In this document: in pieces, positions 1 to 64,000 of the stretch
Numbering within the stretch: the first letter of the stretch is position 1
Layout of the letters: every line of letters begins with the position of its first letter
Assembly (NCBI GenBank): GCA_000724175.1
Contig: JPGV01000012.1
Span: forward strand, 62,001 to 126,000
Reading direction: 5' to 3'
Origin: [Candidatus Thermochlorobacteriaceae] bacterium GBChlB
Lineage (GTDB): Bacteria > Bacteroidota > Chlorobiia > Chlorobiales > Thermochlorobacteraceae
Length of the DNA: 64,000 nt
Position numbers and translations under genes: made by a program
Notes under the pieces: generated by a model
Seen by the model: the letters and a program-made list of their open reading frames with translations, nothing else
The model's database searches: none
Told to the model about the DNA's origin: nothing

Positions 1-8
1 TATGTTGC

Positions 9-2132
9 CTATGGCGTCTGCGATGGAACAACGCCCAACTCGCGCATCATAAACGCATACTCAAACGCAATTTCTTTCAGGCGGTCGAAGCGTCCCGACG
101 AGCCGCCGTGTCCTGCATCCATATTCGTTTTGAGCAGCAACGGGTTTTTGTCGGTTTTCAAATCGCGCAGTTTCGCCACGTATTTCGCTGGTTCCCAATA
201 CATCACTTGGCTGTCGTTGAGCGACGTCGTAACGAGTATCGACGGATAATTTTTTGCCGCCAAGTTCGTGTAGGGACAATACGTTTTCATGTAGTCGTAT
301 TGCTCTTTGATTTTTGGATTTCCCCACTCGATAAATTCGCCGACGGTAAGCGGCAGTGTTTCATCGAGCATCGTGTTAATGACATCGACGAACGGCACGG
401 CAAGGTGCGCGACTTTGCACACATCGGGACGCAAGTTCAAAACCGCGCCGATAAGCAAGCCGCCTGCGCTGCCGCCTTCAATCGCCATGCGTTTGTGCGA
501 TGAGTATTTTTCTTTCACAAGGTAATCGGCGCATGCGATAAAATCCGTGAAGGTGTTCATTTTTTTCATCATCTTTCCGTCGTCGTGCCATTCTTCGCCC
601 ATATCGCCGCCGCCGCGAATGCTCGCCTGCGCATAGACGACGCCTCTATCGAGGAGCGAGAGCCGCGCACTGCTGAACGTCACGGGTAATGAAAATCCAT
701 ACGAGCCATACGCATACAGCAGCAGCGGTGCGTTCCCGTCGCGCTTAAACCCTTTTTTGTAGACTATCGCTATCGGGATTTTCTTGCCGTCCGCCGCCGT
801 TGCAAAGACACGCTCGGACGCATACTGCGCAGCATCGTAGCCACCGACAACTTCCTGCTGCTTCATCAACTTGCGCTCCTTCGTCGACATATTGTAATCA
901 TAAACGGAGTTTGGCGTTACGAGCGATTGATAGGTGAAGCGAAGCGTGTTTGTTTCATACTCGGGCGTCGCGGCAGCATTGATGGTATAGACGGGTTCGG
1001 GCACCTCGACGAGATGCTCTGCTTTTGTGTTGAACTCGACGACGCGCAGTTCGGGCAAGCCATTTTGACGTTGGCTTATCACGATGAACTCTTTGAACAT
1101 CACCATGCCCTCGAGCTTGACGGCGGCGTTGTGCGCGATAAAATCTGTCCATGCCGTCGGCGCATTGACCGGCGCGGTAACGATGCGAAAGTTCTTCGCG
1201 TCCTTATTGGTTCGAGTGTAGAAAAGTCCGTCGTGGTGTTCGGCGAAGTATTCGTGTTTGTTTTCGCGCGGCAGAATCACCTTAAACGTGCCGTTTGGTG
1301 TGTCGCTCGAGAGAAAGCGTTGTTCCGATGTTTCCGAGCTTGCCGAGATGGAAAACAAGTATTTTTTATCGCGCGAGCGCGAGATGTATGTTCCGAAGAG
1401 TTCGTCTTTTTCTTCATACAGCAATTCATCTTTCGTGCCGCCGACGGTCATACGAAAAAGTTGATTGCTTCGTTTGGTAATTTTGTCTTCAGTCGTGTAG
1501 AATAGCGTCTTGTTATCTGCTGCCCATTCTGCACCGGTAACGCGCTCGCGGACGTCTTTCATCACATCGCCCGTTCTGAGATTCTTAACATACAGCGTGT
1601 ATTGGCGAAAGCCCGTAAGGTCGAGCGTATATGCAAGCCATTCGCCATTATCGCTGACGCTGTAATCGCCGAGCGCAATAAACTTTTTCCCCTCACCGAG
1701 TTTGTTGAGGTCGAGTGTAACTTCCTCTATGCCATCGAGCGACCCTTTTTTGCGACAATAAATTGGATACTGTTTGCCCTCCTCATATCGTGTGTAATAA
1801 AAGTAGTCGCCGTCTTTGTATGGCACGCTCAGGTCGGCTTCTTTGATGCGCCCGCGCATTTCTTTGTAAATTTTTTCCGACAGGTCTTTAATATCCGCCG
1901 TCATGGCGTCGGTATAAGTATTTTCGGCATTAAGATAGGCGATGACTTCGGGATTGTCTTTTTCACGGAGCCAATAGTAGTTATCGACGCGCACGTCGCC
2001 GTGAAGTTTATCCGTTTTCGGCTTTTTTTTAGCGACAGGTGGCTTTGGCTTTTCGCCAGCGAGCGTTGCTGCGCCACTCATCAGGTCGAGCAGAATTACC
2101 ATTGAGAAAATGACCAAAAGTTGATAAAGCAT
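9..2132 (-). CDS. ptrB: Oligopeptidase B-type serine peptidase (S9A)
   Basis: Family S9 peptidase that cleaves short peptides after basic residues. At 707 aa it has an N-terminal seven-bladed propeller region (about residues 50-420) and a C-terminal alpha/beta hydrolase domain. The nucleophile sits in GGSAGG (Ser555). By spacing, Asp640 (SLNDSQV) and His675 (AGHGG) complete the triad, the order expected for the family. The first ~28 residues are a hydrophobic signal-like segment ending near ATLAG, so the enzyme is probably exported to the periplasm or envelope, whereas E. coli PtrB is cytoplasmic. It lies 48 bases downstream of the thymidine phosphorylase gene on the same strand, so co-transcription is possible but no functional link is obvious. 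Prolyl oligopeptidase is the alternative family call; the N-terminal DNYYWLR motif fits oligopeptidase B better. Confidence 0.9.
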   Translation of the reverse strand: MLYQLLVIFSMVILLDLMSGAATLAGEKPKPPVAKKKPKTDKLHGDVRVDNYYWLREKDNPEVIAYLNAENTYTDAMTADIKDLSEKIYKEMRGRIKEADLSVPYKDGDYFYYTRYEEGKQYPIYCRKKGSLDGIEEVTLDLNKLGEGKKFIALGDYSVSDNGEWLAYTLDLTGFRQYTLYVKNLRTGDVMKDVRERVTGAEWAADNKTLFYTTEDKITKRSNQLFRMTVGGTKDELLYEEKDELFGTYISRSRDKKYLFSISASSETSEQRFLSSDTPNGTFKVILPRENKHEYFAEHHDGLFYTRTNKDAKNFRIVTAPVNAPTAWTDFIAHNAAVKLEGMVMFKEFIVISQRQNGLPELRVVEFNTKAEHLVEVPEPVYTINAAATPEYETNTLRFTYQSLVTPNSVYDYNMSTKERKLMKQQEVVGGYDAAQYASERVFATAADGKKIPIAIVYKKGFKRDGNAPLLLYAYGSYGFSLPVTFSSARLSLLDRGVVYAQASIRGGGDMGEEWHDDGKMMKKMNTFTDFIACADYLVKEKYSSHKRMAIEGGSAGGLLIGAVLNLRPDVCKVAHLAVPFVDVINTMLDETLPLTVGEFIEWGNPKIKEQYDYMKTYCPYTNLAAKNYPSILVTTSLNDSQVMYWEPAKYVAKLRDLKTDKNPLLLKTNMDAGHGGSSGRFDRLKEIAFEYAFMMRELGVVPSQTP

Positions 2133-2180
2133 ACTGCATTTGCGTTTAAAGTTTTACGCGCGAGCGGGAATTTACCGCCT

Positions 2181-3485
2181 TTACTTGACTTCTTCCAATA
2201 CTTTATCCATCGGGTCGAGCGGCGCGGACGAGAGGCTGACCGCAAGCCGAATGCGCTCCGCCGACGAATGAATCGCTTGTTCTTTGTCCGTAAAAACAGT
2301 CGCAATCACCTCTCCCTTATCGACGCGGTCGCCGACCTTCTTGGCGAACAAAATTCCTGCTTTGGGGTCAATCACATCTTCTTTTTTGTGCCGTCCCGCG
2401 CCAAGCGACACAGCGGCAAGTCCGACTTCCAACGCATTGATGTGCGAAATATACCCGCTCGAGTCGGCAACAATGGTTTCATGATGCTTAGGTTCAGGAT
2501 ACCTCGAGAGGTCGCGAAGCGGCGCTGTATCCGCGCCCTGTGCGGCGGCAATAGCGAGAAATTTCTCGAACGCGGCGCCTGTTCGAAGGCACTCTTTGCT
2601 CATCTCAATGCCCTCGTCGATTGTTTTACACTTATCAGCAAGCAAGAGCATCGCGCCCGAAAGCGTCAGCGAGACGCGCATCAAATCGGGAACATCTTTT
2701 CCCTGCAAACATTCCACGCATTCTTTTACCTCAAGCCAGTTGCCGACGGCGAACCCAAGTGGTTCGTTCATATCCGTGATGAACGCCTTGACGCGCTTGC
2801 CGTAGCTCTCGCCGATTTCCACCAATGTTTTTGCCAATTTGCGCGACTGTTCAAGGCTTTGCATAAACGCGCCAACGCCCGTTTTAACATCGAGAACTAA
2901 CCCGTCCAATCCCGACGCGATTTTTTTCGACATAATGCTCGATGCAATAAGCGGGATGGACTCAATCGTAGCCGTCACATCGCGCAAGGCATAGAGCAGT
3001 TTATCGAGCGGCGCAAGCGACTTGGTTTGTCCAATGAGTGCGCAGTGGTGCTTTTTGAGCATAGACACATATTTCGCGTCGCTCAAATTGACATTGAAGT
3101 TGGGAATCGAGTTGAGTTTATCGAGCGTGCCGCCTGTATGCCCAAGTCCCCGTCCTGAAATCATCGGCACAGCCACGCCCAAACTTGAGACAATCGGCGC
3201 AATGATGAGCGAGGTTTTATCACCGACGCCGCCCGTCGAGTGCTTATCAATTTTCGGGACATCAATTGTAGAGAGATCCATCACATTGCCGCTCTCGACC
3301 ATTGTGCGGCAGAGCGCGGCGGTTTCCACATCGGAGAGCGAGCGGAAATAAATCGCCATCAGCATCGCCGACATTTGGTAATCGGGCAGTTTGCCGCCAA
3401 GATAGGCGCGAAAGAAAAAATCGATTTCGGATTTGGACAGCTCTCCGCCGTCGCGTTTTTTCCTGATGAGTTCTACGGGATTCAA
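2181..3485 (-). CDS. deoA: Thymidine / pyrimidine-nucleoside phosphorylase
   Basis: Cytosolic phosphorolysis of thymidine (or uridine) to the free base and (deoxy)ribose-1-phosphate in pyrimidine salvage. The protein is 434 aa, the usual length for this family. Diagnostic signatures are visible: KHSTGGVGDK at residues 81-90 (phosphate and nucleoside binding) and SGRGLGHTGGTLDK at about 110-123. Domain order is alpha (1-65), alpha/beta (66-330), then the C-terminal domain with DPKAGI. Thymidine phosphorylase and the broader pyrimidine-nucleoside phosphorylase (Pdp) cannot be separated by eye, so deoA is a provisional symbol. It is the upstream gene of a possible two-gene minus-strand unit with the oligopeptidase. 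Confidence 0.92.
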   Translation of the reverse strand: MNPVELIRKKRDGGELSKSEIDFFFRAYLGGKLPDYQMSAMLMAIYFRSLSDVETAALCRTMVESGNVMDLSTIDVPKIDKHSTGGVGDKTSLIIAPIVSSLGVAVPMISGRGLGHTGGTLDKLNSIPNFNVNLSDAKYVSMLKKHHCALIGQTKSLAPLDKLLYALRDVTATIESIPLIASSIMSKKIASGLDGLVLDVKTGVGAFMQSLEQSRKLAKTLVEIGESYGKRVKAFITDMNEPLGFAVGNWLEVKECVECLQGKDVPDLMRVSLTLSGAMLLLADKCKTIDEGIEMSKECLRTGAAFEKFLAIAAAQGADTAPLRDLSRYPEPKHHETIVADSSGYISHINALEVGLAAVSLGAGRHKKEDVIDPKAGILFAKKVGDRVDKGEVIATVFTDKEQAIHSSAERIRLAVSLSSAPLDPMDKVLEEVK

Positions 3486-3596
3486 GCGCGTCTCGTTTTT
3501 ATTCGCTGCAAGTTACGCTTCTGAACAGAATTAAAAACAAGGCGGCTCGGGAGGGCAAGATGTCTCGGTCTTGCATGCACAATCGTCCGCACGATT

Positions 3597-4124
3597 CTAT
3601 TTCTCGCCATCTCTCTTTTGTGCTTGGCGCATCAAGGCGTTGAGGTCTTCCAAGAAATCGCGTTCAAAAATTACCAGTTCCGCCATTTGCCGCGCCGAGA
3701 GCACCTCTCGAAACTCTTTGTAATACTTTGGCAGCAGTTCCGACGTGGCTTTACGCGCCTCCAACACTTGCATCACTTTTTTATCAATGTCAGCTTCGCT
3801 GGCATTGGCAAGTTCTGCCTGACGCAGTTCTCGCATCTGCGATTGCACGGTTTCCAAATTTTTTGCAAACTCGTCTTGATACCTGTTGTATCGCGCAAAG
3901 AACTTCACGGATTGGTCTTCCGTGAGTTTGAGTCGGTCGGTGAGTTTCCAAACGCGCAGTTGCCTGATGCGTTCTATAATTTGCCCGCGCCGTTCTTGGC
4001 GCATCTCTTGCAGTCGGTTCATGCGTTCTTGCCGTTGCGGCGCTGGTTGCGCTTGCACAGCAATCGGCGCAACAGAACTTGTAATCGCCAGTATAATTGC
4101 AAGGCTTATCCAATAGCGAGTCAT
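3597..4124 (-). CDS. CpxP/Spy-like periplasmic protein
   Basis: Small exported helical protein (175 aa from the chosen start). An ATG eight codons further upstream is in frame, but the ATG at 4124 has a strong Shine-Dalgarno (GGAGG, 5 bases upstream) and directly begins the signal peptide MTRYWISLAII...VQAQ. The mature part is rich in Arg, Glu, Gln and Leu, with heptad-like LTDRLKLTEDQ and a downstream LSARQMAEL segment. This resembles the paired LTxxQ motifs of the Spy/CpxP/ZraP (LTXXQ) family of periplasmic chaperones and stress sensors. It is the last gene after an ECF sigma factor and its presumed anti-sigma factor, so it could be a periplasmic input or an output of that regulon. The family call rests on composition and motif only. 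Confidence 0.7.
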   Translation of the reverse strand: MTRYWISLAIILAITSSVAPIAVQAQPAPQRQERMNRLQEMRQERRGQIIERIRQLRVWKLTDRLKLTEDQSVKFFARYNRYQDEFAKNLETVQSQMRELRQAELANASEADIDKKVMQVLEARKATSELLPKYYKEFREVLSARQMAELVIFERDFLEDLNALMRQAQKRDGEK

Positions 4125-4168
4125 TGAGTCCTCCAAAAAATTCAACATCGTTAAAAAGTTATTGCTGT

Positions 4169-4828
4169 TCAGAGCGTCGGCAGCAGCGATTTGACATCAT
4201 CGTCCGATAAGATATTGAAATCGCCGTCGTCTGCTGTCGGCAGTTCTTCTTTAAGTTTGTTCAACACGGCAATTTCCTCTTCATCGTTGAGCGACGAGAG
4301 CGAGACTTCAGGCATGAAGCCCGCCGCAAATTGAACTGTCGCCACGCGCGTCGCCAACGTTGGATTTTTTTCATCTTGCGCCTCAGGGTAAGCGCGTTTG
4401 AGCGCAGCGATGTCGCCCGACGCTATATGAAAATCCAATCGAAGCACTCCGTTGAACAGCATTGCGACAATGAGCGCGGCAGCGCAAATGCCCGCCAGCT
4501 GAAACCGACCTTTTGGCTCGAGCAGCCTGCGAAGCCCTGCAAATACACGCTCCATGGGCGTGCGTTGCGCGGCAGCAATGCGCTGTTCCACCTTATCGGC
4601 AAAGTTGGCGAAGTAAAACGGCGGCACGCCTTGTTCCATCTCACTCTGCATCACTTCAGACGCCATTTCGATGCGTTGCATCACACTTCTCATCGCGTCA
4701 TATTCGGCGCGGAACTTGGCATTCGTTGCAATCAATTTTTCAATCTCGACCGCAACGGATTTCGGCACGTTGCCCTTAATGTAATCGGGCAGGTCGGGCA
4801 GATATTTTTCAATCATGTTCATCTTCAT
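4169..4828 (-). CDS. Probable membrane anti-sigma factor
   Basis: 219 aa; no enzyme motif. The N-terminal ~80 residues are soluble and begin with IEKYLPDLPDYIKGN, similar in layout to the cytoplasmic sigma-binding part of anti-sigma factors that count residues to a helix-turn-helix of ~25 aa. One transmembrane segment follows at about 112-128 (LAGICAAALIVAMLF), then a ~90-residue acidic periplasmic tail. Cys/His zinc-binding residues of the zf-HC2 type are not seen, so this would be a non-zinc anti-sigma factor. Its ATG overlaps the stop codon of the upstream sigma factor gene by one base (TGATG), indicating translational coupling; that position is the main reason for the call. Confidence 0.68.
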   Translation of the reverse strand: MKMNMIEKYLPDLPDYIKGNVPKSVAVEIEKLIATNAKFRAEYDAMRSVMQRIEMASEVMQSEMEQGVPPFYFANFADKVEQRIAAAQRTPMERVFAGLRRLLEPKGRFQLAGICAAALIVAMLFNGVLRLDFHIASGDIAALKRAYPEAQDEKNPTLATRVATVQFAAGFMPEVSLSSLNDEEEIAVLNKLKEELPTADDGDFNILSDDDVKSLLPTL

Positions 4829-5388
4829 CAGTGTTGTTTAAGTCGCAGTTTCAAATACTCTTCTATTTTTTTGAAAGCGTGAAAGTAATTCGCCTTTAAG
4901 CCGCCGACGCTTGTGCCGAGCATTTCAGCGATTTCTTCGTAAGCAAGTTCATCGTAGTAGCGCAGCATAAAAACCACTTTCTGTTTTTCGGGCAGCGTGT
5001 CGATGGCTTCCTGAATCAATCGTCGTTGTTCTTCGCGCTCCATTGATTCGTCGGGACGCTCGGCGTCGTCGCTCGGTTCATTGATAAGGTCGTCAATCGG
5101 CGCGGCGCTTCGGACTTTCTGGGCGCGGATGAAATTTATCGTCTCATTGACCGCGATTCGATATATCCATGTAAAAAACTCCGCCTCTTCATTAAACCCC
5201 GAAAGCCCGTTGTGAACTTTAATAAACACGTTTTGTGCAACATCGTCAGCATCGTCATGCGATTTGAGCATTCGTCGACACACCCAATAGACTTTTTCTT
5301 GGTATCGGCGCACCAATTCGGTGAACGCTTTTTCGCCTTGCGAACCGCCTTGCTTAAATCGCGCAATGAGTTCTTTATCGGGCGTCAT
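4828..5388 (-). CDS. rpoE: ECF-type RNA polymerase sigma factor
   Basis: Extracytoplasmic-function sigma-70 factor of 186 aa. Region 2 spans about residues 25-90 (RYQEKVYWVCRRML, DDADDVAQNVFIKV, FTWIYRIAVNETINF) and region 4 about 125-182, with the LPEKQKVVFMLRYY and YEEIAEMLGTSVGGLKA helix-turn-helix. It heads a three-gene minus-strand operon with the presumed anti-sigma factor (stop/start overlap) and a CpxP/Spy-like periplasmic protein, a typical envelope-stress arrangement. The symbol marks the family and does not imply orthology to E. coli RpoE. Confidence 0.93.
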   Translation of the reverse strand: MTPDKELIARFKQGGSQGEKAFTELVRRYQEKVYWVCRRMLKSHDDADDVAQNVFIKVHNGLSGFNEEAEFFTWIYRIAVNETINFIRAQKVRSAAPIDDLINEPSDDAERPDESMEREEQRRLIQEAIDTLPEKQKVVFMLRYYDELAYEEIAEMLGTSVGGLKANYFHAFKKIEEYLKLRLKQH

Positions 5389-5566
5389 CAGAGAGTTTCA
5401 AAAAATTCGCAAGCACGTTTGAGCCTTTATGTGAGCTTTCAAACGACGACCTTAAAATACGATGCTTGCAACACTTTCACAGATTGAACCGTTGCGCTCA
5501 CAAGGGTTGACGCAGCACACTCGAAAAGGTTTAAATTATACGGTGAGGATTTTGCCCAAGGGGTGG

Positions 5567-5896
5567 CTACTTCGGCGGGTCATCTTCGCGCACGCCGCCG
5601 TGCAAGCGAATGTGCGGATTGTGCGAACTCGATGTGCGCTCGACCCAAATGGCGGCGTCGCTGGCGCGTTTCAATTCATTTTCCCAGACCGATATGCGGT
5701 TCTTTGCCAACGCAATCACCTCCGACGCAAACGCCAAGTTCATCTGGTCGGCAACGGTCGCCGTCTGGTCGCGCAGCTTTGAACTCAAACTCGCCTCTTT
5801 TTCTAACAACACCTCGCCGATGGTCTCAAGCAAAAATGAACTTCGCGACTTTGTCTGATTTTCAGACAGTTTTTCAGGTAAATCATCCATGCTCAT
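5567..5896 (-). CDS. Small hypothetical protein
   Basis: 109 aa, mostly helical and charged. The first ~90 residues (SENQTKSRSSFLLETIGEV, LASKLRDQ-like, VIALAKNRISVWENEL) read like a soluble regulatory or coiled-coil protein. I recognise no family. No Shine-Dalgarno is evident, which is not unusual for this lineage. It lies directly after the terminator of tRNA-Phe on the same strand, so it needs its own promoter. Overlapping plus-strand frames have implausible composition and are treated as shadows. The gene may not be real. Confidence 0.42.
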   Translation of the reverse strand: MSMDDLPEKLSENQTKSRSSFLLETIGEVLLEKEASLSSKLRDQTATVADQMNLAFASEVIALAKNRISVWENELKRASDAAIWVERTSSSHNPHIRLHGGVREDDPPK

Positions 5897-6001
5897 TTGA
5901 TTCTGATAGTCTTTGCTTGTTGAAAAATATGACCTCGCGCATCCGTGAAAGGTGACTCAATGTTTCAAGTTTTTGGCACATTTTGCCTAAAAATTTTGCC
6001 C

Positions 6002-6037
6002 AAAAAGAAAAGCGTCTCGACGCTTGCCGAGACGCTT
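6002..6037 (-). terminator. Intrinsic terminator after tRNA-Phe
   Basis: Reading on the minus strand, a perfect 10-bp stem (AAGCGTCTCG / CGAGACGCTT) with an 8-base loop is followed by TTTCTTTTT. It begins 9 bases past the tRNA 3' end, exactly where a tRNA transcription unit should stop. Confidence 0.85.
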
Positions 6038-6046
6038 GGTGCGGCG

Positions 6047-6119
<73 letters not shown>

Positions 6120-6140
6120 ATTGGTATTTAAATCGGGACG

Positions 6141-6174
6141 CAAATATACAAGAGCCTCTGTAATTTCGAAACAA
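6141..6174 (-). promoter_or_regulatory. Bacteroidota-type promoter of tRNA-Phe
   Basis: On the minus strand TTGTTTC (6168-6174) is followed after 19 bases by TATATTTG (6141-6148). This exactly matches the TAnnTTTG -7 element with an approximate -33 element of the Bacteroidota primary sigma factor. The predicted start is near 6134, about 15 bases before the mature tRNA 5' end. Confidence 0.7.
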
Positions 6175-6216
6175 TTTTTTTCAAATAACTTTCGTTACTG
6201 TTTTTTTGAGCGACGG

Positions 6217-6251
6217 TTGACACAATGCTGTCGCAAATTCGCGTATCTTTC
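6217..6251 (+). promoter_or_regulatory. Possible uvrB promoter
   Basis: TTGACA (6217-6222), 21 bases, then TATCTTTC (6244-6251), one mismatch from TAnnTTTG. This places a start about 33 bases before the chosen uvrB ATG. No SOS box (LexA site) was recognised. Confidence 0.4.
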
Positions 6252-6290
6252 AGACCAGTGTTTTTGACCAACATCAACTGCATCAACGCT

Positions 6291-8339
6291 ATGAGCATTA
6301 TTGCCGCCAACAAGAAATTTGAACTCGTTGCTGATTACAAACCAACGGGCGACCAGCCCAAAGCGATTGAAGAACTCACCGAAGGCATTTTGCGCGGCGA
6401 TAAATATCAAACTTTGCTGGGCGTTACGGGTTCGGGTAAAACATTCACGATGTCCAACGTCATTGCCAACGTTGGCAAACCGACGCTCGTGATTTCGCAC
6501 AACAAAACGCTGGCAGCACAGCTCTATGGTGAGTTCAAACAGTTTTTCCCGCACAACGCGGTCGAGTATTTCATCAGCTACTACGATTTTTTTCAGCCTG
6601 AAGCATACATTCCTTCGACCGACAAATACATCGCTAAAGATTTTCGCATCAACGATGAAATCGACCGCCTGCGCTTGAGGGCGACCAGCTCGCTTTTGTC
6701 GGGACGAAAAGATGTCATCATTGTCAGTTCGGTCAGTTGTATTTACGGCTTGGGGTCGCCCGACGAGTGGGCATCGCAAATCGTGTTCTTGGAACAAGGC
6801 ATGCAAAAAACGCGCAAAGGCTTGCTGCAAGAGTTAGTCTCGATTCACTACACGCGCAACGACGTGGAATTTTCGCGCGGCAAATTCAGAGTGCGTGGCG
6901 ACAGCGTCGATGTTGTTCCCGCCTACGAAGAGTTCGGCATTCGTATTGAATTCTTCGGCGACGAAATTGAAAAGCTCTCTGTTTTGGACGTCAAAACGGG
7001 AACAGTCAAAGAGCAACTCGGCAGCATTACCATTTATCCCGCCAAGCAGTTCGTTACGATGGAAGAAAATCTGCATCGAGCGATGCGCGACATCAACAAA
7101 GAACTCGTTTGGCGGCTCAACGTCTTGCGCGATGAGGGCAAGTATCTCGAGGCGCAACGCTTGGAAGAGCGCACGAAATACGACCTTGAGATGATGCGTG
7201 AATTAGGCTACTGTTCGGGCGTTGAAAATTACTCGCGCCATCTCTCGCAGCGCAAAGAGGGCGAAAAACCCTACTGCTTGCTCGACTATTTTCCGAAAGA
7301 TTTTCTCGTCATCGTCGATGAATCGCATGTAACGATTCCGCAGTTTCGCGCGATGTATTCGGGTGACCGCCAGCGCAAAATGGTCTTGGTTGAACATGGG
7401 TTTCGCCTGCCATCGGCGCTCGATAACCGCCCGCTCAAGTTCGAGGAATTTGAAGCCATGTGTCCGCAAACGATTTACGTCAGCGCAACGCCCGCCGATT
7501 ATGAACTGCGCCAATCAAGCGGCGTGGTCATCGAACAGATTATTCGCCCGACTGGGCTTTTAGACCCTGAAATCGTCGTGCGCCCGGTGAAAAATCAAAT
7601 TGACGATTTGCTCGAGGAAATTCGCAAGCGCGTCGAGATGGGCGATAAAACGTTGGTGATGACGCTGACGAAGCGCATGTCGGAAGATTTGCAAGATTAC
7701 TTAGATAAACTCGGCGTGCGTAGCCAATACTTGCATTCGGAAGTCAAGAGTTTGGAGCGCGTGCAAATTTTACGCGACCTGCGCATGAACGAATTTGACG
7801 TGCTTGTGGGCGTCAACTTGCTGCGCGAAGGGTTAGATTTGCCGGAGGTCTCGCTCGTCGCCATTCTGGACGCAGACAAAGAAGGGTTCTTGCGCGATAA
7901 ACGCTCGCTCTTTCAAATCGCTGGACGCGCCGCGCGCAATGTTAATGGCTTGGTGATTTTCTATGCCGATAAAATTACCGACTCTATGAAAGCAGTGCTG
8001 GACGAAACCAAACGCCGGCGCGAGATTCAAGAAGCATATAACCGAGCGAATGGCATTACACCGAAAACGATTAAGAAGTCGCTGGAGCAAGTGATGACCT
8101 CGACGAGCGTCGCCGACGCCAGCCGACGGCTACAACAAACTCGAATGGGCGTTCAGAGCTTCAATCCCGAAAACATGCTTGCACAAGTGATGCAAAAAAT
8201 GACCAAAGAGGAAAAGATGGATATGCTTGCCGAAATGTATGCCGAAATGCAAGATGCGTCGGAGAAAATGGAATACGAAAAAGCTGCTTATCTGCGCGAC
8301 GAAATTGAGCGGCTACAACAGTCCATCGGCATATCGTAG
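6291..8339 (+). CDS. uvrB: UvrABC excinuclease subunit B
   Basis: DNA-damage recognition helicase-like subunit of nucleotide excision repair; it receives the lesion from UvrA and recruits UvrC. From the ATG at 6291 it is 682 aa, normal for UvrB; the open frame extends 22 codons further upstream, but [12 protein letters not shown] is the usual type of N terminus. Visible features are Walker A GVTGSGKT (44-51), the beta-hairpin [15 protein letters not shown] (about 92-106) that clamps DNA, DESH Walker B (343-346), and helicase motifs V/VI including GRAARN. The C-terminal UVR/UvrC-binding domain is [14 protein letters not shown]. All appear intact. recX follows convergently only about 25 bases away. 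Confidence 0.97.
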
Positions 8340-8364
8340 CAACGACTGAACGACTTGCTCAGCG

Positions 8365-9012
8365 TCATTCTCCCTCTGCCTTGAACAGTGCATCAACAGT
8401 TTGGTGAATGATGTCCCACTCGAAGCCGCGCCGCATCAGAAAGTCCGAGAGTTTCTTTTTTTTCTTAGTGCGGTCGGGTTCGCGGGCAAGTGATTTCAAT
8501 TTGCGCTCGGCGGCTTTCATGCACAAGTCGCTGGCGTTTAGGTCAGCCGTTGCCAACACGCGCTCTGCCGTCTCGCGCTTGACACCTTTGCGGCGCAGTT
8601 CGTTTTGTAGGCGGTTTTTTCCGACGGGCTTTTTTTTCAGGCGGTCGCGCACCAACAGCGCCGCAAAAGCCGCATCGTTGATGAGTTTCTTTTCGGCAAG
8701 TTGAGATAACACTGCCTCAATGGTTTCCAACGGGAATTGTTTCTTTTTGAGCTTGTCGTAGAGTTCCTTTCGGCTGTGCGCCCGTCGCGCTAAGTAGCCG
8801 TAGGCGGCTGACTTCGCTTCATCGAAAATCGCCGCGCTGCGCCACACCTGCACCTCCGATTCAGAGACGCTCATTCCTTTTTTGAGATTGAGCGACGCCA
8901 GCAAATCGAGCGACATGCCAAGCGCGAACTCGCCATCGATAAAAATCGAGACGCGGCTTGCACGCTTTTTCTGAATTTCAAGAGACGAAATAATCATTGT
9001 GATGAAAATCAC
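8365..9012 (-). CDS. recX: Regulatory protein RecX
   Basis: Modulator that binds RecA filaments and inhibits or remodels them. At 215 aa it has the repeated three-helix RecX modules: AYGYLARRAHSRKELYDKL, FAALLVRDRLKKKPVGKNRL and DFLMRRGFEWDIIHQTV. A second ATG five codons in (8997) is an equally good start. The N-terminal ~60 residues are a Bacteroidota/Chlorobi-type extension (SIFIDGEFALGMSLDLL). recA is not in the window. It is convergent with uvrB, which places two DNA-repair genes together. Confidence 0.9.
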   Translation of the reverse strand: MIFITMIISSLEIQKKRASRVSIFIDGEFALGMSLDLLASLNLKKGMSVSESEVQVWRSAAIFDEAKSAAYGYLARRAHSRKELYDKLKKKQFPLETIEAVLSQLAEKKLINDAAFAALLVRDRLKKKPVGKNRLQNELRRKGVKRETAERVLATADLNASDLCMKAAERKLKSLAREPDRTKKKKKLSDFLMRRGFEWDIIHQTVDALFKAEGE

Positions 9013-9076
9013 GCAGTTAAGAAAGTCAACCGATGATTAAACCGATTCAAGCGACGGCGCGTTTATTGTTGAAACA

Positions 9077-9748
9077 TTGTTTCTCGGGCTGGAAAAGCGT
9101 CGGGAAATCCGTAGCTTGCTTAAACATAAAATCAACTTCCTTATGCCAGATACGCCGTTCAAAGACACTCTCGTTTTTAACGACACTCTTGATGCTAACA
9201 GTTCTTCTGACCATTCGCAGAGCGGCGATGCTTCGCCAGAAACCTCACTTCATGATATTCAAGATGCCTCACGACGCGAGTTTTTGAAAACGCTTGCAAC
9301 GACGGGCGCAGCGCTGGCTTGCACGGCGACGCTCTCGGCGGTGCTTGCCGCGTGCGGTGGTGGCAGCAACCCGACCAATTCAACTACGCCGCCGCCTGCG
9401 ACCGGCGAACAAGAGCGCTTTGCTGCGTCAAGCGTGCCTGCGCTTGCAACTGTTGGCGGCGGCGCACTACGCACATTTGCCAATCGAAACAACGGCAATC
9501 CGGTTTTAATCGTCCGCGTTGCCGCTGGCAACGGCAGCGATGTGTTCAGAGCCATGACCGCGCTCTGCACACACGCGGGCTGCACGGTCGATACGCCCGG
9601 GACAAACGCTTGGACATGTCTTTGCCATGGCTCGCGGTTCAGCATACAGGCGTCAAACTTCGGCGCGGTCGTGAACGGCCCGGCATCGAGACCGCTCCAA
9701 ACATTTCCAACCACGTTTGACGGCACAAACATCATTATCACTTTCTAA
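9077..9748 (+). CDS. Tat-exported Rieske [2Fe-2S] lipoprotein
   Basis: High-potential Rieske protein placed on the outer face of the cytoplasmic membrane (or in the periplasm). Residues 65-71 are SRREFLK, followed by a hydrophobic stretch and a lipobox-like LAAC (Cys93): a twin-arginine lipoprotein signal. A flexible Thr/Pro-rich linker follows. Cluster ligands are visible as CTHAGC (C164, H166) and CLCHGS (C181, H184). C169 and C183 are positioned for the disulfide of bc1/b6f-type Rieske proteins. Start is uncertain: 9077 or the ATG at 9143; both lie upstream of the Tat motif. No cytochrome bc1/b6f genes adjoin it. Instead the next gene, 11 bases downstream, is a four-helix membrane protein with regularly placed histidines, then YceI. 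It is probably the electron-accepting head of a small membrane redox module. Confidence 0.88.
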   Translation: MFLGLEKRREIRSLLKHKINFLMPDTPFKDTLVFNDTLDANSSSDHSQSGDASPETSLHDIQDASRREFLKTLATTGAALACTATLSAVLAACGGGSNPTNSTTPPPATGEQERFAASSVPALATVGGGALRTFANRNNGNPVLIVRVAAGNGSDVFRAMTALCTHAGCTVDTPGTNAWTCLCHGSRFSIQASNFGAVVNGPASRPLQTFPTTFDGTNIIITF

Positions 9749-9759
9749 CGACGACGGCT

Positions 9760-10536
9760 ATGCGGCGATGCTTGCCCTCTTGCGCAGTTGCGCTGAGTTT
9801 TTTTGCAATGTGTCTATGTGCCACAGCGCGTTCCGCCCAAGCGCAATTTACGAGAGACCTCGCGCCGAAATTTTTTGACGCTGTCACCCTCGTTGATTCC
9901 ATCAAAACCGATTCTGCGAGAGCGGACTCGACCACACAGGCTTCCGACGGTCAGGACAGCATTGCCGCAGTTCCGAAACGAAAAGTGAAACTCTTGCCCG
10001 AGAACATCTACCCGCTGACGAACGTCTTTTGGGGCGAATCGGGACTTTTTCGCGGACTTGGCTGGGCGCCGCTTACGCCCGACGCCCGACGCAGCGAGTT
10101 GGACTTTCGCCGTTCACTGCTCTCGACCCACCAAATCGGCGGATTTGTTACTTGGGCGGGCTTGGTAACGACGCTGGTGATGGGGCAAATCGTTTTGAAC
10201 AGCTACAACAACTTGGATTTTGAATCAGCGTTGCGTCTGCGCCCGACACACCAAACCATTGCGACGGCGACATTTGTGTCATATATGCTCACAGGCTTGA
10301 TGTCGATTCTGGCGCCGCCGCCGCTCATTCAGCGCAGTGAGTGGAATACGGTTTCAACGCACCGAGTGTTGTCGTATTTTCACTTTGTCGGAATGCTTGT
10401 TACACCTTACTTGGCGATTCGGGCGTCCGGCAGTCGAGACATCAATGAGATTCGCTCGCTTCGGCAGGCGCATCAAATTGCAGGATATGCAACAGCAGCG
10501 ATTCTTTCGGCGGCGCTGATTGTCGTTACTTTTTGA
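9760..10536 (+). CDS. Four-helix membrane protein, possibly di-heme b561-like
   Basis: 258 aa, no family I can name. A signal peptide (1-29, ending AQAQ) precedes a Ser/Asp/Thr-rich exported linker (about 35-75). Four predicted membrane helices follow at about 124-146, 164-185, 201-221 and 236-257. Each begins with a histidine in a similar context: THQ (H124), THQ (H164), THR (H201, plus H208) and AHQ (H238). With alternating helix direction, H124/H201 would lie on one membrane face and H164/H238 on the other, the layout of a bis-histidine di-heme cytochrome of the b561 type. This is my structural inference; no heme has been shown. It sits between the Rieske lipoprotein (11 bases) and YceI (25 bases), and E. 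coli yceI is also paired with a b561 gene (yceJ). This suggests quinol-linked electron transfer in the envelope. Confidence 0.6.
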   Translation: MRRCLPSCAVALSFFAMCLCATARSAQAQFTRDLAPKFFDAVTLVDSIKTDSARADSTTQASDGQDSIAAVPKRKVKLLPENIYPLTNVFWGESGLFRGLGWAPLTPDARRSELDFRRSLLSTHQIGGFVTWAGLVTTLVMGQIVLNSYNNLDFESALRLRPTHQTIATATFVSYMLTGLMSILAPPPLIQRSEWNTVSTHRVLSYFHFVGMLVTPYLAIRASGSRDINEIRSLRQAHQIAGYATAAILSAALIVVTF

Positions 10537-10561
10537 AACCATTTTGCCAACATACCTAACG

Positions 10562-11122
10562 ATGACATTTATCTGCGCCTACATCTCCCTGTTCTCTTGT
10601 TTGCTCCTCATCGCGCCAAGCCGATTTGCTGCGGGTGAAAAGCTCTCCGCACTCAAAGGCGACTCCAAAATCAGCTACGAACTCTCTCACCCGCTCCATA
10701 AAGTCGAGGCGACCACAAGAGATTTTACCTGTGAGATAGAACTCTCCGAGTCGAAAGAAATTTCATCGGTCAAATTTTCTGCCGATGTAACGACCTTCGA
10801 TAGCGGCAACAGCAACCGCGATTCACATGCGATGGAAGTCATTGACGCAATTTCTTATCCTGATGTCGCGTTTCAAAGCACGGGGATTTCGGCGGACGGT
10901 GATAAGTTGACCGTAACGGGAAACCTGACCTTTCACGGCGTCACGAAGCGAGTGTCATTTAATGCTTCGAGAAAACTTGTCGATGGAAAATTGATTGTCG
11001 AGGGCGCGGCGGCGCTGAGCCTAACGGAGTTTAAAATCGACCGCCCTGCGCTTTTGGCGATTCGTGTCGATGACACGCTCAAAATTTCATTTGTTATGGC
11101 GTTTTCTGTGCCGAGAAATTGA
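10562..11122 (+). CDS. yceI: YceI-family periplasmic protein
   Basis: Lipocalin-like beta-barrel of the YceI family, which binds polyisoprenoid/quinone-like lipids. From the ATG at 10562 it is 186 aa with signal peptide MTFICAYISLFSCLLLIAP. Family features: GDSKISYELSHPLHKVEATT near the mature N terminus, DVTTFDSGNSNRDSHAME (the conserved NxxRDxHM-like segment), YPDVAFQST and NLTFHGVTKRV. An in-frame ATG at 10520 overlaps the end of the preceding gene and is less likely because it puts the signal peptide internally. As third gene of the Rieske / four-helix protein cluster, it may deliver or shield a prenyl quinone. Confidence 0.88.
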   Translation: MTFICAYISLFSCLLLIAPSRFAAGEKLSALKGDSKISYELSHPLHKVEATTRDFTCEIELSESKEISSVKFSADVTTFDSGNSNRDSHAMEVIDAISYPDVAFQSTGISADGDKLTVTGNLTFHGVTKRVSFNASRKLVDGKLIVEGAAALSLTEFKIDRPALLAIRVDDTLKISFVMAFSVPRN

Positions 11123-11144
11123 ACTCAACTGTCAAGGTCGAACT

Positions 11145-12083
11145 ATGCGTCATTTTGTATCATTTTTTTTGCTCGTCGCCTCGCTTTGCTTGTCTTTACG
11201 GGGCTTGGCGGCGCAAGAGTTGCAATGCATCGTTACCGTCAATCTTGAACGCCTGCAATCCGACGCACGGCTACGCCTGGCGAATTTCTCTCAGGTCGTT
11301 GCCAACTATCTCAACAACTACCGCTGGACCAACTCGACCGAGTTTGAAACCGATGAAGACCGAATTCGGTGCCAGATTCAATTTGAGTTTGTCAGTGCCG
11401 ACATTACAGGCGCTATCCCGCAGTATTCCGCTCGCGTTTTCGTTGGCAGCGGACGGCCAATTTTTCGCACGTTAAAAACCTCGCCCCTACTACGGCTCTT
11501 CGACGGCAGCTTTGATTTTGCCTACAGCGAGCAACAAGGCGTGCTGATTCACAACGAGCAAGTCAATACGCCGCTTGCAAGTTTTTTAGATTACTATGCA
11601 CTCATCATTTTGGGATATGATGCCGATTCTTTCCGGAAAAATAGTGGCACGCCCTATTTTGAACGCGCCTTGCGCATCAAACGGTTGGCGCAAGAACAAG
11701 CAGCACAAAAACGCGGCTGGCAATCGAGCGACAATGCCGGAGACAATCGCTCGGTTTTTGTCGACGAACTCTTAGATGCGCGTTTCTTAAAACTGCGCGA
11801 AGATTTTTTCAATTACCATTACAATGGGTTAGATGAATTTCACAAGAGCGCAGAAGACGCTCGCAAAGAACTCTTAGAAAGCCTGAAAAGCATTGCGGAC
11901 ATTGACGCGCGCTTCCCGCGCAGTTTGGTCGTGCGTCGTTTTTTCGAGGCAAAGGCGGCGGAAATTGCAGATGTGTTCAAAGGCGCGTCGCCCGCAATGA
12001 AACGCGAGTTGTTAGAGGTGCTTAGAAGAGTCGACCCGTCACGCCTGCAACAAACTTACGAACCCGCGCTTGCCTCGCAGTGA
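11145..12083 (+). CDS. porD: DUF4835 protein, PorD-like T9SS component
   Basis: 312 aa from the ATG at 11145, where a clear signal peptide begins (MRHFVSFFLLVASLCLSLRG, ending LAAQ). The mature start LQCIVTVNLERLQSDARL and later FDFAYSEQQGVLIHNEQVNTPLASFLDYYALIILGYDADSF match my memory of DUF4835, which includes PorD, a protein associated with the type IX secretion system. An open frame begins earlier (11064) inside yceI, but lacks a signal peptide. It follows yceI by 22 bases on the same strand. Two T9SS substrates occur elsewhere in the window, consistent with a functional system. The link to the Rieske module upstream is positional only. Confidence 0.72.
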   Translation: MRHFVSFFLLVASLCLSLRGLAAQELQCIVTVNLERLQSDARLRLANFSQVVANYLNNYRWTNSTEFETDEDRIRCQIQFEFVSADITGAIPQYSARVFVGSGRPIFRTLKTSPLLRLFDGSFDFAYSEQQGVLIHNEQVNTPLASFLDYYALIILGYDADSFRKNSGTPYFERALRIKRLAQEQAAQKRGWQSSDNAGDNRSVFVDELLDARFLKLREDFFNYHYNGLDEFHKSAEDARKELLESLKSIADIDARFPRSLVVRRFFEAKAAEIADVFKGASPAMKRELLEVLRRVDPSRLQQTYEPALASQ

Positions 12084-12100
12084 TGCCAGTTGCTTGACAC

Positions 12101-12137
12101 ACAACAAGAGCCGCTTGGTGAGAGCGACTCTTGTTGT
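12101..12137. terminator. Hairpin between convergent genes
   Basis: Perfect 10-bp inverted repeat ACAACAAGAG / CTCTTGTTGT with a 17-base loop, between the convergent porD-like and molybdenum hydroxylase genes. It lacks a run of T on either side, so it may end transcription poorly or act as an mRNA 3' stabiliser. Confidence 0.5.
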
Positions 12138-12155
12138 TCGCCGAGGTCTGCTTGG

Positions 12156-14300
12156 CTAATTCTCGCCTAATTGCTTGACCAAATCTTCGGGACGAATCGG
12201 CAGTTTTCGGACACGCACGCCCGTCGCCGCGAAAATTGCGTTGCAGATTGCAGGTGCAGCCGGCGGCACCGCTGGCTCGCCCGTTCCCGTTGGCGCTTCT
12301 GCGCTTGGCACAAAGTGGATTTCTACTTTCGGCATCTCGTTTATGCGAATGGAATCGTAGTTGTCGAAGTTCGCTTGTTCGACTCGACCATCTTTAATCG
12401 TAATCGCGCGTTTGAACGTGCAAGAAACGCCGTCGGCAATGCCGCCTTCGAGTTGCGCTTCCGCGCCGTCGGGATTGACGACAATGCCGCAATCGTAAGC
12501 GCATACGACGCGCAAAACTTTCACCTCGCCCGTTTTTTTATCGACCGACACTTCTGCTACTTCCGCCGCATAACTTTGGAATGACTTATGACAAGCAATG
12601 CCGCGATAGACGCCTTGCGGCAAGGGGTTTCCCCAGCCGGCTTTTTCAGCAGCAAGTTCCAGCACAGCTTTCAAGCGCGCGTCGGTCAAGAGTTGTTTGC
12701 GGTATTCAAATGGGTCTTTGCCTGCAAGATGTGCAAGTTCATCGATGAAGCCTTCGGTGATAAACGCATTTTGCGAACTTCCCACGCTGCGCCACGCTCC
12801 TGTCGGCACGCCCGGGTTGTGCATCACCCACTCGATATGCAGGTTCGGAATTTTATATGGCAAGTTCGATGCGCCTTCGACTGCCGCGCCCTCGACATTG
12901 TCTTTTGGGTTAGATTTGTTGAGTGCATCACCGACGATTTTCAGCGAGAGCGCCGTCGGCAGACCGTCCTCGCCAAGTGCCGCGTTGAACACATTGTACG
13001 TTGACGGGCGATATAAGTCGTGCTGAATGTCGTCTTCACGCGACCAGACAATTTTGACGGGCTGCTTGACGGCTTTCGAGAGGTGAATTGCTTCTTCGAT
13101 GTAATCGGGATAGAGTTTTCTGCCGAAGCCGCCGCCGAGAAATGTGGTATGCACAATGACTTTGTCTTTCGATGTTCCGGTCATATCCGACGCCATGTTT
13201 TGCACGCGGTCAGGCACTTGGGTCGACGCCCAAATCTCGACGCTGCCGTCGCGCACGTCGGCAACTGCCGCCATCGGCTCCATCGGCGCATGAGCCAAAT
13301 ACGGCACTTCGTAAACGGCATTTGTAATTTTCTTCTTCGTCGACGCAAGTTCTTTTTCCACATTGCCGACGCTTTTGGCAACTGCGCCTTTGGTTTCCGC
13401 AAGTTTTTTACGTTCGGCTAAAATGCTGTCGCTGCTTTGTTTGGCGAAGTCGCCCTCGTCCCATGTGATTTTGAGTTGAGCGCGACCTTGCATCGCCGTC
13501 CAGTAATCGCTTGCAAGCACGGCAACGCCGCTTGGAATTTGAACGACATGTTTGACGCCTTTGATTTTTTTCGCTGCGCTTGCCTCAAACGCTTTCACTT
13601 TGCCACCGAAGACAGGGCAACGCTCGACAACTGCCACCAGCATATTCGGCGCTTTTACGTCCATGCCGTAAATCGCCTTGCCGCTAATTTTTTCAGGCGT
13701 GTCTAATTTCATCACGCGCTTGCCGATGAGTTTGAAGTCCTTTGGCTCTTTCAATTTTGGATATTGCGGAACTGCCATCGTTGCGGCTTTGGCGGCGAGT
13801 TCTCCGTATGAAAGTTTCTTGCCGCTTGCGTGAATGACCATACCGTTTTCGGTTCGACAGTCCGACGCGGGGACGCTCCATGTTTGCGCGGCGGCGGCAA
13901 CAAGCATTTCGCGCGCCGACGCGCCCGCTTTGCGCAGCGTCTCCCAAGCCGTTCTAACGCTGGCGCTGCCGCCCGTTGTCATTCTGCCGTATTTCGAGTG
14001 CGCGTCGCCTTGCTCGGCTTTGACTTTACTCCAATCGGCGTCGAGTTCTTCGGCGAGAATCATCGGCAATGCAGTTCTGACGCCTTGTCCCATCTCGACT
14101 TTGCCAATCGTTACGGTTACGCCGCCACTTGTGTCAATACGAAGCCATGCGTTTGGTTCGAAGGGTGTGGCTACGGTTTCGGCGGCGAAGGCGTCCAATC
14201 GATGTTCGGAAATCAAGTGAAAGCCCAATGCCAAGCCTGCCCCTGCTGCACCGACAAGGGCGATAAATTCTCTGCGGTTTAAATTTTGTCTCTCGCTCAT
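12156..14300 (-). CDS. Molybdenum hydroxylase large subunit (IorB-like)
   Basis: Molybdopterin-binding subunit of the xanthine dehydrogenase superfamily, closest in layout to isoquinoline 1-oxidoreductase beta / periplasmic aldehyde dehydrogenases. At 714 aa its N terminus is a twin-arginine signal ([15 protein letters not shown]), so the holoenzyme should be folded with its cofactor in the cytoplasm and then exported by Tat. Motifs seen: [41 protein letters not shown] and, near the C terminus, GTGEPAVPP, whose Glu is the catalytic base of the family. No cytochrome c domain is fused to it. It overlaps the 2Fe-2S subunit gene by 4 bases (ATGA). The divergent xdhC and mocA-like genes next door probably supply and insert the cytosine or sulfurated cofactor. 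Substrate unknown. Confidence 0.9.
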
Positions 14301-14770
14301 TTTGCACCTCCGGTCATTTCTTTGGCAGCTTCATGAATGGCAAGCCGAACCCGTTGATATGTTCCGCAGCGACACAAGACGCCGCTCATTGCCTCGTCGA
14401 TGTCCATGTCGGTTGGATTTTTCTTTTCGTTGAGCAGCGCCGCCGCCGCCATCAGTTGCCCTGATTGGCAGTATCCGCATTGTGGCACATCGTATTTCAT
14501 CCATGCGCGTTGTAGCGCGTGCGAGTTGTCCGACGAGAGACCTTCGACCGTTGTAATTTTTGATTTGCCTACCATTTCAATCGGGCGACTGCACGACTTT
14601 GCAGCTTCGCCGTCGATAAGCACCGTGCAGGCGCCGCAGTACCCTTTGCCACAGCCAAACTTTGTGCCGGTCATGCCCAAGAGATCGCGCATTGCCCAAA
14701 GAAGCGGCATATCGGGCGAGGCATCGACCTTATATTTTTTGTTGTTAATGTCAAGCGTAAATGAAGCCAT
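14297..14770 (-). CDS. 2Fe-2S subunit of molybdenum hydroxylase (IorA-like)
   Basis: Small electron-transfer subunit, 157 aa, with two [2Fe-2S] clusters. The plant-ferredoxin-type site uses C40, C45, C48 and C60 (GCGKGYCGACTV...SC). The second site uses C98, C101, C133 and C135 (CGYC...CRC) in the helical domain. It has no export signal of its own, so it must ride through Tat with the large subunit. First gene of the minus-strand pair. An inverted repeat and a TATAAA box lie upstream (see 14814-14835). Confidence 0.93.
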   Translation of the reverse strand: MASFTLDINNKKYKVDASPDMPLLWAMRDLLGMTGTKFGCGKGYCGACTVLIDGEAAKSCSRPIEMVGKSKITTVEGLSSDNSHALQRAWMKYDVPQCGYCQSGQLMAAAALLNEKKNPTDMDIDEAMSGVLCRCGTYQRVRLAIHEAAKEMTGGAK

Positions 14771-14813
14771 GGCGTCTCTCCGCGTTGATGTTTGATAGAA
14801 GTCAAGTAGAATT

Positions 14814-14835
14814 TTTATACCCGCCTAAGTTAGGC
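14814..14835 (-). promoter_or_regulatory. Palindrome and -10-like box upstream of hydroxylase
   Basis: GCCTAA-G-TTAGGC (14823-14835) is a perfect 6+1+6 inverted repeat lying just upstream of TATAAA on the minus strand (14814-14819). The repeat would fall in the promoter spacer, as an operator often does. It is in the 174-base divergent region between the hydroxylase and xdhC genes. No regulator gene adjoins. Confidence 0.4.
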
Positions 14836-14944
14836 AGATTTGTCTAAAATGCCGCGCTCATTTGAACGCTAAAAAGTTTGCTTTGTCCTCTTTATACTTG
14901 TGCGCTCGTTTTAGCTTGAATTGTCATCGTTAAACTCACTTTTC

Positions 14945-16111
14945 ATGAAAGAAATTCGCGCCATCATTGATTTGTTCCGCGCCGCCGAAGCGCGCGGCGC
15001 AACATCTGCGCTTGTTACGCTTGTTAAAGTCAAGGGGTCAAGTTACCGTCGCGCGGGCGCGCGAATGCTCGTTACGGACGATGGGCAACGCGCGGGCGCA
15101 GTCTCCGGCGGTTGCTTGGAAGACGACATTCAACGCAAAGCCTTGCTTGCCATTTCCGTCAATCGCTCGTCGCTCATCGTTTATGACTCGACCGACGAGG
15201 ACGAGTTGAACGCCGACGATATTCGCTACGGCGTCGGGCTTGGCTGTAACGGCGTTGTGTATGTTCTCATCGAGCCAATCACGCAAACTGCTGGCAGGCT
15301 TCATCTTGACGCACTTGCCAAATTTGTTCATCACCCGAAATCGCAAGTGTTGGCAATCGTTTTCGGCGCAGAAGGAAACTTAACATCCGATGTCGGAAAC
15401 ATCCTCACATTCAACGACCTTGCGTCTCACAGCTACATTCTTTCGTCCGACCTTGGGCGCGTTGTTGAGACGGATGCTGAAGCCTGCTTTCATGCAAGGC
15501 GCTCGGCGACAAAACTTTATGAATTTTCGGATGGGCGTGCTGAAGTCTTTTTTGAATATCTCGCGCCGCCGGTGTCGCTTGCTATTTTCGGTGCAGGCTA
15601 CGACGCGATTCCCTTAGCCGCTTTTGCCAAAGAACTCGGCTGGACTGTTACCGTTGTCGATGGCAGACCGTCTTATGTTTCCAAATCGCGCTTCCCTTCC
15701 GCCGATGCGCTTGTCGTCGCCAAACACGATGCACTTGCACAAGTAAGCGAGCAAATACAATTTGCTGACGTCGCTGTTGTTATGTCGCACAATTATATCT
15801 ATGACCTTGCCGTGCTTCATTTGCTTGCTCATCTACCGATGAAATATGTCGGCGTTTTAGGACCAAAGAAGCGGACAGACAAACTCTTTGCCGAACTTCG
15901 GAGCCACGGCGTTGAGATTTCAGACGACTTCTTGAACCGCGTGTATGCGCCCATGGGGTTGGATATTGGAGCGGAACTGCCCGATGAAATCGCCTTGTCG
16001 GTCTTGTCGGAAATTCGCGCTGTGATATCGGGACGCAGTGGCGGGCACTTGCGCCTGCGCCGCGCGCCGATTCACGACTATGTGCAAGAAATTCAACCCT
16101 CACTCAAATGA
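14945..16111 (+). CDS. xdhC: XdhC/CoxI-family molybdenum hydroxylase maturation factor
   Basis: Protein that binds the molybdenum cofactor, protects it and promotes its sulfuration before insertion into xanthine-dehydrogenase-type enzymes. 388 aa from the ATG at 14945 (a start eight codons upstream is possible). N-terminal XdhC/CoxI domain: VKGSSYRRAGARMLV, AVSGGCLEDDI, YGVGLGCNGVVYVLIEP. C-terminal Rossmann-like domain from about residue 205: LAIFGAGYDAIPLAAFAKEL, VVMSHNYIYDLAVL, YVGVLGPKKRT. Divergent from the hydroxylase genes and overlapping the next gene by 4 bases (ATGA), so expression of cofactor maturation genes is coupled. Confidence 0.92.
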   Translation: MKEIRAIIDLFRAAEARGATSALVTLVKVKGSSYRRAGARMLVTDDGQRAGAVSGGCLEDDIQRKALLAISVNRSSLIVYDSTDEDELNADDIRYGVGLGCNGVVYVLIEPITQTAGRLHLDALAKFVHHPKSQVLAIVFGAEGNLTSDVGNILTFNDLASHSYILSSDLGRVVETDAEACFHARRSATKLYEFSDGRAEVFFEYLAPPVSLAIFGAGYDAIPLAAFAKELGWTVTVVDGRPSYVSKSRFPSADALVVAKHDALAQVSEQIQFADVAVVMSHNYIYDLAVLHLLAHLPMKYVGVLGPKKRTDKLFAELRSHGVEISDDFLNRVYAPMGLDIGAELPDEIALSVLSEIRAVISGRSGGHLRLRRAPIHDYVQEIQPSLK

Positions 16112-16710
16112 CGGTTGGAATTGTTGTGCTGGCGGCGGGCGCCTCGACGCGGCTTGGCGAGCCAAAACAGCTTATCACATTGAACGGCGTTACGCTTTTG
16201 CGGCGCGCCGCCCTGACCGCGCTGGCAACCTTGCATCGTCCCGTCGCCGTGGTGTTAGGCGCGACCAACCACTTATTTCGCGGCGAATTAAACGGACTTG
16301 ATGTTGCCATTGTCGAGAATAAAGATTGGGCGGACGGTATGGGCGCGTCGATTCGATGCGGTATGGAACACCTCTTGTCGATACAGCCGTCGCTTGATGC
16401 CGCGCTGTTGATGGTGTGCGACCAACCGTTTGTCTCGGTGGGACTTTTGAACGCGCTGGTCGAGAAACATCGGGCAACGACAGAGACCATCATTGCTTGT
16501 GATTACGGCGAGAGCGTTGGCGTTCCGGCTCTTTTTCCCAAACGTGTTTTTTTCGATTTACTGCAACTGCGCGGCAGCGAGGGCGCAAAGAAACTTATCG
16601 TCTCGCAGTCCTACTCGACGATTTCATTTCCCGACGGGGCATTTGACATTGATACGCCAACCGACGTTATGAAACTTCGGCAAGCGTTTTCCAACTCGAT
16701 GCGCTCATGA
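16108..16710 (+). CDS. mocA: MocA/MobA-like molybdenum cofactor nucleotidyltransferase
   Basis: NTP-transferase of 200 aa, likely attaching CMP (MocA type) to molybdopterin for the adjacent hydroxylase. The N-terminal signature VVLAAGASTRLGEPKQL is the nucleotide-binding G-rich loop. MVCDQPFVSVGLLNALVE and GVPALFPKRVFFDLL are the typical second and third blocks of the MobA-like family. IspD/GlmU-like transferases share the first motif, but the 4-base overlap with xdhC and the molybdenum enzyme next door favour MocA. CTP versus GTP specificity cannot be read by eye. Confidence 0.85.
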   Translation: MTVGIVVLAAGASTRLGEPKQLITLNGVTLLRRAALTALATLHRPVAVVLGATNHLFRGELNGLDVAIVENKDWADGMGASIRCGMEHLLSIQPSLDAALLMVCDQPFVSVGLLNALVEKHRATTETIIACDYGESVGVPALFPKRVFFDLLQLRGSEGAKKLIVSQSYSTISFPDGAFDIDTPTDVMKLRQAFSNSMRS

Positions 16711-16745
16711 TTGCTCGTAATCAGTGCGGTGTTTTTGTGCGCGCG

Positions 16746-18200
16746 TCAATCAATTTGTTTCAAGATTTCCTCTCGAAGCCACCGGAACGGCATAAAGTAT
16801 TGATACGGTGGATAGTCTTGGATAAGTAACGCGGTTTCAGTTGCAAGGCGTTGCAATTTTTCAAAGCGTTTTTTGTCGGGAAGCAGCGTCATTGCGTCGA
16901 GAAATTTCACATACAGTTCTGAGAGCGACTTATCGTGTCGCGCCTCGACTTTTTTGCTGCGCTGAAACCGACGTTGAAAATTCATCGCTTCGCGCAACGC
17001 ATCGTCTGTGCGCCCGCGCAAATAGGCAATCGCCAGCTCTGCAAATCGAAACAGATGATGCTCCGAATCGGGACGCCGCGTGTAGCTCGATGGAATTTCC
17101 CTTGACGCTTCCAACGGACGATTCAAAAAAATTAATGCAAATGTTTTCATTCCCGCCATTCGATACTTGACACGCAAATCGTCTTCAAAGAGCGCCTGCT
17201 GTTCTTCCACGACCATGAGTGCGGCGGCGTAATCTTTCAAGTTCATCAAAACGATGACGTAATTAAAAAACAACGCGGGATTGAGCGGTATCCCCATTTC
17301 CTTGTTGAATACAATGGCTTCTTCAATGAGCGGACGTGCCTTATCGTAATCGCCGTTGATGTAGTGCATGATGCCGACGTTGGAGAGCGCACCTGCTCGC
17401 TCGACTTTCAATCGATGCGACGAGAGGCGCAATTTTTTATGTTGCTTCAAGGCGTCTTGCATGAAGCGGGCGCGGCCTCGCTCTTCGGCTAATAGCGCGT
17501 CTGTCATCGCTTTGTAATAGGCGCGCAGTGGGTTATCCGTTACACTGAGCTCCATCGAGTCATCAAACGCGCGCGAGTCAATCGGCTGTTTGGCGGCGCG
17601 AAGATGATGAACGCATAGCGCCCCGAGCGAGCGCAGGCGCGTTGATTCGGTTGCGTAAAAGCACTTGAGTGTCTCGAGTGCGTCGATGTAGAGCGCTGCG
17701 TTGGCGCGAAACGATTCAGTCGAGTATTCTAAGCGCTCCATCGTCGCCATGCCGTATAGCACGTCCATCTCCTCGATTGCCCTGTAATTACAAGCGTCCG
17801 CAGCTCGTTCTTTTGCTTTTCGGTATGTGGTATCCAGTTCCGTCCACAGTTTGCGTCGATACAAGGCATAGAGCATTGTCAAATCAAACGCCTGCTCGTC
17901 GGCAGCAAGACGGTGTCGGCTTTCGCTCTCGACCATGACGGCATAAATGACTTCGTCAAGCAAGCGGTATTCGTTGCGAAGCAAATAGTCGTCCGATTTG
18001 CGATACGCCCGCCCGAAAATGTCTTTAAACACCTGCGTTTTTTCCGCTTCTATTTTTTTGCCCGACGCGACTGCACCGGAGACAATCTCGTAAAGTCGTT
18101 TCAGGCTTTGACGTTTGCGAGTTGCCAGCCGCCGCTCTAACTCCCCACGCTCTTCTTCGTCTAACGACGCAAGCAACTTTTCAACCCTTAATTGCGCCAT
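16746..18200 (-). CDS. TPR-like helical protein, unknown
   Basis: 484 aa, no signal peptide or membrane segment, almost entirely alpha-helical. A recognisable TPR-like pair is at about residues 268-330 (ALSNVGIMHYINGDYDKARPL and the following NYVIVLMNLKDYAAALMVV). The N terminus (LLASLDEEERGELERRL) is Glu/Arg-rich. It resembles unnamed TPR proteins of Chlorobi/Bacteroidota that I cannot assign to a pathway. It is monocistronic, convergent with mocA and divergent from the next gene. Confidence 0.6.
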   Translation of the reverse strand: MAQLRVEKLLASLDEEERGELERRLATRKRQSLKRLYEIVSGAVASGKKIEAEKTQVFKDIFGRAYRKSDDYLLRNEYRLLDEVIYAVMVESESRHRLAADEQAFDLTMLYALYRRKLWTELDTTYRKAKERAADACNYRAIEEMDVLYGMATMERLEYSTESFRANAALYIDALETLKCFYATESTRLRSLGALCVHHLRAAKQPIDSRAFDDSMELSVTDNPLRAYYKAMTDALLAEERGRARFMQDALKQHKKLRLSSHRLKVERAGALSNVGIMHYINGDYDKARPLIEEAIVFNKEMGIPLNPALFFNYVIVLMNLKDYAAALMVVEEQQALFEDDLRVKYRMAGMKTFALIFLNRPLEASREIPSSYTRRPDSEHHLFRFAELAIAYLRGRTDDALREAMNFQRRFQRSKKVEARHDKSLSELYVKFLDAMTLLPDKKRFEKLQRLATETALLIQDYPPYQYFMPFRWLREEILKQID

Positions 18201-18326
18201 GTAAAAACCTTCAATGTTGGTTTATCACACTTTCAAAATTTGGCTTTGCCTTTCATCCACTCAAATTTAACATTTGTGTAATGCTGCCCGCATACTATTT
18301 CTTTCGCAACCAAACTGGGAGGTAAG

Positions 18327-19001
18327 ATGATTCGCCTGTTGTTTCTTTCGCTTTGCATACTGTTCTGCTCTGTCCGTGCCGACGCCCAATACAACTGGGT
18401 CAATTCAATGGTCTCGATTTCCTCCACTGTCAATCGGGATTTGGGCGATGTGCTTCGAACCAAAAAATTGGTCGATGACGTCGATGCCTTAAAGAACCGA
18501 CAAAAAGGTGCGCCCACCCCGCCTGCGCTTTCTGCGCCCGCAAAGGTCAATTACGCCGCAACCGATTTCAAGCCGACGGGTTCGCGATTGATGCTTGAAC
18601 AATTTGCCGCCGTCGCTGCTGAAGCGGAACGCCCACGACTTCGTCAGGCGCTGCGCGACGTGCTTGTGAGCTACGAAAAAGAAGTGCGTAAAAACAACTT
18701 GGCTTACGCACTGGCATTTTTCATCGGCGGAAACTTGCAAATCATCGGTGAAACTGAAATTCCAGACGACGCATCGGAAGCCTTAGCGGCAGATTGCCAT
18801 AACGCCTTGCTTGAGATGGACGCGCTCAAAACCATGTCTGCAAAGGATAAACAACAGCTCTACGAAACACTGATTTTAACAACAGGCATGGCGGCGGCAC
18901 TGTATTATCAAGCCATTGAGTCGCACGACGACGCTCTGAAAAAGCAGGCACAAGCCATGGCGCGAGAGTCGCTCGAACAGTTTGGCTTTAAATTTAACTA
19001 A
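18327..19001 (+). CDS. Exported protein, resembles DUF6683
   Basis: 224 aa with a signal peptide (1-20, ending ADAQ). The mature protein carries FKPTGSRLMLEQFA, then helical segments LRDVLVSYEKEVRKNNLAYALAFF and DKQQLYETLILTTGMAAALYYQAI. The pattern reminds me of DUF6683, a family of unknown function; this is from memory and unsure. A good Shine-Dalgarno (GGGAGG) precedes the ATG. The T9SS Asp-box protein begins 12 bases after its stop, so the two are probably co-transcribed. Confidence 0.6.
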   Translation: MIRLLFLSLCILFCSVRADAQYNWVNSMVSISSTVNRDLGDVLRTKKLVDDVDALKNRQKGAPTPPALSAPAKVNYAATDFKPTGSRLMLEQFAAVAAEAERPRLRQALRDVLVSYEKEVRKNNLAYALAFFIGGNLQIIGETEIPDDASEALAADCHNALLEMDALKTMSAKDKQQLYETLILTTGMAAALYYQAIESHDDALKKQAQAMARESLEQFGFKFN

Positions 19002-19013
19002 TTGTTACAGCCG

Positions 19014-21140
19014 ATGAAACGCATTTCTCTTTGGTTACTGCTGCTTTTTTCTGCGCACTCGATTCATGCACAATGGACTGCATCGGGAGGACCCGTTCAA
19101 GGGGTGCAGGTCTGGGATATGACAAGTAGCGGCACAACTGTGTTTGCAGCAACCAATCTCGGCGCATTCGTCTCGACGAACAACGGGCAAACTTGGTCGG
19201 CAATCAACACTGGGCTGCCAAGTGATGTCAATCTGCGCTCGATTGTCGCCAATGGCAGCACGCTTTATGCAGGCGCACAAACTGGCACGGCTTTCACATC
19301 GACCAACGGCGGACAAAGCTGGACATCGGTCAGCACAGGCTTGCCCGCATCGGCGATTCGTGTTCTGTTCATCGGCAGCAACTTCTTGCTTGCAGGAACG
19401 GAGGCAGGCATTTTTCGCAGCACGAACAACGGACAAACTTGGACAGGAACGACGGGGCTTCCAACCGGAACACAAACCACTCGGCTCTACCAATTTGGCA
19501 CCGCGCTCTTAGCCGCAACAAACAACGGCATCTACGCCAGTTCTGACAATGGCGCGACTTGGGCAATACCTGCCACAGGCGGAAGCGGCATTGCATCCAA
19601 TAGCATCGGCAGCATTACGGGCGGCATCATTCAAATTGGCAGCGACCTCTTCACACACACCTCCAACGGATACTATCGCAGCGCAAACAACGGGCAGAGT
19701 TGGACAAGCGTTAGCACAACCGGCTTAAACGCCACCGCAGATGCGATCACACTTGTTGGGACAACCCCCATTGTTGGCACGCGTGGCGGCAGAACCGTCT
19801 TCACGCTTTCTGGCACAACATGGATTCCCGCGTCAGGCTTACCGGCCGACGGTGCGGTGTTATCACTCTTGGTGGTAGGGTCTCGTGTGTTTGCAGGCTT
19901 GAATGGGCACGGCATCTTTATCAGTGAAAATAACGGCAGCACCTTCAGGGAGTCAAATCAGGGGTTCCCGTCGCTGGCAGAAGTAACGGCTCTGACCACG
20001 GTGGGAGATGCGCTTTATGCGGCACTGGAAGGAATTGCCATCGGACGCAATTCGGGGGGCGTCTATGCAAGTTCAAACAACGGGGCAAGCTGGTCTCTCT
20101 TAGGCACATCGCCAAACACAAACGTCTTGACAGGACTGTTTTCCTTAGCGGTGCGCGGCCGAGTTATGCTGGCAGGAGATGGCGGCGGCGTTTGGCGCAG
20201 TGCTGACCTTGGTGAAACTTGGGCAAGGGCAAATACGGGCATTCCAGCCGTCGTCAATAATGATGACTTCAACGGCATGGTATTCGTTGGCGATAACCAT
20301 GTCGTGGCAGCGACCGGCAATGGGTTTCTCTTCAGCCGTGATGCGGGTCAGTCATGGAATGTGCCAGCCACAGGCAATCCCACTGCCAGCGCAAGGGCGT
20401 TGCTCGTGTTAGCCAATGGCAGAGTCTTGGGAGCAACCAGCAATGGAGTGTTTCGCAGCGCTGACACAGGCAGAACATGGACGGCTACAACGCTGACCCC
20501 GAGCACGTGGTCACTGATGGCAATAGGCAACCGCATTTTCGCGGGATTAGACCTTGGCGACGTGCGCACATCGACAGATGAAGGCGCAACATGGACTGGC
20601 GGTCGAATTCCCAATGTCTCTTCCACAGTAAGGGCGCTTGCCACCAGTGGCTCGGTGTTATTTGCCGCAGCAAGCGAAGGTGTGTTTGCCTCAACCAACA
20701 ACGGGAGCACTTGGACAAACGCTAGCACAGGACTGCCCACCATCACCCCGCTTGCCATGGTCGCCACAAACACAGCGCTATTTATTGGGGGACGAGGCAG
20801 CAGCGATAGAGGCATCGGCATATGGCAACGCCCGCTCATACAACTTTCGACGCGCGAAAGCCGTCCTGAACGCCCTACGGCATTTAGGCTCGAGCAAAAT
20901 TATCCAAATCCATTCAACCCGACAACGGTCATTGAGTATGAATTGCCGACCAGCAGTCAAGTCAGCTTAAAAATCTTTGATGTGTTAGGTCGGGAAGTGG
21001 CGGCGTTGGTTAATGCGCGTCAAGAGGCTGGACGATATGCCGCATCATTCAACGCACTGGGCTTGACCAGCGGAATGTATTTCTACCAACTGCAAGCAGG
21101 CAGTTTTGTGCAAACAAAAAAAATGCTGCTGGTAAAGTGA
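19014..21140 (+). CDS. Secreted Asp-box (BNR/YCF48-like) protein with T9SS signal
   Basis: 708 aa from the ATG at 19014, which starts the signal peptide MKRISLWLLLLFSAHSIHAQ (a TTG at 19002 is possible). About twelve Asp-box motifs of the S-x-D/N-x-G-x-T/S-W type are spaced along the protein (e.g. STNNGQTWSA, SSDNGATWAI, SADLGETWAR, SRDAGQSWNV). This predicts two or more beta-propellers of sialidase/VPS10-like fold, but no sialidase catalytic residues were recognised. The final ~85 residues start RLEQNYPNPFNPTT and end KKMLLVK, a type A sorting domain of the type IX secretion system. The protein should therefore be released or anchored at the cell surface. Probably an adhesion or polysaccharide-interacting protein. 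Confidence 0.88.
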   Translation: MKRISLWLLLLFSAHSIHAQWTASGGPVQGVQVWDMTSSGTTVFAATNLGAFVSTNNGQTWSAINTGLPSDVNLRSIVANGSTLYAGAQTGTAFTSTNGGQSWTSVSTGLPASAIRVLFIGSNFLLAGTEAGIFRSTNNGQTWTGTTGLPTGTQTTRLYQFGTALLAATNNGIYASSDNGATWAIPATGGSGIASNSIGSITGGIIQIGSDLFTHTSNGYYRSANNGQSWTSVSTTGLNATADAITLVGTTPIVGTRGGRTVFTLSGTTWIPASGLPADGAVLSLLVVGSRVFAGLNGHGIFISENNGSTFRESNQGFPSLAEVTALTTVGDALYAALEGIAIGRNSGGVYASSNNGASWSLLGTSPNTNVLTGLFSLAVRGRVMLAGDGGGVWRSADLGETWARANTGIPAVVNNDDFNGMVFVGDNHVVAATGNGFLFSRDAGQSWNVPATGNPTASARALLVLANGRVLGATSNGVFRSADTGRTWTATTLTPSTWSLMAIGNRIFAGLDLGDVRTSTDEGATWTGGRIPNVSSTVRALATSGSVLFAAASEGVFASTNNGSTWTNASTGLPTITPLAMVATNTALFIGGRGSSDRGIGIWQRPLIQLSTRESRPERPTAFRLEQNYPNPFNPTTVIEYELPTSSQVSLKIFDVLGREVAALVNARQEAGRYAASFNALGLTSGMYFYQLQAGSFVQTKKMLLVK

Positions 21141-21289
21141 TAGCACCCTCAAGAGGCGACTATCGTGGGATAACATTTGCGTATTAGATCTCTTGAAGAA
21201 TATAAGTTTTGTTCGTCTTTCTTATCGTCGCGCAACGGCTGCCACGACGAGACAATTCAAGCGCAGCCGATACTAAACCCAACTCAACT

Positions 21290-21832
21290 ATGTTCAAAAG
21301 ACCACATTTGTTTATCGCGGCTCTCTTTCTCTTGCTTGCCACTTCGGCGCAGGCGCAAACGCCGCAGTTCGCTGTCGATAAAGGCGTCTTCCAAATCGGC
21401 GCAACAACGAACCTAACGCTCGCCATTCAAACCGTGAGCGGTTCATCGTCGACGAACTTTACCATTGCGCCAACCGCCGGATACTTCGTCATTCCGAACC
21501 TTGTCATCGGCGGCACGATTTCGTTAGATGTGCGTTCTCGGTCTGCTGAAAGTTCATCAAGCACAGCCACCACCTTTGGCATCGGACCTTATGGCGCGTA
21601 TTATTTTGGCGATAAATCCACATCGCTCTATCCGCTGATTGGCGCAGCGTTTTTATTTCAAACCAGCGACGGCAGCAACGCTATAGACATTGATTTTTTT
21701 GGCGGCATCAATTATATGGTCGCTAAAAACATCGGGTTAAGCGGCGTGGCGTTCATCACGATTGGACCGCGCGAGGGCGCAACGTTTTTAACGTTTGGAT
21801 TGCGCGGCGGCATTTCGGCGTTTGTATGGTAA
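21290..21832 (+). CDS. Small outer-membrane beta-barrel protein
   Basis: 180 aa from the ATG at 21290, with a signal peptide ending AQAQ. Alternating hydrophobic strands (TNLTLAIQTVSG, YFVIPNLVIGGTISLDV, GIGPYGAYYFG, GISAFVW) and a terminal aromatic residue (Trp) indicate an eight-stranded OmpA/OmpX-like barrel of the porin-family-protein type. Function unknown. A hairpin terminator follows. Confidence 0.7.
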   Translation: MFKRPHLFIAALFLLLATSAQAQTPQFAVDKGVFQIGATTNLTLAIQTVSGSSSTNFTIAPTAGYFVIPNLVIGGTISLDVRSRSAESSSSTATTFGIGPYGAYYFGDKSTSLYPLIGAAFLFQTSDGSNAIDIDFFGGINYMVAKNIGLSGVAFITIGPREGATFLTFGLRGGISAFVW

Positions 21833-21858
21833 AGCGCACAGCTATCGTCTAAAAGTGA

Positions 21859-21892
21859 AAGCGTCTCATATGTCGGGACGCTTTTTTGTTTT
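21859..21892 (+). terminator. Intrinsic terminator after beta-barrel gene
   Basis: AGCGTCTC, 7-base loop, GGGACGCT (8 bp with one G-T pair) followed by TTTTTGTTTT, 26 bases after the stop codon. Confidence 0.75.
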
Positions 21893-21960
21893 GTCACTCT
21901 GAACGGAGCGTAGTGCCGTGAAGCATCCAAGCAGAAATAGCAGACGCATTCCGCCCGTCG
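21893..21960. repeat. Possible dispersed intergenic repeat
   Basis: GTCACTCTGAACGGAGCG followed by a GAAGCATCC segment resembles the dispersed 'GTCATTCTGAGCGAAGCGAAG' type elements found between genes in many genomes. Only one copy occurs in this window, so its repeat status is from memory and needs a genome-wide search. Confidence 0.35.
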
Positions 21961-22015
21961 CTTGGGCTGACGCGGTCATTTGAGTTTATCACGCTCTTCT
22001 GGCGTTGTAGGACGG

Positions 22016-22045
22016 AAAAAGCCGCGGCTTTCTCCGCGGCTTTTT
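22016..22045 (-). terminator. Symmetric terminator after cold-shock gene
   Basis: AAAAAGCCGCGG...CCGCGGCTTTTT: a 7-bp GC stem with A/T flanks on both sides. It can act in both directions; on the minus strand it lies 41 bases past the cold-shock gene stop. Confidence 0.8.
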
Positions 22046-22085
22046 CAAGCTCATTTCCATGCACTTCTTTTTAGAACGCCTTAGG

Positions 22086-22349
22086 CTACTTGAAGTCGTA
22101 ACTGCCGCCTGAGTTGTTGGTATTTTCATTTGAAAGCGGCGTCAATTGTTTGACGTTCTGCGCCTGTAAGCCTTTGTTGGTCGAGACCAGCTCGAACTCG
22201 ACCGGTGCGCCTTGGTCAAGCAATTTGTATTTGCGCTCTGAACTAATCGCCGAATAATGCACGAAAATATCTTCTCCGCCGTTGGGATTGACGATAAAGC
22301 CGTATCCCTTTTTGCCGTCAAACCACTTGACATTGCTTCGATTTGCCAT
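22086..22349 (-). CDS. cspA: Cold-shock domain protein
   Basis: 87 aa RNA/ssDNA-binding protein with one cold-shock domain (residues 4-68): RNP1 KGYGFIV and RNP2 DIFVHYSAI are intact. A ~20-residue Asn/Ser/Gly-rich tail follows, typical of FCB-group CSPs. The ATG at 22349 has an AAGGAGG Shine-Dalgarno 10 bases upstream; the in-frame GTG at 22358 directly abuts it and is unlikely. A ~115-base leader is predicted (promoter at 22470-22498), as in cold-inducible csp genes whose leaders act as thermosensors. Confidence 0.93.
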   Translation of the reverse strand: MANRSNVKWFDGKKGYGFIVNPNGGEDIFVHYSAISSERKYKLLDQGAPVEFELVSTNKGLQAQNVKQLTPLSNENTNNSGGSYDFK

Positions 22350-22469
22350 TTTGATCACTCCTCCTTAGGAATTTAAAACCCCCTGCCTCTAAACATGAGG
22401 AGTTAAGCTACAGGGTTAACTACGCTCCTTTTTCATTTTACTTCTGTTGAACTTCTCCTTTTCGGTGGC

Positions 22470-22498
22470 AATATAGACGCACCTTGTTTGCACCGCAA
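22470..22498 (-). promoter_or_regulatory. Candidate csp promoter
   Basis: On the minus strand TTGCGG (22493-22498), 17 bases, TATATT (22470-22475). This gives a sigma-70-like box set about 120 bases before the cold-shock ATG. It does not match the TAnnTTTG form seen elsewhere in the window, so confidence is low. Confidence 0.35.
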
Positions 22499-22589
22499 CG
22501 AGATTGCATGGAATAATCGGGTGTTGCACGGTCGATGTAGCCGATTTGGGACGGACGTTTTGAAAAGACCCACGTGATGGGGAAAACAC

Positions 22590-22629
22590 GCGCATCAAGA
22601 CATTTTATGGCAAAAACTCCTTGATGCGC
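22590..22629 (-). terminator. Inverted repeat after FadL-like gene
   Basis: GCGCATCAAG / CTTGATGCGC, a perfect 10-bp inverted repeat with a 20-base loop, starting 29 bases beyond the FadL-type stop codon. On the minus strand it is followed by GTGTTTTCCCC, a weak T stretch. Probably a terminator of the upstream gene; an operator for csp is an alternative. Confidence 0.45.
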
Positions 22630-22657
22630 TGAAAATAATTATCGAGATTTTTTCAAC

Positions 22658-24133
22658 TCAGAATCGAAAACTTGCGGTCAAGACCAAGTTGTTGTTTCGA
22701 ATGCTCTCGGTGATAATTGGAGACGCGCCGTATAAGCGGTTCTCAAAGAGTTGATTTGTCATCAAGTATGCGACATCAATCGAGAGCGTTTGTTGGAGCA
22801 AAACACCTGCGCCGAGACTCAATGTGCGCCGCGCGTCGTCGAAATTGGTTGCTTGAGACGGGTTCGAGAGTTTGTTTCTAAACGGCGACTGCAGAATACT
22901 GTATCCTGCACGCAGACGCACAGGCAGCGTCGGCAGGCGCAGTTCCGCGCCAACGGCAGCACCAAAGGCTTGTGTTAGGTCGGCAGTGATGCGACGATTG
23001 ACGTCGCTAAGTGCGTTACCGTCGGCAGAGTAGGATAGCTGCGTCCAATCGCGGTAAGAGGCTTCGGCGGAAATGGTCAAAAAGGATTCCTCGAGCGTAA
23101 TGCCTGCACTGAAAACAACAGGCGTCTGCAAGTTGTAGCTGAAGTCGCCGTCGAAAGCATTGCTGAAACTGGTTTGCGTCGTGCCTTGTGGTGGGCGTTT
23201 ATACGTTGTTTGCAACCGAGTTGAATAGGTGTCTCTCAGGTTCAACAGCGTTGGCGTCTCGACCGTAATGCCCAATCGAATGTTGTCGCTTGCGCGGTAG
23301 AGCAATCCAAATTTGGCGTTCCAGCCGTTGGTTTCCGTCAGAATGTCGTCCGTGAGGCTCAGTGAGCTGAACTCCGTGTAGATATTATTCACGTCGCGCT
23401 CGGCAAGCGTGCGGTTGTAGGTGTAGCGCGAGTTGGTAAAATTTACGGTTGCGCCGAGGAAAAGCGCGGGCGCGACTTCAATTGACCCTGCGATGGAAAA
23501 CGCATTGCCGCCGCCGTCTTCCAAGAGCCGAGATGTTTGCTGCACCTGTCCGCGATTGACGAGCGGATTGACGTAGCGTCCGCCTTGGTCGCTCACTAAA
23601 AATTGGTTGAACGCCAATGCCGCCGCATCGTTGAGAATGATTCTGCCACTATTGTCAAAACTTGGCGTGAAGGACGATAAGAACCAATCGCTGACGCTGC
23701 CGTTTTGGTTGAACGCGTTGACTTCCTGCGTTGCTCTGAAACTTCTCAGACGGTTGTATCCCAACGCCAACGTAAAACTGCCCCGATAGGTCGGAAACGG
23801 AATCACCAAGCCCGCGCTATTGAGCGCGTTGCCTGTGATGTTTGCGCTCGTGGTTGGGTTGATGTAAGACGCATCGGCTCGATATTGGTTAAAATCGAAT
23901 CCGAGGTTCGCCTCGAAGCGTTTGATTTGCCCCAATCCTGCCGGATTAAAAAACATTGCAGAGTAATCGTCAGCGATGGCCGTGTAGGCAGACCCCATCC
24001 CCAACGCCCGCGCCCCAACGCCGAAACTCGGCTGACTTTGACGCAGCGCGTCTAATTCATTTTGCGCGTCAGCCGCCGCACTTATGAGCAGGAAAGCAGC
24101 GAGTATCCATATTTTTTTCATCGTCGTCTTCAA
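22658..24133 (-). CDS. OmpP1/FadL-family outer-membrane protein
   Basis: 491 aa with signal peptide (ending ADAQ). The FadL hallmark lies near the mature N terminus: FGVGARALGMGSAYTAIADDYSAMFFNPAGLGQI. The remainder is alternating beta-strands ending LVLTASFRF with a C-terminal Phe for Bam insertion. FadL homologues import hydrophobic substrates (fatty acids, aromatics). PorV of T9SS is in the same superfamily, so a T9SS shuttle role is an alternative. It is monocistronic. Confidence 0.85.
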   Translation of the reverse strand: MKTTMKKIWILAAFLLISAAADAQNELDALRQSQPSFGVGARALGMGSAYTAIADDYSAMFFNPAGLGQIKRFEANLGFDFNQYRADASYINPTTSANITGNALNSAGLVIPFPTYRGSFTLALGYNRLRSFRATQEVNAFNQNGSVSDWFLSSFTPSFDNSGRIILNDAAALAFNQFLVSDQGGRYVNPLVNRGQVQQTSRLLEDGGGNAFSIAGSIEVAPALFLGATVNFTNSRYTYNRTLAERDVNNIYTEFSSLSLTDDILTETNGWNAKFGLLYRASDNIRLGITVETPTLLNLRDTYSTRLQTTYKRPPQGTTQTSFSNAFDGDFSYNLQTPVVFSAGITLEESFLTISAEASYRDWTQLSYSADGNALSDVNRRITADLTQAFGAAVGAELRLPTLPVRLRAGYSILQSPFRNKLSNPSQATNFDDARRTLSLGAGVLLQQTLSIDVAYLMTNQLFENRLYGASPIITESIRNNNLVLTASFRF

Positions 24134-24230
24134 AGGTAAAATGTTTTGTTAAGAAATTCATCAACAACGCTGATACGAAAAGTGATTAAGAACGAGTGAG
24201 TTTGATAGATTCAAAACAATGATTATTTCG

Positions 24231-24298
24231 GCGCAAGCTGGAATCCATTGTAAAATCAAGCAATTTCAAGGACGGATTCCGACTTTCGTCGGAATGAC
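24231..24298. repeat. REP-like hairpin element
   Basis: GCTGGAATCC, about 35 bases, then GGATTCCGACTTTCGTCGGA: an inner perfect hairpin TTCCGAC-TTTC-GTCGGAA nested in an outer GGAATCC/GGATTCC repeat. This matches the shape of widespread REP-type palindromes. It lies 3' to the heme lipoprotein gene in the 230-base gap. Copy number cannot be judged from one window. Confidence 0.5.
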
Positions 24299-24363
24299 AA
24301 GAATGCCATCGCTCTTAAATTTTATTGGTATCAGACCGTCTCGGTTTATTACCATGAGGTTCT

Positions 24364-24996
24364 TTATCGCACGCGACCAGAGCCGCGCTTTTCTTCTTTT
24401 GGCTCCGATGAACTTTGCCGACCGCTCGATTCCGACGCCGACCCTGTTTTTGTTTCCGATGATGTTCGTGAGCCGTTCTGTGCGCCCGATGTTCCCGATG
24501 AACTTTCGGCGCTTGCTCGTCGGGAAATCTGACGCAGTGGCGTGCCTATTCCGCTCGTCGGTTGCGCTGCGTTTGGCGCAATTGGCAATGGCGCGGGACG
24601 CCCAACAACACCTGCGCCGACAGCGATTCCATCGAACCACCAAGGCGCATAGTAGTAATATCCGAACTCCGAATTGAGGTAATTGTTTAAGCCGCGAAGG
24701 TCGGGTTCATCTTCCCGCGCTTTGAGCAAATTGATTTTATCGAGGCTTGTTTTATCCATGCGGCGCGCATTGACGCCGTTGGCGTAGAGCGCGTATTTGC
24801 TCGCGTGATTGTCGTGGCAACTTTTACAGTCCGACGCCAACTCGACTTCGGCGTGAAGGTATTTCCCGATTCGCTCGTCATACACTTCCACGTCGGGGTG
24901 CGAAAAAACCGTGTAGGTCATACAGCCGCTTGCCGTCGCCAGCAATGCTGCGCTGGTTATCAACAACCCGACTTTTAGACGTTCAGCGATGTTCAT
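24364..24996 (-). CDS. Lipoprotein with a CxxCH heme c motif
   Basis: 210 aa. The lipobox is TASGC (Cys25). One heme c attachment motif, CKSCH, follows at about residues 57-61 with a following HASKYALY. An aromatic patch FGYYYYAPWWFDG lies at about 110-122. The last ~55 residues are Ser/Gly/Glu/Lys low-complexity ending GSGRVR. A single covalently bound heme on an envelope lipoprotein is expected if cytochrome c maturation genes are present; none is in the window. It is 15 bases downstream of another lipoprotein with a similar Ser-rich tail, so they form one operon. No family recognised. The CxxCH could be chance, but its context (DCKSCHDNH) looks like a true cytochrome. Confidence 0.7.
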   Translation of the reverse strand: MNIAERLKVGLLITSAALLATASGCMTYTVFSHPDVEVYDERIGKYLHAEVELASDCKSCHDNHASKYALYANGVNARRMDKTSLDKINLLKAREDEPDLRGLNNYLNSEFGYYYYAPWWFDGIAVGAGVVGRPAPLPIAPNAAQPTSGIGTPLRQISRRASAESSSGTSGAQNGSRTSSETKTGSASESSGRQSSSEPKEEKRGSGRVR

Positions 24997-25011
24997 ATCG
25001 TCAGTGTCGGA

Positions 25012-25911
25012 TTAACGACTGCGACCGCTTGAACTTCTCGTTCCAGACGACCCGCCGCTCGATGATGAACCGCTCGACGAGCCTGAATACGACCCACCAG
25101 AGTATGAGCCACCCGACGAAGACCGTCCAACGGATTCAGACGACGAGCGTCGATAGGAACCTTCGTTGTAGCCGCTCGATGACGAACTGGAACGATACGG
25201 CTGTGCGCGATAATATCCGTCGCCGTATTGATTGCCGCTTCGAGAATAGGATTGCCTGAGTTGGGTTTGTTTGGATTGCGATTGAATCGTCGCGCTGCGC
25301 ATCGCTTCCGACGACAGGCGCGTTCCCGTCAGCGCGCTGCCCGCGCTGGGTTGGTTCGGATAGAGCGTTCCTGCGGGCAACATCGTTTGAGCGTCTCCTC
25401 TCATACGACCAGAAGCGCGCGCGCCGAAGCGGTCATTCCTGTCGTAAGCAGGCAGAGCTGCAATCGGCTGATTCCAGCCCCAGCCGCCGTTCCAATACGG
25501 ATTCCAGCCGCCGTTCCAGCCCCAACCGCCGCCGTAGTAAGCCGCATAGGGATTCCACCAACCGCTGCCCCAGAACGGGTCAAAGGCGTTCCACGCCCAG
25601 CGATTCCAGTAAAGAGAGCTTCCCCAACCCCAGAACGGCGAGAAGAACGGGTCGGCAAAGGCGTTGAATCCGGCGTTAAATCCCCAAGGCGTTATGCCCA
25701 TGCCCCAATGGGTCGGGAAATGCTGTGAAACGCCGTAGTGGTCGCGAATGATGACGGAGACATCGCCCATCGTTGAATCGTGGTCGACGATTTCTACCTC
25801 GTCGTTGTAGCCATAGCGCAGTGTATCAATTTCGGGAAGCATCAGTTGCGTGTAGCAACCTGAAAGGGAGAAGGCGCTTATTAGCAGCATCGGACACAGA
25901 AACTTTCTCAT
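25012..25911 (-). CDS. Trp/Gly/Tyr-rich lipoprotein with Ser-rich tail
   Basis: 299 aa. Lipobox LSGC (Cys19). Residues about 65-150 contain 16 Trp, with many Gly, Asn, Tyr and Phe, in repeats such as GGWGWNGGW and NPYWNGGWGW. The final ~90 residues are Ser/Gly/Tyr/Arg low complexity (SGGSYSGGSYSG). Low-complexity aromatic lipoproteins of this style occur in Bacteroidota, but I know of no function. It is the first gene of the pair with the heme-motif lipoprotein. Surface location and a structural or electron-conducting role are speculative. Confidence 0.65.
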   Translation of the reverse strand: MRKFLCPMLLISAFSLSGCYTQLMLPEIDTLRYGYNDEVEIVDHDSTMGDVSVIIRDHYGVSQHFPTHWGMGITPWGFNAGFNAFADPFFSPFWGWGSSLYWNRWAWNAFDPFWGSGWWNPYAAYYGGGWGWNGGWNPYWNGGWGWNQPIAALPAYDRNDRFGARASGRMRGDAQTMLPAGTLYPNQPSAGSALTGTRLSSEAMRSATIQSQSKQTQLRQSYSRSGNQYGDGYYRAQPYRSSSSSSGYNEGSYRRSSSESVGRSSSGGSYSGGSYSGSSSGSSSSGGSSGTRSSSGRSR

Positions 25912-26014
25912 ATCGCACCTCTTTGGTTACTGGGTTTGAATTTAAAATGTGCTTTTCAATACTACTCAATAGAAGATACAAAAGTTTCGTTTCCGACTTG
26001 CTTTTCTTCGCCAC

Positions 26015-26905
26015 TCAAAATGCTGCATTTTCTTCAACCAGTCGAACAGCGTAGCGTGTGCGAATAGGCTCGTTCTGCGCGTTGGTGAACGATTCTATTT
26101 CGGCAGCCGTGAGCGATAGCGGACGCACGGCGTCGCTGGGATTAAGATTGACCAACATCGTTTTTGTATCCTCCGAAAGATGCCCAAATGATTGTCCAAA
26201 GGTAATATCGCGTTCGTCCACCCGCCGAAAATGAATGTTTCCGTCTAATCCAACGGTTATCGTTTCCTCCATATTTTTGGATTTACGCGAATAGATGCGA
26301 GGGGCAAACTGCGTGTCATCGGCGTAGACCAGCGCATTGACGAACAGCGGAAAATCCAACTGCCGCACAGAGGAATCGGGCGCGTTGACGACAGCCTGTT
26401 TTTGAAGGTCAATAAAGTCTGTGAGCAGTTTCACATCGGCTTCGGAGACGTCTTTTGGTGAGAGCCATAAAACTCTGCCCGACCCGACGGCAAGCAAATT
26501 CACCATCTCTATCACATCGTTCATATTTTTTGGCGGCGCGGTGTTTTCTGGCAGGGTCTGGAATCGATGAATGGAGATGACTTTTTCCAAATCTTCGGGG
26601 TGGACGGGGACAACGCCGTGTGGCGTTACACGACTGTTCTTTTCGAGCGCGTCTCCCGAACTCCACACGCTTCGTCCGTTGAGCCAGAGCACGTATTGCG
26701 AGCGCGTAAAGCCAATGTCTTGCTTTTCGAGTTTTTCAAATTTGATAGTTGCGCCACGAAATGTGGTGTCGAGCAGGCTTTGTCGCTTCGGGGCGGCAAA
26801 GTCGAGCGCAAGCGACGAAAAGAACACCGCGCCGCCGACAAACAGAAAAAACCCAACGATTAACGCCGCAAGCACGAGCAGAATAATCACAGCAATTTTC
26901 ATCAT
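26015..26905 (-). CDS. Membrane-anchored protein, unknown
   Basis: 296 aa from the ATG at 26905 (the next codon is also ATG), which leaves 10 bases after the upstream gene; the longer frame overlaps it. One N-terminal membrane anchor (about residues 2-30, IAVIILLVLAALIVGFFLFVGGAVFF), then a soluble periplasmic domain with FEKLEKQDIGFTRSQYVLWL. Secretion without cleavage is likely. No family recognised. Confidence 0.55.
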   Translation of the reverse strand: MMKIAVIILLVLAALIVGFFLFVGGAVFFSSLALDFAAPKRQSLLDTTFRGATIKFEKLEKQDIGFTRSQYVLWLNGRSVWSSGDALEKNSRVTPHGVVPVHPEDLEKVISIHRFQTLPENTAPPKNMNDVIEMVNLLAVGSGRVLWLSPKDVSEADVKLLTDFIDLQKQAVVNAPDSSVRQLDFPLFVNALVYADDTQFAPRIYSRKSKNMEETITVGLDGNIHFRRVDERDITFGQSFGHLSEDTKTMLVNLNPSDAVRPLSLTAAEIESFTNAQNEPIRTRYAVRLVEENAAF

Positions 26906-26915
26906 GTCGAGCTCA

Positions 26916-27680
26916 TTAAAACGATTGAACAAATTCCAAGCGAAAATTTCTTCCAAACGACGAGACTTGGGTTTGGTTGTCGTTCAGGTTCGTCAGATTC
27001 AGTTCCAGCGTGATGCCACTTCCGAGCGACCAGCGCGCGCCAATGTCCAGAAAGCCGCGTCCGCGCGTTGTCGTTGGACGGTCGTCGTTAAAGGCGGCAT
27101 CGTATTGCAGGTAAATCGTCAGGTCGGCGCCGATGGTTTTTTCCACGCCGAGATAGGCGTTGGCATTAGGGTCATCTTGGCGTTCTAAGATGCTGTAATT
27201 GACACCCGCGTGCAGCGTCAGAAATCCCAAGAACTCGACATTTTTGGAGAGGGCGACAAAAAATCCGGGGGCTTTGCGCTCAAATCGGTTAAGGCTGTCA
27301 ATGAAGTTTCCGCGTCCCTGCGAGTCGAAGCCGAGTGTGAGCGCGGGCGTGGCGAGGTCTTCATCGAGCAATCGGTATCGCGCCATGACGCCGGGCAATC
27401 GGTTCCAGCTTGGCGCGCCAGAGCCAATGACATTTCCCGCGCCGTAAGATGCACCGAAGGCAAATTTATCGGCAATACCGACGCTTGCCGAGAGCATCAC
27501 GCCGCCGCTTGAGAATGCCCAGCCTTCGATGGCATACGTTCCGCGTTTGAACAGTCCGGCGGTCGGCAGGTTGTAGAGGTATCGCGCTTCCTGCGTTGCG
27601 TTTGTGCCGGCGGTGCTTTGCGCAAGCAGCGTTGAAGTGCATACGCATACGAGAAAGAGCGCGGTCAATGTTGTCTTCAT
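26916..27680 (-). CDS. Outer-membrane beta-barrel protein, unknown
   Basis: 254 aa with a signal peptide ending LLAQ. Repeating amphipathic strands follow (YAIEGWAFSSGGVMLSASVGI, FAFGASYGAG, FGRNFRLEFVQSF), ending in Phe. The YNLPTAGLFKRGTYAIEG start resembles OM proteins of the YjbH type. It sits between a phosphoesterase gene (3 bases upstream) and a membrane protein gene (10 bases downstream), so a three-gene operon is likely. Confidence 0.65.
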   Translation of the reverse strand: MKTTLTALFLVCVCTSTLLAQSTAGTNATQEARYLYNLPTAGLFKRGTYAIEGWAFSSGGVMLSASVGIADKFAFGASYGAGNVIGSGAPSWNRLPGVMARYRLLDEDLATPALTLGFDSQGRGNFIDSLNRFERKAPGFFVALSKNVEFLGFLTLHAGVNYSILERQDDPNANAYLGVEKTIGADLTIYLQYDAAFNDDRPTTTRGRGFLDIGARWSLGSGITLELNLTNLNDNQTQVSSFGRNFRLEFVQSF

Positions 27681-27683
27681 CTG

Positions 27684-28538
27684 TTATACTTTTACAAAGT
27701 CGTTGTCGTAGCTGCCGTCGGCGTGAATTGTCACGGCGTTGAATTTTATGCCCGCATGCCGCACCGACCCGCTGTTGATGAAATGCACGCCGTCGATTCG
27801 ATAATCTTCTGCCTTGTGATAGTGTCCGTGCAAGGCAATTTTTGCACCAATCTTTTTGAGTGTTTTCAAATACGCCTCGCGCTCCATCAATTCCATTGAC
27901 CACAAGAAGGCTTGGTCGAGCGCGTTGCTTGGCTCGTAAATGCGGAACGCATGATGGCAGAGCGCGACGACGAACTTATCGTGCAGTGCCGCAAGAATTT
28001 CGGGCTGCTCGACCGCATAGCGCTCGGTGGCGTGAATGTATCCGCGAGAGCCTGCGGGATTGCGCCGCGCCGACCACTCCAAGACACTATTGAACGAGAC
28101 GATGGCAACGCCGCTCGTCGCCCCGTCTAAAATTTTGATAAAGGGGAAATACGTTAAAATCTGCGCGTCGCTGGTGATGGTTTCGCGGAAGATGTCGCAA
28201 AAGTTGTGCAGTTTTTTGAGGTAGCTCATACCGGTTGCTTGGACAGCTCGCACAAGCGTTTCGCGCAGACCGTCGCCCGAAAACTCATACTTGCCGAAAA
28301 TGTCGTGGTTGCCCGGAATGATGGTGATTTTTTCCCAACTAAGCACATTGTTTTTAGCAAGCACGTCGCGCAGCCGATAAAGGTCGTCGAAGTTAGCCAC
28401 ATCGACAATGTCGCCGGTCATCACCAAATGGTCGAAGCCTTTATCAAAGATGCGCCGAATCAAGTCGTCAATCTCGGCGATACAACTTGGGCGATGTGCT
28501 GTGTCGAGATGAATATCGGAGATGTGCGCCAATTTCAT
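27684..28538 (-). CDS. Calcineurin-like metallophosphoesterase
   Basis: 284 aa, cytoplasmic. The di-metal site motifs are in order: HISDIHLD (D8, H10), MTGDIVD, IPGNHD and LHGHYH. Substrate unknown (3',5'-cAMP phosphodiesterase of the CpdA type, or a nucleic-acid phosphatase). Two class III cyclases in the window make a cAMP phosphodiesterase role worth testing. First gene of a minus-strand operon with the OM barrel. Confidence 0.85.
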   Translation of the reverse strand: MKLAHISDIHLDTAHRPSCIAEIDDLIRRIFDKGFDHLVMTGDIVDVANFDDLYRLRDVLAKNNVLSWEKITIIPGNHDIFGKYEFSGDGLRETLVRAVQATGMSYLKKLHNFCDIFRETITSDAQILTYFPFIKILDGATSGVAIVSFNSVLEWSARRNPAGSRGYIHATERYAVEQPEILAALHDKFVVALCHHAFRIYEPSNALDQAFLWSMELMEREAYLKTLKKIGAKIALHGHYHKAEDYRIDGVHFINSGSVRHAGIKFNAVTIHADGSYDNDFVKV

Positions 28539-28658
28539 ATTGTTTGGTCTCGTCGTCTCTATTTAGAGCTTCGCCTGTGGTTTTGAAAAGTGGCAAAAAA
28601 GCCCGTCCTTTCAGAACTTTCAAATGAACGCTTATCGAATTTTCTAACCAACTCTTGT

Positions 28659-30803
28659 ATGTCAACTGTTACATCATCATCGCTTTTGGAGGCGTCGCGC
28701 GTCTATTCTGTCCCCGAACAACTCTTAGGCTTGAAGCAGCTCTCGAAAAACCTTTGGTGGTCGTGGAACGGCGAAGCGCAAGCCTTGTTTGCTGAACTTT
28801 CGCCACGGCTCTGGTCGAAATTTAATCATAATCCCTCAGAGGTAATGATGAATGTTTCGGAACAGGAACTTACGGCGCGGCTTGCCGACACGGCGTTTTC
28901 GGCGCAGGTCTCGCACGTCCTCAAAAAATTTTACGACTATCTGGGCAGCAACACCACTTGGGCACATACACATGCAACCGAGTTTGCCGACCATCCCGTC
29001 GCGTATTTCAGCGCGGAGTTCGGCTTGCACGAATCACTGCCGATTTACTCTGGCGGTCTGGGCGTGCTGGCGGGCGACCACATCAAAGCCGCAAGCGATT
29101 TGGGCTTGAACTTCGTCGGCATTAGCCTGTATTACCGTGAAGGCTATTTCCAGCAGCGCCTCTCGCCCGACGGTTGGCAACAAGAACTCTACCCGCTCTA
29201 CAAACCAGACTTTCTGCCGCTCGACCTGGTTACCGATGCAGATGGCAAGCCGATTGTCGTTTCCGTTGACCTTGCGCACAGCATCGTCCATCTTCAAGGC
29301 TGGGCCGTGAAAGTCGGTCGCGCCACGCTTTACCTGCTCGATGCCAATCTTGAACAAAACGAGCATCATTACCGAGACATCACCAGCCGCGTCTATGGCG
29401 GCGACAGCACCACGCGCATCAATCAAGAAGTCATTTTGGGCATTGGCGGTGTGAAGTTTTTACATGCGCTTGGCTTGCGTCCAAAAGTCTATCACATGAA
29501 CGAAGGGCATTCGGCGTTTCTGACACTTGAACTCTTGCGCGAACACATTGCGTCGGGCAAGTCATTAACTGAGGCAAAAGAGTTGGTCAAATCGCGCTGT
29601 GTCTTTACAACGCACACGCCCGTGCCAGCCGGACACGACCGCTTTTCGCCCGACCTGATGGATTATACTTTTTCGCATTTTATCAAATCGCTCGGCATTG
29701 ATTTTGACACCTTGATGTCGCTTGGGCGCGAGAACCCTGCCGATAAACTCTCGCACTTTACGATGACGGTCTTGTGTCTGAACCTTTCGCGCGCCGCCAA
29801 TGGCGTTTCGGAGTTACACGGCAGCGTTTCGCGCGAGATGTGGAAGCATCTTTACGGCACCGCATCACCGAGCGACGTGCCGATTGGATACATCACCAAC
29901 GGCATTCACACGCGCAGCTGGATTAACGACAAAGCCGACGCATTTTGGCGCAGACATGCCGACGACAACGAGGCATTTTTTACCGACGCGAACACGTTGG
30001 CACACATCTTAGCGGGTATCTCCGATGCAGAACTCTGGGCGTTACGCTATCAACTGCGGCGCGAGATGATTGAGTTCGTCCGCCAACGCTTAGAAGAACA
30101 AAACCTGCGGCACGGCTGGGAAATGGGCATTTTATATCCGCACACGCTTTCGCCCGACGTCCTAACGATTGGATTTGCTCGACGCTTCGCCACCTACAAA
30201 CGCGCCCCGCTCATCTTTAGCGACATCGAGCGCATCTCGAAAATCATCAACCATTCGGAGCGTCCGGTTCAATTGGTCTTTGCGGGCAAGGCACATCCGC
30301 GCGACAACGGCGGCAAGAAGTTCATCCAGGAGATTTTTCACATTACCCGTATGCCGCAATTTCTCGGCAAGGTCATCTTCCTCGAAAATTACGATATGAA
30401 CGTCACGCGGCATTTGATTTCAGGCGTCGATGTCTGGCTCAATACGCCCATGCGCCCCCTTGAAGCTAGCGGCACATCAGGGCAAAAAGTCGTGGCGTCG
30501 GGCGGCTTGAACTTCAGCATCTTGGACGGCTGGTGGCGCGAAGCCTACAACGGCTCCAACGGCTGGGCAATCGGCAAAGATGAACACTTGCCCGACCAAG
30601 ACGCACAAAATAAACTTGATGCCGCCGCCCTTTACGACACGCTCGAACATGACCTTGTGCCGATGTTTTACGAGCGCAACAAGGGCATACCCACCAACTG
30701 GATTGCCCGTATCAGAAATTCGATGCAGACCTTGATGCCCGTCTACAACACGCACCGCATGGTTACGGAGTACATTGAAAAGTATTACAAAACTAACGCA
30801 TGA
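28659..30803 (+). CDS. glgP: Alpha-glucan phosphorylase (GT35)
   Basis: Releases glucose-1-phosphate from glycogen or maltodextrin by phosphorolysis. 714 aa from the ATG at 28659, the 'short' TIGR02094-type phosphorylase (a GTG at 28590 is in frame but extends past the conserved start). Signatures: FSAEFGLHESLPIYSGGLGVLAGDH, EGHSAF, the TTHTPVPAGHD region, ITNGIHTRSW, and the PLP site EASGTSGQKVV with Lys610. The DGWWREAYN block follows. A GH57 glucanotransferase lies at the right edge of the window, suggesting glycogen turnover in this organism. A strong terminator follows. Confidence 0.95.
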   Translation: MSTVTSSSLLEASRVYSVPEQLLGLKQLSKNLWWSWNGEAQALFAELSPRLWSKFNHNPSEVMMNVSEQELTARLADTAFSAQVSHVLKKFYDYLGSNTTWAHTHATEFADHPVAYFSAEFGLHESLPIYSGGLGVLAGDHIKAASDLGLNFVGISLYYREGYFQQRLSPDGWQQELYPLYKPDFLPLDLVTDADGKPIVVSVDLAHSIVHLQGWAVKVGRATLYLLDANLEQNEHHYRDITSRVYGGDSTTRINQEVILGIGGVKFLHALGLRPKVYHMNEGHSAFLTLELLREHIASGKSLTEAKELVKSRCVFTTHTPVPAGHDRFSPDLMDYTFSHFIKSLGIDFDTLMSLGRENPADKLSHFTMTVLCLNLSRAANGVSELHGSVSREMWKHLYGTASPSDVPIGYITNGIHTRSWINDKADAFWRRHADDNEAFFTDANTLAHILAGISDAELWALRYQLRREMIEFVRQRLEEQNLRHGWEMGILYPHTLSPDVLTIGFARRFATYKRAPLIFSDIERISKIINHSERPVQLVFAGKAHPRDNGGKKFIQEIFHITRMPQFLGKVIFLENYDMNVTRHLISGVDVWLNTPMRPLEASGTSGQKVVASGGLNFSILDGWWREAYNGSNGWAIGKDEHLPDQDAQNKLDAAALYDTLEHDLVPMFYERNKGIPTNWIARIRNSMQTLMPVYNTHRMVTEYIEKYYKTNA

Positions 30804-30824
30804 TCGTCCGTCTTGCCTTGTCCT

Positions 30825-30858
30825 AAAGGGCTTGCAGATGGTCGACGCAAGCCTTTTC
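30825..30858 (+). terminator. Intrinsic terminator after glgP
   Basis: AAAGGGCTTGC, 11-base loop, GCAAGCCTTTT: an 11-bp stem with one G-T pair ending in T, 22 bases beyond the stop codon and just before the convergent cyclase gene. Confidence 0.8.
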
Positions 30859-30871
30859 GGTGGAGGTCAGT

Positions 30872-33037
30872 TTATTTTGTTTTCATTACATAGACGCCGT
30901 CCCACGAGTCGGGCAGATTTTCTTCCGACAAGATGTAGCAGCGTTTGATATAGGTTTGCGCTGGTCCGTCGTTTGGGTCAAGTTTTTTGACGTCCTCAAA
31001 TACTTTGATTGCCTTTGTCCACTCGCGCTTTCGGTAGAGCGCTAAGCCTTCGGCGAAGAGTTTAAGTTTCTCTTCTTGGTCTTTGTCAAGTTCGCCTTTT
31101 TCGCAAATTAATTCGTAGATGCGAATGGGAATTGCTTTGCCTTTGACGCGCAGGTTGTCGAGTTCGCGCACCTCGACCATGTCTTTTGCCAATTGGTAGG
31201 TGGCTTCGCTGATTAAAATGCGCGTGCCGTATTCTTTGTTCACGCCCTCTAAGCGCGAGGCAAGATTGACGGCGTCGCCGATGGCGGTGTAATCCATATG
31301 CATCTCCGAGCCGATATTGCCAACAACCATTTTGCCCGTGTTCAGTCCAATTCGCGTCTGAAAATGCGGCAAGTCTGCGCTCTTTTGCTGGTAGAACGCC
31401 GTGAGTTTGCGCTGCACATCGAGCGCTGCAAGACACGCCGACGCCGCGTGCAGGTCTTTAGCAATCGGCGCACCGAAGACCGCCATAATCGCATCGCCGA
31501 TGTATTTATCGACCATTGCTTCGCGGTCGAGAATCACACGGCTCGCGATGGTGAAATACTCGTTGAGAAACAGCACAAGGTCTTTCGGCGAGAGTTTTTC
31601 AGAAATATCCGTGAAGCCCTCAATATCGGAGAAGAACACCGTCGCCTCCACTTCTTGTCCGCCCAGCTCGACCACATCGGGATTTTCAACGATGGAATCA
31701 ATGACGCGAGCGTTCAAGTATCGGTTGAAGACTTTTCGCAGCTCGCGTTTCTGGCTGCCTTCGGTCGCATAACTGACGACGGCGGCGAGCGCAAAGGAAA
31801 GAGAGAGCGCAAGCTCAGGCATCACTATCGGCATCCACACATTTGCATTGTAAAACACCGCCATTGCCGCACCGAAGTATCCTGCCGCCAACACCACAAC
31901 AGTGCCAACGCTGACGCCGATTTGATTGACTCTAAAAAAAACAAACGATGTAATTAAGGCTAATAGCAACCCAATGAGATAGGTCGCCCATTCGGGTGTT
32001 TCACGCAGGTAATGCCCGTTGAGCAAGTTGCTCATCATCGTCGCGTGAATTTCCATGCCCGGATACGGCTCGAGTTCGGTGAAGGGCGTCGGCTTGAAAT
32101 CGAGCAGCCCAGCCGCAGAGGCACCAACGACGATATGCTTTCCGCGAAATGCGTCGAGTGGCACATCGGGCGTTTCACCTTGCTCTAATTTTGCGGCAGA
32201 GACAATGAGCGAGGCAATCGAGTAATACTTAAACGCGCCGTCTGGTCCTCCTTTGCCATACCAATAGAGCAAAAAATCGCCGCTCTTCGAAAGTGGAATT
32301 GTTTTGACGAGCGAATCAATGGCGGCGTTTGAGATGTCCTTCGCCGTCATTAGCCCAGCCAGCCCGAAATACGGAAGATGCCCAGCGCCCAGTTTGTAGA
32401 GCAGTGGCGCGTGGCGCGCAATGCCGTCTTTATCGTTCTCGAAATTGACAACGCCCAAGCGCCGCGCCGCATCTTGAAAGGCGGGAATTGGCGCAGTTGC
32501 CCGTTCAAATGTCGGCAGGTTGCCGCTAAATGCCGAGACCGCCAGCAAGTGCCTTGCCTCAATTGGATTACCACTCAAGCCGCCGTCGCTGCTCGAGAGA
32601 TGCGCCACCAAAACAACGTTCGCCGATTGTTTCATCGCGTCGGCAAATGCGGCGTCAGATTCTTTTGCGTCCGCGTTCAGGCGGTCAATGTCGGGCTGCG
32701 AAAAATCAATATCAAACGCAATCGTCTTTGCGCCTGCTTTGGAGAGATAGCGAACCAAGGTGCCGTAAAACTCGCGCGGCCAGGGCCAGCGAATTTCCTG
32801 CTTCTGAAAAAAATCTAAACTGTTTTGGTCAATCGCAACCAGCACTACCGACGTGTCCGCCTTGTCGGGACGGTAAGCGTTTAGAAATCGAAAGTCGAGC
32901 GATTTCAGTTCGGCCACGTCCAATAGCCTCGTTGCATAAACCAGCGCAGCCAGCATGAATCCGCCAACCGCGACGACCAACGACAGCACCAGTTTGGATT
33001 TTTGTGCTTGACGCAAAAGCGTTTGCAGTGTGTTCAT
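30872..33037 (-). CDS. CHASE2-domain adenylate/guanylate cyclase
   Basis: Membrane sensor cyclase of 721 aa. N-terminal membrane helix (about 17-36), a ~300-residue extracytoplasmic CHASE2 domain, then three membrane helices (about 360-435). The cytoplasmic class III cyclase domain (about 465-640) contains FFSDIEGFTDISEKL (metal Asp), YIGDAIMAVFGAP, and AIGDAVNLASRLEG with the transition-state Asn/Arg. A C-terminal ~60 residues (LYRKREWTKAIKVF, DPNDGPAQTYIKRC) look like a TPR hairpin. Lys in VDKYIGD argues for ATP as substrate. It is convergent with glgP and paralogous to the cyclase at 45.5 kb. No CRP-type receptor is seen here. Confidence 0.9.
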   Translation of the reverse strand: MNTLQTLLRQAQKSKLVLSLVVAVGGFMLAALVYATRLLDVAELKSLDFRFLNAYRPDKADTSVVLVAIDQNSLDFFQKQEIRWPWPREFYGTLVRYLSKAGAKTIAFDIDFSQPDIDRLNADAKESDAAFADAMKQSANVVLVAHLSSSDGGLSGNPIEARHLLAVSAFSGNLPTFERATAPIPAFQDAARRLGVVNFENDKDGIARHAPLLYKLGAGHLPYFGLAGLMTAKDISNAAIDSLVKTIPLSKSGDFLLYWYGKGGPDGAFKYYSIASLIVSAAKLEQGETPDVPLDAFRGKHIVVGASAAGLLDFKPTPFTELEPYPGMEIHATMMSNLLNGHYLRETPEWATYLIGLLLALITSFVFFRVNQIGVSVGTVVVLAAGYFGAAMAVFYNANVWMPIVMPELALSLSFALAAVVSYATEGSQKRELRKVFNRYLNARVIDSIVENPDVVELGGQEVEATVFFSDIEGFTDISEKLSPKDLVLFLNEYFTIASRVILDREAMVDKYIGDAIMAVFGAPIAKDLHAASACLAALDVQRKLTAFYQQKSADLPHFQTRIGLNTGKMVVGNIGSEMHMDYTAIGDAVNLASRLEGVNKEYGTRILISEATYQLAKDMVEVRELDNLRVKGKAIPIRIYELICEKGELDKDQEEKLKLFAEGLALYRKREWTKAIKVFEDVKKLDPNDGPAQTYIKRCYILSEENLPDSWDGVYVMKTK

Positions 33038-33120
33038 TGTGGCGTGAGCGTTTTTTTTAAGTTACGATTTTTTCACTCGTCCCACGATAATACAAGCCGC
33101 TTTTCTGCGCCGCCCAGCGT

Positions 33121-33152
33121 TTTGAACATCGCCCTTCTTACCGTTATATTTA
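33121..33152 (+). promoter_or_regulatory. Promoter of LPP20-like lipoprotein
   Basis: TTTG (33121-33124), 20 bases, TATATTTA (33145-33152): one mismatch from the Bacteroidota TTTG-N19/20-TAnnTTTG pattern. It predicts a leader of about 50 bases. Confidence 0.55.
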
Positions 33153-33208
33153 TCCCGCTTTCAGAACCCATTCTGAGGCAACTCAACTAATCAAATTTGG
33201 AGGTATCC

Positions 33209-33805
33209 ATGCGTAAAGTTTCTTATTATCTGCTGCTTGCCCTTGTGGCGACGAGCGTTATCGGTTGTGGCGGCTCTAAAACCGCTCAGCAAGACGATGA
33301 CGATATGGTCGAGCAAAAACAGCGCGCTCCTGAATTCTACGCGCTTGCCGAAAAAATTAACAAAGGCGGCGGTGTCGCCGAAGTGGCTTTCGCCGAATCG
33401 GAGCGTGAAGACTTTGCAGAACAAAAAGCCATCATTGAAGCACAGCGCCTGATTTCGCAGCGCTATGAAACTAAAATTGCGGGCTTGACCAAGCGCTTTG
33501 CCGAAGAAGTCTCTGGAAACACCTCCGCGGGTGGCGCAGAAATCAATGAACTCTTCAGCAATACCGTCAAGGCCTCGACGAAGACCGTGCTTCAAGGCGC
33601 AACGAAACTCAAACCGCCGAAGACCTTTAAATCCAAAAAAAGCGGCAAATTCACCTGCTACGTCGTCTATGGCATTGACCCAGACAACTTGAACCAATCC
33701 ATCATGGATCAAGCCAAAACCAATCCGAAACTCTATGAGCGCTTCCGTGCCTCGCAAGCGTTCCAAGACCTGCAAAAGGAAATGGAAGCATACGATGGTC
33801 AATAA
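33209..33805 (+). CDS. LPP20-like lipoprotein
   Basis: 198 aa from the ATG at 33209, where TTTGGAGG is an ideal Shine-Dalgarno (5 bases). Lipobox VIGC (Cys18). The mature domain starts with a highly charged linker, then VAFAESEREDFAEQKAIIEAQRLISQRYETKIAGLTKRF and a YVVYGIDPDNLNQ strand. These are the features of the LPP20/DUF4136-like lipoprotein family as I remember them. The next plus-strand gene has a related fold. A terminator separates them, so they are independently expressed. Confidence 0.68.
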   Translation: MRKVSYYLLLALVATSVIGCGGSKTAQQDDDDMVEQKQRAPEFYALAEKINKGGGVAEVAFAESEREDFAEQKAIIEAQRLISQRYETKIAGLTKRFAEEVSGNTSAGGAEINELFSNTVKASTKTVLQGATKLKPPKTFKSKKSGKFTCYVVYGIDPDNLNQSIMDQAKTNPKLYERFRASQAFQDLQKEMEAYDGQ

Positions 33806-33821
33806 ACCGTAGCGGCTATCC

Positions 33822-33857
33822 AAAAGGCGTCTTCTTTTGAGGACGCCTTTTCTTTTT
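33822..33857 (+). terminator. Intrinsic terminator after lipoprotein
   Basis: AAAAGGCGTC, 10-base loop, GACGCCTTTT with a perfect 10-bp stem, then CTTTTT, 16 bases past the stop codon. Confidence 0.9.
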
Positions 33858-33892
33858 ACAACAGTCTCAAACGGCTCTCAACTGCTGATGTT

Positions 33893-34675
33893 ATGAACCG
33901 CGTCGTTGTTTTCGCTGGTGCGCTTTTGTTCTCCATGTCGCTCTCCGCGCAATCCTATCCCGACTGGTTTCTGTATCCCGCGCAATATCCGACCATCATT
34001 ACGGGATTCAGCTACAACCGCACCGACCCTGCCGTCGATGCCGAGCGAATGTATTGCGTCTATCAAGAGTGCATCGTCAATGGCACGTTTGAAGTCTATA
34101 ACAACGAGACAAATGACCTTTTTCTCATCAACAGTGATTATTACTACTACTTTTCGGATAGCACCTTGCAAGCGATTCAGGGCAATTTGTATTGCCACGA
34201 TTCGTTTATTACCAGCGTGGCGCGGCGCGACATCGTCGGCGCGTTCTCGACTGATAAGACGCTTGAACTAGAACGAAAATTTTTACGCATTGAGTCTCTG
34301 CCCACGCCAGAGTGGACAGAGAAACGCTATTGGACAGAGGGCGACTATGCCTATGGTGTCGGATTCTACACGGCGCGCGGCGCTAAAAACGACGCGTGGA
34401 AAACCGCCGAGGAACAAGCCTACTTTCAAATTCTCACCAACACCGCCGTAAAGATGTATTCCATGCGCATCGCCGAGAAAGCCTCCGACGGCGGCACAGT
34501 CGAGACAGCATCAGTGATGAAATTGAAATTTTCGCTCCGCAACATTGAAGTCATGGAGCGTTGGCACTCGCTCGAAAAAGAGATGTTTTATGTGTTAGTG
34601 CGCATTCGGCACAGCAACATCAAATCGCCCTATGTGAAACCGACCTACAAAAAAGTCAGCCGCACGGAGAAGTAA
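33893..34675 (+). CDS. Exported LPP20-like protein, unknown
   Basis: 260 aa with signal peptide (ending LSAQ). The mature part begins SYPDWFLYPAQYPTIITGFSY and later YGVGFYTARGAKNDAWKTAEEQAYFQI, with FYVLVRIRH near the end. This resembles the 'helix after Gly/Phe/Tyr, then conserved AxxxAxxxL helix' layout of LPP20-related envelope proteins. No catalytic motif. It follows the LPP20-like lipoprotein on the same strand, after the terminator. Confidence 0.55.
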   Translation: MNRVVVFAGALLFSMSLSAQSYPDWFLYPAQYPTIITGFSYNRTDPAVDAERMYCVYQECIVNGTFEVYNNETNDLFLINSDYYYYFSDSTLQAIQGNLYCHDSFITSVARRDIVGAFSTDKTLELERKFLRIESLPTPEWTEKRYWTEGDYAYGVGFYTARGAKNDAWKTAEEQAYFQILTNTAVKMYSMRIAEKASDGGTVETASVMKLKFSLRNIEVMERWHSLEKEMFYVLVRIRHSNIKSPYVKPTYKKVSRTEK

Positions 34676-34711
34676 CTGCTCAAGCCGGTGCACCCGCCGC
34701 TCGCTTGCGCC

Positions 34712-35761
34712 TCAAGCAATTGCAGCTTGGCGTATTGCCATTGAAGTTTCCTTTGCCCATATCAAGCGCTCTGCTGCCTGCCTGACACGCTCGGCAAGCC
34801 ATGCGGCAAACTCTGGCGACTCATTGATGCACTCAACGTAAATCATCTTGTCGTAGCCTGCCGCTTTGACTTCCTCAATGCCTTCAAGGTCGGCTTCGCT
34901 ATTGTCGGCAAAAAATCCATACGGGAACTTTACCACTTGCTCAATGCCTTCGGCTTTAAATTCTTCTAACGCCTTGGCTAAGGTTTCTGGCATCCATTCG
35001 CCGCCGAATTGGTGGTTCATTGCGCCGATTTTGATGCTCTGGAACACATTTCTCTCGTCGCGCTCTATTGCTGATTTCAACCTCTCGAAAAACAGCATCG
35101 TTTCTTTGTAGCCCGTGTTGATTGTCGGCATCTCGCCGTTGCTATCCTTGACGAGCGTGCCGTGAACCGACAAGACCAACCCTGCTTTTTGACCTTTTAA
35201 CTCGGCAAGTTTCGGCTCCAGTTTTTTGAAGAGATGGTCGACATAGAGCTGAAGTAATTTTTCGTCGTTCCAGAGGTGTTTCAACACGCGCACTTTTTCA
35301 AAGGCGATGTCTCGAAATTCATTCAGCGTAATGTAGCACGCAATTCCGCAGGAAAATTCGGACTCGACAGGAATCATCGGCACGACAATGACTGCGTCGT
35401 AATGCGCGACCGCTCTTTTGACATCTTCATAATACGGCGGCACGAAGTAATACGCTTCTCGGACATCATACTCCAACTCCGCCGACCCTTGATTTGACAA
35501 GCGATTCAGGGCGGCTTGTATGGCGTCGGCTTGTTTTCGCGTTACCTCATTGAGCCGCGAGCGGTAGCCTAATTTTCCCCAGTAGTTTTTTCGCTTTCGG
35601 CTGCGCAAAACGGCAATGAGCAGTTGAATTGGCTTCGGCAAATTAGCGATGCGTGAGGTGATGTAACGCAAAATGCGCTGCGAGTTTGGATAGAGATTCT
35701 TGAAGGTGGGGTCTTCGACTTCGCCGTAGGTGGCGATAAGCACGGCTATTTTCTTTTTCAT
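34712..35761 (-). CDS. hemH: Ferrochelatase-family protein
   Basis: 349 aa, cytoplasmic chelatase fold. The N terminus KIAVLIATYGEVEDPTF starts with the first Rossmann-like strand. The second half carries LVLSVHGTLVKDSNGE, where His is the metal/porphyrin ligand, and VVKFPYGFFADNSEADLEGIEEV. It inserts Fe2+ into protoporphyrin IX if a true ferrochelatase. The sequence is divergent from E. coli HemH (no intact SxHxxP). Chlorobi have related chelatase-like proteins, so another chelatase (sirohydrochlorin or cobalt type) is possible. It is monocistronic. Confidence 0.75.
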   Translation of the reverse strand: MKKKIAVLIATYGEVEDPTFKNLYPNSQRILRYITSRIANLPKPIQLLIAVLRSRKRKNYWGKLGYRSRLNEVTRKQADAIQAALNRLSNQGSAELEYDVREAYYFVPPYYEDVKRAVAHYDAVIVVPMIPVESEFSCGIACYITLNEFRDIAFEKVRVLKHLWNDEKLLQLYVDHLFKKLEPKLAELKGQKAGLVLSVHGTLVKDSNGEMPTINTGYKETMLFFERLKSAIERDERNVFQSIKIGAMNHQFGGEWMPETLAKALEEFKAEGIEQVVKFPYGFFADNSEADLEGIEEVKAAGYDKMIYVECINESPEFAAWLAERVRQAAERLIWAKETSMAIRQAAIA

Positions 35762-35836
35762 CGGACGAACTTCAGTTGAATAGTTGACTCAATTAACAGT
35801 CCAGACTGATGTTTCATTCCAACTTAAAAAAGTACT

Positions 35837-36182
35837 TCATAAATCGAGTTGAAATCGTAAGGCATCTGCAATTGCATGCTTTACTTCTTCACCCTCCAGC
35901 CTTCCAAGCTCTTGCTGCAATCGTCTTTTAATCAAGCGTTCTTATCTGATAACAAAGCGCGATGGATTCGTTTGTCAAGCCAGCTGTTCCTCTCGTGAGC
36001 AAAGTTTCGTTAGGGTAAATTTTTCTACTTTCTTTGCGCGTCGTTATCGGAATCACATTGACAATCGGTAATACTTGATTGCTTGCTTCACTGCTTACAA
36101 CTAAAACAGGTCTCGTCTTTCCCTGCTCCGACCCAATTGTCGGATCGAGATTAGCGATGAATACTTTCCAGCGAAACTCCAT
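35837..36182 (-). pseudogene. mazF: MazF/PemK-family toxin, frameshifted
   Basis: mRNA interferase toxin interrupted by an apparent one-base insertion. The first 84 residues are a normal PemK-like N terminus (NLDPTIGSEQGKTRPVLVV, PITTRKE, YPNETLL, GLTNESIALCYQIRTLD) ending at a TAA (35928-35930). Dropping one T in CTTGATTAAAAG (35926-35937) restores the frame and gives TLDKRRLQQELGRLEGEEV... to a TGA at 35837-35839. This is the expected conserved MazF C terminus (RTLDkxRL) and the usual ~115 aa length. The downstream frame is thus real but displaced by +1. Either the toxin is inactivated or the base is a sequencing error. It starts directly after the antitoxin stop (TAA-ATG). Confidence 0.85.
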
Positions 36183-36419
36183 TTATTTTTCCCAATTTTC
36201 TTGGTCGATGTCTGAAAAATCCGACATCATGCTTTTCAAGTCCTCTAAGAACAAGTTGTCCGTTGCTGCGGATTGAAGCATACTCACTTTTGCTTGGTAT
36301 GCTTCCAAGCTAGTCTTTGCGGCAATTGTTACCTCAACAATCGCGTCATCGCTGATTTCTTTTGGAACAGAAATTCGCAGTTCGCGGTCTTTCGGAACTT
36401 TCATCAAATGCTTCGTCAA
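36183..36419 (-). CDS. Antitoxin partner of the MazF-like toxin
   Basis: 78 aa, first gene of a two-gene toxin-antitoxin operon; its stop codon abuts the toxin ATG. The N-terminal half (MKVPKDRELRISVPKEISDDAIVEVTI) could be a short DNA-binding beta-strand region; the C terminus is acidic (LKSMMSDFSDIDQENWEK), as expected for wrapping and neutralising a basic toxin. It is not an obvious AbrB-type MazE. It appears intact even though the toxin is not. Confidence 0.75.
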   Translation of the reverse strand: MTKHLMKVPKDRELRISVPKEISDDAIVEVTIAAKTSLEAYQAKVSMLQSAATDNLFLEDLKSMMSDFSDIDQENWEK

Positions 36420-36445
36420 GTCGTTTCTCCATTGAGTCTTGTTGT

Positions 36446-36760
36446 TTAAAAAACTAGTTCAACCGCTTGTTCGACAGGCAAGGTCTTCCAAAGCGCGTGA
36501 TATTTTTTCACATCGCGGGCGATGTCGGCATAGCGTTCTTTTGTGAGCGCGGTTGGTATCGCCACATTAAGGTTTTTACACGAGAGCGTTACGGTGTCCA
36601 CAAACGCTTCAACCGAGCCGTCGATGCTGTGCGGATATGAAAATTGAATTACAGCAACAATGAGTTCGGTCTGCATTGCTTCAGCAGGTATTTCTTTTCG
36701 CTTCTCTTTGACGAGATAGTCCTCAATGTTCCACCCATTTTTGAGCGACCCAAAAATCAC
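36446..36760 (-). CDS. Small hypothetical protein
   Basis: 104 aa, soluble, no signal peptide, Val/Ala/Lys-rich mixed alpha/beta composition (TELIVAVIQFSYPHSIDGSVEAFVDTVTL). No family recognised. It sits 26 bases upstream of the antitoxin gene and 11 bases downstream of a membrane protein gene, on the same strand. It could belong to the toxin-antitoxin locus, but nothing in the sequence shows this. Confidence 0.5.
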   Translation of the reverse strand: MIFGSLKNGWNIEDYLVKEKRKEIPAEAMQTELIVAVIQFSYPHSIDGSVEAFVDTVTLSCKNLNVAIPTALTKERYADIARDVKKYHALWKTLPVEQAVELVF

Positions 36761-36771
36761 GCGCTGCTAAA

Positions 36772-37299
36772 TTAAATCGTTTGTTTTTTCGCCACAAACG
36801 CACGCAGGAGCGCATCGGCGCCGAAAAGCAGTGCAACGAAAAATATGTCGCCCGCCAGTTGATTGCGGAAGAACGGAATTGCGGCGATGTAGCACGCCGT
36901 TAGCCCCTCGAGCGTGTAGCCGTACCAGCCGCCGAGCCAAACGCCGAAGTTCGTGATGATGAAGAAACTTAGCGAGGCGGACAGCGTTCCCAAGGCAAGC
37001 CGCCCGTAGCTGAACGCGCTGCGTATCCACATTCCGATACAACTGACGACGATAAATGCCGCATAGACGTAGCCCATGCCGCCGTGAAAGCCTTGAATCG
37101 GCGAGAGCCCTGCGCGATACATCACTTCCATCACGCTGTCGGAGATGAGCATCGCCAAGACGGGAATCCACACGGCTTGTTTGCGGTCGTCAAGTTTCGT
37201 AGCGCCGTAGAGCGCGACCGCCGACACCGCAGTAAAGTTTGGCAGATGTGGCACAAGGCGCGACAAGGCGCCGAGAAACACTAAAAGAATTTCAATCAT
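36772..37299 (-). CDS. DUF6580-like membrane protein
   Basis: 175 aa, five or six membrane helices. The N-terminal ILLVFLGALSRLVPHLPNFTAVSAVALYGATKL matches my memory of DUF6580, a family of small membrane proteins of unknown function with some resemblance to substrate-binding components of ECF vitamin transporters. The C-terminal pair of helices (FFRNQLAGDIFFVALLFGADALL) is also typical. It is upstream of the small hypothetical gene (11 bases). Confidence 0.7.
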   Translation of the reverse strand: MIEILLVFLGALSRLVPHLPNFTAVSAVALYGATKLDDRKQAVWIPVLAMLISDSVMEVMYRAGLSPIQGFHGGMGYVYAAFIVVSCIGMWIRSAFSYGRLALGTLSASLSFFIITNFGVWLGGWYGYTLEGLTACYIAAIPFFRNQLAGDIFFVALLFGADALLRAFVAKKQTI

Positions 37300-37425
37300 A
37301 GCTCGAAAATTCTGAATTGGCAGAACTAAACTTACTGCAAAGGTATGAAATGTTTTGCTTTTGCAATTCTCTCAAAAGTTCTAATTTGTAGAGGTTTTCA
37401 TCACATTTACTTTATCGGAGTGTTT

Positions 37426-38259
37426 ATGCCTAATGCAACGGTTGAGCCTTTTTTTGAAGGCGAAATTTTGTCGGCTTACGAAAAAGCCAACAAAGACGGC
37501 AGCCTCGATCCGCGCTGCATTCCTGAACACTTGCACGGCGAACCGCCCATCGGCGCCGACATTCACTACCCAACTTACTCCGATGATGAACACGCCGTTT
37601 GGCAATTTCTTTACAATCGCCAGTGCGCGCTTTTGCCGAACCGTGCCTCTGTGGACTTTCTCAGTGGCATTTCTCTACTCGGCTTGAACGCCGACCGAAT
37701 CCCGAAACTCAGTGAGCTTTCAGCGACGCTCGAGAGAGCAACCGGCTGGCGCGTGGCACGCATTCCGGGACTGCTGCACGAGCGCGATTTTTTTGAATTG
37801 CTCTCGCGCCGCATCTTCCCTTCAACTGACTACATTCGCGGACGGCACGAACTTAACTACACGCCCGCGCCCGATTTGTTCCATGACATCTTCGGACACC
37901 TGCCGATGCTCACCCATCAGGACTTTGCGGATTTCTACCAACTCTTCGGCAAAGCAGCCCTGCACGCCGAAGGCAAGCATCGCGTGATGTTGGAACGCTT
38001 GCATTGGTTCACGGTCGAGTTCGGCTTGGTGCGCGAATCGGGCGGCATACGGATTTTTGGGTCGGGTGCGCTTTCATCGAGCGAAGAAGTCGAGCATGCA
38101 CTCTCCGATAAAGTTACGGTGCATCCGTTCAGCGTCGAGACCGTCGTCGCACAGGACTACGACGTGTGGCATCTGCAAGATGTTTTATTCGTGCTGGATT
38201 CGTTTGAGCAATTGAAAGCGGCGTTTTCCGATTGGACACACGCAGAAGGCTTGCTGTAA
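37426..38259 (+). CDS. phhA: Phenylalanine 4-monooxygenase
   Basis: Tetrahydropterin- and O2-dependent hydroxylation of phenylalanine to tyrosine. 277 aa from the ATG at 37426 (GGAG 7 bases upstream); the longer open frame has a nonsense N terminus. The non-heme iron triad is visible: HDIFGHLP gives H153 and H158, and the WFTVEFGL region gives E198. Bacterial single-domain type without an N-terminal ACT regulatory domain. Homogentisate dioxygenase is encoded 0.7 kb away, so the pair suggests aerobic phenylalanine/tyrosine degradation, although the other enzymes (4-hydroxyphenylpyruvate dioxygenase, FAH) are outside the window. PhhA could alternatively supply tyrosine. Confidence 0.95.
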   Translation: MPNATVEPFFEGEILSAYEKANKDGSLDPRCIPEHLHGEPPIGADIHYPTYSDDEHAVWQFLYNRQCALLPNRASVDFLSGISLLGLNADRIPKLSELSATLERATGWRVARIPGLLHERDFFELLSRRIFPSTDYIRGRHELNYTPAPDLFHDIFGHLPMLTHQDFADFYQLFGKAALHAEGKHRVMLERLHWFTVEFGLVRESGGIRIFGSGALSSSEEVEHALSDKVTVHPFSVETVVAQDYDVWHLQDVLFVLDSFEQLKAAFSDWTHAEGLL

Positions 38260-38314
38260 TTCGGGACGATAGGGTTCCTCGTGAAGGCAGCACCAGCGCG
38301 GAGAAGCAGTCGAA

Positions 38315-38343
38315 CAAAAAAGCAACCCTGCTGAGAGTTGCCT
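38315..38343 (-). terminator. Terminator after HNH nuclease gene
   Basis: On the minus strand GGCAAC, 10 bases, GTTGCT then TTTTTG: 6-bp stem plus T run, 5 bases past the stop codon of the HNH gene and just downstream of phhA on the other strand. Confidence 0.6.
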
Positions 38344-38347
38344 TGAA

Positions 38348-38869
38348 TTAGGTCATGAAGAGATACGGCTTCCACGAGTCGGTTACTGTTCCCATAAATC
38401 GCTGCATAAACATAATATGGCTCGGTCGAATCGGTCGGCGTTGCAAGTGCATACCGGCTTGTTCGGGCGTGCGATTAGCTTTTTTATTGTTGCACTTGGT
38501 GCATGCAGTCGTGAGATTTTCCCACGTGTCACCGCCGCCTTGCGATTTCGGCACAATATGGTCGATCGTGAGCGGCAAATCCACGCGCCCGCAGTATTGG
38601 CAGCGATTGCCGTCGCGCCGAAGAATGTTGCGCCGCGTCAGCATGATTTTTTTATACGGCACAGCGATAAAGACCACCAGCCGCACCACGCTCGGCATCG
38701 GAAATTGCAACGAGACCGACCGAATGAACTCATCAGGATATGCTGCTACCATTTCCGCTTTGCCACCGAAGATAAGTAACACAGCTTTGCGCACATCGCA
38801 GACGCTCATCGGCTCATAGCTTTGGTTGAGCACCAGAACTTTTTGGCTTAATCTTCCCATAGACTTCAT
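38348..38869 (-). CDS. HNH endonuclease
   Basis: 173 aa. A zinc-binding HNH domain spans about residues 85-140: [11 protein letters not shown] (first CxxC), [12 protein letters not shown] (catalytic His), [19 protein letters not shown] (second CxxC). The N-terminal ~80 residues ([31 protein letters not shown]) match the 'NQxYEP' family of stand-alone HNH proteins common in cyanobacteria, Chlorobi and Bacteroidota; their DNA target and role are unknown. Not part of an intron or mobile element as far as can be seen. Confidence 0.88.
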
Positions 38870-38990
38870 GTTTGGTTCGGAAAATACATCAATCGGAATC
38901 CAGATGAAAACGGTCAGATGCGACCAACTGACTTCCTCTGCCCATTACCTCATTCACCTTGCGGGTTCGCCTGTGGCGCACGCTCGATGT

Positions 38991-40142
38991 TCACACGCTC
39001 CAACTCATTGGATAAGCTGCATCATCAAATTGTTCGGCATCCTTGGCAAGGGTAAGCGGTTTGAATGTGTCAATCATCACCGCGTATTCGTTGGTTTCTT
39101 TTGCGCCAATGCTTTTCTCGACCGTTCCCGGATGCGGCCCGTGCGGAATACCGCCCGGGTGTATGGTCAATGATGCCACATCAATGCCTTTACGGCTCAT
39201 AAAATTCCCATCGACGTAATACAGCACCTCGTCAGAATCCACATTGCTATGGTTGTAGGGTGCTGGAATCGCCTCGGGGTGGTAATCGAACAGGCGCGGC
39301 ACAAAGTTGCAAATCACAACGCCCGTGGCTTCAAAGACTTGATGCACTGGCGGCGGTTGATGAATTCGCCCCGTGATTGGCTCAAAGTCGTAAATGCTGA
39401 ACCGATATGGATAATAAAACCCGTCCCAGCCAACCACATTGAACGGGTGTCGGTCGTAGCAGTATCGGGCAAAGAGGTCGCCTTTCTTGACGTAAATTTC
39501 AAAATCGCCCGTCTCGTCATGCGTTTCCAAGACCGTGGGCGGGTGCAGGTCGCGCTCGCAGAAAGGGGAATGCTCTAAGAGCTGACCGAACTCGTTGCGA
39601 TAGCGCTTCGGCGTTTGCACAGGTGAATTGAGTTCAATGATGAAAAAACGTTGGTTGCCCGCGCTGAATCGGAATTGGTGGGTCAAGCCACGCGGAATCA
39701 CAAGGTAGTCGCCGTGCTTGTAAGTAATGTTACCCAACTGAGTGGCTAAGACGCCATCGCCTTCATGCACAAACACCACTTCGTCCGCCGCACCGTTGCG
39801 ATAAAAAAACGATGCTTGTTCACTCGGCAGCGCAATTGACATAACCACATCGCTGTTGAATAAAATTGGAACGCGCGAGGAGAGATAATCGCCTTTGCGT
39901 GCTGCCGCTTTTGTGCGTAGATGGTGGTGGCGCAACCGTTGCTCGTTCCACGCTACAAGCGGTTTTGTTTCTGTTGCGCCAAGCTGTGTTACTTTGGTCG
40001 GGGGAGAGAGCTTGTAGACATTAGAGTAAATGCCTGAGAAGCCTTTGGTGCTCATCAGTTCTTCGCTGTAGAGCGAGCCGTCGGGCTTTCGAAACTGAAT
40101 GTGTCGTTTCGGCGGGATGTGTCCCAGCCTGTGATAAAACAT
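38991..40142 (-). CDS. hmgA: Homogentisate 1,2-dioxygenase
   Basis: Fe2+- and O2-dependent ring cleavage of homogentisate to maleylacetoacetate in tyrosine degradation. 383 aa from the ATG at 40142 (MFYHRLGHIPPKRHIQFRKPDGS), which matches the usual start of this family. The open frame extends 33 codons upstream with no resemblance to the family. Cupin iron site region: NFMSRKGIDVASLTIHPGGIPHGPHPG with conserved His residues, and the EVLYYVDG segment. It is the second O2-using aromatic amino acid enzyme here, 0.7 kb from phhA. No ribosome site of canonical spacing precedes the chosen start. Confidence 0.93.
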   Translation of the reverse strand: MFYHRLGHIPPKRHIQFRKPDGSLYSEELMSTKGFSGIYSNVYKLSPPTKVTQLGATETKPLVAWNEQRLRHHHLRTKAAARKGDYLSSRVPILFNSDVVMSIALPSEQASFFYRNGAADEVVFVHEGDGVLATQLGNITYKHGDYLVIPRGLTHQFRFSAGNQRFFIIELNSPVQTPKRYRNEFGQLLEHSPFCERDLHPPTVLETHDETGDFEIYVKKGDLFARYCYDRHPFNVVGWDGFYYPYRFSIYDFEPITGRIHQPPPVHQVFEATGVVICNFVPRLFDYHPEAIPAPYNHSNVDSDEVLYYVDGNFMSRKGIDVASLTIHPGGIPHGPHPGTVEKSIGAKETNEYAVMIDTFKPLTLAKDAEQFDDAAYPMSWSV

Positions 40143-40487
40143 ATCCTCGGGTTGATGATGAAACCATTTTGACGAAGAACCAGAACGGCGTGAATTTACA
40201 GTGCGATTCGCATACAAGCAAGCCGTTTCGCTCTGGTTCATCTGATTGCATCATTGGCAACTTGCTCTACATTCGCTGCGCTATGATACATCTCCGCCCG
40301 ACAACCGTTGACCGTTTCATTGTGAACCTTGCAGTGCAGCCCACTTAGACAGGCATCGTTTTTTTTACCAACTCGACACGTCGATTTTTAGCTCTGCCGG
40401 CGTCGCTATTGTTATCGGCAACTATACCCTGCACGCTAAAGCATTATCGGGAATGAAGCCTTAACCTGAGTCGCTTCTTCATCTTTG
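40143..40487. other. Non-coding gap upstream of hmgA
   Basis: 345 bases between hmgA and the T9SS beta-helix gene, both minus-strand. I see no gene, tRNA or convincing terminator; a TATAGT box on the minus strand near 40425 could be a weak hmgA promoter. Confidence 0.5.
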
Positions 40488-43400
40488 TTACTTCATCAGC
40501 ATCATCTTCTTCGTTTCAACGAATATGCCTGCCTGCGAACTTGATGAGCCGACGGACAGCCGATAGAAATACACACCGCTCGAGAGACTTGCCGCATTAA
40601 ACAAGGCTTGATACCGACCCGCCTCTTGGCGTTGATTGACCAGCGTCGCCACTTCCCTGCCCAAGAGGTCATAGACTTTGAGCGAGACCTCACTTGGCAC
40701 AGGCAGTTGGTAGCTTATCACTGTGCTGGGGTTGAACGGATTGGGATAGTTCTGACCAAGCTCAAAGGTGCGCGGCAGCCCTGCGTCGACCTCAACCGTC
40801 GGCAGAATCTCGAACTGCCCGTCGAAGTCCACCTGCTTCAAGCGATACTGCACCTTGCCCGATGCCGTGCGGTCAATAAACGAGTAGCTCTTGGCGTCGC
40901 TCGTCGTGCCGTTGCCCTTGACGAACCCGAGCACTCGCCACTCGGTTTCACGGCTCACTTGTCCCTTATCACTTCTCGTTTGCACTTCAAAGCCGGCGTT
41001 GTTTTTCTCCGATGCCGTTGTCCAACGAAGCTCCACGCCGCGCTCGACTCTCTGAGCTGAGAACGAGGCAAGCTCGACGGGAAGAGGATTTTCTGCGGCA
41101 AGCGAGGCAATAGCGAAGTCGCCGTAAAACTCACTGTTTGAGAATATCGCGCTCAAGACGCCGCTGGCGTGCGCGGTGTTGTAAGCGACCCATTTGTCAA
41201 GCGCGGAGGCGCGGCGAACAATTAAGAGTCGGTCGGGATTCGTGATGCCGCCGATGCCCGCGAGCGTGATGTTCAGTGTCGCTTCAACAAAAAACACATT
41301 GCTGTTTGAAATCGTCCAATAGCGTTCCGGCGAAACGGTGTTGGGTATAAATGCGCCGCCGGTTTGCGGCGTTGCTGATGTCGGCTCGATAGAATTGCGG
41401 TTCGGCGCGGCGGCGTTAAAGCGAATGCGCTCAATGTATCCAAAGCCGCCCTCGTTACCTGAAATGTCAATCGTTATGCCTGTGCCGCTTTCGAGCAATG
41501 TTGTGTTTGATGTAACGACATCTCTCACGATGGTTCCGCTTGTAGCTTGCACTTCAACTGCGCCGATGTCCATTCTGCCGTCGGAGATGCGCACGAATGT
41601 TCCGCCGCGCTGGTCGGTTGCAAGTCCGTTTTCATCAGGTTTCGGGTTGCCTTTGTTGATGGCAGGACTGCCAGCGTTGAGCAACATGGTTCTCGTTCCG
41701 CCGCCGTTATTAGCCAGTGCGGCCAGTTGAGCGTTGATTGGACTGCTGGCTGAGCCAACAAGATTGCTGTCCGCGTCGGCATTGACGAGTCCGGTCATAT
41801 CTGCGCCATTGCCGATAAGATTGTATCGGCTTGCGCCGCCGGCGTTGGCGTCAAACAAACGGGCGGGGTGCTTTGTAAAACGCGGCTTAGCCTGAACTCG
41901 CCGTCCCAAGAGACCCATATCGTCGCCTGCGCGAGCTTGAAGATCAGTTTCAACTGCGCCGGATATATCAGGACCGCTCGGCGCGGTGTTGCCAGCGACG
42001 ATGGTATTGTTGAGCGTGAACGTCCCGCCGTTTTGATATAGCCCGCCGCCACGAGTAGATGCGCTATTTCCTGCGATTGTAGAGTTATTTATTGTGAAAG
42101 TGGTGGTTCCAGCGTTGTTTATTGCGCCGCCTTCGGCTGCAGAATTGGCAGTGAAAGTAGAACTTGAAATACTGACGAAGCCGTCGCCAACGGAAATCGC
42201 GCCGCCCAGACCGCCGACCGAGTTATTTGCAAATGTGCAATTCTCAATGTTGAGCGAGCTAATCTCAGTTGTGGCAATCGCACCACCGTTGCTGACCGCC
42301 GAATTTACACACTCTCGTATTTCGCAGTCTCGAAGCGTTAGACTGACGGTGCCATCTGAAAAAATTCCCATGCCGCTGGCAGCCGCTGCGGTTAGCCGTC
42401 CGTTCCGAATGGTCAGGCTTGAAATGGTTACGGAGATGAAACTTGCACCTGTGCCGTTCACAAAAAGGACGCGGCTGGCATCGTTGCCGCTCACCGATAA
42501 ATTGTCCGCGCCAAGACCGTGAATCGTTAGCGATTTATCAATCTCGAGCTGACCTGTCGTCAGCGTAATGGTTTGCCCGCTCAAAGCTGGGTTAAAAATG
42601 ATTGAGTCGTTCTCGACGGCGTTTGAAATCGCACGGCGCAGCGAGCCGACGCCCGCATCGGCATTATTGACGACGCCAAGAGCTACTGAAAACTCTTCAT
42701 CGAATGCGCCAATGCTCACACGAATTGGCGTGCCTTCGTCGTTAGGTCGGTTGTTGCCGCGCTGGTCAAGCGTTGGCGCGCCTGCGGTTGTTCCTGCTCT
42801 CCAACATGGCGAGCCAGAGCGTAGCACCATTGTTTGCGTCGGGCCCCCGTTGTCTTGAAGCGCACCCAAAAGCGGGTCTATGCCGATTAAGTTGTTCGTT
42901 CCGGGCGCCAGCGTGCCCGCCAAAACGAGTGGTGTTGTTTGGATAAGGCAATGCGACGGCGTGGTTGTGCCGCCATTAACTCTTAGAGACTGAAGAATGG
43001 TATTGGTCATATTGACCGTCGTCCACGCCCACAGATTGGCGGTGCCGACGCTGTTTCCAGCAATCGTGCAATTCATCAAATTCAGCGTTCCGTTCTGCGC
43101 GTAAATCACTTGGTTGCCCGTGTTGCCGCTCATCGTTACGTTGGTCATTGAAACATTGCCGTCGTGAAAAATTGCACCACTGTTTCCCGAGAAGGTAGAG
43201 TTATTTACAGTCAGATCGGCAACGAGTGCCGTACGAATCGCGCCGCCGAAGCCATCTGCTGTACTGTTTGATATGGTGCAATTGTTCATCGTGAGCGCGC
43301 CGGCGTCCAGCAAAATTGCGCCACCGTCGCTCGCTACCGCTCTCCCGTTGGTTAGCGTAAGACGTGATAACAAGATAGCTCCGCTGGTGATGGAAAAAAT

Positions 43401-43670
43401 GCGTGTCGAGTTGTTGCCGCTAATGGTAATTGTCGCGCCCGTGCCGTCAATGGTCAGGTTTTTGTTGAGGTCGATTTGGCTGTCAAGCGTAATTGTTCCG
43501 CTTAGACCCGTTTGAAAGACAATCGTTGAACCTGCGGCAGCGCCAGCGACCGCTTGGCGGAGCGACCCTGTGCCCGTGTTGTTGAGATTTGTAACAGTGA
43601 TGGTTTGCGCAACAAGCGATGTTGAAAGAAATAGAAGCAGCAGAACTGTTATGGAACGTTTCATTTGCAA
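40488..43670 (-). CDS. Secreted beta-helix protein with T9SS signal
   Basis: 1060 aa exported protein. Signal peptide MKRSITVLLLLFLSTSLVAQ (from the second Met). Two parallel beta-helix regions (about 30-330 and 330-700) consist of repeats of the NSTxxGNxxG type, e.g. CTISNSTADGFGGAI, STFSGNSGAIFHDGNVSM, TFANNSVGGLGGAI and NSTIAGNSASTRGGGLY. This is the 'choice-of-anchor Q' (CSLREAI-like start TGSLRQAV) architecture. A C-terminal ~85-residue type A sorting domain follows (ELGQNYPNPFNPSTV ... VETKKMMLMK). It should be exported by T9SS and exposed at the surface or released. Probably adhesive or polysaccharide-binding; no catalytic residues recognised. Confidence 0.85.
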   Translation of the reverse strand: MQMKRSITVLLLLFLSTSLVAQTITVTNLNNTGTGSLRQAVAGAAAGSTIVFQTGLSGTITLDSQIDLNKNLTIDGTGATITISGNNSTRIFSITSGAILLSRLTLTNGRAVASDGGAILLDAGALTMNNCTISNSTADGFGGAIRTALVADLTVNNSTFSGNSGAIFHDGNVSMTNVTMSGNTGNQVIYAQNGTLNLMNCTIAGNSVGTANLWAWTTVNMTNTILQSLRVNGGTTTPSHCLIQTTPLVLAGTLAPGTNNLIGIDPLLGALQDNGGPTQTMVLRSGSPCWRAGTTAGAPTLDQRGNNRPNDEGTPIRVSIGAFDEEFSVALGVVNNADAGVGSLRRAISNAVENDSIIFNPALSGQTITLTTGQLEIDKSLTIHGLGADNLSVSGNDASRVLFVNGTGASFISVTISSLTIRNGRLTAAAASGMGIFSDGTVSLTLRDCEIRECVNSAVSNGGAIATTEISSLNIENCTFANNSVGGLGGAISVGDGFVSISSSTFTANSAAEGGAINNAGTTTFTINNSTIAGNSASTRGGGLYQNGGTFTLNNTIVAGNTAPSGPDISGAVETDLQARAGDDMGLLGRRVQAKPRFTKHPARLFDANAGGASRYNLIGNGADMTGLVNADADSNLVGSASSPINAQLAALANNGGGTRTMLLNAGSPAINKGNPKPDENGLATDQRGGTFVRISDGRMDIGAVEVQATSGTIVRDVVTSNTTLLESGTGITIDISGNEGGFGYIERIRFNAAAPNRNSIEPTSATPQTGGAFIPNTVSPERYWTISNSNVFFVEATLNITLAGIGGITNPDRLLIVRRASALDKWVAYNTAHASGVLSAIFSNSEFYGDFAIASLAAENPLPVELASFSAQRVERGVELRWTTASEKNNAGFEVQTRSDKGQVSRETEWRVLGFVKGNGTTSDAKSYSFIDRTASGKVQYRLKQVDFDGQFEILPTVEVDAGLPRTFELGQNYPNPFNPSTVISYQLPVPSEVSLKVYDLLGREVATLVNQRQEAGRYQALFNAASLSSGVYFYRLSVGSSSSQAGIFVETKKMMLMK

Positions 43671-43770
43671 TGTGTGGTGTAGTTGATGTTACATTGATTT
43701 GTTTGAAATTGCAGCAGTGAGCAACAAGTTAGTGATTCAGCACATAAAAACTTAGCAAAATCGTGTTTCT

Positions 43771-44562
43771 ATGACGAAGGTTTTTTTTACCAAAATGTCG
43801 GGCGCAGGCAATGATTTTATCATGCTCGATAACCGTTCTGAGCAGATTCAGTTGTCGCAGGCACACATCGCCAAGTGGTGCAAACGCGGCACGGGCATTG
43901 GCGCAGACGGCTTGATTTTACTGGAAAAATCGGACGGTTATGATTTTGCAATGCGGTATTACAACGCCGATGGCAAGCTTGGCTCGATGTGCGGCAACGG
44001 CGGCAGATGCGCTGTTCGATTCGCGTTTCTGTCTGGCATCACCAAATCGCACTTTTTGTTTGAAGCCAATGGCGCGCGCTACGACGCAGAGATTTTAGAC
44101 GACGGTCGAGTCAAACTTAAAATGCAGCCGCCAAAGGATTTTCGGGACGAATTTCAGGTCGAGGGGTTCAAGAGCTTCTACATTGACACTGGCTCGCCGC
44201 ACGCTGTCGTCTATGTGAACGGCTTGAATGATTTTGATGTATTTCATGTCGGTCGTGCGATTCGGCACAATGCCACGCACTTCCCTGCTGGCGCAAACGT
44301 CAATTTCATTGAGCCGATGTCGAGCGATACGCTTCGCATTCGTACCTTTGAGCGCGGCGTTGAAGCCGAAACCCTTGCGTGCGGCACGGGCTGCGTGGCA
44401 GCGGCACTCGTCGGTTACAAAACAGGAAGAATACGCTCGACGCACGTCAAACTCGTCGTTCAAAGTGGCGACACCATTGATGTGGAGTTCGATGACGCGA
44501 TGCAAGACGTGTTTCTTATTGGCTCGGCCGATGTGGTCTTCAGAGGCGAAATTGACCTCTGA
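43771..44562 (+). CDS. dapF: Diaminopimelate epimerase
   Basis: Converts LL- to meso-diaminopimelate for lysine and peptidoglycan synthesis. 263 aa. The two-Cys, cofactor-independent active site is intact: SMCGNGGRC (Cys74) and ACGTGC (Cys204). FFTKMSGAGNDFIMLDN is the conserved N terminus. It is divergent from the T9SS gene; no other lysine gene adjoins it. Confidence 0.96.
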   Translation: MTKVFFTKMSGAGNDFIMLDNRSEQIQLSQAHIAKWCKRGTGIGADGLILLEKSDGYDFAMRYYNADGKLGSMCGNGGRCAVRFAFLSGITKSHFLFEANGARYDAEILDDGRVKLKMQPPKDFRDEFQVEGFKSFYIDTGSPHAVVYVNGLNDFDVFHVGRAIRHNATHFPAGANVNFIEPMSSDTLRIRTFERGVEAETLACGTGCVAAALVGYKTGRIRSTHVKLVVQSGDTIDVEFDDAMQDVFLIGSADVVFRGEIDL

Positions 44563-44602
44563 CCGACGGACGCACAAGCACAGCGTCTTGCGCGCGCCAA
44601 CA

Positions 44603-44884
44603 TTACGGCACGACCTTCACGCCTTTCCAAAAGGCAACATAACCTGCGATGTTCTTCGCGGCATCTTTCGGCGCAGGGTAATACCAGACGGCGTCTTTGT
44701 TTGTTTCGCCGTTCACGGTGATGTCGTAGTAGCTGGCAACGCCTTTCCAGCTGCATGTTGTATGCGTCGCGCTCTCTTTGACAAATTCTCTTTTCAGTGC
44801 ATCGGGCGGGAAATAGTGGTTGCCCTCGACGACAAGCGTTGCGTCGCTTTCTGCAATAATAGTGTCTTTCCAAATCGCTTTCAT
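44603..44884 (-). CDS. DUF427 domain protein
   Basis: 93 aa from the ATG at 44884 (three codons inside the longest frame). One DUF427 beta-tent domain: VEGNHYFPPDAL, TTCSWKGVASYYDI and VWYYPAPKDAAKNIAGYVAFWKGV, the family's usual blocks. Function unknown; related proteins occur in bacteria and fungi. It lies 18 bases downstream of the DoxX gene on the same strand, so they may be co-expressed. Confidence 0.9.
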   Translation of the reverse strand: MKAIWKDTIIAESDATLVVEGNHYFPPDALKREFVKESATHTTCSWKGVASYYDITVNGETNKDAVWYYPAPKDAAKNIAGYVAFWKGVKVVP

Positions 44885-44902
44885 AAAAAGCAAGTTTTTA
44901 CG

Positions 44903-45340
44903 TTAGGTAGATTGAACGTTTTTTTGAGTGTTGAGCCAAAGCGCATCGAGGCTGAACTTTCCCGACCCCGACAAAAGCGTCGTGAGCGAGAGAGCGACAT
45001 AGGCAAGCGCGAGTTCTTTTTTGCTGAATGGGTCTGCACCGTGCGCGATGAATACTGCAACGAGCATCGTGATAAGCACGGCAATGGCGGCGGGTCGTGT
45101 CAGGAAGCCGACGACGATGAGCAGCCCGCCGAAGAACTCTGCACCGCCTGCGAGTGCCGCCCATAGTTCGGGCGCAGGAAAGCCAAGTTTGTTGAGGTAT
45201 TCCACAAAGCCCTGCGCGTTGCCAAAGACTTTCGGAAATCCGTGATACGCCATCATAGCGCCAAGCCAAACGCGCACGACGAGCAGCGCGCCGTCAAGTG
45301 AAATAGGGTCGAGAAGTCGCCGCAAGAGCAAGTGGTTCAT
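44903..45340 (-). CDS. DoxX-family membrane protein
   Basis: 145 aa from the ATG at 45340. Four membrane helices with DoxX signatures: VVRVWLGAMMAYHGFPKVFGN, YLNKLGFPAPELWAALAGGAEFFGGLLIVVGF and ALSLTTLLSGSGKFSLDALW. DoxX proteins are integral membrane proteins associated with oxidoreductases and redox stress; specific role unknown. Open frame extends 20 codons upstream with no likely signal. Confidence 0.85.
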   Translation of the reverse strand: MNHLLLRRLLDPISLDGALLVVRVWLGAMMAYHGFPKVFGNAQGFVEYLNKLGFPAPELWAALAGGAEFFGGLLIVVGFLTRPAAIAVLITMLVAVFIAHGADPFSKKELALAYVALSLTTLLSGSGKFSLDALWLNTQKNVQST

Positions 45341-45542
45341 TTCAAAAATGCGAAAAAAGACTATGCCGTCTGTAGATTCTGTGGATATATTGCATTGCAT
45401 TTATAGCCTGCTGAATACCTCGCAGACCGCCATAAGTGTTTGAACCAAAAATAAGCTGTGAAAATTTCTCTGGTTTTTATCTAAATTTCACACTCGCGCA
45501 TCAGGCAACAGATTGTCTAATTTTTATTAAAACACCACCTCG

Positions 45543-47909
45543 ATGAACAGCGTTACGAATGGCAGCGAGACAGACACAGGGACAAGTTCATTTGGCGAAT
45601 TTTTACGCGCCAAAGTGGTCCATCAAATTTGGTTCATCGCGCTTTTCATTGCGCCAGTGATTGTTTTGCTCGCGTTTTTGCTCTCGCACATCGGTCTCTT
45701 CGAGAACCTCGAGTTGAAACTCATCGATGCCAAATTCAATGCGCGCCCAACCGACTCGACATTTCGGAAAAATCCCGATGTGGTCATCATCGCTGTCAGC
45801 GACCAAGCACAAGAATCAACACGCCCATTCCCGTGGCCTCGCGATTACCACGCGCGCATCATCAGAAACCTTACACGCGCAGGCGCTAAAGCGGTGGCGT
45901 TTGACTTGGTGTTCGACGATGTTGATCGGTCGGGCGGCGATGCAGCCTTTCGAGCCGCTGCCGCAGAATGTAGAAATGTTATTGTGGCTGGTCGACAATC
46001 CACCACGCTAAGCGAGGAGACGCGCGTTAGTTTCACCTCGCTCAAAAAAGTGGATTTACAGACCATCTTCGACGGCACGCCCGGCGCTAGCGTTGGCATT
46101 GTCTATGTGCGTCAGGACAACGACGGCATCATTCGGCGCTACCACCCTGCCAGCGTCAACGTGCTTGGAGAACAAATGCTTTCGCTTGCTTACGCCAGCG
46201 TCAAGATTTTCAAAAACATCAGCGATAGCCTCAAGAGTTTGGAGAACGGCAACTTGTTTGAATTTGCTGGCAACCTATTTCCGAGTTTCGACGGACAATC
46301 TGTTTTGCTCAATTGCTACGGGCCTTCCGGCACCATACCGCAGATTTCCGCCGAGAATATCTTGGACGACCGCGAGTTTATGACCAAAATCGAGTATGAG
46401 CAGTTCAAGCAAACCATGAAAGAAACCGGGCTGGATTCGCTCACCGTCTTGAACTCGCCCGACCTGCGCGACCTTTGGGCACTCGATATTTTCGACGACA
46501 CACTCGCGGGCATTCAAGAACAAGTGCGCGGAAAAATTTGCATCGTCGGCCCCACTTTTCCTGAATCGAAAGACCTTTTTCCAACCTCAATGTGGAAAGA
46601 CGGTCGTCCCGACCTCAACCAGATGTATGGAGTTGAAATCCACGCGACAGCAGCACAAAATTTTCTGCGCAACGATTTCATCACCGTTGCCAACGGCAGC
46701 ATTGTGCTTGCCGTGTTGCTTATCGTGAGCTATTTCTTATTCGGCTTATGTGTCTCCATCAAGCGGTGGCGTGTCTCGAACCAACTTCTGATGACGATTT
46801 TTTCGGGCATTACCGCGTTGATTGCAATTAGCGCCATTCTCTCCCTGATTGTTTATGTTGCGGGCGGCGAACCCATTGCTTACTTTCAGAGTTTGGCTCT
46901 CCCGATTCAACTCGGCATCGGCGTCGGCGCAGTTCTGCTCTCAACATTAAGTGCGCTCTTGCTCCGACGGGGCGGCTCGATGCAAGAGTTCGTCAGCGAA
47001 GTCGGTGCGCTCGCGCTAACAGCAGGCGCGTTCCTCATCGCCTACCAATACACGATGTATCGGTTCATTGAAGACAGTGTGCTTATCGATGTTATTCCGA
47101 TTGCGGCGACAGTGTCGTTCTCTTACATCGCCAGCATCTTCTATCAATACCTGACAGAGTCGAAACAAAAGAAGCTCATCAAAGGCTTCTTCAATGTGTA
47201 TGTAACGCCTGCACTTGTCGACCAAATGATTGCCAACCCGAACATCTTTAAACTTGGCGGCGAGCGACGCGAACTAACAATGCTATTTAGCGATATCAAA
47301 GGGTTTACAAACATCTCCGAATCATTTAAAGACACGCCTGAAAAATTGGTGGAACTGCTCAACGAATATCTTGGCACAATGACGGAGATTATCTTTAAAT
47401 ACGGCGGCACGCTCGATAAATACATCGGCGACGCGATTGTCGCGTTTTGGAACGCGCCTGTTCCCGTTGATGATCACCCCACGCAAGCCTGCTATGCGGC
47501 ACTTGAAATGCAGGACACGCTTGTCAAACTGCGCGAAAAATGGAAAGCCGAAGGTAAGCCTGAAATCTATTCGCGCATCGGCATCAACACGGGCGTTGTC
47601 ATCGTCGGCAACATGGGCTCACAGTCGCGCTTTGCTTATACTGCCATGGGCGATGCAATGAACCTTGCTGCGCGGTTGGAAGCAGCTAACAAAGCGTTTA
47701 AGACGTCGATTATGATTTCTGAATTTACACGCGAGCGCGTCAAAGACACCTGCCTGACGCGCGAACTGGCGACCATTACTGTACAAGGCAAGGAGCAACC
47801 GATTAAAGTCTATGAACTGGTCGCTCGAAAAGAACCGGGCAAAGTTTATCAGGAACTTGCGCCCGCAGAAACTGCGTCGCGCGGCGTGTTGGCTATTGCC
47901 AAAGACTAA
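45543..47909 (+). CDS. CHASE2-domain adenylate/guanylate cyclase
   Basis: 788 aa, paralogue of the cyclase at 30.9-33.0 kb. Membrane helix (about 36-55), extracytoplasmic CHASE2 domain (about 60-380) starting LELKLIDAKFNARPTD, then several membrane helices (about 385-530). The cyclase domain spans about 570-750: RRELTMLFSDIKGFTNISE, TLDKYIGDAIVAFWNAP and YTAMGDAMNLAARLEAAN hold the metal Asp residues, the Lys for adenine and the Asn/Arg. Intact, so active cAMP (or cGMP) production is expected. It is 6 bases upstream of aat on the same strand, so they may share a message. Confidence 0.9.
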   Translation: MNSVTNGSETDTGTSSFGEFLRAKVVHQIWFIALFIAPVIVLLAFLLSHIGLFENLELKLIDAKFNARPTDSTFRKNPDVVIIAVSDQAQESTRPFPWPRDYHARIIRNLTRAGAKAVAFDLVFDDVDRSGGDAAFRAAAAECRNVIVAGRQSTTLSEETRVSFTSLKKVDLQTIFDGTPGASVGIVYVRQDNDGIIRRYHPASVNVLGEQMLSLAYASVKIFKNISDSLKSLENGNLFEFAGNLFPSFDGQSVLLNCYGPSGTIPQISAENILDDREFMTKIEYEQFKQTMKETGLDSLTVLNSPDLRDLWALDIFDDTLAGIQEQVRGKICIVGPTFPESKDLFPTSMWKDGRPDLNQMYGVEIHATAAQNFLRNDFITVANGSIVLAVLLIVSYFLFGLCVSIKRWRVSNQLLMTIFSGITALIAISAILSLIVYVAGGEPIAYFQSLALPIQLGIGVGAVLLSTLSALLLRRGGSMQEFVSEVGALALTAGAFLIAYQYTMYRFIEDSVLIDVIPIAATVSFSYIASIFYQYLTESKQKKLIKGFFNVYVTPALVDQMIANPNIFKLGGERRELTMLFSDIKGFTNISESFKDTPEKLVELLNEYLGTMTEIIFKYGGTLDKYIGDAIVAFWNAPVPVDDHPTQACYAALEMQDTLVKLREKWKAEGKPEIYSRIGINTGVVIVGNMGSQSRFAYTAMGDAMNLAARLEAANKAFKTSIMISEFTRERVKDTCLTRELATITVQGKEQPIKVYELVARKEPGKVYQELAPAETASRGVLAIAKD

Positions 47910-47915
47910 TTTTGA

Positions 47916-48563
47916 ATGCGACGACGTGCAACCATCATCAACCAATTACAACACATGGCGTCAAGACAACAAGACCAATCGCTCACGTCTGACATTTTAC
48001 TTTACGGATACTCTATCGGCATTTTCCCGATGGCAGATTCGGTAACGGGCGAGATTCAATGGTATTTGCCGAAAATGCGCGCCATTGTTCCAATTGAGAC
48101 GTTCAGACCGCCGCGCTCGCTTCGACAACTCATCAAGAAAGGCATCTTTGAAGTTCGATTCAACACCGCGTTTCGAGAAGTGATGCAAGGCTGCGCGCAC
48201 GAGCGTGGCGATGGACTCGGCACGTGGATTTCGCCCGAAATGATTGAGGCTTACACCGAACTGCATGACACTGGCTACGCGCATAGCGTTGAGACGTTCA
48301 TTGATGGCCAATTGGTAGGCGGACTTTACGGTGTCTCGCTCGGCGCGGCGTTCTTCGGCGAATCGATGTTCTACCGCGTCTCAAATGCCTCGAAGGTCGC
48401 CTTTGTCGCCTTAATTGACCGATTGCGCCAACGACGTTACGACTTGCTCGACTCGCAATTTATGAACGAGAACATTCGCCGCTACGGCGCCATTGAGATT
48501 CCGCACCAAGACTATTTGGAACGCTTGCAAGCCGCGCTGAAAAAACCAGCGACATTCGTTTGA
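47916..48563 (+). CDS. aat: Leucyl/phenylalanyl-tRNA-protein transferase
   Basis: Adds Leu or Phe from tRNA to proteins with N-terminal Arg or Lys, marking them for ClpAP degradation (N-end rule). 215 aa. Conserved blocks: LLYGYSIGIFPMAD, WYLPKMRAIVPIE, GLGTWISPEMIEAY, HSVETFIDGQLVGGLYGVSLGAAFFGESMF and DSQFMNENIRRYGAIEIP. A second ATG (47955, MASRQQDQ) is an equally plausible start. Confidence 0.95.
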   Translation: MRRRATIINQLQHMASRQQDQSLTSDILLYGYSIGIFPMADSVTGEIQWYLPKMRAIVPIETFRPPRSLRQLIKKGIFEVRFNTAFREVMQGCAHERGDGLGTWISPEMIEAYTELHDTGYAHSVETFIDGQLVGGLYGVSLGAAFFGESMFYRVSNASKVAFVALIDRLRQRRYDLLDSQFMNENIRRYGAIEIPHQDYLERLQAALKKPATFV

Positions 48564-48566
48564 GCA

Positions 48567-48597
48567 TTTGAAAACATCAGGCATTTCGTTATCTTCC
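48567..48597 (+). promoter_or_regulatory. Possible promoter of the carboxylate-amine ligase
   Basis: TTTG (48567-48570), 19 bases, TATCTTCC (48590-48597), two mismatches from TAnnTTTG. It predicts a 58-base leader. Confidence 0.4.
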
Positions 48598-48661
48598 GCG
48601 AAATCCTGACAATAGACAAGCGCTTTCCTGACTGCGATGTTAAACCTTTCGGAGCAACGCC

Positions 48662-49804
48662 ATGCAAAAAGAATTATTCACACTCGGCATCGAAGAAGAG
48701 TATCAAATTGTCGACCCGCACACGCGGGAACTTAAAAGCCACATCGCGCAAATTTTAGAAGACGGACAGGCGATTCTGCGCGAGCGCGTCAAGCCTGAAA
48801 TGCACCAATCGGTCGTCGAGGTTGGCACAGGCGTTTGCGCCAATATGGAGGAAGCCCGAAAAGATTTGGTTACGCTTCGCACTGAGCTTGCCAAGCTCGC
48901 CATCAGCAAAGGGCTGCGCATCGTTGCCGCATCTACGCACCCATTCTCCGACTGGAAATATCAGGAAATCACCGAGCATGAACGCTATCACGGCTTGGTG
49001 AACGACCTGCAAGACATCGCCCGCGCCAATTTAATTTTTGGCTTGCACGTCCATGTCGGCATCAAAGACCGCGAGGCGCAAATTGAGGTGATGAACCAAA
49101 TGCGGTATCTCTTGCCGCACATTCTCGCGCTGACCACAAGTTCGCCATTTTGGCTTGGCAGACCGACGGGGCTTTACTCGTGGCGCACCCAAGTTTTTAA
49201 GCGATTCCCGCGCACGGGCATTCCCGACTTGTTCAATTCATACTCCGAATTTGAAGACTATATTCGGTTGCTCGTCGAGACAGGCTGCATCGACAACGGC
49301 AAAAAAATCTGGTGGGATTTACGCCCGCACCCGTTCTTTGAAACGATTGAAATTCGAATCTGCGATATTCCGACGCGCGTCGATGAATCGCTTGCGATTG
49401 CCGCACTCATTCAAGCCACCGCGAAAACGCTGTATGATTTATACAAACGAAATATGCAGTTTCGGCATTACAGCCGCGCGTTGATTGAAGAAAATAAATT
49501 TCTTGCTGCGCGCTACGGCTTAACCGGACAACTCATTGATTTCAGCAAGAAGCAAAAAATCTCTACGCCCGATTTGATTCACGAATTTTTGCGATTCGTC
49601 GACGATGCGGTCGAGGAACTTGGCTCGCGCAAGGAAATCAATACGATTTACAAAATCTTGGAACACGGCACGAGTGCCAGAAAACAGCTTCAAGTCTTTG
49701 AAGCGACTAATGGAGACATCAAAGCCGTCGTTGATTTTCTCATCAACGAAACCCTCCACGGGCTTCCAATTGAGCTGCCGAAGGAAAAAGAAGTTACTGC
49801 ATAA
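48662..49804 (+). CDS. ybdK: YbdK-type carboxylate-amine ligase (GCS2)
   Basis: ATP-dependent ligase of the glutamate-cysteine ligase type 2 family, 380 aa. Motifs: TLGIEEEYQIVDP (Glu metal ligands near the N terminus), MHQSVVEVGTGVC, AASTHPFSDW, IFGLHVHVGI and ALTTSSPFWLGRPTGLYSWRTQVF. The substrates are often uncertain; weak gamma-glutamylcysteine synthesis has been reported for E. coli YbdK. A Shine-Dalgarno-like GGAG is present 10 bases upstream of the ATG. Confidence 0.88.
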   Translation: MQKELFTLGIEEEYQIVDPHTRELKSHIAQILEDGQAILRERVKPEMHQSVVEVGTGVCANMEEARKDLVTLRTELAKLAISKGLRIVAASTHPFSDWKYQEITEHERYHGLVNDLQDIARANLIFGLHVHVGIKDREAQIEVMNQMRYLLPHILALTTSSPFWLGRPTGLYSWRTQVFKRFPRTGIPDLFNSYSEFEDYIRLLVETGCIDNGKKIWWDLRPHPFFETIEIRICDIPTRVDESLAIAALIQATAKTLYDLYKRNMQFRHYSRALIEENKFLAARYGLTGQLIDFSKKQKISTPDLIHEFLRFVDDAVEELGSRKEINTIYKILEHGTSARKQLQVFEATNGDIKAVVDFLINETLHGLPIELPKEKEVTA

Positions 49805-49988
49805 ACTGCTCGAGCGCCCTGTAGTCGAGAGTCGATTTAGCCGTTTCGTCGCCCAACCCTTTTCGAGACAACATGTTAGAACTGTTTAATCTTGCATCAA
49901 TTTGAGTTGCTTGCCCCCAACGTTTTCGCCCGATTTAATGCAGATTGCAACAAGCGAAGTTCAACTTTTTGGAAGGGAGAAACGCAGT

Positions 49989-51293
49989 ATGCTCACCAGA
50001 GACTTACAACAGCCGTCGGAATCGGCTAAACTGCCGCGCGTGATTATTTATTCGGGCAAAGGCGGCACGGGCAAAACCACTGTTTCATCGGCGACCGCCG
50101 TCTCACTCGCACGCGCAGGCAAGCGCGTGCTGATACTCTCGAGCGACCCAGCACATTCGCTTTCCGACGTGTTCAACTTTAAAATCGGACGCATAGAGCC
50201 GTGCGAAATCGAGAAAAATCTCTACGGACTGGAAATCGACACGATATATGAGCTCAAAAAGCACATGTCGGGCTTTCAAAAGTTCGTGGCGGATTCCTAC
50301 AAAAATCGCGGCGTGGATTCCGGCGTTGCGTCCGAACTGACCACACAGCCCGGACTTGATGAAATTTTCTCGCTTGCTCGTCTTGTCGATGAAGCCCATT
50401 CAGGCAAATACGACGTCGTGATTCTCGATACATCGCCAACAGGCAATACCTTGCGCTTGCTTGCTTATCCTGAAATCATCATCGGCGGCGGTATGGGCAA
50501 GCAGTTCTTCAAACTCTACAAAAACATGGCGTCGCTTCAACGCTCCTTAGGCAATCAGAATCAGCCTGAGCCCGAGTTCTTTGAAGAAGTCAATCTCTTG
50601 CTCAAACAAATGGAAGACATCAACAAGTTCATTTTGAAGCCCGAAGTTACCTTCCGCTTGGTCTTGAATCCCGAAAAACTCTCTATTCTCGAAACCAAAC
50701 GCGCGTATACTTTCGTCCATCTTTACGGCATCAACATTGATTTAATCGCGGTCAATAAAGTCCTACCATCGACGAACACGGTCGGCGAGTATTTCGAGTA
50801 TTGGTCGGATTTGCACCGAAAGTATTTGATGGAGATTGATAACTCTTTTTATCCGACGCCCATTTTACGCTGCGAACTTCAACGCGACGAGCCGATTGGC
50901 TGCGACGCCCTACACACACTCAGCAAGTTGATTTTTAAGGCCGACGCGGCAGATAAAATTTTTCACGCCGGCAAAAACTTCTGGATTGAAAGCAAAAAAG
51001 ATTCTGCCACGAACCTCAACCGCGAAGCCTTGTGCATTCGCATTCCGTTCCTTAGCGACGCCGAAGATGTAAAAGTCAAGCGCATGGGAACGGATATCGT
51101 CGTGATGGTAGACCGCTTGCAGCGCATCATCACGCTGCCGCGCGCGCTCTACACCTTAGAAATGGAAACATTCGTCCGCGAAAGCGACACGCTGCGTGTG
51201 TTCTTCAAAGAGCAACCGATGGAGAAGATGGAACTCAATGCCAACAAAGGCGTTTTGGATAAACTCCGTGCGTCGCGCCGACTTTTAGCTTGA
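49989..51293 (+). CDS. ArsA/Get3d-type ATPase with alpha-crystallin-like domain
   Basis: 434 aa from the ATG at 49989, preceded by GGAAGGGAG; in-frame ATGs at 49902 and 49938 lack this. The deviant Walker A is IYSGKGGTGKTT (residues ~20-31), then LSSDPAHSLSDVF (switch I-type) and DTSPTGNTLRLL, where the usual His of ArsA is Asn. The C-terminal ~85 residues (REALCIRIPFLSDAEDVKVKR, DIVVMVDRLQRIITLP, MEKMELNANKG) look like the HSP20/alpha-crystallin-like domain of Get3d proteins, which are common in photosynthetic organisms. ArsB and ArsR genes are absent, so arsenite efflux is unlikely; protein targeting or lipid/pigment binding is more plausible. Family subtype is from memory. Confidence 0.82.
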   Translation: MLTRDLQQPSESAKLPRVIIYSGKGGTGKTTVSSATAVSLARAGKRVLILSSDPAHSLSDVFNFKIGRIEPCEIEKNLYGLEIDTIYELKKHMSGFQKFVADSYKNRGVDSGVASELTTQPGLDEIFSLARLVDEAHSGKYDVVILDTSPTGNTLRLLAYPEIIIGGGMGKQFFKLYKNMASLQRSLGNQNQPEPEFFEEVNLLLKQMEDINKFILKPEVTFRLVLNPEKLSILETKRAYTFVHLYGINIDLIAVNKVLPSTNTVGEYFEYWSDLHRKYLMEIDNSFYPTPILRCELQRDEPIGCDALHTLSKLIFKADAADKIFHAGKNFWIESKKDSATNLNREALCIRIPFLSDAEDVKVKRMGTDIVVMVDRLQRIITLPRALYTLEMETFVRESDTLRVFFKEQPMEKMELNANKGVLDKLRASRRLLA

Positions 51294-51424
51294 AGAACCA
51301 AACGGCAATATGTATGTCAAATTCATTGCAGGTCATAACGCCAATTGAAGCGCGGCATTTCAGATGTTGAACGCCAAACGCTGTGAGCGCGCGCAATTTG
51401 ACAAAAGTTATTTAAGGAGTTGTT

Positions 51425-52033
51425 ATGCAGTCACCAGTCAGCCTTCCTGCGCTTGAATGTTCCTCGTCGAAGAAACGCAGCAAAATTGTCTACAAACGTC
51501 TTGCCATTCAACTGACGTTTATTTTCATTCACGTTGCGCTCATCAAATTTGCTATTCCAAACGTGCTTTGGGCAGCGTTGGGCTTGGCGTTCTGGGGCGG
51601 CTTGGTCTATGCTGCGTCGCGGAGCGGACAGTGGGTCTGCTCGACGTTCTGCTGGCTTGGCGGCATTCAGGACCTGATGTTTCCCTTTGCAAAGAAGCGC
51701 GTGAACTTTAATCCGAAAATTTCGCAGTATATCACGCTCGCGCTGCTGGTCGTTTGGGTGCCACTCGCGTGGGTGTTTCATCAAGAGGCCGTTTTCGCTA
51801 TGGGCGACAATCCGCTCAACAACCCCTTCGAGAGCGGTGAGAGCTTGCTGATGCAGGCGGGACATTTTATCGTTCTCACGCTCGTTGGGCTATCGGTAAC
51901 TGTCTTCGGTGCGCGTGGCGCGTGTCGCTATTTTTGCCCGTTTGGCATTGCGGTTGGATTTTTCCGCACCCGTCGGCTTAGCACAACCAATGTCGCACCG
52001 CTCGCAACTGCACCACATCGCTTGAAGGTATGA
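51425..52033 (+). CDS. Fer4_5-type membrane protein, lacks ferredoxin tail
   Basis: 202 aa, four to five membrane helices. Two NapH/polyferredoxin-like cytoplasmic loops are visible: QWVCSTFCWLGGIQD and GACRYFCPFGIAVGF. Full-length relatives continue into one or two 4Fe-4S ferredoxin domains; this one stops 28 residues later. Downstream, the -1 frame reads C-R-T-A-R-N-C-T-T, a possible decayed ferredoxin, but the match is poor. AAGGAG 5 bases before the ATG is a good ribosome site. Role unknown; may reduce or carry electrons across the membrane with a partner. Confidence 0.7.
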   Translation: MQSPVSLPALECSSSKKRSKIVYKRLAIQLTFIFIHVALIKFAIPNVLWAALGLAFWGGLVYAASRSGQWVCSTFCWLGGIQDLMFPFAKKRVNFNPKISQYITLALLVVWVPLAWVFHQEAVFAMGDNPLNNPFESGESLLMQAGHFIVLTLVGLSVTVFGARGACRYFCPFGIAVGFFRTRRLSTTNVAPLATAPHRLKV

Positions 52034-52085
52034 CCGACAAAGTTCATGCGTCGTTTTCCCGACCGCTCTCGATGAGCAGCGTTGT

Positions 52086-52115
52086 ATTGTTTGGACACGT
52101 AAAGTTCTATCTTTG
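52086..52115 (+). promoter_or_regulatory. Bacteroidota-type promoter of plsC
   Basis: ATTG (52086-52089), 18 bases, TATCTTTG (52108-52115), an exact TAnnTTTG match. It places the transcript start about 20 bases upstream of the plsC ATG. Confidence 0.6.
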
Positions 52116-52141
52116 CCGCGCAACAAATCTGCTTTGAGGCA

Positions 52142-52894
52142 ATGGCAAAACTTTGGCTCGCGCTTCGCTCGATTTACATTTGGGTAACCGTTCTGACGAT
52201 TATCGTCGTGTTTTGTTCGGTCTCGATGGTCTTTTCACTCTTCGACCGCACGGGAACGGTGTATTTGTTTTTGGCGCGGCTCTGGTGCAAACTCTGGCTC
52301 TTTTTTTCAGGCGTAAAGTTGCACGTTATTGGCAAAGAACATGTCAATCCCGATGCGACCTATGTCGTTGTCGCAAACCATTCAAGCTATTTTGATATTC
52401 CCGCAATTTTGCAAGGTATTCCTGTCAAGCGCATTCGCATCATGGCGAAAGAATCGCTTGGCAAAATCCCGCTCTTTGGCTGGTCAATGGCGATGGGCGA
52501 TTTTATTCTCATCAAGCGCGGAGCGACTCGGGACGCCATGAAGAGCCTTGTTGCGGCGATCGAGAAATTGCGACAGGGAAAATCTGTGTTGATGTTCGCC
52601 GATGGCACGCGTTCGCTCGACGGCAGCATTCAGCCCTTCAAGCGCGGGGCGTTTATGGTCGCTGAAAAAGCCGCCGTGCCAATTTTACCTGTAACCATTC
52701 TCGGCAGCCATAAAATTATGCCGCGCAACACCGTCCTCATTCAAGAAGGCGATATTACGCTTGTCATCGGCAAGCCGATTGAGACAGACGGCAAGACGGC
52801 GGACGACCTACTGAACGCCGCGTTTCAAACGGTGTCGGATAATTTCAACCAACATTCCTCGACCGTCGCCACGCCCTCTGCTACGACGATTTGA
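52142..52894 (+). CDS. plsC: 1-acylglycerol-3-phosphate acyltransferase
   Basis: Membrane phospholipid-synthesis enzyme that converts lysophosphatidate to phosphatidate. 250 aa. Two N-terminal membrane helices (about 5-35 and 40-60), then the HX4D motif NHSSYFD (H80, D85), KRIRIMAKESLGKIPLFGW, IKRGATRDAMKSL and FADGTRSLDG, the standard acyltransferase blocks. Its last 14 bases overlap the convergent trpE 3' end, so the two genes share the terminal sequence. Confidence 0.93.
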   Translation: MAKLWLALRSIYIWVTVLTIIVVFCSVSMVFSLFDRTGTVYLFLARLWCKLWLFFSGVKLHVIGKEHVNPDATYVVVANHSSYFDIPAILQGIPVKRIRIMAKESLGKIPLFGWSMAMGDFILIKRGATRDAMKSLVAAIEKLRQGKSVLMFADGTRSLDGSIQPFKRGAFMVAEKAAVPILPVTILGSHKIMPRNTVLIQEGDITLVIGKPIETDGKTADDLLNAAFQTVSDNFNQHSSTVATPSATTI

Positions 52895-54389
52895 GCGACG
52901 TCAGTTGCTCGACGGCACGAAGTCCTGCGCGCATTTTGTTCATCGTTTCCTGATACTCTTTTTCGGGAACAGAATCTGCGACAACGCCTGCGGCGGCTTG
53001 AAAGTAAATTACATCGTTAGGAGGTTGAGAGGAAACAACCATTGTGCGGATGGCAATCGCCATTTTGAGCGCGCCGTTGAAATCGATGAAGCCGACTGCT
53101 CCGCCATAGAGTCCGCGCTTCTCCGATTCTAATTCGTAAATAATTTCCATTGCGCGAATTTTCGGCGCGCCCGTCAGCGTGCCTGCGGGAAAGCACGACC
53201 AAAAGGCGTCCATTGCCGACAGGTCGTCTCGAAGCTCACCGCGCACATTACTAACGATGTGCATCACGTGCGAGTATTTTTCAATCGTCATCATCTCATT
53301 GGTCTCGACTGTGCCGATTTTGGCAATGCGCCCGATGTCGTTGCGCGAGAGGTCGATGAGCATTAAGTGTTCGGCGAGTTCTTTTTCGTCGGAGAGCAAG
53401 TCATTGGCAAGCGCGGCATCTTCATTGGGCGTTGCGCCACGCGGTTTCGTGCCTGCAATCGGTCGCGTATTGACAATGCGCTTGCCCTCGTCCGTAGACT
53501 CAACGCTGACAAGCAGTTCCGGCGACGAGCCGACGATGCTGGCTTCGCCCAAATCAAAAAAGTAGAGATACGGCGACGGGTTCACAGTGCGCAGTGACCG
53601 ATACACATCAAACGGTTTCGCATGAAGCGGTCTGGAAAGACGCTGCGAGACTTGCACCTGAAAAATATCGCCCGCCAGAATATACGCTTTGGCTTTATCA
53701 ACGCAGGCGAGGTATTCGTCGCGTGTCATATTGGCTTTCACCATCTCGACCGTTTCGTGGCGCAGCGCCGATGCCTTAGCCGGTAACGGCTTTAAGAGCC
53801 GCTCTAAGAGTTTCTCGACCCTCGCTTCAGCGTTGGGCTTGTCGTTTGGGCGAATGAAATTAGAGACCACATGCAGTTTCCGTGTGACGTTATCGAAGAC
53901 GACAAGCGTATCGCAGAACATCAAAAACATATCGGGCAAATTTGCGGCGTCTGGTTTTCGCGCTTTCGGAACGCGCTCGACAAAGCAAGCCGCGTCGTAG
54001 CCGATAAACCCAAATGCGCCTGATGTCAGCATCTCATTGGAACGTGCTAGGCGTGCATTTGAAAAGGCGTCGAGCAGCAGCGAGAGCGTTTGAACGGGCG
54101 ACTGTTCGGGCGAGGGAATCGACGAGAGCGCGTCGAATTTTTTATCACGCACATCGAGGTCAATGCGTCCGTCGTTCCACGCACGAAAAACAGCAAACGG
54201 CTCAATGCCGATGTAAGAAAATCGCGCCAAGCGGTCTTCGCCCTCGACCGATTCCAAAAGGCACGAATACACGTCTTGCAGTTTGAGATACATCGAGACA
54301 GGCGTTTCAGTGTCAGCGAGGCGCTCCGAGTGAACGGTGTGAAATTGAAAGACAGGTGTTGGTTTTGAGGCGCGTATTTTGTTTTGCAT
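52881..54389 (-). CDS. trpE: Anthranilate synthase component I
   Basis: Chorismate to anthranilate (tryptophan pathway). 502 aa from the ATG at 54389. A 41-codon longer frame is open but starts beyond the next gene's start. Motifs: GDIFQVQVSQRLSRPL, SSPELLVSVE, RPIAGTKPRG (near Arg-rich phosphate site), MLIDLSRNDIGRI, MHIVSNVRGEL and FPAGTLTGAPKIRAMEI. Aminodeoxychorismate synthase PabB is the alternative; the LKLQDVYSCLLESVEG N terminus and the overall length fit TrpE. trpG is not nearby. The ATG is only 25 bases from that of the divergent pgpH gene, so the promoters must lie inside coding sequence. Confidence 0.88.
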   Translation of the reverse strand: MQNKIRASKPTPVFQFHTVHSERLADTETPVSMYLKLQDVYSCLLESVEGEDRLARFSYIGIEPFAVFRAWNDGRIDLDVRDKKFDALSSIPSPEQSPVQTLSLLLDAFSNARLARSNEMLTSGAFGFIGYDAACFVERVPKARKPDAANLPDMFLMFCDTLVVFDNVTRKLHVVSNFIRPNDKPNAEARVEKLLERLLKPLPAKASALRHETVEMVKANMTRDEYLACVDKAKAYILAGDIFQVQVSQRLSRPLHAKPFDVYRSLRTVNPSPYLYFFDLGEASIVGSSPELLVSVESTDEGKRIVNTRPIAGTKPRGATPNEDAALANDLLSDEKELAEHLMLIDLSRNDIGRIAKIGTVETNEMMTIEKYSHVMHIVSNVRGELRDDLSAMDAFWSCFPAGTLTGAPKIRAMEIIYELESEKRGLYGGAVGFIDFNGALKMAIAIRTMVVSSQPPNDVIYFQAAAGVVADSVPEKEYQETMNKMRAGLRAVEQLTSLKSS

Positions 54390-54414
54390 TTTTGAAAAAA
54401 GATAAGAGAAGATA

Positions 54415-56631
54415 ATGCCGTTCAAGAAAAAGACGTCGCGCGAAAGCAGAACGATTCGAGTGTTAATTTTCGCCGCGTTTTTGGCGGGCGTCGCTGCACT
54501 GTTTCCGCGCAATAAAATTTCGTCCTTAAATTATGAAATCGGTGCGTCATGGTTACAACCCGACCTTATCGCACCATTCACCTTTCCCGTCTACAAAGAA
54601 CCCGATGTGTATGAGCGTGAAAAAAAACTTGCCCGCGAGTCTATCTTGCCCGTCTTTCGGCGTCAGGATAAGGAATTCAAGCCCGCCGAGTTCAGCGCTT
54701 ACATGGACAACCTGAACGAGTATCTTGCTGCCGACCTCAGCCGCGCCGCCGCTTCATCGAAGAAAAAAACCGACTCGCTTGTCGTTAAAGATGACAGCCT
54801 TTTCAGTTCAATTCCATTTACGCCATCTGAAAAAACATTGCTCCTTGCAGAGTATAAACGACTTTTGCGCACGCGCGGCGAGGGCGCATCGTTGCTCGGA
54901 GAGCTCAGAAAAACCTTACCGATTTATTTACGCTCACTGCGCTCCGATGGTATTTTGAACATTGCCCGCCGCGACGTGGCATCACCGCAGTTCGTCGTGC
55001 GTTCCGCCAACGGGCGCGAAGAAAGTGTCTTTAAAACCGACTCGGTGCGCGACAGCATCGAGGCAGCGCTCACGCTCAGCGAACTTGTCGCCATGCATTT
55101 CCGCGTCTCCAACACCCTTCAAAACGACACCGTGCAGCTTGCGTTGAAACTTGCTCAACCGTTTTTGAAACCGAATTTATTTTTTGATGCGTCGCAAACG
55201 CTCTCTGACCGCGTGCGCGCTGAAAGCTCTGTTCCAATGGCAGACGGCTTTGTGCGCGAGAACGAAAAAGTCATTTCACGCGGCGAAATCATCACAGAAC
55301 TTTCGAAGCGCAAACTCGATTCGTTCTTGAAGACGAAAACAGAACGCGAAGTCCGCACAGGCGAGTTGCGGCTCTATATCGGAAAAATTCTCATCGTCGT
55401 CATCATTGCGTCGCTCTTTGCAGCATATCTCTATTTTTCGCGTCCGCAAATTTTCTTCGACAATACGCAAATCCTGCTGCTTGCCAGCGTGATGATGATT
55501 CAGCTCTTGGCAACATGGTATTCGTTGCAGTTCGATAATCTTTCGCCCTACATCGTGCCGATTGGCTTGGCGTCGATTTTATTTACGATTCTCTTCGATT
55601 CGCGCACTGGATTTTTTGCCACGGTTACCATTTCGTTGCTCGCCGCCACGATTCGCGGCAACGATTTTTCATTTGCATTGGCGACGATATTTGCTGGCGG
55701 CATGGGCGTTTTTTTTACGCGCGATATTCGCAAACGCGCCCAAGTTGCGCTCTCCGCGCTCTATGTCTTTCTCGGCTATACGGTTGCGATTATTGCGTTC
55801 AACTTTGCGCGGCTCGCCAGCCTCAACGAAATTCTCAATGATTTAATGTTCGCCGCCATCAGTTCGCTCTGCTGTTTTCTCGTCTATCCCGCGCTCTTGC
55901 TCGTTGAAAAATTGTTCGGCATTACCACCGACCTAACGCTGCTCGAACTTTCCGACGCAAATCATCCGCTCTTGCGCGATATGGCAGCAAACGCACCCGG
56001 CACTTACACGCACACCATGCAAGTGAGTTTGCTCGCCGAAGAAGCTGCCAACGCCATCGGCGCAAATGCGCTCTTGTGCCGCGTCGGCGCGTATTTTCAC
56101 GACATTGGTAAAATCGCCCAGTCCAAATTTTTCGCCGAAAACCAACAGACACACAATCCGCACGACGACATTAACGTGGTTACAAGCGGCAGAATCATCG
56201 GCGAACATGTGCGCGAGGGAATCGCAGTGGGGCGGCAATACAAAATTCCAGAGCGCGTGTTGGACTTCATTCCGCAGCATCATGGCACAACGATGATTCA
56301 CTTTTTTTACGACAAAGCTGCAAAGCAACTGCCGCCTGAACAGCTTAATCCAAACGACTTCCGCTACCCGGGTCCGAAGCCTCAATCGCGCGAAACCGCT
56401 ATTGTCATGCTCGCCGACGGCGTCGAGGCGTCCGTGCGCTCGCTCACCAATGCGACCGAAGAAAACATTGCGCACATCATCGACGTCGTCATTCGCAAAC
56501 GGCTCGATGAAGATCAATTCGCTGAGTGTCCAATTACCTTCGCAGAAATCAACACTGTCAAACAGAGTTTCATTAAAACCATTATCGCACTACGGCACAA
56601 GCGCGTTAAGTATCCGGGACAAAAAATTTAA
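54415..56631 (+). CDS. pgpH: 7TM-HD c-di-AMP phosphodiesterase (PgpH type)
   Basis: Membrane phosphodiesterase that degrades the second messenger cyclic di-AMP. 738 aa: N-terminal membrane anchor (about 15-33), 7TMR-HDED extracytoplasmic domain (about 55-320, DVYEREKKLARESILPVF), seven membrane helices (about 330-500), and HD domain (about 515-700). The HD signature is GTYTHTMQVSLLAEEA and VGAYFHDIGKIAQSKFF, with His562-Asp563. QHHGTTMIHFFY is a further metal-binding block. AAGAGAAG precedes the ATG. Divergent from trpE. A diadenylate cyclase is not in the window. Confidence 0.92.
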   Translation: MPFKKKTSRESRTIRVLIFAAFLAGVAALFPRNKISSLNYEIGASWLQPDLIAPFTFPVYKEPDVYEREKKLARESILPVFRRQDKEFKPAEFSAYMDNLNEYLAADLSRAAASSKKKTDSLVVKDDSLFSSIPFTPSEKTLLLAEYKRLLRTRGEGASLLGELRKTLPIYLRSLRSDGILNIARRDVASPQFVVRSANGREESVFKTDSVRDSIEAALTLSELVAMHFRVSNTLQNDTVQLALKLAQPFLKPNLFFDASQTLSDRVRAESSVPMADGFVRENEKVISRGEIITELSKRKLDSFLKTKTEREVRTGELRLYIGKILIVVIIASLFAAYLYFSRPQIFFDNTQILLLASVMMIQLLATWYSLQFDNLSPYIVPIGLASILFTILFDSRTGFFATVTISLLAATIRGNDFSFALATIFAGGMGVFFTRDIRKRAQVALSALYVFLGYTVAIIAFNFARLASLNEILNDLMFAAISSLCCFLVYPALLLVEKLFGITTDLTLLELSDANHPLLRDMAANAPGTYTHTMQVSLLAEEAANAIGANALLCRVGAYFHDIGKIAQSKFFAENQQTHNPHDDINVVTSGRIIGEHVREGIAVGRQYKIPERVLDFIPQHHGTTMIHFFYDKAAKQLPPEQLNPNDFRYPGPKPQSRETAIVMLADGVEASVRSLTNATEENIAHIIDVVIRKRLDEDQFAECPITFAEINTVKQSFIKTIIALRHKRVKYPGQKI

Positions 56632-57296
56632 CGGCGCACCCGTTGCAGCATCGGCGCAGACAGCACCGGCTCAGCGAGTTCTTTTCGAGTGAACACGACG
56701 CGATGTCGCTCCGTGCCGACAAGCAGCGAGAGTTCGATTTTGCTTGCTTTTTTCGAGAAGGGGAAGTAGAGTTTTCCAAACGCTTTTGCTTGGGGGGCAA
56801 GCGCGGTTTCACGCCACGCCTCTTTTTCGACTTCGGCGCGGAGCATTGCCAAGCGCGTCAAATCTTCCCGCAACTGCTGCGCGAACATCATACTCGATGC
56901 GGTCGAGACGCTCTGCGCCAGCGAGAGTTCGCTTTTAATTTCTTCAATCGTTTCGTCAATCCGTTCAATCACATCGTCCGCGCTCTGTGCATAGAGCAAG
57001 CGGCTTTTTTCGTCGCCGAAAATTTTGTAGTAAAAAAATTCGGGAACGACCAAGAGCGTGTCGTTGCCTCGGTTCATTACGCCAAGCTGAAAAACCACGT
57101 TTGGTTCGTCAACGCGCCCGAATGTCAAAAAAATAAACGCGCGCTCGTCCTCGAGCATAATCGTGTCTTTGGCGGTTGCAATGGAATCGGGCGGCGTCGC
57201 GGGTTCATATCGATAGACGGGCGGAACAGTCGCGCAGGCGGCAAGCACAGCCGATGTAAAAACAAGCAACGCGAACAGATGCCCAGACCTGCGCAT
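56628..57296 (-). CDS. Exported lipoprotein, unknown
   Basis: 222 aa. Signal peptide with lipobox VLAAC (Cys20). The mature protein begins ATVPPVYRYEPATPP. A beta-rich domain follows (AFIFLTFGRVDEPNVVFQLGV, NDTLLVVPEFFYYKIF), then a helical coiled-coil-like segment (VIERIDETIEEIKSEL, QQLREDLTRLAMLRAEVEKEA). No family recognised. Its 3' end overlaps the end of the pgpH gene by 4 bases. Confidence 0.62.
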   Translation of the reverse strand: MRRSGHLFALLVFTSAVLAACATVPPVYRYEPATPPDSIATAKDTIMLEDERAFIFLTFGRVDEPNVVFQLGVMNRGNDTLLVVPEFFYYKIFGDEKSRLLYAQSADDVIERIDETIEEIKSELSLAQSVSTASSMMFAQQLREDLTRLAMLRAEVEKEAWRETALAPQAKAFGKLYFPFSKKASKIELSLLVGTERHRVVFTRKELAEPVLSAPMLQRVRR

Positions 57297-57353
57297 AAGG
57301 CACTTAATGGTTGGAGTTGATGGAAGCCCTTGTCAATGCAAGCGTCTATCGTT

Positions 57354-58430
57354 TTAAGCACGGTTAGGTTCAACGCCGAGTCCCGCCGCGTCAAGCGGGC
57401 GCATCACGCCGTCTTTCAATTTAAATCCACCCCTTGTAACATCTCGCGCGAGGTCAAGGCTGCCGTCGAGGTCGATGTATTTCGTGGCGACCGACGCAAA
57501 CGCCGCATGCAACGCTGCCGAAATGCTAATCGCGCTCTCGTCGTTACAGCCCCACATTAACTCAATGCTGGAATTTTCGGCGACGACCGCAATTTCACGT
57601 GCGCCCGTAATGCCGCCGCACTTCATCAACTTGATATTGAAAATCCCGCACGCTTTCGGCAACGATGCAAGCCGAATCGCATCTGCCGTGCCGAGCAACG
57701 ACTCATCGGCGGCGATTTTTGCTTTCACATCAGTTGGCAACGCTCTCATTTCGTCAATCGCATTTGCCCGAAATGGTTGCTCGATGAGTTCAATGTTCAG
57801 CGACGATGTTCGTTTCACAAATTCCCTAAGCGTTTCACTCGTGTAGCCTTGATTGGCATCGACGCGAATGCCGACCGCGGCACCAAATCGCTCGCGCAAT
57901 TTTATCAATCGCTCGACGTCTTCAGTCAACGACGCGCCAATTTTTACTTTCAGAATTTTAAATCCGCGCTCAATGTATTCTTTCGCTTCGTCGAGCGTTT
58001 CCTGAACGCCCTTAATGCCGATGGTGATGGAGGTCGGCAATGAGTCGATTTTTTGTCCCAAAAATTTTACGAGCGGCACATGCAGATACTTCGCAAACGC
58101 ATCGTGCAGCGCAATGTCAAGCGCGGCGCACGCGCCCATATCGCTTGGGTAACGCGCGTAAGTGTCGTAACAGAGCCGTTGAAACTCGCGGATGTCGCGC
58201 CCGATGAGCCAAGCGAAATCATCGTTGGTCAGCGCCGCGTAAGAATCTTCAACGGAGACGTCGACGACGGCTTTCGACGGATTACACGCGCCATAGCCGA
58301 CAATGCCGTTGGACAGCATCAGTTCTACAATCACATTCTCGACGTGCGAAACGGTTTTGTAGGCAATTGTGTAAGGGCGCGTCAAGTCGAGATTTTCTTT
58401 GCGAATGCGCACGGAGACGATGGTCATCAC
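57354..58430 (-). CDS. ykfB: Dipeptide (L-Ala-D/L-Glu) epimerase
   Basis: Enolase-superfamily enzyme that racemises L-Ala-D-Glu (murein peptide recycling) to L-Ala-L-Glu. 358 aa. Residues about 160-170: KILKVKIG, with the Lys acting as acid/base. RVDANQGY supplies a metal ligand, IELIEQPF the second, KIAADESLLG the third. GIFNIKLMKCGGITGAREIAVVAE carries the second Lys. The mandelate-racemase-like family is clear; the dipeptide specificity is the most common annotation for this subfamily, but other substrates are possible. It is 18 bases from fhs on the same strand. Confidence 0.87.
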   Translation of the reverse strand: MMTIVSVRIRKENLDLTRPYTIAYKTVSHVENVIVELMLSNGIVGYGACNPSKAVVDVSVEDSYAALTNDDFAWLIGRDIREFQRLCYDTYARYPSDMGACAALDIALHDAFAKYLHVPLVKFLGQKIDSLPTSITIGIKGVQETLDEAKEYIERGFKILKVKIGASLTEDVERLIKLRERFGAAVGIRVDANQGYTSETLREFVKRTSSLNIELIEQPFRANAIDEMRALPTDVKAKIAADESLLGTADAIRLASLPKACGIFNIKLMKCGGITGAREIAVVAENSSIELMWGCNDESAISISAALHAAFASVATKYIDLDGSLDLARDVTRGGFKLKDGVMRPLDAAGLGVEPNRA

Positions 58431-58448
58431 TTTGAGCCTCTTCGTCGT

Positions 58449-60152
58449 TTAGAACAATCCCGTAATGTTGCCGTCGGCGTCGATGTCGATGGATTCGGCG
58501 GCGGGCGTTTCGGGCAAGCCGGGCATACGCATCATCTCGCCCGTAATCGGCACGAGAAATCCCGCGCCCGACGAAATTTCAATCTCGCGCACGCTGAGCG
58601 TAAAGCCGTCCGGTCTGCCAATCAAATCGGGATTATCAGACAGCGACTTCTGCGTTTTGGCGATGCAGACGGGCAATTTGTCGAATCCTAAATCGGAAAT
58701 GGTTTTTAAATCCGCTTGGGCTTGCGCTTGATAAACGACCTTCGCCGCGCCGTAAATTTGCGTCGCCACCGTCTCGATTTTTTCTGTCACGCTGCTCTGC
58801 CAATCGTAAAGTGGTTTGTGTTTTTCTTTCTGCTGCGCCGCCGCTTCAAGCACGAATTTGGCGAGTTCCAACGCGCCTTCGCCGCCCTTCGCCCAGACTT
58901 GCGAGACGGAGGCTTTTATGCCCAGTTCCGCGCACCGCTTCACAACAAACTCCAACTCCTCTTTCGTATCGGTGTAAAATTCATTGACCGCAACGACGGG
59001 CTGCACGCCGAATTTCTTCGCGTTTTCCAAATGCTTTTCAAGATTAACGATGCCTTTTTGCAACGCACTCAAGTTTGGCTGTTTGAGCGAATCCAACGCC
59101 GCGCCGCCGTGATATTTCAATGCGCGAACCGTTGCGACAATCACTACTGCCTTCGGAGAAAAATCACCGTATCCGCATTTGATGTCGAGGAACTTTTCGC
59201 CGCCTAAATCAAACCCGAAGCCTGCTTCTGTAACCACGTAATCGGAGAGCGAGAGTCCCATGCGCGTCGCCAAAATTGTGTTCGTGCCTTGTGCGATGTT
59301 CGCAAACGGGCCAGCATGCAAAATTGCCGGATTGCCTTCGAGTGTTTGAACGAGATTTGGTTTAATTGCGTCTCTCAACAGCGCTGCCATTGCACCGTGC
59401 GCCTTGAGGTCGCGGGCGAAAATCGGTTTTTTGGATTTGTCGTAGCCGATGAAAATAGCGCCCAATTTTTCCTTTAACTGTTCCAAACTGTTCGACATAC
59501 AGAGAATCGCCATCACTTCCGACGCCGCCGTGATGTCGAAGCCCGTTTCGCGCGGCACGCCGAAGCCTTTGCCGCCAAGTCCGACAATGATTTTCCGCAG
59601 CGCACGGTCGTTCATATCCATGACGCGCTTCCAGCGCACGCTGCGCGGCTCGATGCCGAGCGTGTTTTTTCGATTTTGAATGTTGTTATCAATCATCGCC
59701 GCCAGCAAGTTGTGCGCTTTCTCGATGGCAGGAAAATCGCCGGTGAAGTGCAGGTTGATGTCTTGCATCGGCACAACTTGCGAATAACCGCCGCCCGTTG
59801 CGCCACCTTTGACGCCGAAGACAGGACCCAGCGAAGGCTCGCGCAAGACGGCTGTCGTTTGTTTGCCCAATCGGTTCAGTGCTTCGGTCAAGCCAATCGT
59901 CGTTGTGGTTTTGCCTTCGCCGGCGGGCGTAGGCGTAATCGCTGAAACGAGAATGAGCGTGTGTTTATCGGCTTTAGATTTATCGATGAGCGAGAGCGGC
60001 AACTTGGCTTTGTATTTGCCATAAAGCTCCAAATCTTCGCCATTAACGCCGAGCTTTTCGGCAATCTTAACGATGTGTTGAAGTTTGGCAGCACGGGCGA
60101 TGTCAAGGTCAGTTTTTGGCGTCGCAGACGCGACAGACGCAGCGGTGGACAT
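58449..60152 (-). CDS. fhs: Formate-tetrahydrofolate ligase
   Basis: ATP-dependent formation of 10-formyl-THF from formate and THF (one-carbon metabolism). 567 aa from the ATG at 60152 (a GTG 11 codons upstream is open). P-loop PTPAGEGKTTTTIGL; the characteristic block GAKGGATGGGYSQ-like appears as VKGGATGGGYSQVVP. Further conserved blocks: RKIIVGLGGKGFGVPRE, TNTILATRMGLSLSDYVVTEAGFGFDLGGEKF, AVNEFYTDTKEELE. C-terminal LSVREIEISSGAGFLVPITGEMMRMPGLP. Complete. An orphan hairpin terminator is 79 bases upstream of its start (see 60231-60264), suggesting attenuation of this gene. Confidence 0.96.
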   Translation of the reverse strand: MSTAASVASATPKTDLDIARAAKLQHIVKIAEKLGVNGEDLELYGKYKAKLPLSLIDKSKADKHTLILVSAITPTPAGEGKTTTTIGLTEALNRLGKQTTAVLREPSLGPVFGVKGGATGGGYSQVVPMQDINLHFTGDFPAIEKAHNLLAAMIDNNIQNRKNTLGIEPRSVRWKRVMDMNDRALRKIIVGLGGKGFGVPRETGFDITAASEVMAILCMSNSLEQLKEKLGAIFIGYDKSKKPIFARDLKAHGAMAALLRDAIKPNLVQTLEGNPAILHAGPFANIAQGTNTILATRMGLSLSDYVVTEAGFGFDLGGEKFLDIKCGYGDFSPKAVVIVATVRALKYHGGAALDSLKQPNLSALQKGIVNLEKHLENAKKFGVQPVVAVNEFYTDTKEELEFVVKRCAELGIKASVSQVWAKGGEGALELAKFVLEAAAQQKEKHKPLYDWQSSVTEKIETVATQIYGAAKVVYQAQAQADLKTISDLGFDKLPVCIAKTQKSLSDNPDLIGRPDGFTLSVREIEISSGAGFLVPITGEMMRMPGLPETPAAESIDIDADGNITGLF

Positions 60153-60230
60153 AGATTGTTGTGTTAATTGGATAAAGAATTGCACAAATTGCGGTAATGC
60201 TTTGACACAAAATACAACGTCGGTATGCTG

Positions 60231-60264
60231 AAATAAAAAAGCGTCCCACCTTGTCTGCGGACGC
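60231..60264 (-). terminator. Intrinsic terminator in the fhs leader
   Basis: On the minus strand GCGTCC, 12-base loop, GGACGC then TTTTTTATTT: a 6-bp GC stem with a strong U tract. There is no minus-strand gene upstream to end, since the next gene (histidine kinase) is on the plus strand. A TATAAT on the minus strand (60294-60299) is a possible promoter. It may be a transcription attenuator within the fhs leader. Confidence 0.6.
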
Positions 60265-60415
60265 GCGCTGTCTGTTGTTCAAATCGCATGTGGATTATAT
60301 CGTGAACTTTTTTGCTTTTTCTCTAACCGCGAGCGTGCTGCGTGGCGATGTTTTCTCGAGCGAAGGAAGTTGATATTTTTTCGTATATGCTGTGAATAAC
60401 GAATGTAGACACACG

Positions 60416-61597
60416 ATGCGAAGCAGCACAATTAAAGGCATTTTTTTCATCATTGCTGTCGTTGGTGCTATCGTTACATTTTTTTTTACGCAACTGCTGA
60501 TTGAGCGCGTCCGCGAGCAACAACGACAAAAAGTTGACCTTTGGGTCAAGTCGCTCAAACTTCTGACCGAAACAGAAAACACTGGCGAGTTATCGTTCAT
60601 CTTTACCGAAATCGTCAGCGTGATTGATTTTCCCGCGATTCTCTCCGATGCAAACATGCAGCCCGTCACATGGAAGAACATCGCCGTCGATACCACGCTG
60701 ACGGACGCGGAGCAAAAAGCGTTTCTCTCGCGGCTTATCACAGATATGGACGAGAAGCATCCGCCCGTCGCCGTGAAAGTGGACACCGTCGTTTTGCAAT
60801 ACATTCACTATGGCGATTCAGACGTGGTTGTTGCGTTGCAGATTGCACCGTTGGTGGCGGGCGGCGCCGTCGCACTATTTATTTTAATTGCATATTTGAG
60901 TTTCAGCGCGATTCGTAAAACCGAAGCGTCGAGCATTTGGGTCGGCATGGCAAAAGAGACGGCGCATCAACTCGGCACACCGATTTCCTCGCTGATAGGA
61001 TGGATTGAATTGATGAAGGGCGCAAGCGATAACCCAGAACGCCAAGCGCAGGTGATTTTTGAAATGCAAACCGACGTGAATCGGCTCAACCGCGTCGCCA
61101 CGCGCTTCTCGAAAATCGGCTCGAAGGAAACACTTGCGCCTGAAAACATTGCCGCCGTCCTCGAGCATACTTTTGACTACTACCGACAGCGGCTGCCGCA
61201 AATGGGCAAAACCATTTCGCTGGACATCAAAGACACCAACGGGTCAACTCATCTGGTCGCCCATATCAATCGTGAGCTTATGGAATGGGTCTTTGAGAAC
61301 ATCACGAAAAACGGCATTGATGCGATTGAAGGACACGACGGAAAAATTACGGCGACCATCTTGGACGACGGCGAGTTTATCTCGGTCGACATTAGCGATA
61401 ACGGCAAAGGTATCGAGGCGAAAAATCGACGCGAAATTTTTCGTCCGGGATTCAGCACCAAAGCACGCGGCTGGGGATTAGGACTGACGCTCGCCAAACG
61501 CATCGTCGAGGACTATCACAAAGGAAAACTTTTGCTCAAAGAGACCGCCGTTGGCAAAGGCACGACGTTTCGAATTAAATTGAAAAAACATCTGTAA
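60416..61597 (+). CDS. Sensor histidine kinase
   Basis: 393 aa from the ATG at 60416. One N-terminal membrane helix (MRSSTIKGIFFIIAVVGAIV), an extracytoplasmic domain (about 30-140) and a second helix (about 143-165). The dimerisation/phosphoacceptor region carries ETAHQLGTPISSLIGW with His184. HATPase motifs: NITKNGIDAI (N box), ISDNGKGIE (G1) and GWGLGLTLAKRIVEDYHKG (G2). C-terminal GKGTTFRIKL. No response regulator adjoins, so it is an orphan kinase. Signal unknown. Confidence 0.9.
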   Translation: MRSSTIKGIFFIIAVVGAIVTFFFTQLLIERVREQQRQKVDLWVKSLKLLTETENTGELSFIFTEIVSVIDFPAILSDANMQPVTWKNIAVDTTLTDAEQKAFLSRLITDMDEKHPPVAVKVDTVVLQYIHYGDSDVVVALQIAPLVAGGAVALFILIAYLSFSAIRKTEASSIWVGMAKETAHQLGTPISSLIGWIELMKGASDNPERQAQVIFEMQTDVNRLNRVATRFSKIGSKETLAPENIAAVLEHTFDYYRQRLPQMGKTISLDIKDTNGSTHLVAHINRELMEWVFENITKNGIDAIEGHDGKITATILDDGEFISVDISDNGKGIEAKNRREIFRPGFSTKARGWGLGLTLAKRIVEDYHKGKLLLKETAVGKGTTFRIKLKKHL

Positions 61598-61600
61598 GCC

Positions 61601-62791
61601 TTATCGAGTTGTTTCTTTCAGCAAATTGCCTGCTTTGTCGAAAGTAAGTCGTTTTGTTAGGCTGCCATTAGAAAAAAAGCGTGTCTCTTTGGGAATCTCC
61701 ACTCTGGTTTGTTCGTCCTGCCGAAGTTGTCGCTCTTCGGTCAAGTTGCCATATCGGTCAAAGAGCCTGCGCTCGATGTGCGTTGCAACGCCGCTTTCGG
61801 AGTAGATGATGCGCTCAGCGAGCAGCCCAAAGTCGTTGTAGCGCTCAAGAATTTTCAGTCGCCGCGCTCCATCAAAACGCTTTTCTTCAATGAGGTTGCC
61901 GAAGGCGTCGTAGCTTGTCTCGACAACAGCAATGCCGAAGGAGTTTTCTTTCAGCGTGTTTTTTGCGCCGAAGGTTGCTTGTTCAATCACCCTGCCGCCC
62001 GCATCGTATTTGAATGTGCGCGTTTGCTGCAAGCCCTCCTCGTCGTATTCGGCGACTCGCGTAACGCGTCGATGAGCATCGTAAGTGTAGACCGATTTCT
62101 CAAGCAGCTCTCCTGCCCCGCCGGTTCTAAGCGATTGAGTTGTATTGCCTTGAGCGTCAATGGTGTGCGCAACTTTCTGAAATACTTTTTCTGTCTCGTC
62201 CAGATATGTTTCCTCGATGACATTGCCGCTGGCGTCGTATTGAAATCGTTGAAGCGCATAGCCAAGCGAATTATTTTTGAGTTTGCCGTTGGCATCGCGC
62301 GCGGCTTTTTCCAAGAAATTGCCTTGGGCGTTTCGCTTGTAAATTATTTTCAGTTGCAGCGTATTTGCACCATCGTATAGCCATTCCTCCGTGAGAAATT
62401 TTCCGACAAAGCGAAACACTGTGGTTGATGTTAGCTTGCCATTGGCGCGAAACATTGCGCGGGAGACAGTGCGACCGTCGGCGTCATACTTGAATCGAAG
62501 TTCCGCCGCGCCAAGCGGACTGTAATTGTCGGAAAGTGCGCCTTGTTCCAAGTGGGCGATGGCGATGGGAAAGCGTTGCAGTCGGTCGTTTTTCGAGTAA
62601 GTAAATCGAAATAGTTCGGCGACGTTTTTTACATCGGCAGGCGCAAGTTCATAGCGTCCCGAAAATCCATCGTTGGCGGTTGGTTGAACATTTCGAAAAT
62701 ACCGAAATGTTTGGGACGACCCGCCCGCCGAGAGCGTCAAGAGACACCCTATCAACATCAACCAGCGTCTCATCAACATTGCGTTGAACAT
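61601..62791 (-). CDS. Exported YD/RHS-like repeat protein
   Basis: 396 aa, hydrophobic N terminus (about residues 8-24, RRWLMLIGCLLTLSAGG). The body is 10-14 short repeats of the form KYDAxGRVxE, e.g. FKYDADGRTVSRAM, YDASGNVIEETY, YDAHRRVTRVA, YNDFGLLAERIIY and FDRYGNLTEERQL. These are YD/RHS-like beta-strand repeats, without the hyperconserved RHS core or a C-terminal toxin. Its ATG overlaps the upstream GH57 gene stop by one base (TAATG), so translation is coupled. Role unknown; surface or periplasmic carbohydrate interaction is a guess. Confidence 0.65.
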   Translation of the reverse strand: MFNAMLMRRWLMLIGCLLTLSAGGSSQTFRYFRNVQPTANDGFSGRYELAPADVKNVAELFRFTYSKNDRLQRFPIAIAHLEQGALSDNYSPLGAAELRFKYDADGRTVSRAMFRANGKLTSTTVFRFVGKFLTEEWLYDGANTLQLKIIYKRNAQGNFLEKAARDANGKLKNNSLGYALQRFQYDASGNVIEETYLDETEKVFQKVAHTIDAQGNTTQSLRTGGAGELLEKSVYTYDAHRRVTRVAEYDEEGLQQTRTFKYDAGGRVIEQATFGAKNTLKENSFGIAVVETSYDAFGNLIEEKRFDGARRLKILERYNDFGLLAERIIYSESGVATHIERRLFDRYGNLTEERQLRQDEQTRVEIPKETRFFSNGSLTKRLTFDKAGNLLKETTR

Positions 62792-64000
62792 TACAATCGT
62801 GAAAACTTCTGAACGAGCGTCAGCGCGTAAGGCTTTTTTGTGAGTTCAATATCAAAGCACATCAACACGCACGAGCCTTGATAAACGCGCTCGAAGCCGT
62901 CTTCGGAGAGCGAAATCGTTTCAATCGGATAGCGCATGACCGTTGCTTCTTCGGAGGCTTCGAGCCGCGCGTGAATTTTAAGCCATTCGTCTTTCAAGCC
63001 AATCATTGCAGCGCGCGTTTCGCCGATGCTGCGCAAGCGGTTGTGCTCGAGCAGTTGATTGTCGAAGTAATAATATCGGTCGTGCGCATCGCCAGCGAGT
63101 AAGCCGTAGCAGTTTTCAACCGCGAAACGCACACGCAGCGCGTCATCGGAAAGCAGATTGACGGCGTAGTTCACCGTGAACTCCGATTTGTTTTTTTGTA
63201 GCGTAATGGTCTTCGTGATATGCGCAGCGTAAGTTTTACCATTTGTGTAAACGTGCCCGTCGCAGTCCAGCGTCAGCACTTGTTTGGCTTTCGTGCCAGA
63301 CAGTTTGTGTGTGTAGGGACTGATGATGAAATCGCCCGCGTCGCAGGGCTTGCTTTGATACACATCTTGAACCGTCACGCCGTCGATGAGAAATCGCTCG
63401 ATGAAACTGCCGCGTCGATACCCATCGTAGTTGAGATGCGACGCCAGATTCGCCTCTTTCATTTTGACGACGTCGTGAATGCTGGCGACGCCTTCTGCGC
63501 CTGTATTGGTAGGCTTTGGCGGAGATTTAAGCTGTTGGTGATAGCCCTCCTCACGCCGCGTCAGCACATCGAGGATGTTTTTGTGCGCGGGCTTGTAATC
63601 AAGCTCAATAAGTTTGCCGCCCTCCGACGGTTTGATGTAGAGCGCAAGTTCATTGGACTTGAGAATGACTTCTTCTTGACCGTCTTTATCGAAATCCGTT
63701 ACGCTTGCAGTAACCGCGCCGTCCGCATTGTCGACTTTATCGAGGTCGGTTTCGGCATCAATCAAATTTTGGTAAATCGGGTGTCGCAGGTTTGGCAGGT
63801 ATGTGCCGCCAAACACGCCGTGCCAATACGGGCAGTTGCATTGCGCTGCCCAAATTTTGTCGAGCGTTTTTGCAGAAATTTTTTTGCCCTGCTCGGCAAG
63901 TTCCCGCGCCCGTTCCGAGACTTCGAGCATGCGTTTGTGCATCTGATTTGATTCGGGATACTTGACCATAAAATTGCGCCAGAACCCGCCGCGCACAAAC
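62791..64000 (-). CDS. GH57 glucanotransferase/alpha-amylase, C-terminal part
   Basis: C-terminal ~403 residues of a GH57-family glycosidase; the reading frame is open to the window edge, so the N-terminal catalytic half lies outside. Visible: RGGFWRNFMVKYPESNQMHKRML (from 63996 in the open frame), AAQCNCPYWHGVFGGTYLPNLRHPIY and the DUF1925/DUF1926 beta-sandwich domains, which follow the catalytic domain in 4-alpha-glucanotransferases of the family. Any catalytic nucleophile (Glu) and acid (Asp) are not in the visible part. It probably acts on glycogen/maltodextrin, with the alpha-glucan phosphorylase at 28.7 kb. It overlaps the YD-repeat gene by one base. Confidence 0.82.
   Translation of the reverse strand, partial: FVRGGFWRNFMVKYPESNQMHKRMLEVSERARELAEQGKKISAKTLDKIWAAQCNCPYWHGVFGGTYLPNLRHPIYQNLIDAETDLDKVDNADGAVTASVTDFDKDGQEEVILKSNELALYIKPSEGGKLIELDYKPAHKNILDVLTRREEGYHQQLKSPPKPTNTGAEGVASIHDVVKMKEANLASHLNYDGYRRGSFIERFLIDGVTVQDVYQSKPCDAGDFIISPYTHKLSGTKAKQVLTLDCDGHVYTNGKTYAAHITKTITLQKNKSEFTVNYAVNLLSDDALRVRFAVENCYGLLAGDAHDRYYYFDNQLLEHNRLRSIGETRAAMIGLKDEWLKIHARLEASEEATVMRYPIETISLSEDGFERVYQGSCVLMCFDIELTKKPYALTLVQKFSRL

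Follow-up and report, generated by a model that had tools for sequence, protein, structure and literature searches.

The nearest described system to the locus reported here is LcoA-BcnA, corresponding to YceJ-YceI in E. coli. It pairs a YceI lipocalin with a cytochrome b561, and Burkholderia lacking it shows more lipid peroxidation in its membranes (PMC9113575). Many Proteobacteria carry the two genes side by side, alphaproteobacteria have them as a fusion, a YceI homologue was found to bind ubiquinone-8, and a Rieske protein is absent from the main text on this system (PMC9113575). A second point of reference is the superoxide oxidase CybB, which gathers superoxide at a positively charged patch facing the periplasm and reduces quinone at the opposite side (PMC11869295).

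Here, we analysed a stretch of 64,000 nucleotides (the window) on contig C12 of the 3.05 Mb genome of [Candidatus Thermochlorobacteriaceae] bacterium GBChlB. As the first-pass annotation had stated, it contains three successive plus-strand genes, separated by 11 and 25 bases. They are followed by porD as a fourth gene, which that annotation had not mentioned and which starts 22 bases after the YceI gene and lies in the same apparent transcription unit:

9143..9748, plus strand: Rieske [2Fe-2S] lipoprotein, Tat-exported (PF00355, TAT signal, ligand motif, lipobox LAAC)
9760..10536, plus strand: b561-like four-helix membrane protein, unnamed, 258 aa, with an N-terminal signal peptide
10129..10131, plus strand: codon of H124 (helix 1, periplasmic-side site; 57/57 homologues; aligns with H201)
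10249..10251, plus strand: codon of H164 (helix 2, cytoplasmic-side site; 47/57 homologues; aligns with H238)
10360..10362, plus strand: codon of H201 (helix 3, periplasmic-side site; 57/57 homologues)
10381..10383, plus strand: codon of H208 (helix 3, two turns below H201, on the conserved face; 57/57 homologues)
10471..10473, plus strand: codon of H238 (helix 4, cytoplasmic-side site; 56/57 homologues)
10562..11122, plus strand: YceI-family periplasmic lipocalin of the HPxH subfamily (H43, H46; PF04264)
11145..12083, plus strand: PorD (DUF4835), type IX secretion component (NCBIfam T9SS_PorD, E=1.5e-69)

The Rieske reading frame has an alternative TTG start at 9077; ATG 9143 is likelier and retains the SRREFLK Tat motif together with the LAAC lipobox. 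Beside the module, positions 12156-16111 hold a minus-strand molybdopterin oxidoreductase pair (a PF20256/PF02738 large subunit and a 2Fe-2S small subunit) and a plus-strand gene resembling the XdhC-type maturation factor of such enzymes.

The middle gene encodes what is annotated as a 'hypothetical protein'. It has no NCBIfam match, and its family is unnamed in the libraries searched. A b561-like nature, as proposed from the letters of the sequence, is supported by Pfam matches that are weak and recur across the family: of 33 relatives, 16 match PF03188 (Cytochrom_B561; best E=7.8e-7) and 15 match PF01292 (best E=2e-6), with further weak hits to Ferric_reduct. The profile search thus returned b561-family matches for about half of the members, while the window protein itself stayed below threshold for PF03188 (E=0.019, 15.7-16.9 bits, cut-off 23). 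For PF01292, the window protein had no match and the best relative reached 28.1 bits, under the cut-off of 30.1. Scanned singly, 5 of 10 members passed the PF03188 cut-off (24.5-29.9 bits), each over part of the profile only, the match spanning just two of its helices. Besides, a PF03188 search of 148 genomes of the phylum recovered chiefly members of the four-helix family, just below the cut-off.

The claimed four-helix architecture was borne out by AF2, which, given 33 sequences, returned a confident fold with a mean pLDDT of 95.5 on a 184-residue core and helices at residues 107-150, 154-184, 197-224 and 228-257; the model from only eight sequences was poor (pLDDT 72). Neither model gave a significant Foldseek match in the PDB, where a sequence search with the middle protein likewise found nothing. 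Signal peptides lie upstream of the four helices, and we kept the adopted membrane orientation for this reason. The positive-inside rule weakly opposes this topology, with more Arg/Lys in the periplasmic segments than in the cytoplasmic loops.

A profile of helices 1-2 aligned with one of helices 3-4 in hhalign at a probability of 97.3% (E 2.4e-11), placing H124 on H201 and H164 on H238. Twelve column shuffles gave probabilities of no more than 4.7% and the reversed profile 1%, and YceJ/CybB-type b561 proteins of bacteria, whose two halves were compared in the same way, reached at most 10%. This indicates a tandem duplication by which the two histidine pairs are related to each other. Together with the similar depth of the partners within their helices, the repeat symmetry supports the pairing of H124 with H201 and of H164 with H238 that the first-pass annotation had suggested. 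At a rise of 1.5 A for every residue above the cytoplasmic turns, which yields estimates rather than coordinate distances, H164 and H238 would both lie at 18 A, H208 at 27 A, H201 at 37.5 A and H124 at 42 A, leaving the pairs about 22 A apart. Each of the five histidines deviates by no more than about 50 degrees from its helix's conserved face, as computed with the histidines excluded.

The four histidines, one at the beginning of each repeat helix, occupy the positions given in the first-pass annotation, which had missed the invariant H208. Among 57 homologues, H124, H201 and H208 are present in every member and H238 in 56; H164, however, is retained in 47 and replaced in the remaining ten (nine by Lys, one by Gln). 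Accordingly, not every member could have a bis-His site on its cytoplasmic side, which counts in part against the first-pass reading. The periplasmic half is also the better conserved of the two, with a mean column entropy of 1.47 versus 2.08 bits in the cytoplasmic half, and near-invariant residues, including R98, R110, E113 and R117, concentrate there. One genome (G255; locus L065, 5890-6576) carries a second four-helix copy in which both H164 and H238 are Gln. It has neither YceI nor Rieske gene beside it and adjoins genes for a predicted TonB-type receptor and a PepSY_TM protein; this degenerate copy may have been re-used in iron uptake.

The third gene was confirmed as YceI (PF04264, E=1.4e-21, 77.9 bits against a cut-off of 23.7) with an N-terminal hydrophobic signal, and its best solved relative is E. 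coli YceI (5.6e-12). All 54 of 54 module YceI proteins carry an HPxH motif (H43, H46), whereas E. coli YceI and the host's second YceI (contig C46) have the equivalent of H43 and not that of H46.

To follow the gene order, we searched 395 Bacteroidota/Chlorobiota genomes with a profile built from eight proteins of the window's own family; a single-sequence search of genome contigs with the four-helix protein gave no match, and profiles were required. The four-helix gene was present in 8 of 9 genomes of the window's family, all eight of them showing the order Rieske, four-helix, YceI, porD, and was detected in 32 of the 395 genomes, one of which (G300) contributed a fragment only and was left out. 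Around the 33 copies of the gene in this phylum sample, which come from ten families, YceI is a neighbour 32 times and Rieske 28 times, the latter lying upstream in most families and downstream in two (f10 and f29). In a second set of 31 named GTDB loci, mainly from Ignavibacteria and related MAGs, YceI was adjacent in 30 and Rieske in 14; one of these loci (L092) is labelled Fibrobacteria, possibly through a binning error. Pooled into 57 distinct four-helix proteins, the data place YceI at 55 loci and Rieske at 35, leaving 22 with no Rieske gene. From these figures, the strict core appears to be the four-helix gene with YceI, and Rieske a frequent third member. The observation of a compact module was thus confirmed and is stronger than first stated, the order being kept across many families, but Rieske lies before or after the pair or is missing, and this variation in gene order also counts in part against the first-pass reading. 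A tandem pair of Rieske-domain genes precedes the four-helix gene in one genome (G133; L059, 6843-8276). At a locus that lacks Rieske (L082, 6155-8600), a Tat-signal DUF362 protein and a polyferredoxin are encoded downstream of the pair, and these are a possible alternative electron partner. Co-occurrence with a terminal oxidase (PF00115) was dropped as a functional clue, given that 375 of 391 sampled genomes (96%) were positive.

The first gene is, as proposed, that of a Tat-exported Rieske lipoprotein with bc1-type ligands and disulfide cysteines (CTHAGC...CLCHGS; PF00355, E=4.4e-9), whose closest solved relatives are the Rieske domains of b6f and bc1 complexes. The [2Fe-2S] ligand motif occurs in every module Rieske protein (n=36), and nearly all have a lipobox Cys after an RR- or RK-type signal. 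The bc1-type disulfide pair, on the other hand, is found in 14 of the 36, which belong to the window's family and to the f7/f38 group, while both cysteines are missing in 22, a tally in which six 'CTHA/CPHA' cases were assigned by eye. In bc1 complexes, Rieske proteins have a Ser beside the second His ligand and a Tyr that raises the redox potential; the Ser is retained in 31 of 36 module proteins, and most have Phe at the Tyr position. No bc1/b6f-type cytochrome b gene adjoins the module, in agreement with the first-pass annotation, and matches to PF00033 occur only on contigs C9 and C27. These contigs hold two further Rieske/cytochrome b loci, and the genome has two other Rieske genes besides. 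The module is thus not the only quinol-Rieske route available to this organism.

How, then, does the module relate to systems already described? With LcoA-BcnA it shares a b561-type membrane protein that stands beside a YceI lipocalin as a strict pair (55 of 57 loci here), and the YceI proteins are homologous (E=5.6e-12 to that of E. coli). It differs in that its membrane protein belongs to another, unnamed family with the histidines on different helices, has a signal peptide and an additional N-terminal segment, and is accompanied by a Rieske lipoprotein, none being reported for LcoA-BcnA. An hhalign comparison of the four-helix family with ten YceJ/CybB relatives gave a probability of 4% (E 0.01), that is, no detectable homology; those proteins have invariant H18, H52, H94, H145, H159 and H166 (YceJ numbering), of which several lie close to the last helix. 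Like CybB (PF01292), the module protein is a small four-helix protein, putatively of the di-heme type, and has a conserved positive patch on the periplasmic side. Eukaryotic-type cytochromes b561 (PF03188) have one heme-ligand His per helix, paired 1/3 and 2/4, in a four-helix core of two pseudo-repeats. The module protein likewise consists of a repeat and in the window has all four histidines, aligned by that repeat, and may share this layout; it departs from these cytochromes in the additional invariant H208 and the non-universal H164. Finally, its Rieske protein is of the same family as that of bc1/b6f complexes, and in the window has both disulfide cysteines, but it is an optional lipoprotein with no cytochrome b or c1/f beside it, and the disulfide is usually missing in other lineages. 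In a literature search covering a minority of subscription journals, YceI, Rieske and b561 were not found together, and the titles and abstract openings of reports mentioning YceI and Rieske pointed to none on such a cluster; in the literature so covered, the three-gene set and its membrane family are undescribed.

Judged from sequence, the Rieske, four-helix and YceI proteins form a module conserved in the Bacteroidota/Chlorobiota phylum, which is probably a redox system of the cell envelope. For this module we infer heme binding, quinone chemistry, a direction of electron flow and a role in defence, and we favour an envelope redox/defence function akin to that of LcoA, at a probability of roughly 50%. 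The four-helix protein would be a cytochrome of the b type that exchanges electrons with menaquinone. Its H124/H201 pair would bind a heme on the periplasmic side, and in the majority of homologues H164/H238 would bind a second one on the cytoplasmic side. YceI may ferry quinone or another isoprenoid lipid across the periplasm, with the Rieske lipoprotein as a putative electron relay at the periplasmic face. Most likely, as with LcoA-BcnA, a quinone-type antioxidant would be held reduced, or electrons of radicals would be gathered at the periplasmic membrane surface, either of which could lessen oxidative damage to envelope lipids.

We favour this LcoA-like function because the gene order is conserved, YceI is near-constant, the membrane protein has an internal repeat, conserved histidines and b561-family matches, and a b561+YceI pair has experimental support in lipid-peroxide defence (PMC9113575). 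In addition, the periplasmic arginines resemble the positive patch at which CybB collects superoxide (PMC11869295). In Fibrella sp. ES10-3-2-2 the module is plasmid-borne (L123, CP155472.1, locus 3634-5404), in the order Rieske, 'hypothetical protein' of the four-helix family, YceI, two hypotheticals, Dps and catalase, and this proximity to Dps and catalase is a further reason. What speaks against an LcoA-like function is the lack of profile homology to LcoA/YceJ/CybB and of a significant PDB match, along with the loss of H164 in 10 of 57 homologues and an oxidative-stress context seen on one plasmid.

Alternatively, the module could be a minimal counterpart of the bc1 complex. The b561-like protein would then oxidise menaquinol at the periplasmic side and hand one electron to the Rieske protein and on to a periplasmic cytochrome c, an unlikely course of events in our view; the remainder of the scheme, with the other electron passing through the hemes and YceI delivering or holding the quinone, we consider unlikely to the same degree. 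The adjacency of Rieske to the four-helix gene at 35 of 57 loci fits such a scheme, as do the bc1-type ligands, disulfide and b6f/bc1 relatives of the window's Rieske protein, and in one lineage (L049) a cytochrome-c-like T9SS-cargo protein (weak PF13442) is encoded downstream of the module. However, 22 of 57 loci do without Rieske, 22 of 36 Rieske proteins do without the disulfide pair, the strict partner is YceI rather than Rieske, the genome already holds two bc-type Rieske/cytochrome b loci, and the loss of H164 would interrupt a two-heme relay in some members. The quinol-oxidising module with a Rieske acceptor that had been envisaged from the window alone thus found no specific support: the strict core of four-helix protein and YceI corresponds to the b561-YceI pair of LcoA-BcnA, Rieske is optional and mostly lacks its disulfide, and two bc complexes are already there. 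That the module is an undescribed kind of small quinol:acceptor oxidoreductase, in which a duplicated two-heme four-helix cytochrome passes menaquinol electrons to Rieske in the periplasm without a bc1/b6f cytochrome b, YceI being the quinone carrier, seems decidedly unlikely.

It is rather unlikely that the four-helix protein is an oxidase of superoxide or another radical like CybB, passing the electrons of radicals to quinone with Rieske and YceI as accessories. Its four-helix size would fit, and arginines are conserved on the periplasmic side even though the signal peptide puts this segment outside, comparable to the CybB patch (PMC11869295). Yet a profile relationship with CybB/YceJ is absent, and while these arginines could collect superoxide as in CybB, they could also serve partner docking; docking or the binding of phospholipid heads would suit them equally well. 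Very unlikely is a role in ferric or other metal reduction or in cofactor insertion, with Rieske as a metal- or redox-sensing lipoprotein and no quinone system involved: the degenerate L065 paralogue with its TonB-type and PepSY_TM neighbours and the weak Ferric_reduct hits point that way, but iron-uptake genes are not consistent at normal loci, where YceI is nearly constant. A link to type IX secretion through the downstream porD gene is scarcely conceivable and was rejected as family-specific, because porD, although the next gene in 8 of 8 genomes of the window's family that have the module, is beside it in no other family examined, which makes this a local joining of operons.

YceI appears to have become paired with b561-type membrane proteins of two different families, which argues that this pair is a real functional unit. 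The Rieske partner suggests where the electrons may go, and so offers a handle on the role of YceI lipocalins and their cytochromes. The module also points to a conserved, hitherto unannotated membrane protein family, and it offers Rieske proteins that stand apart from bc complexes a route that can be tested.
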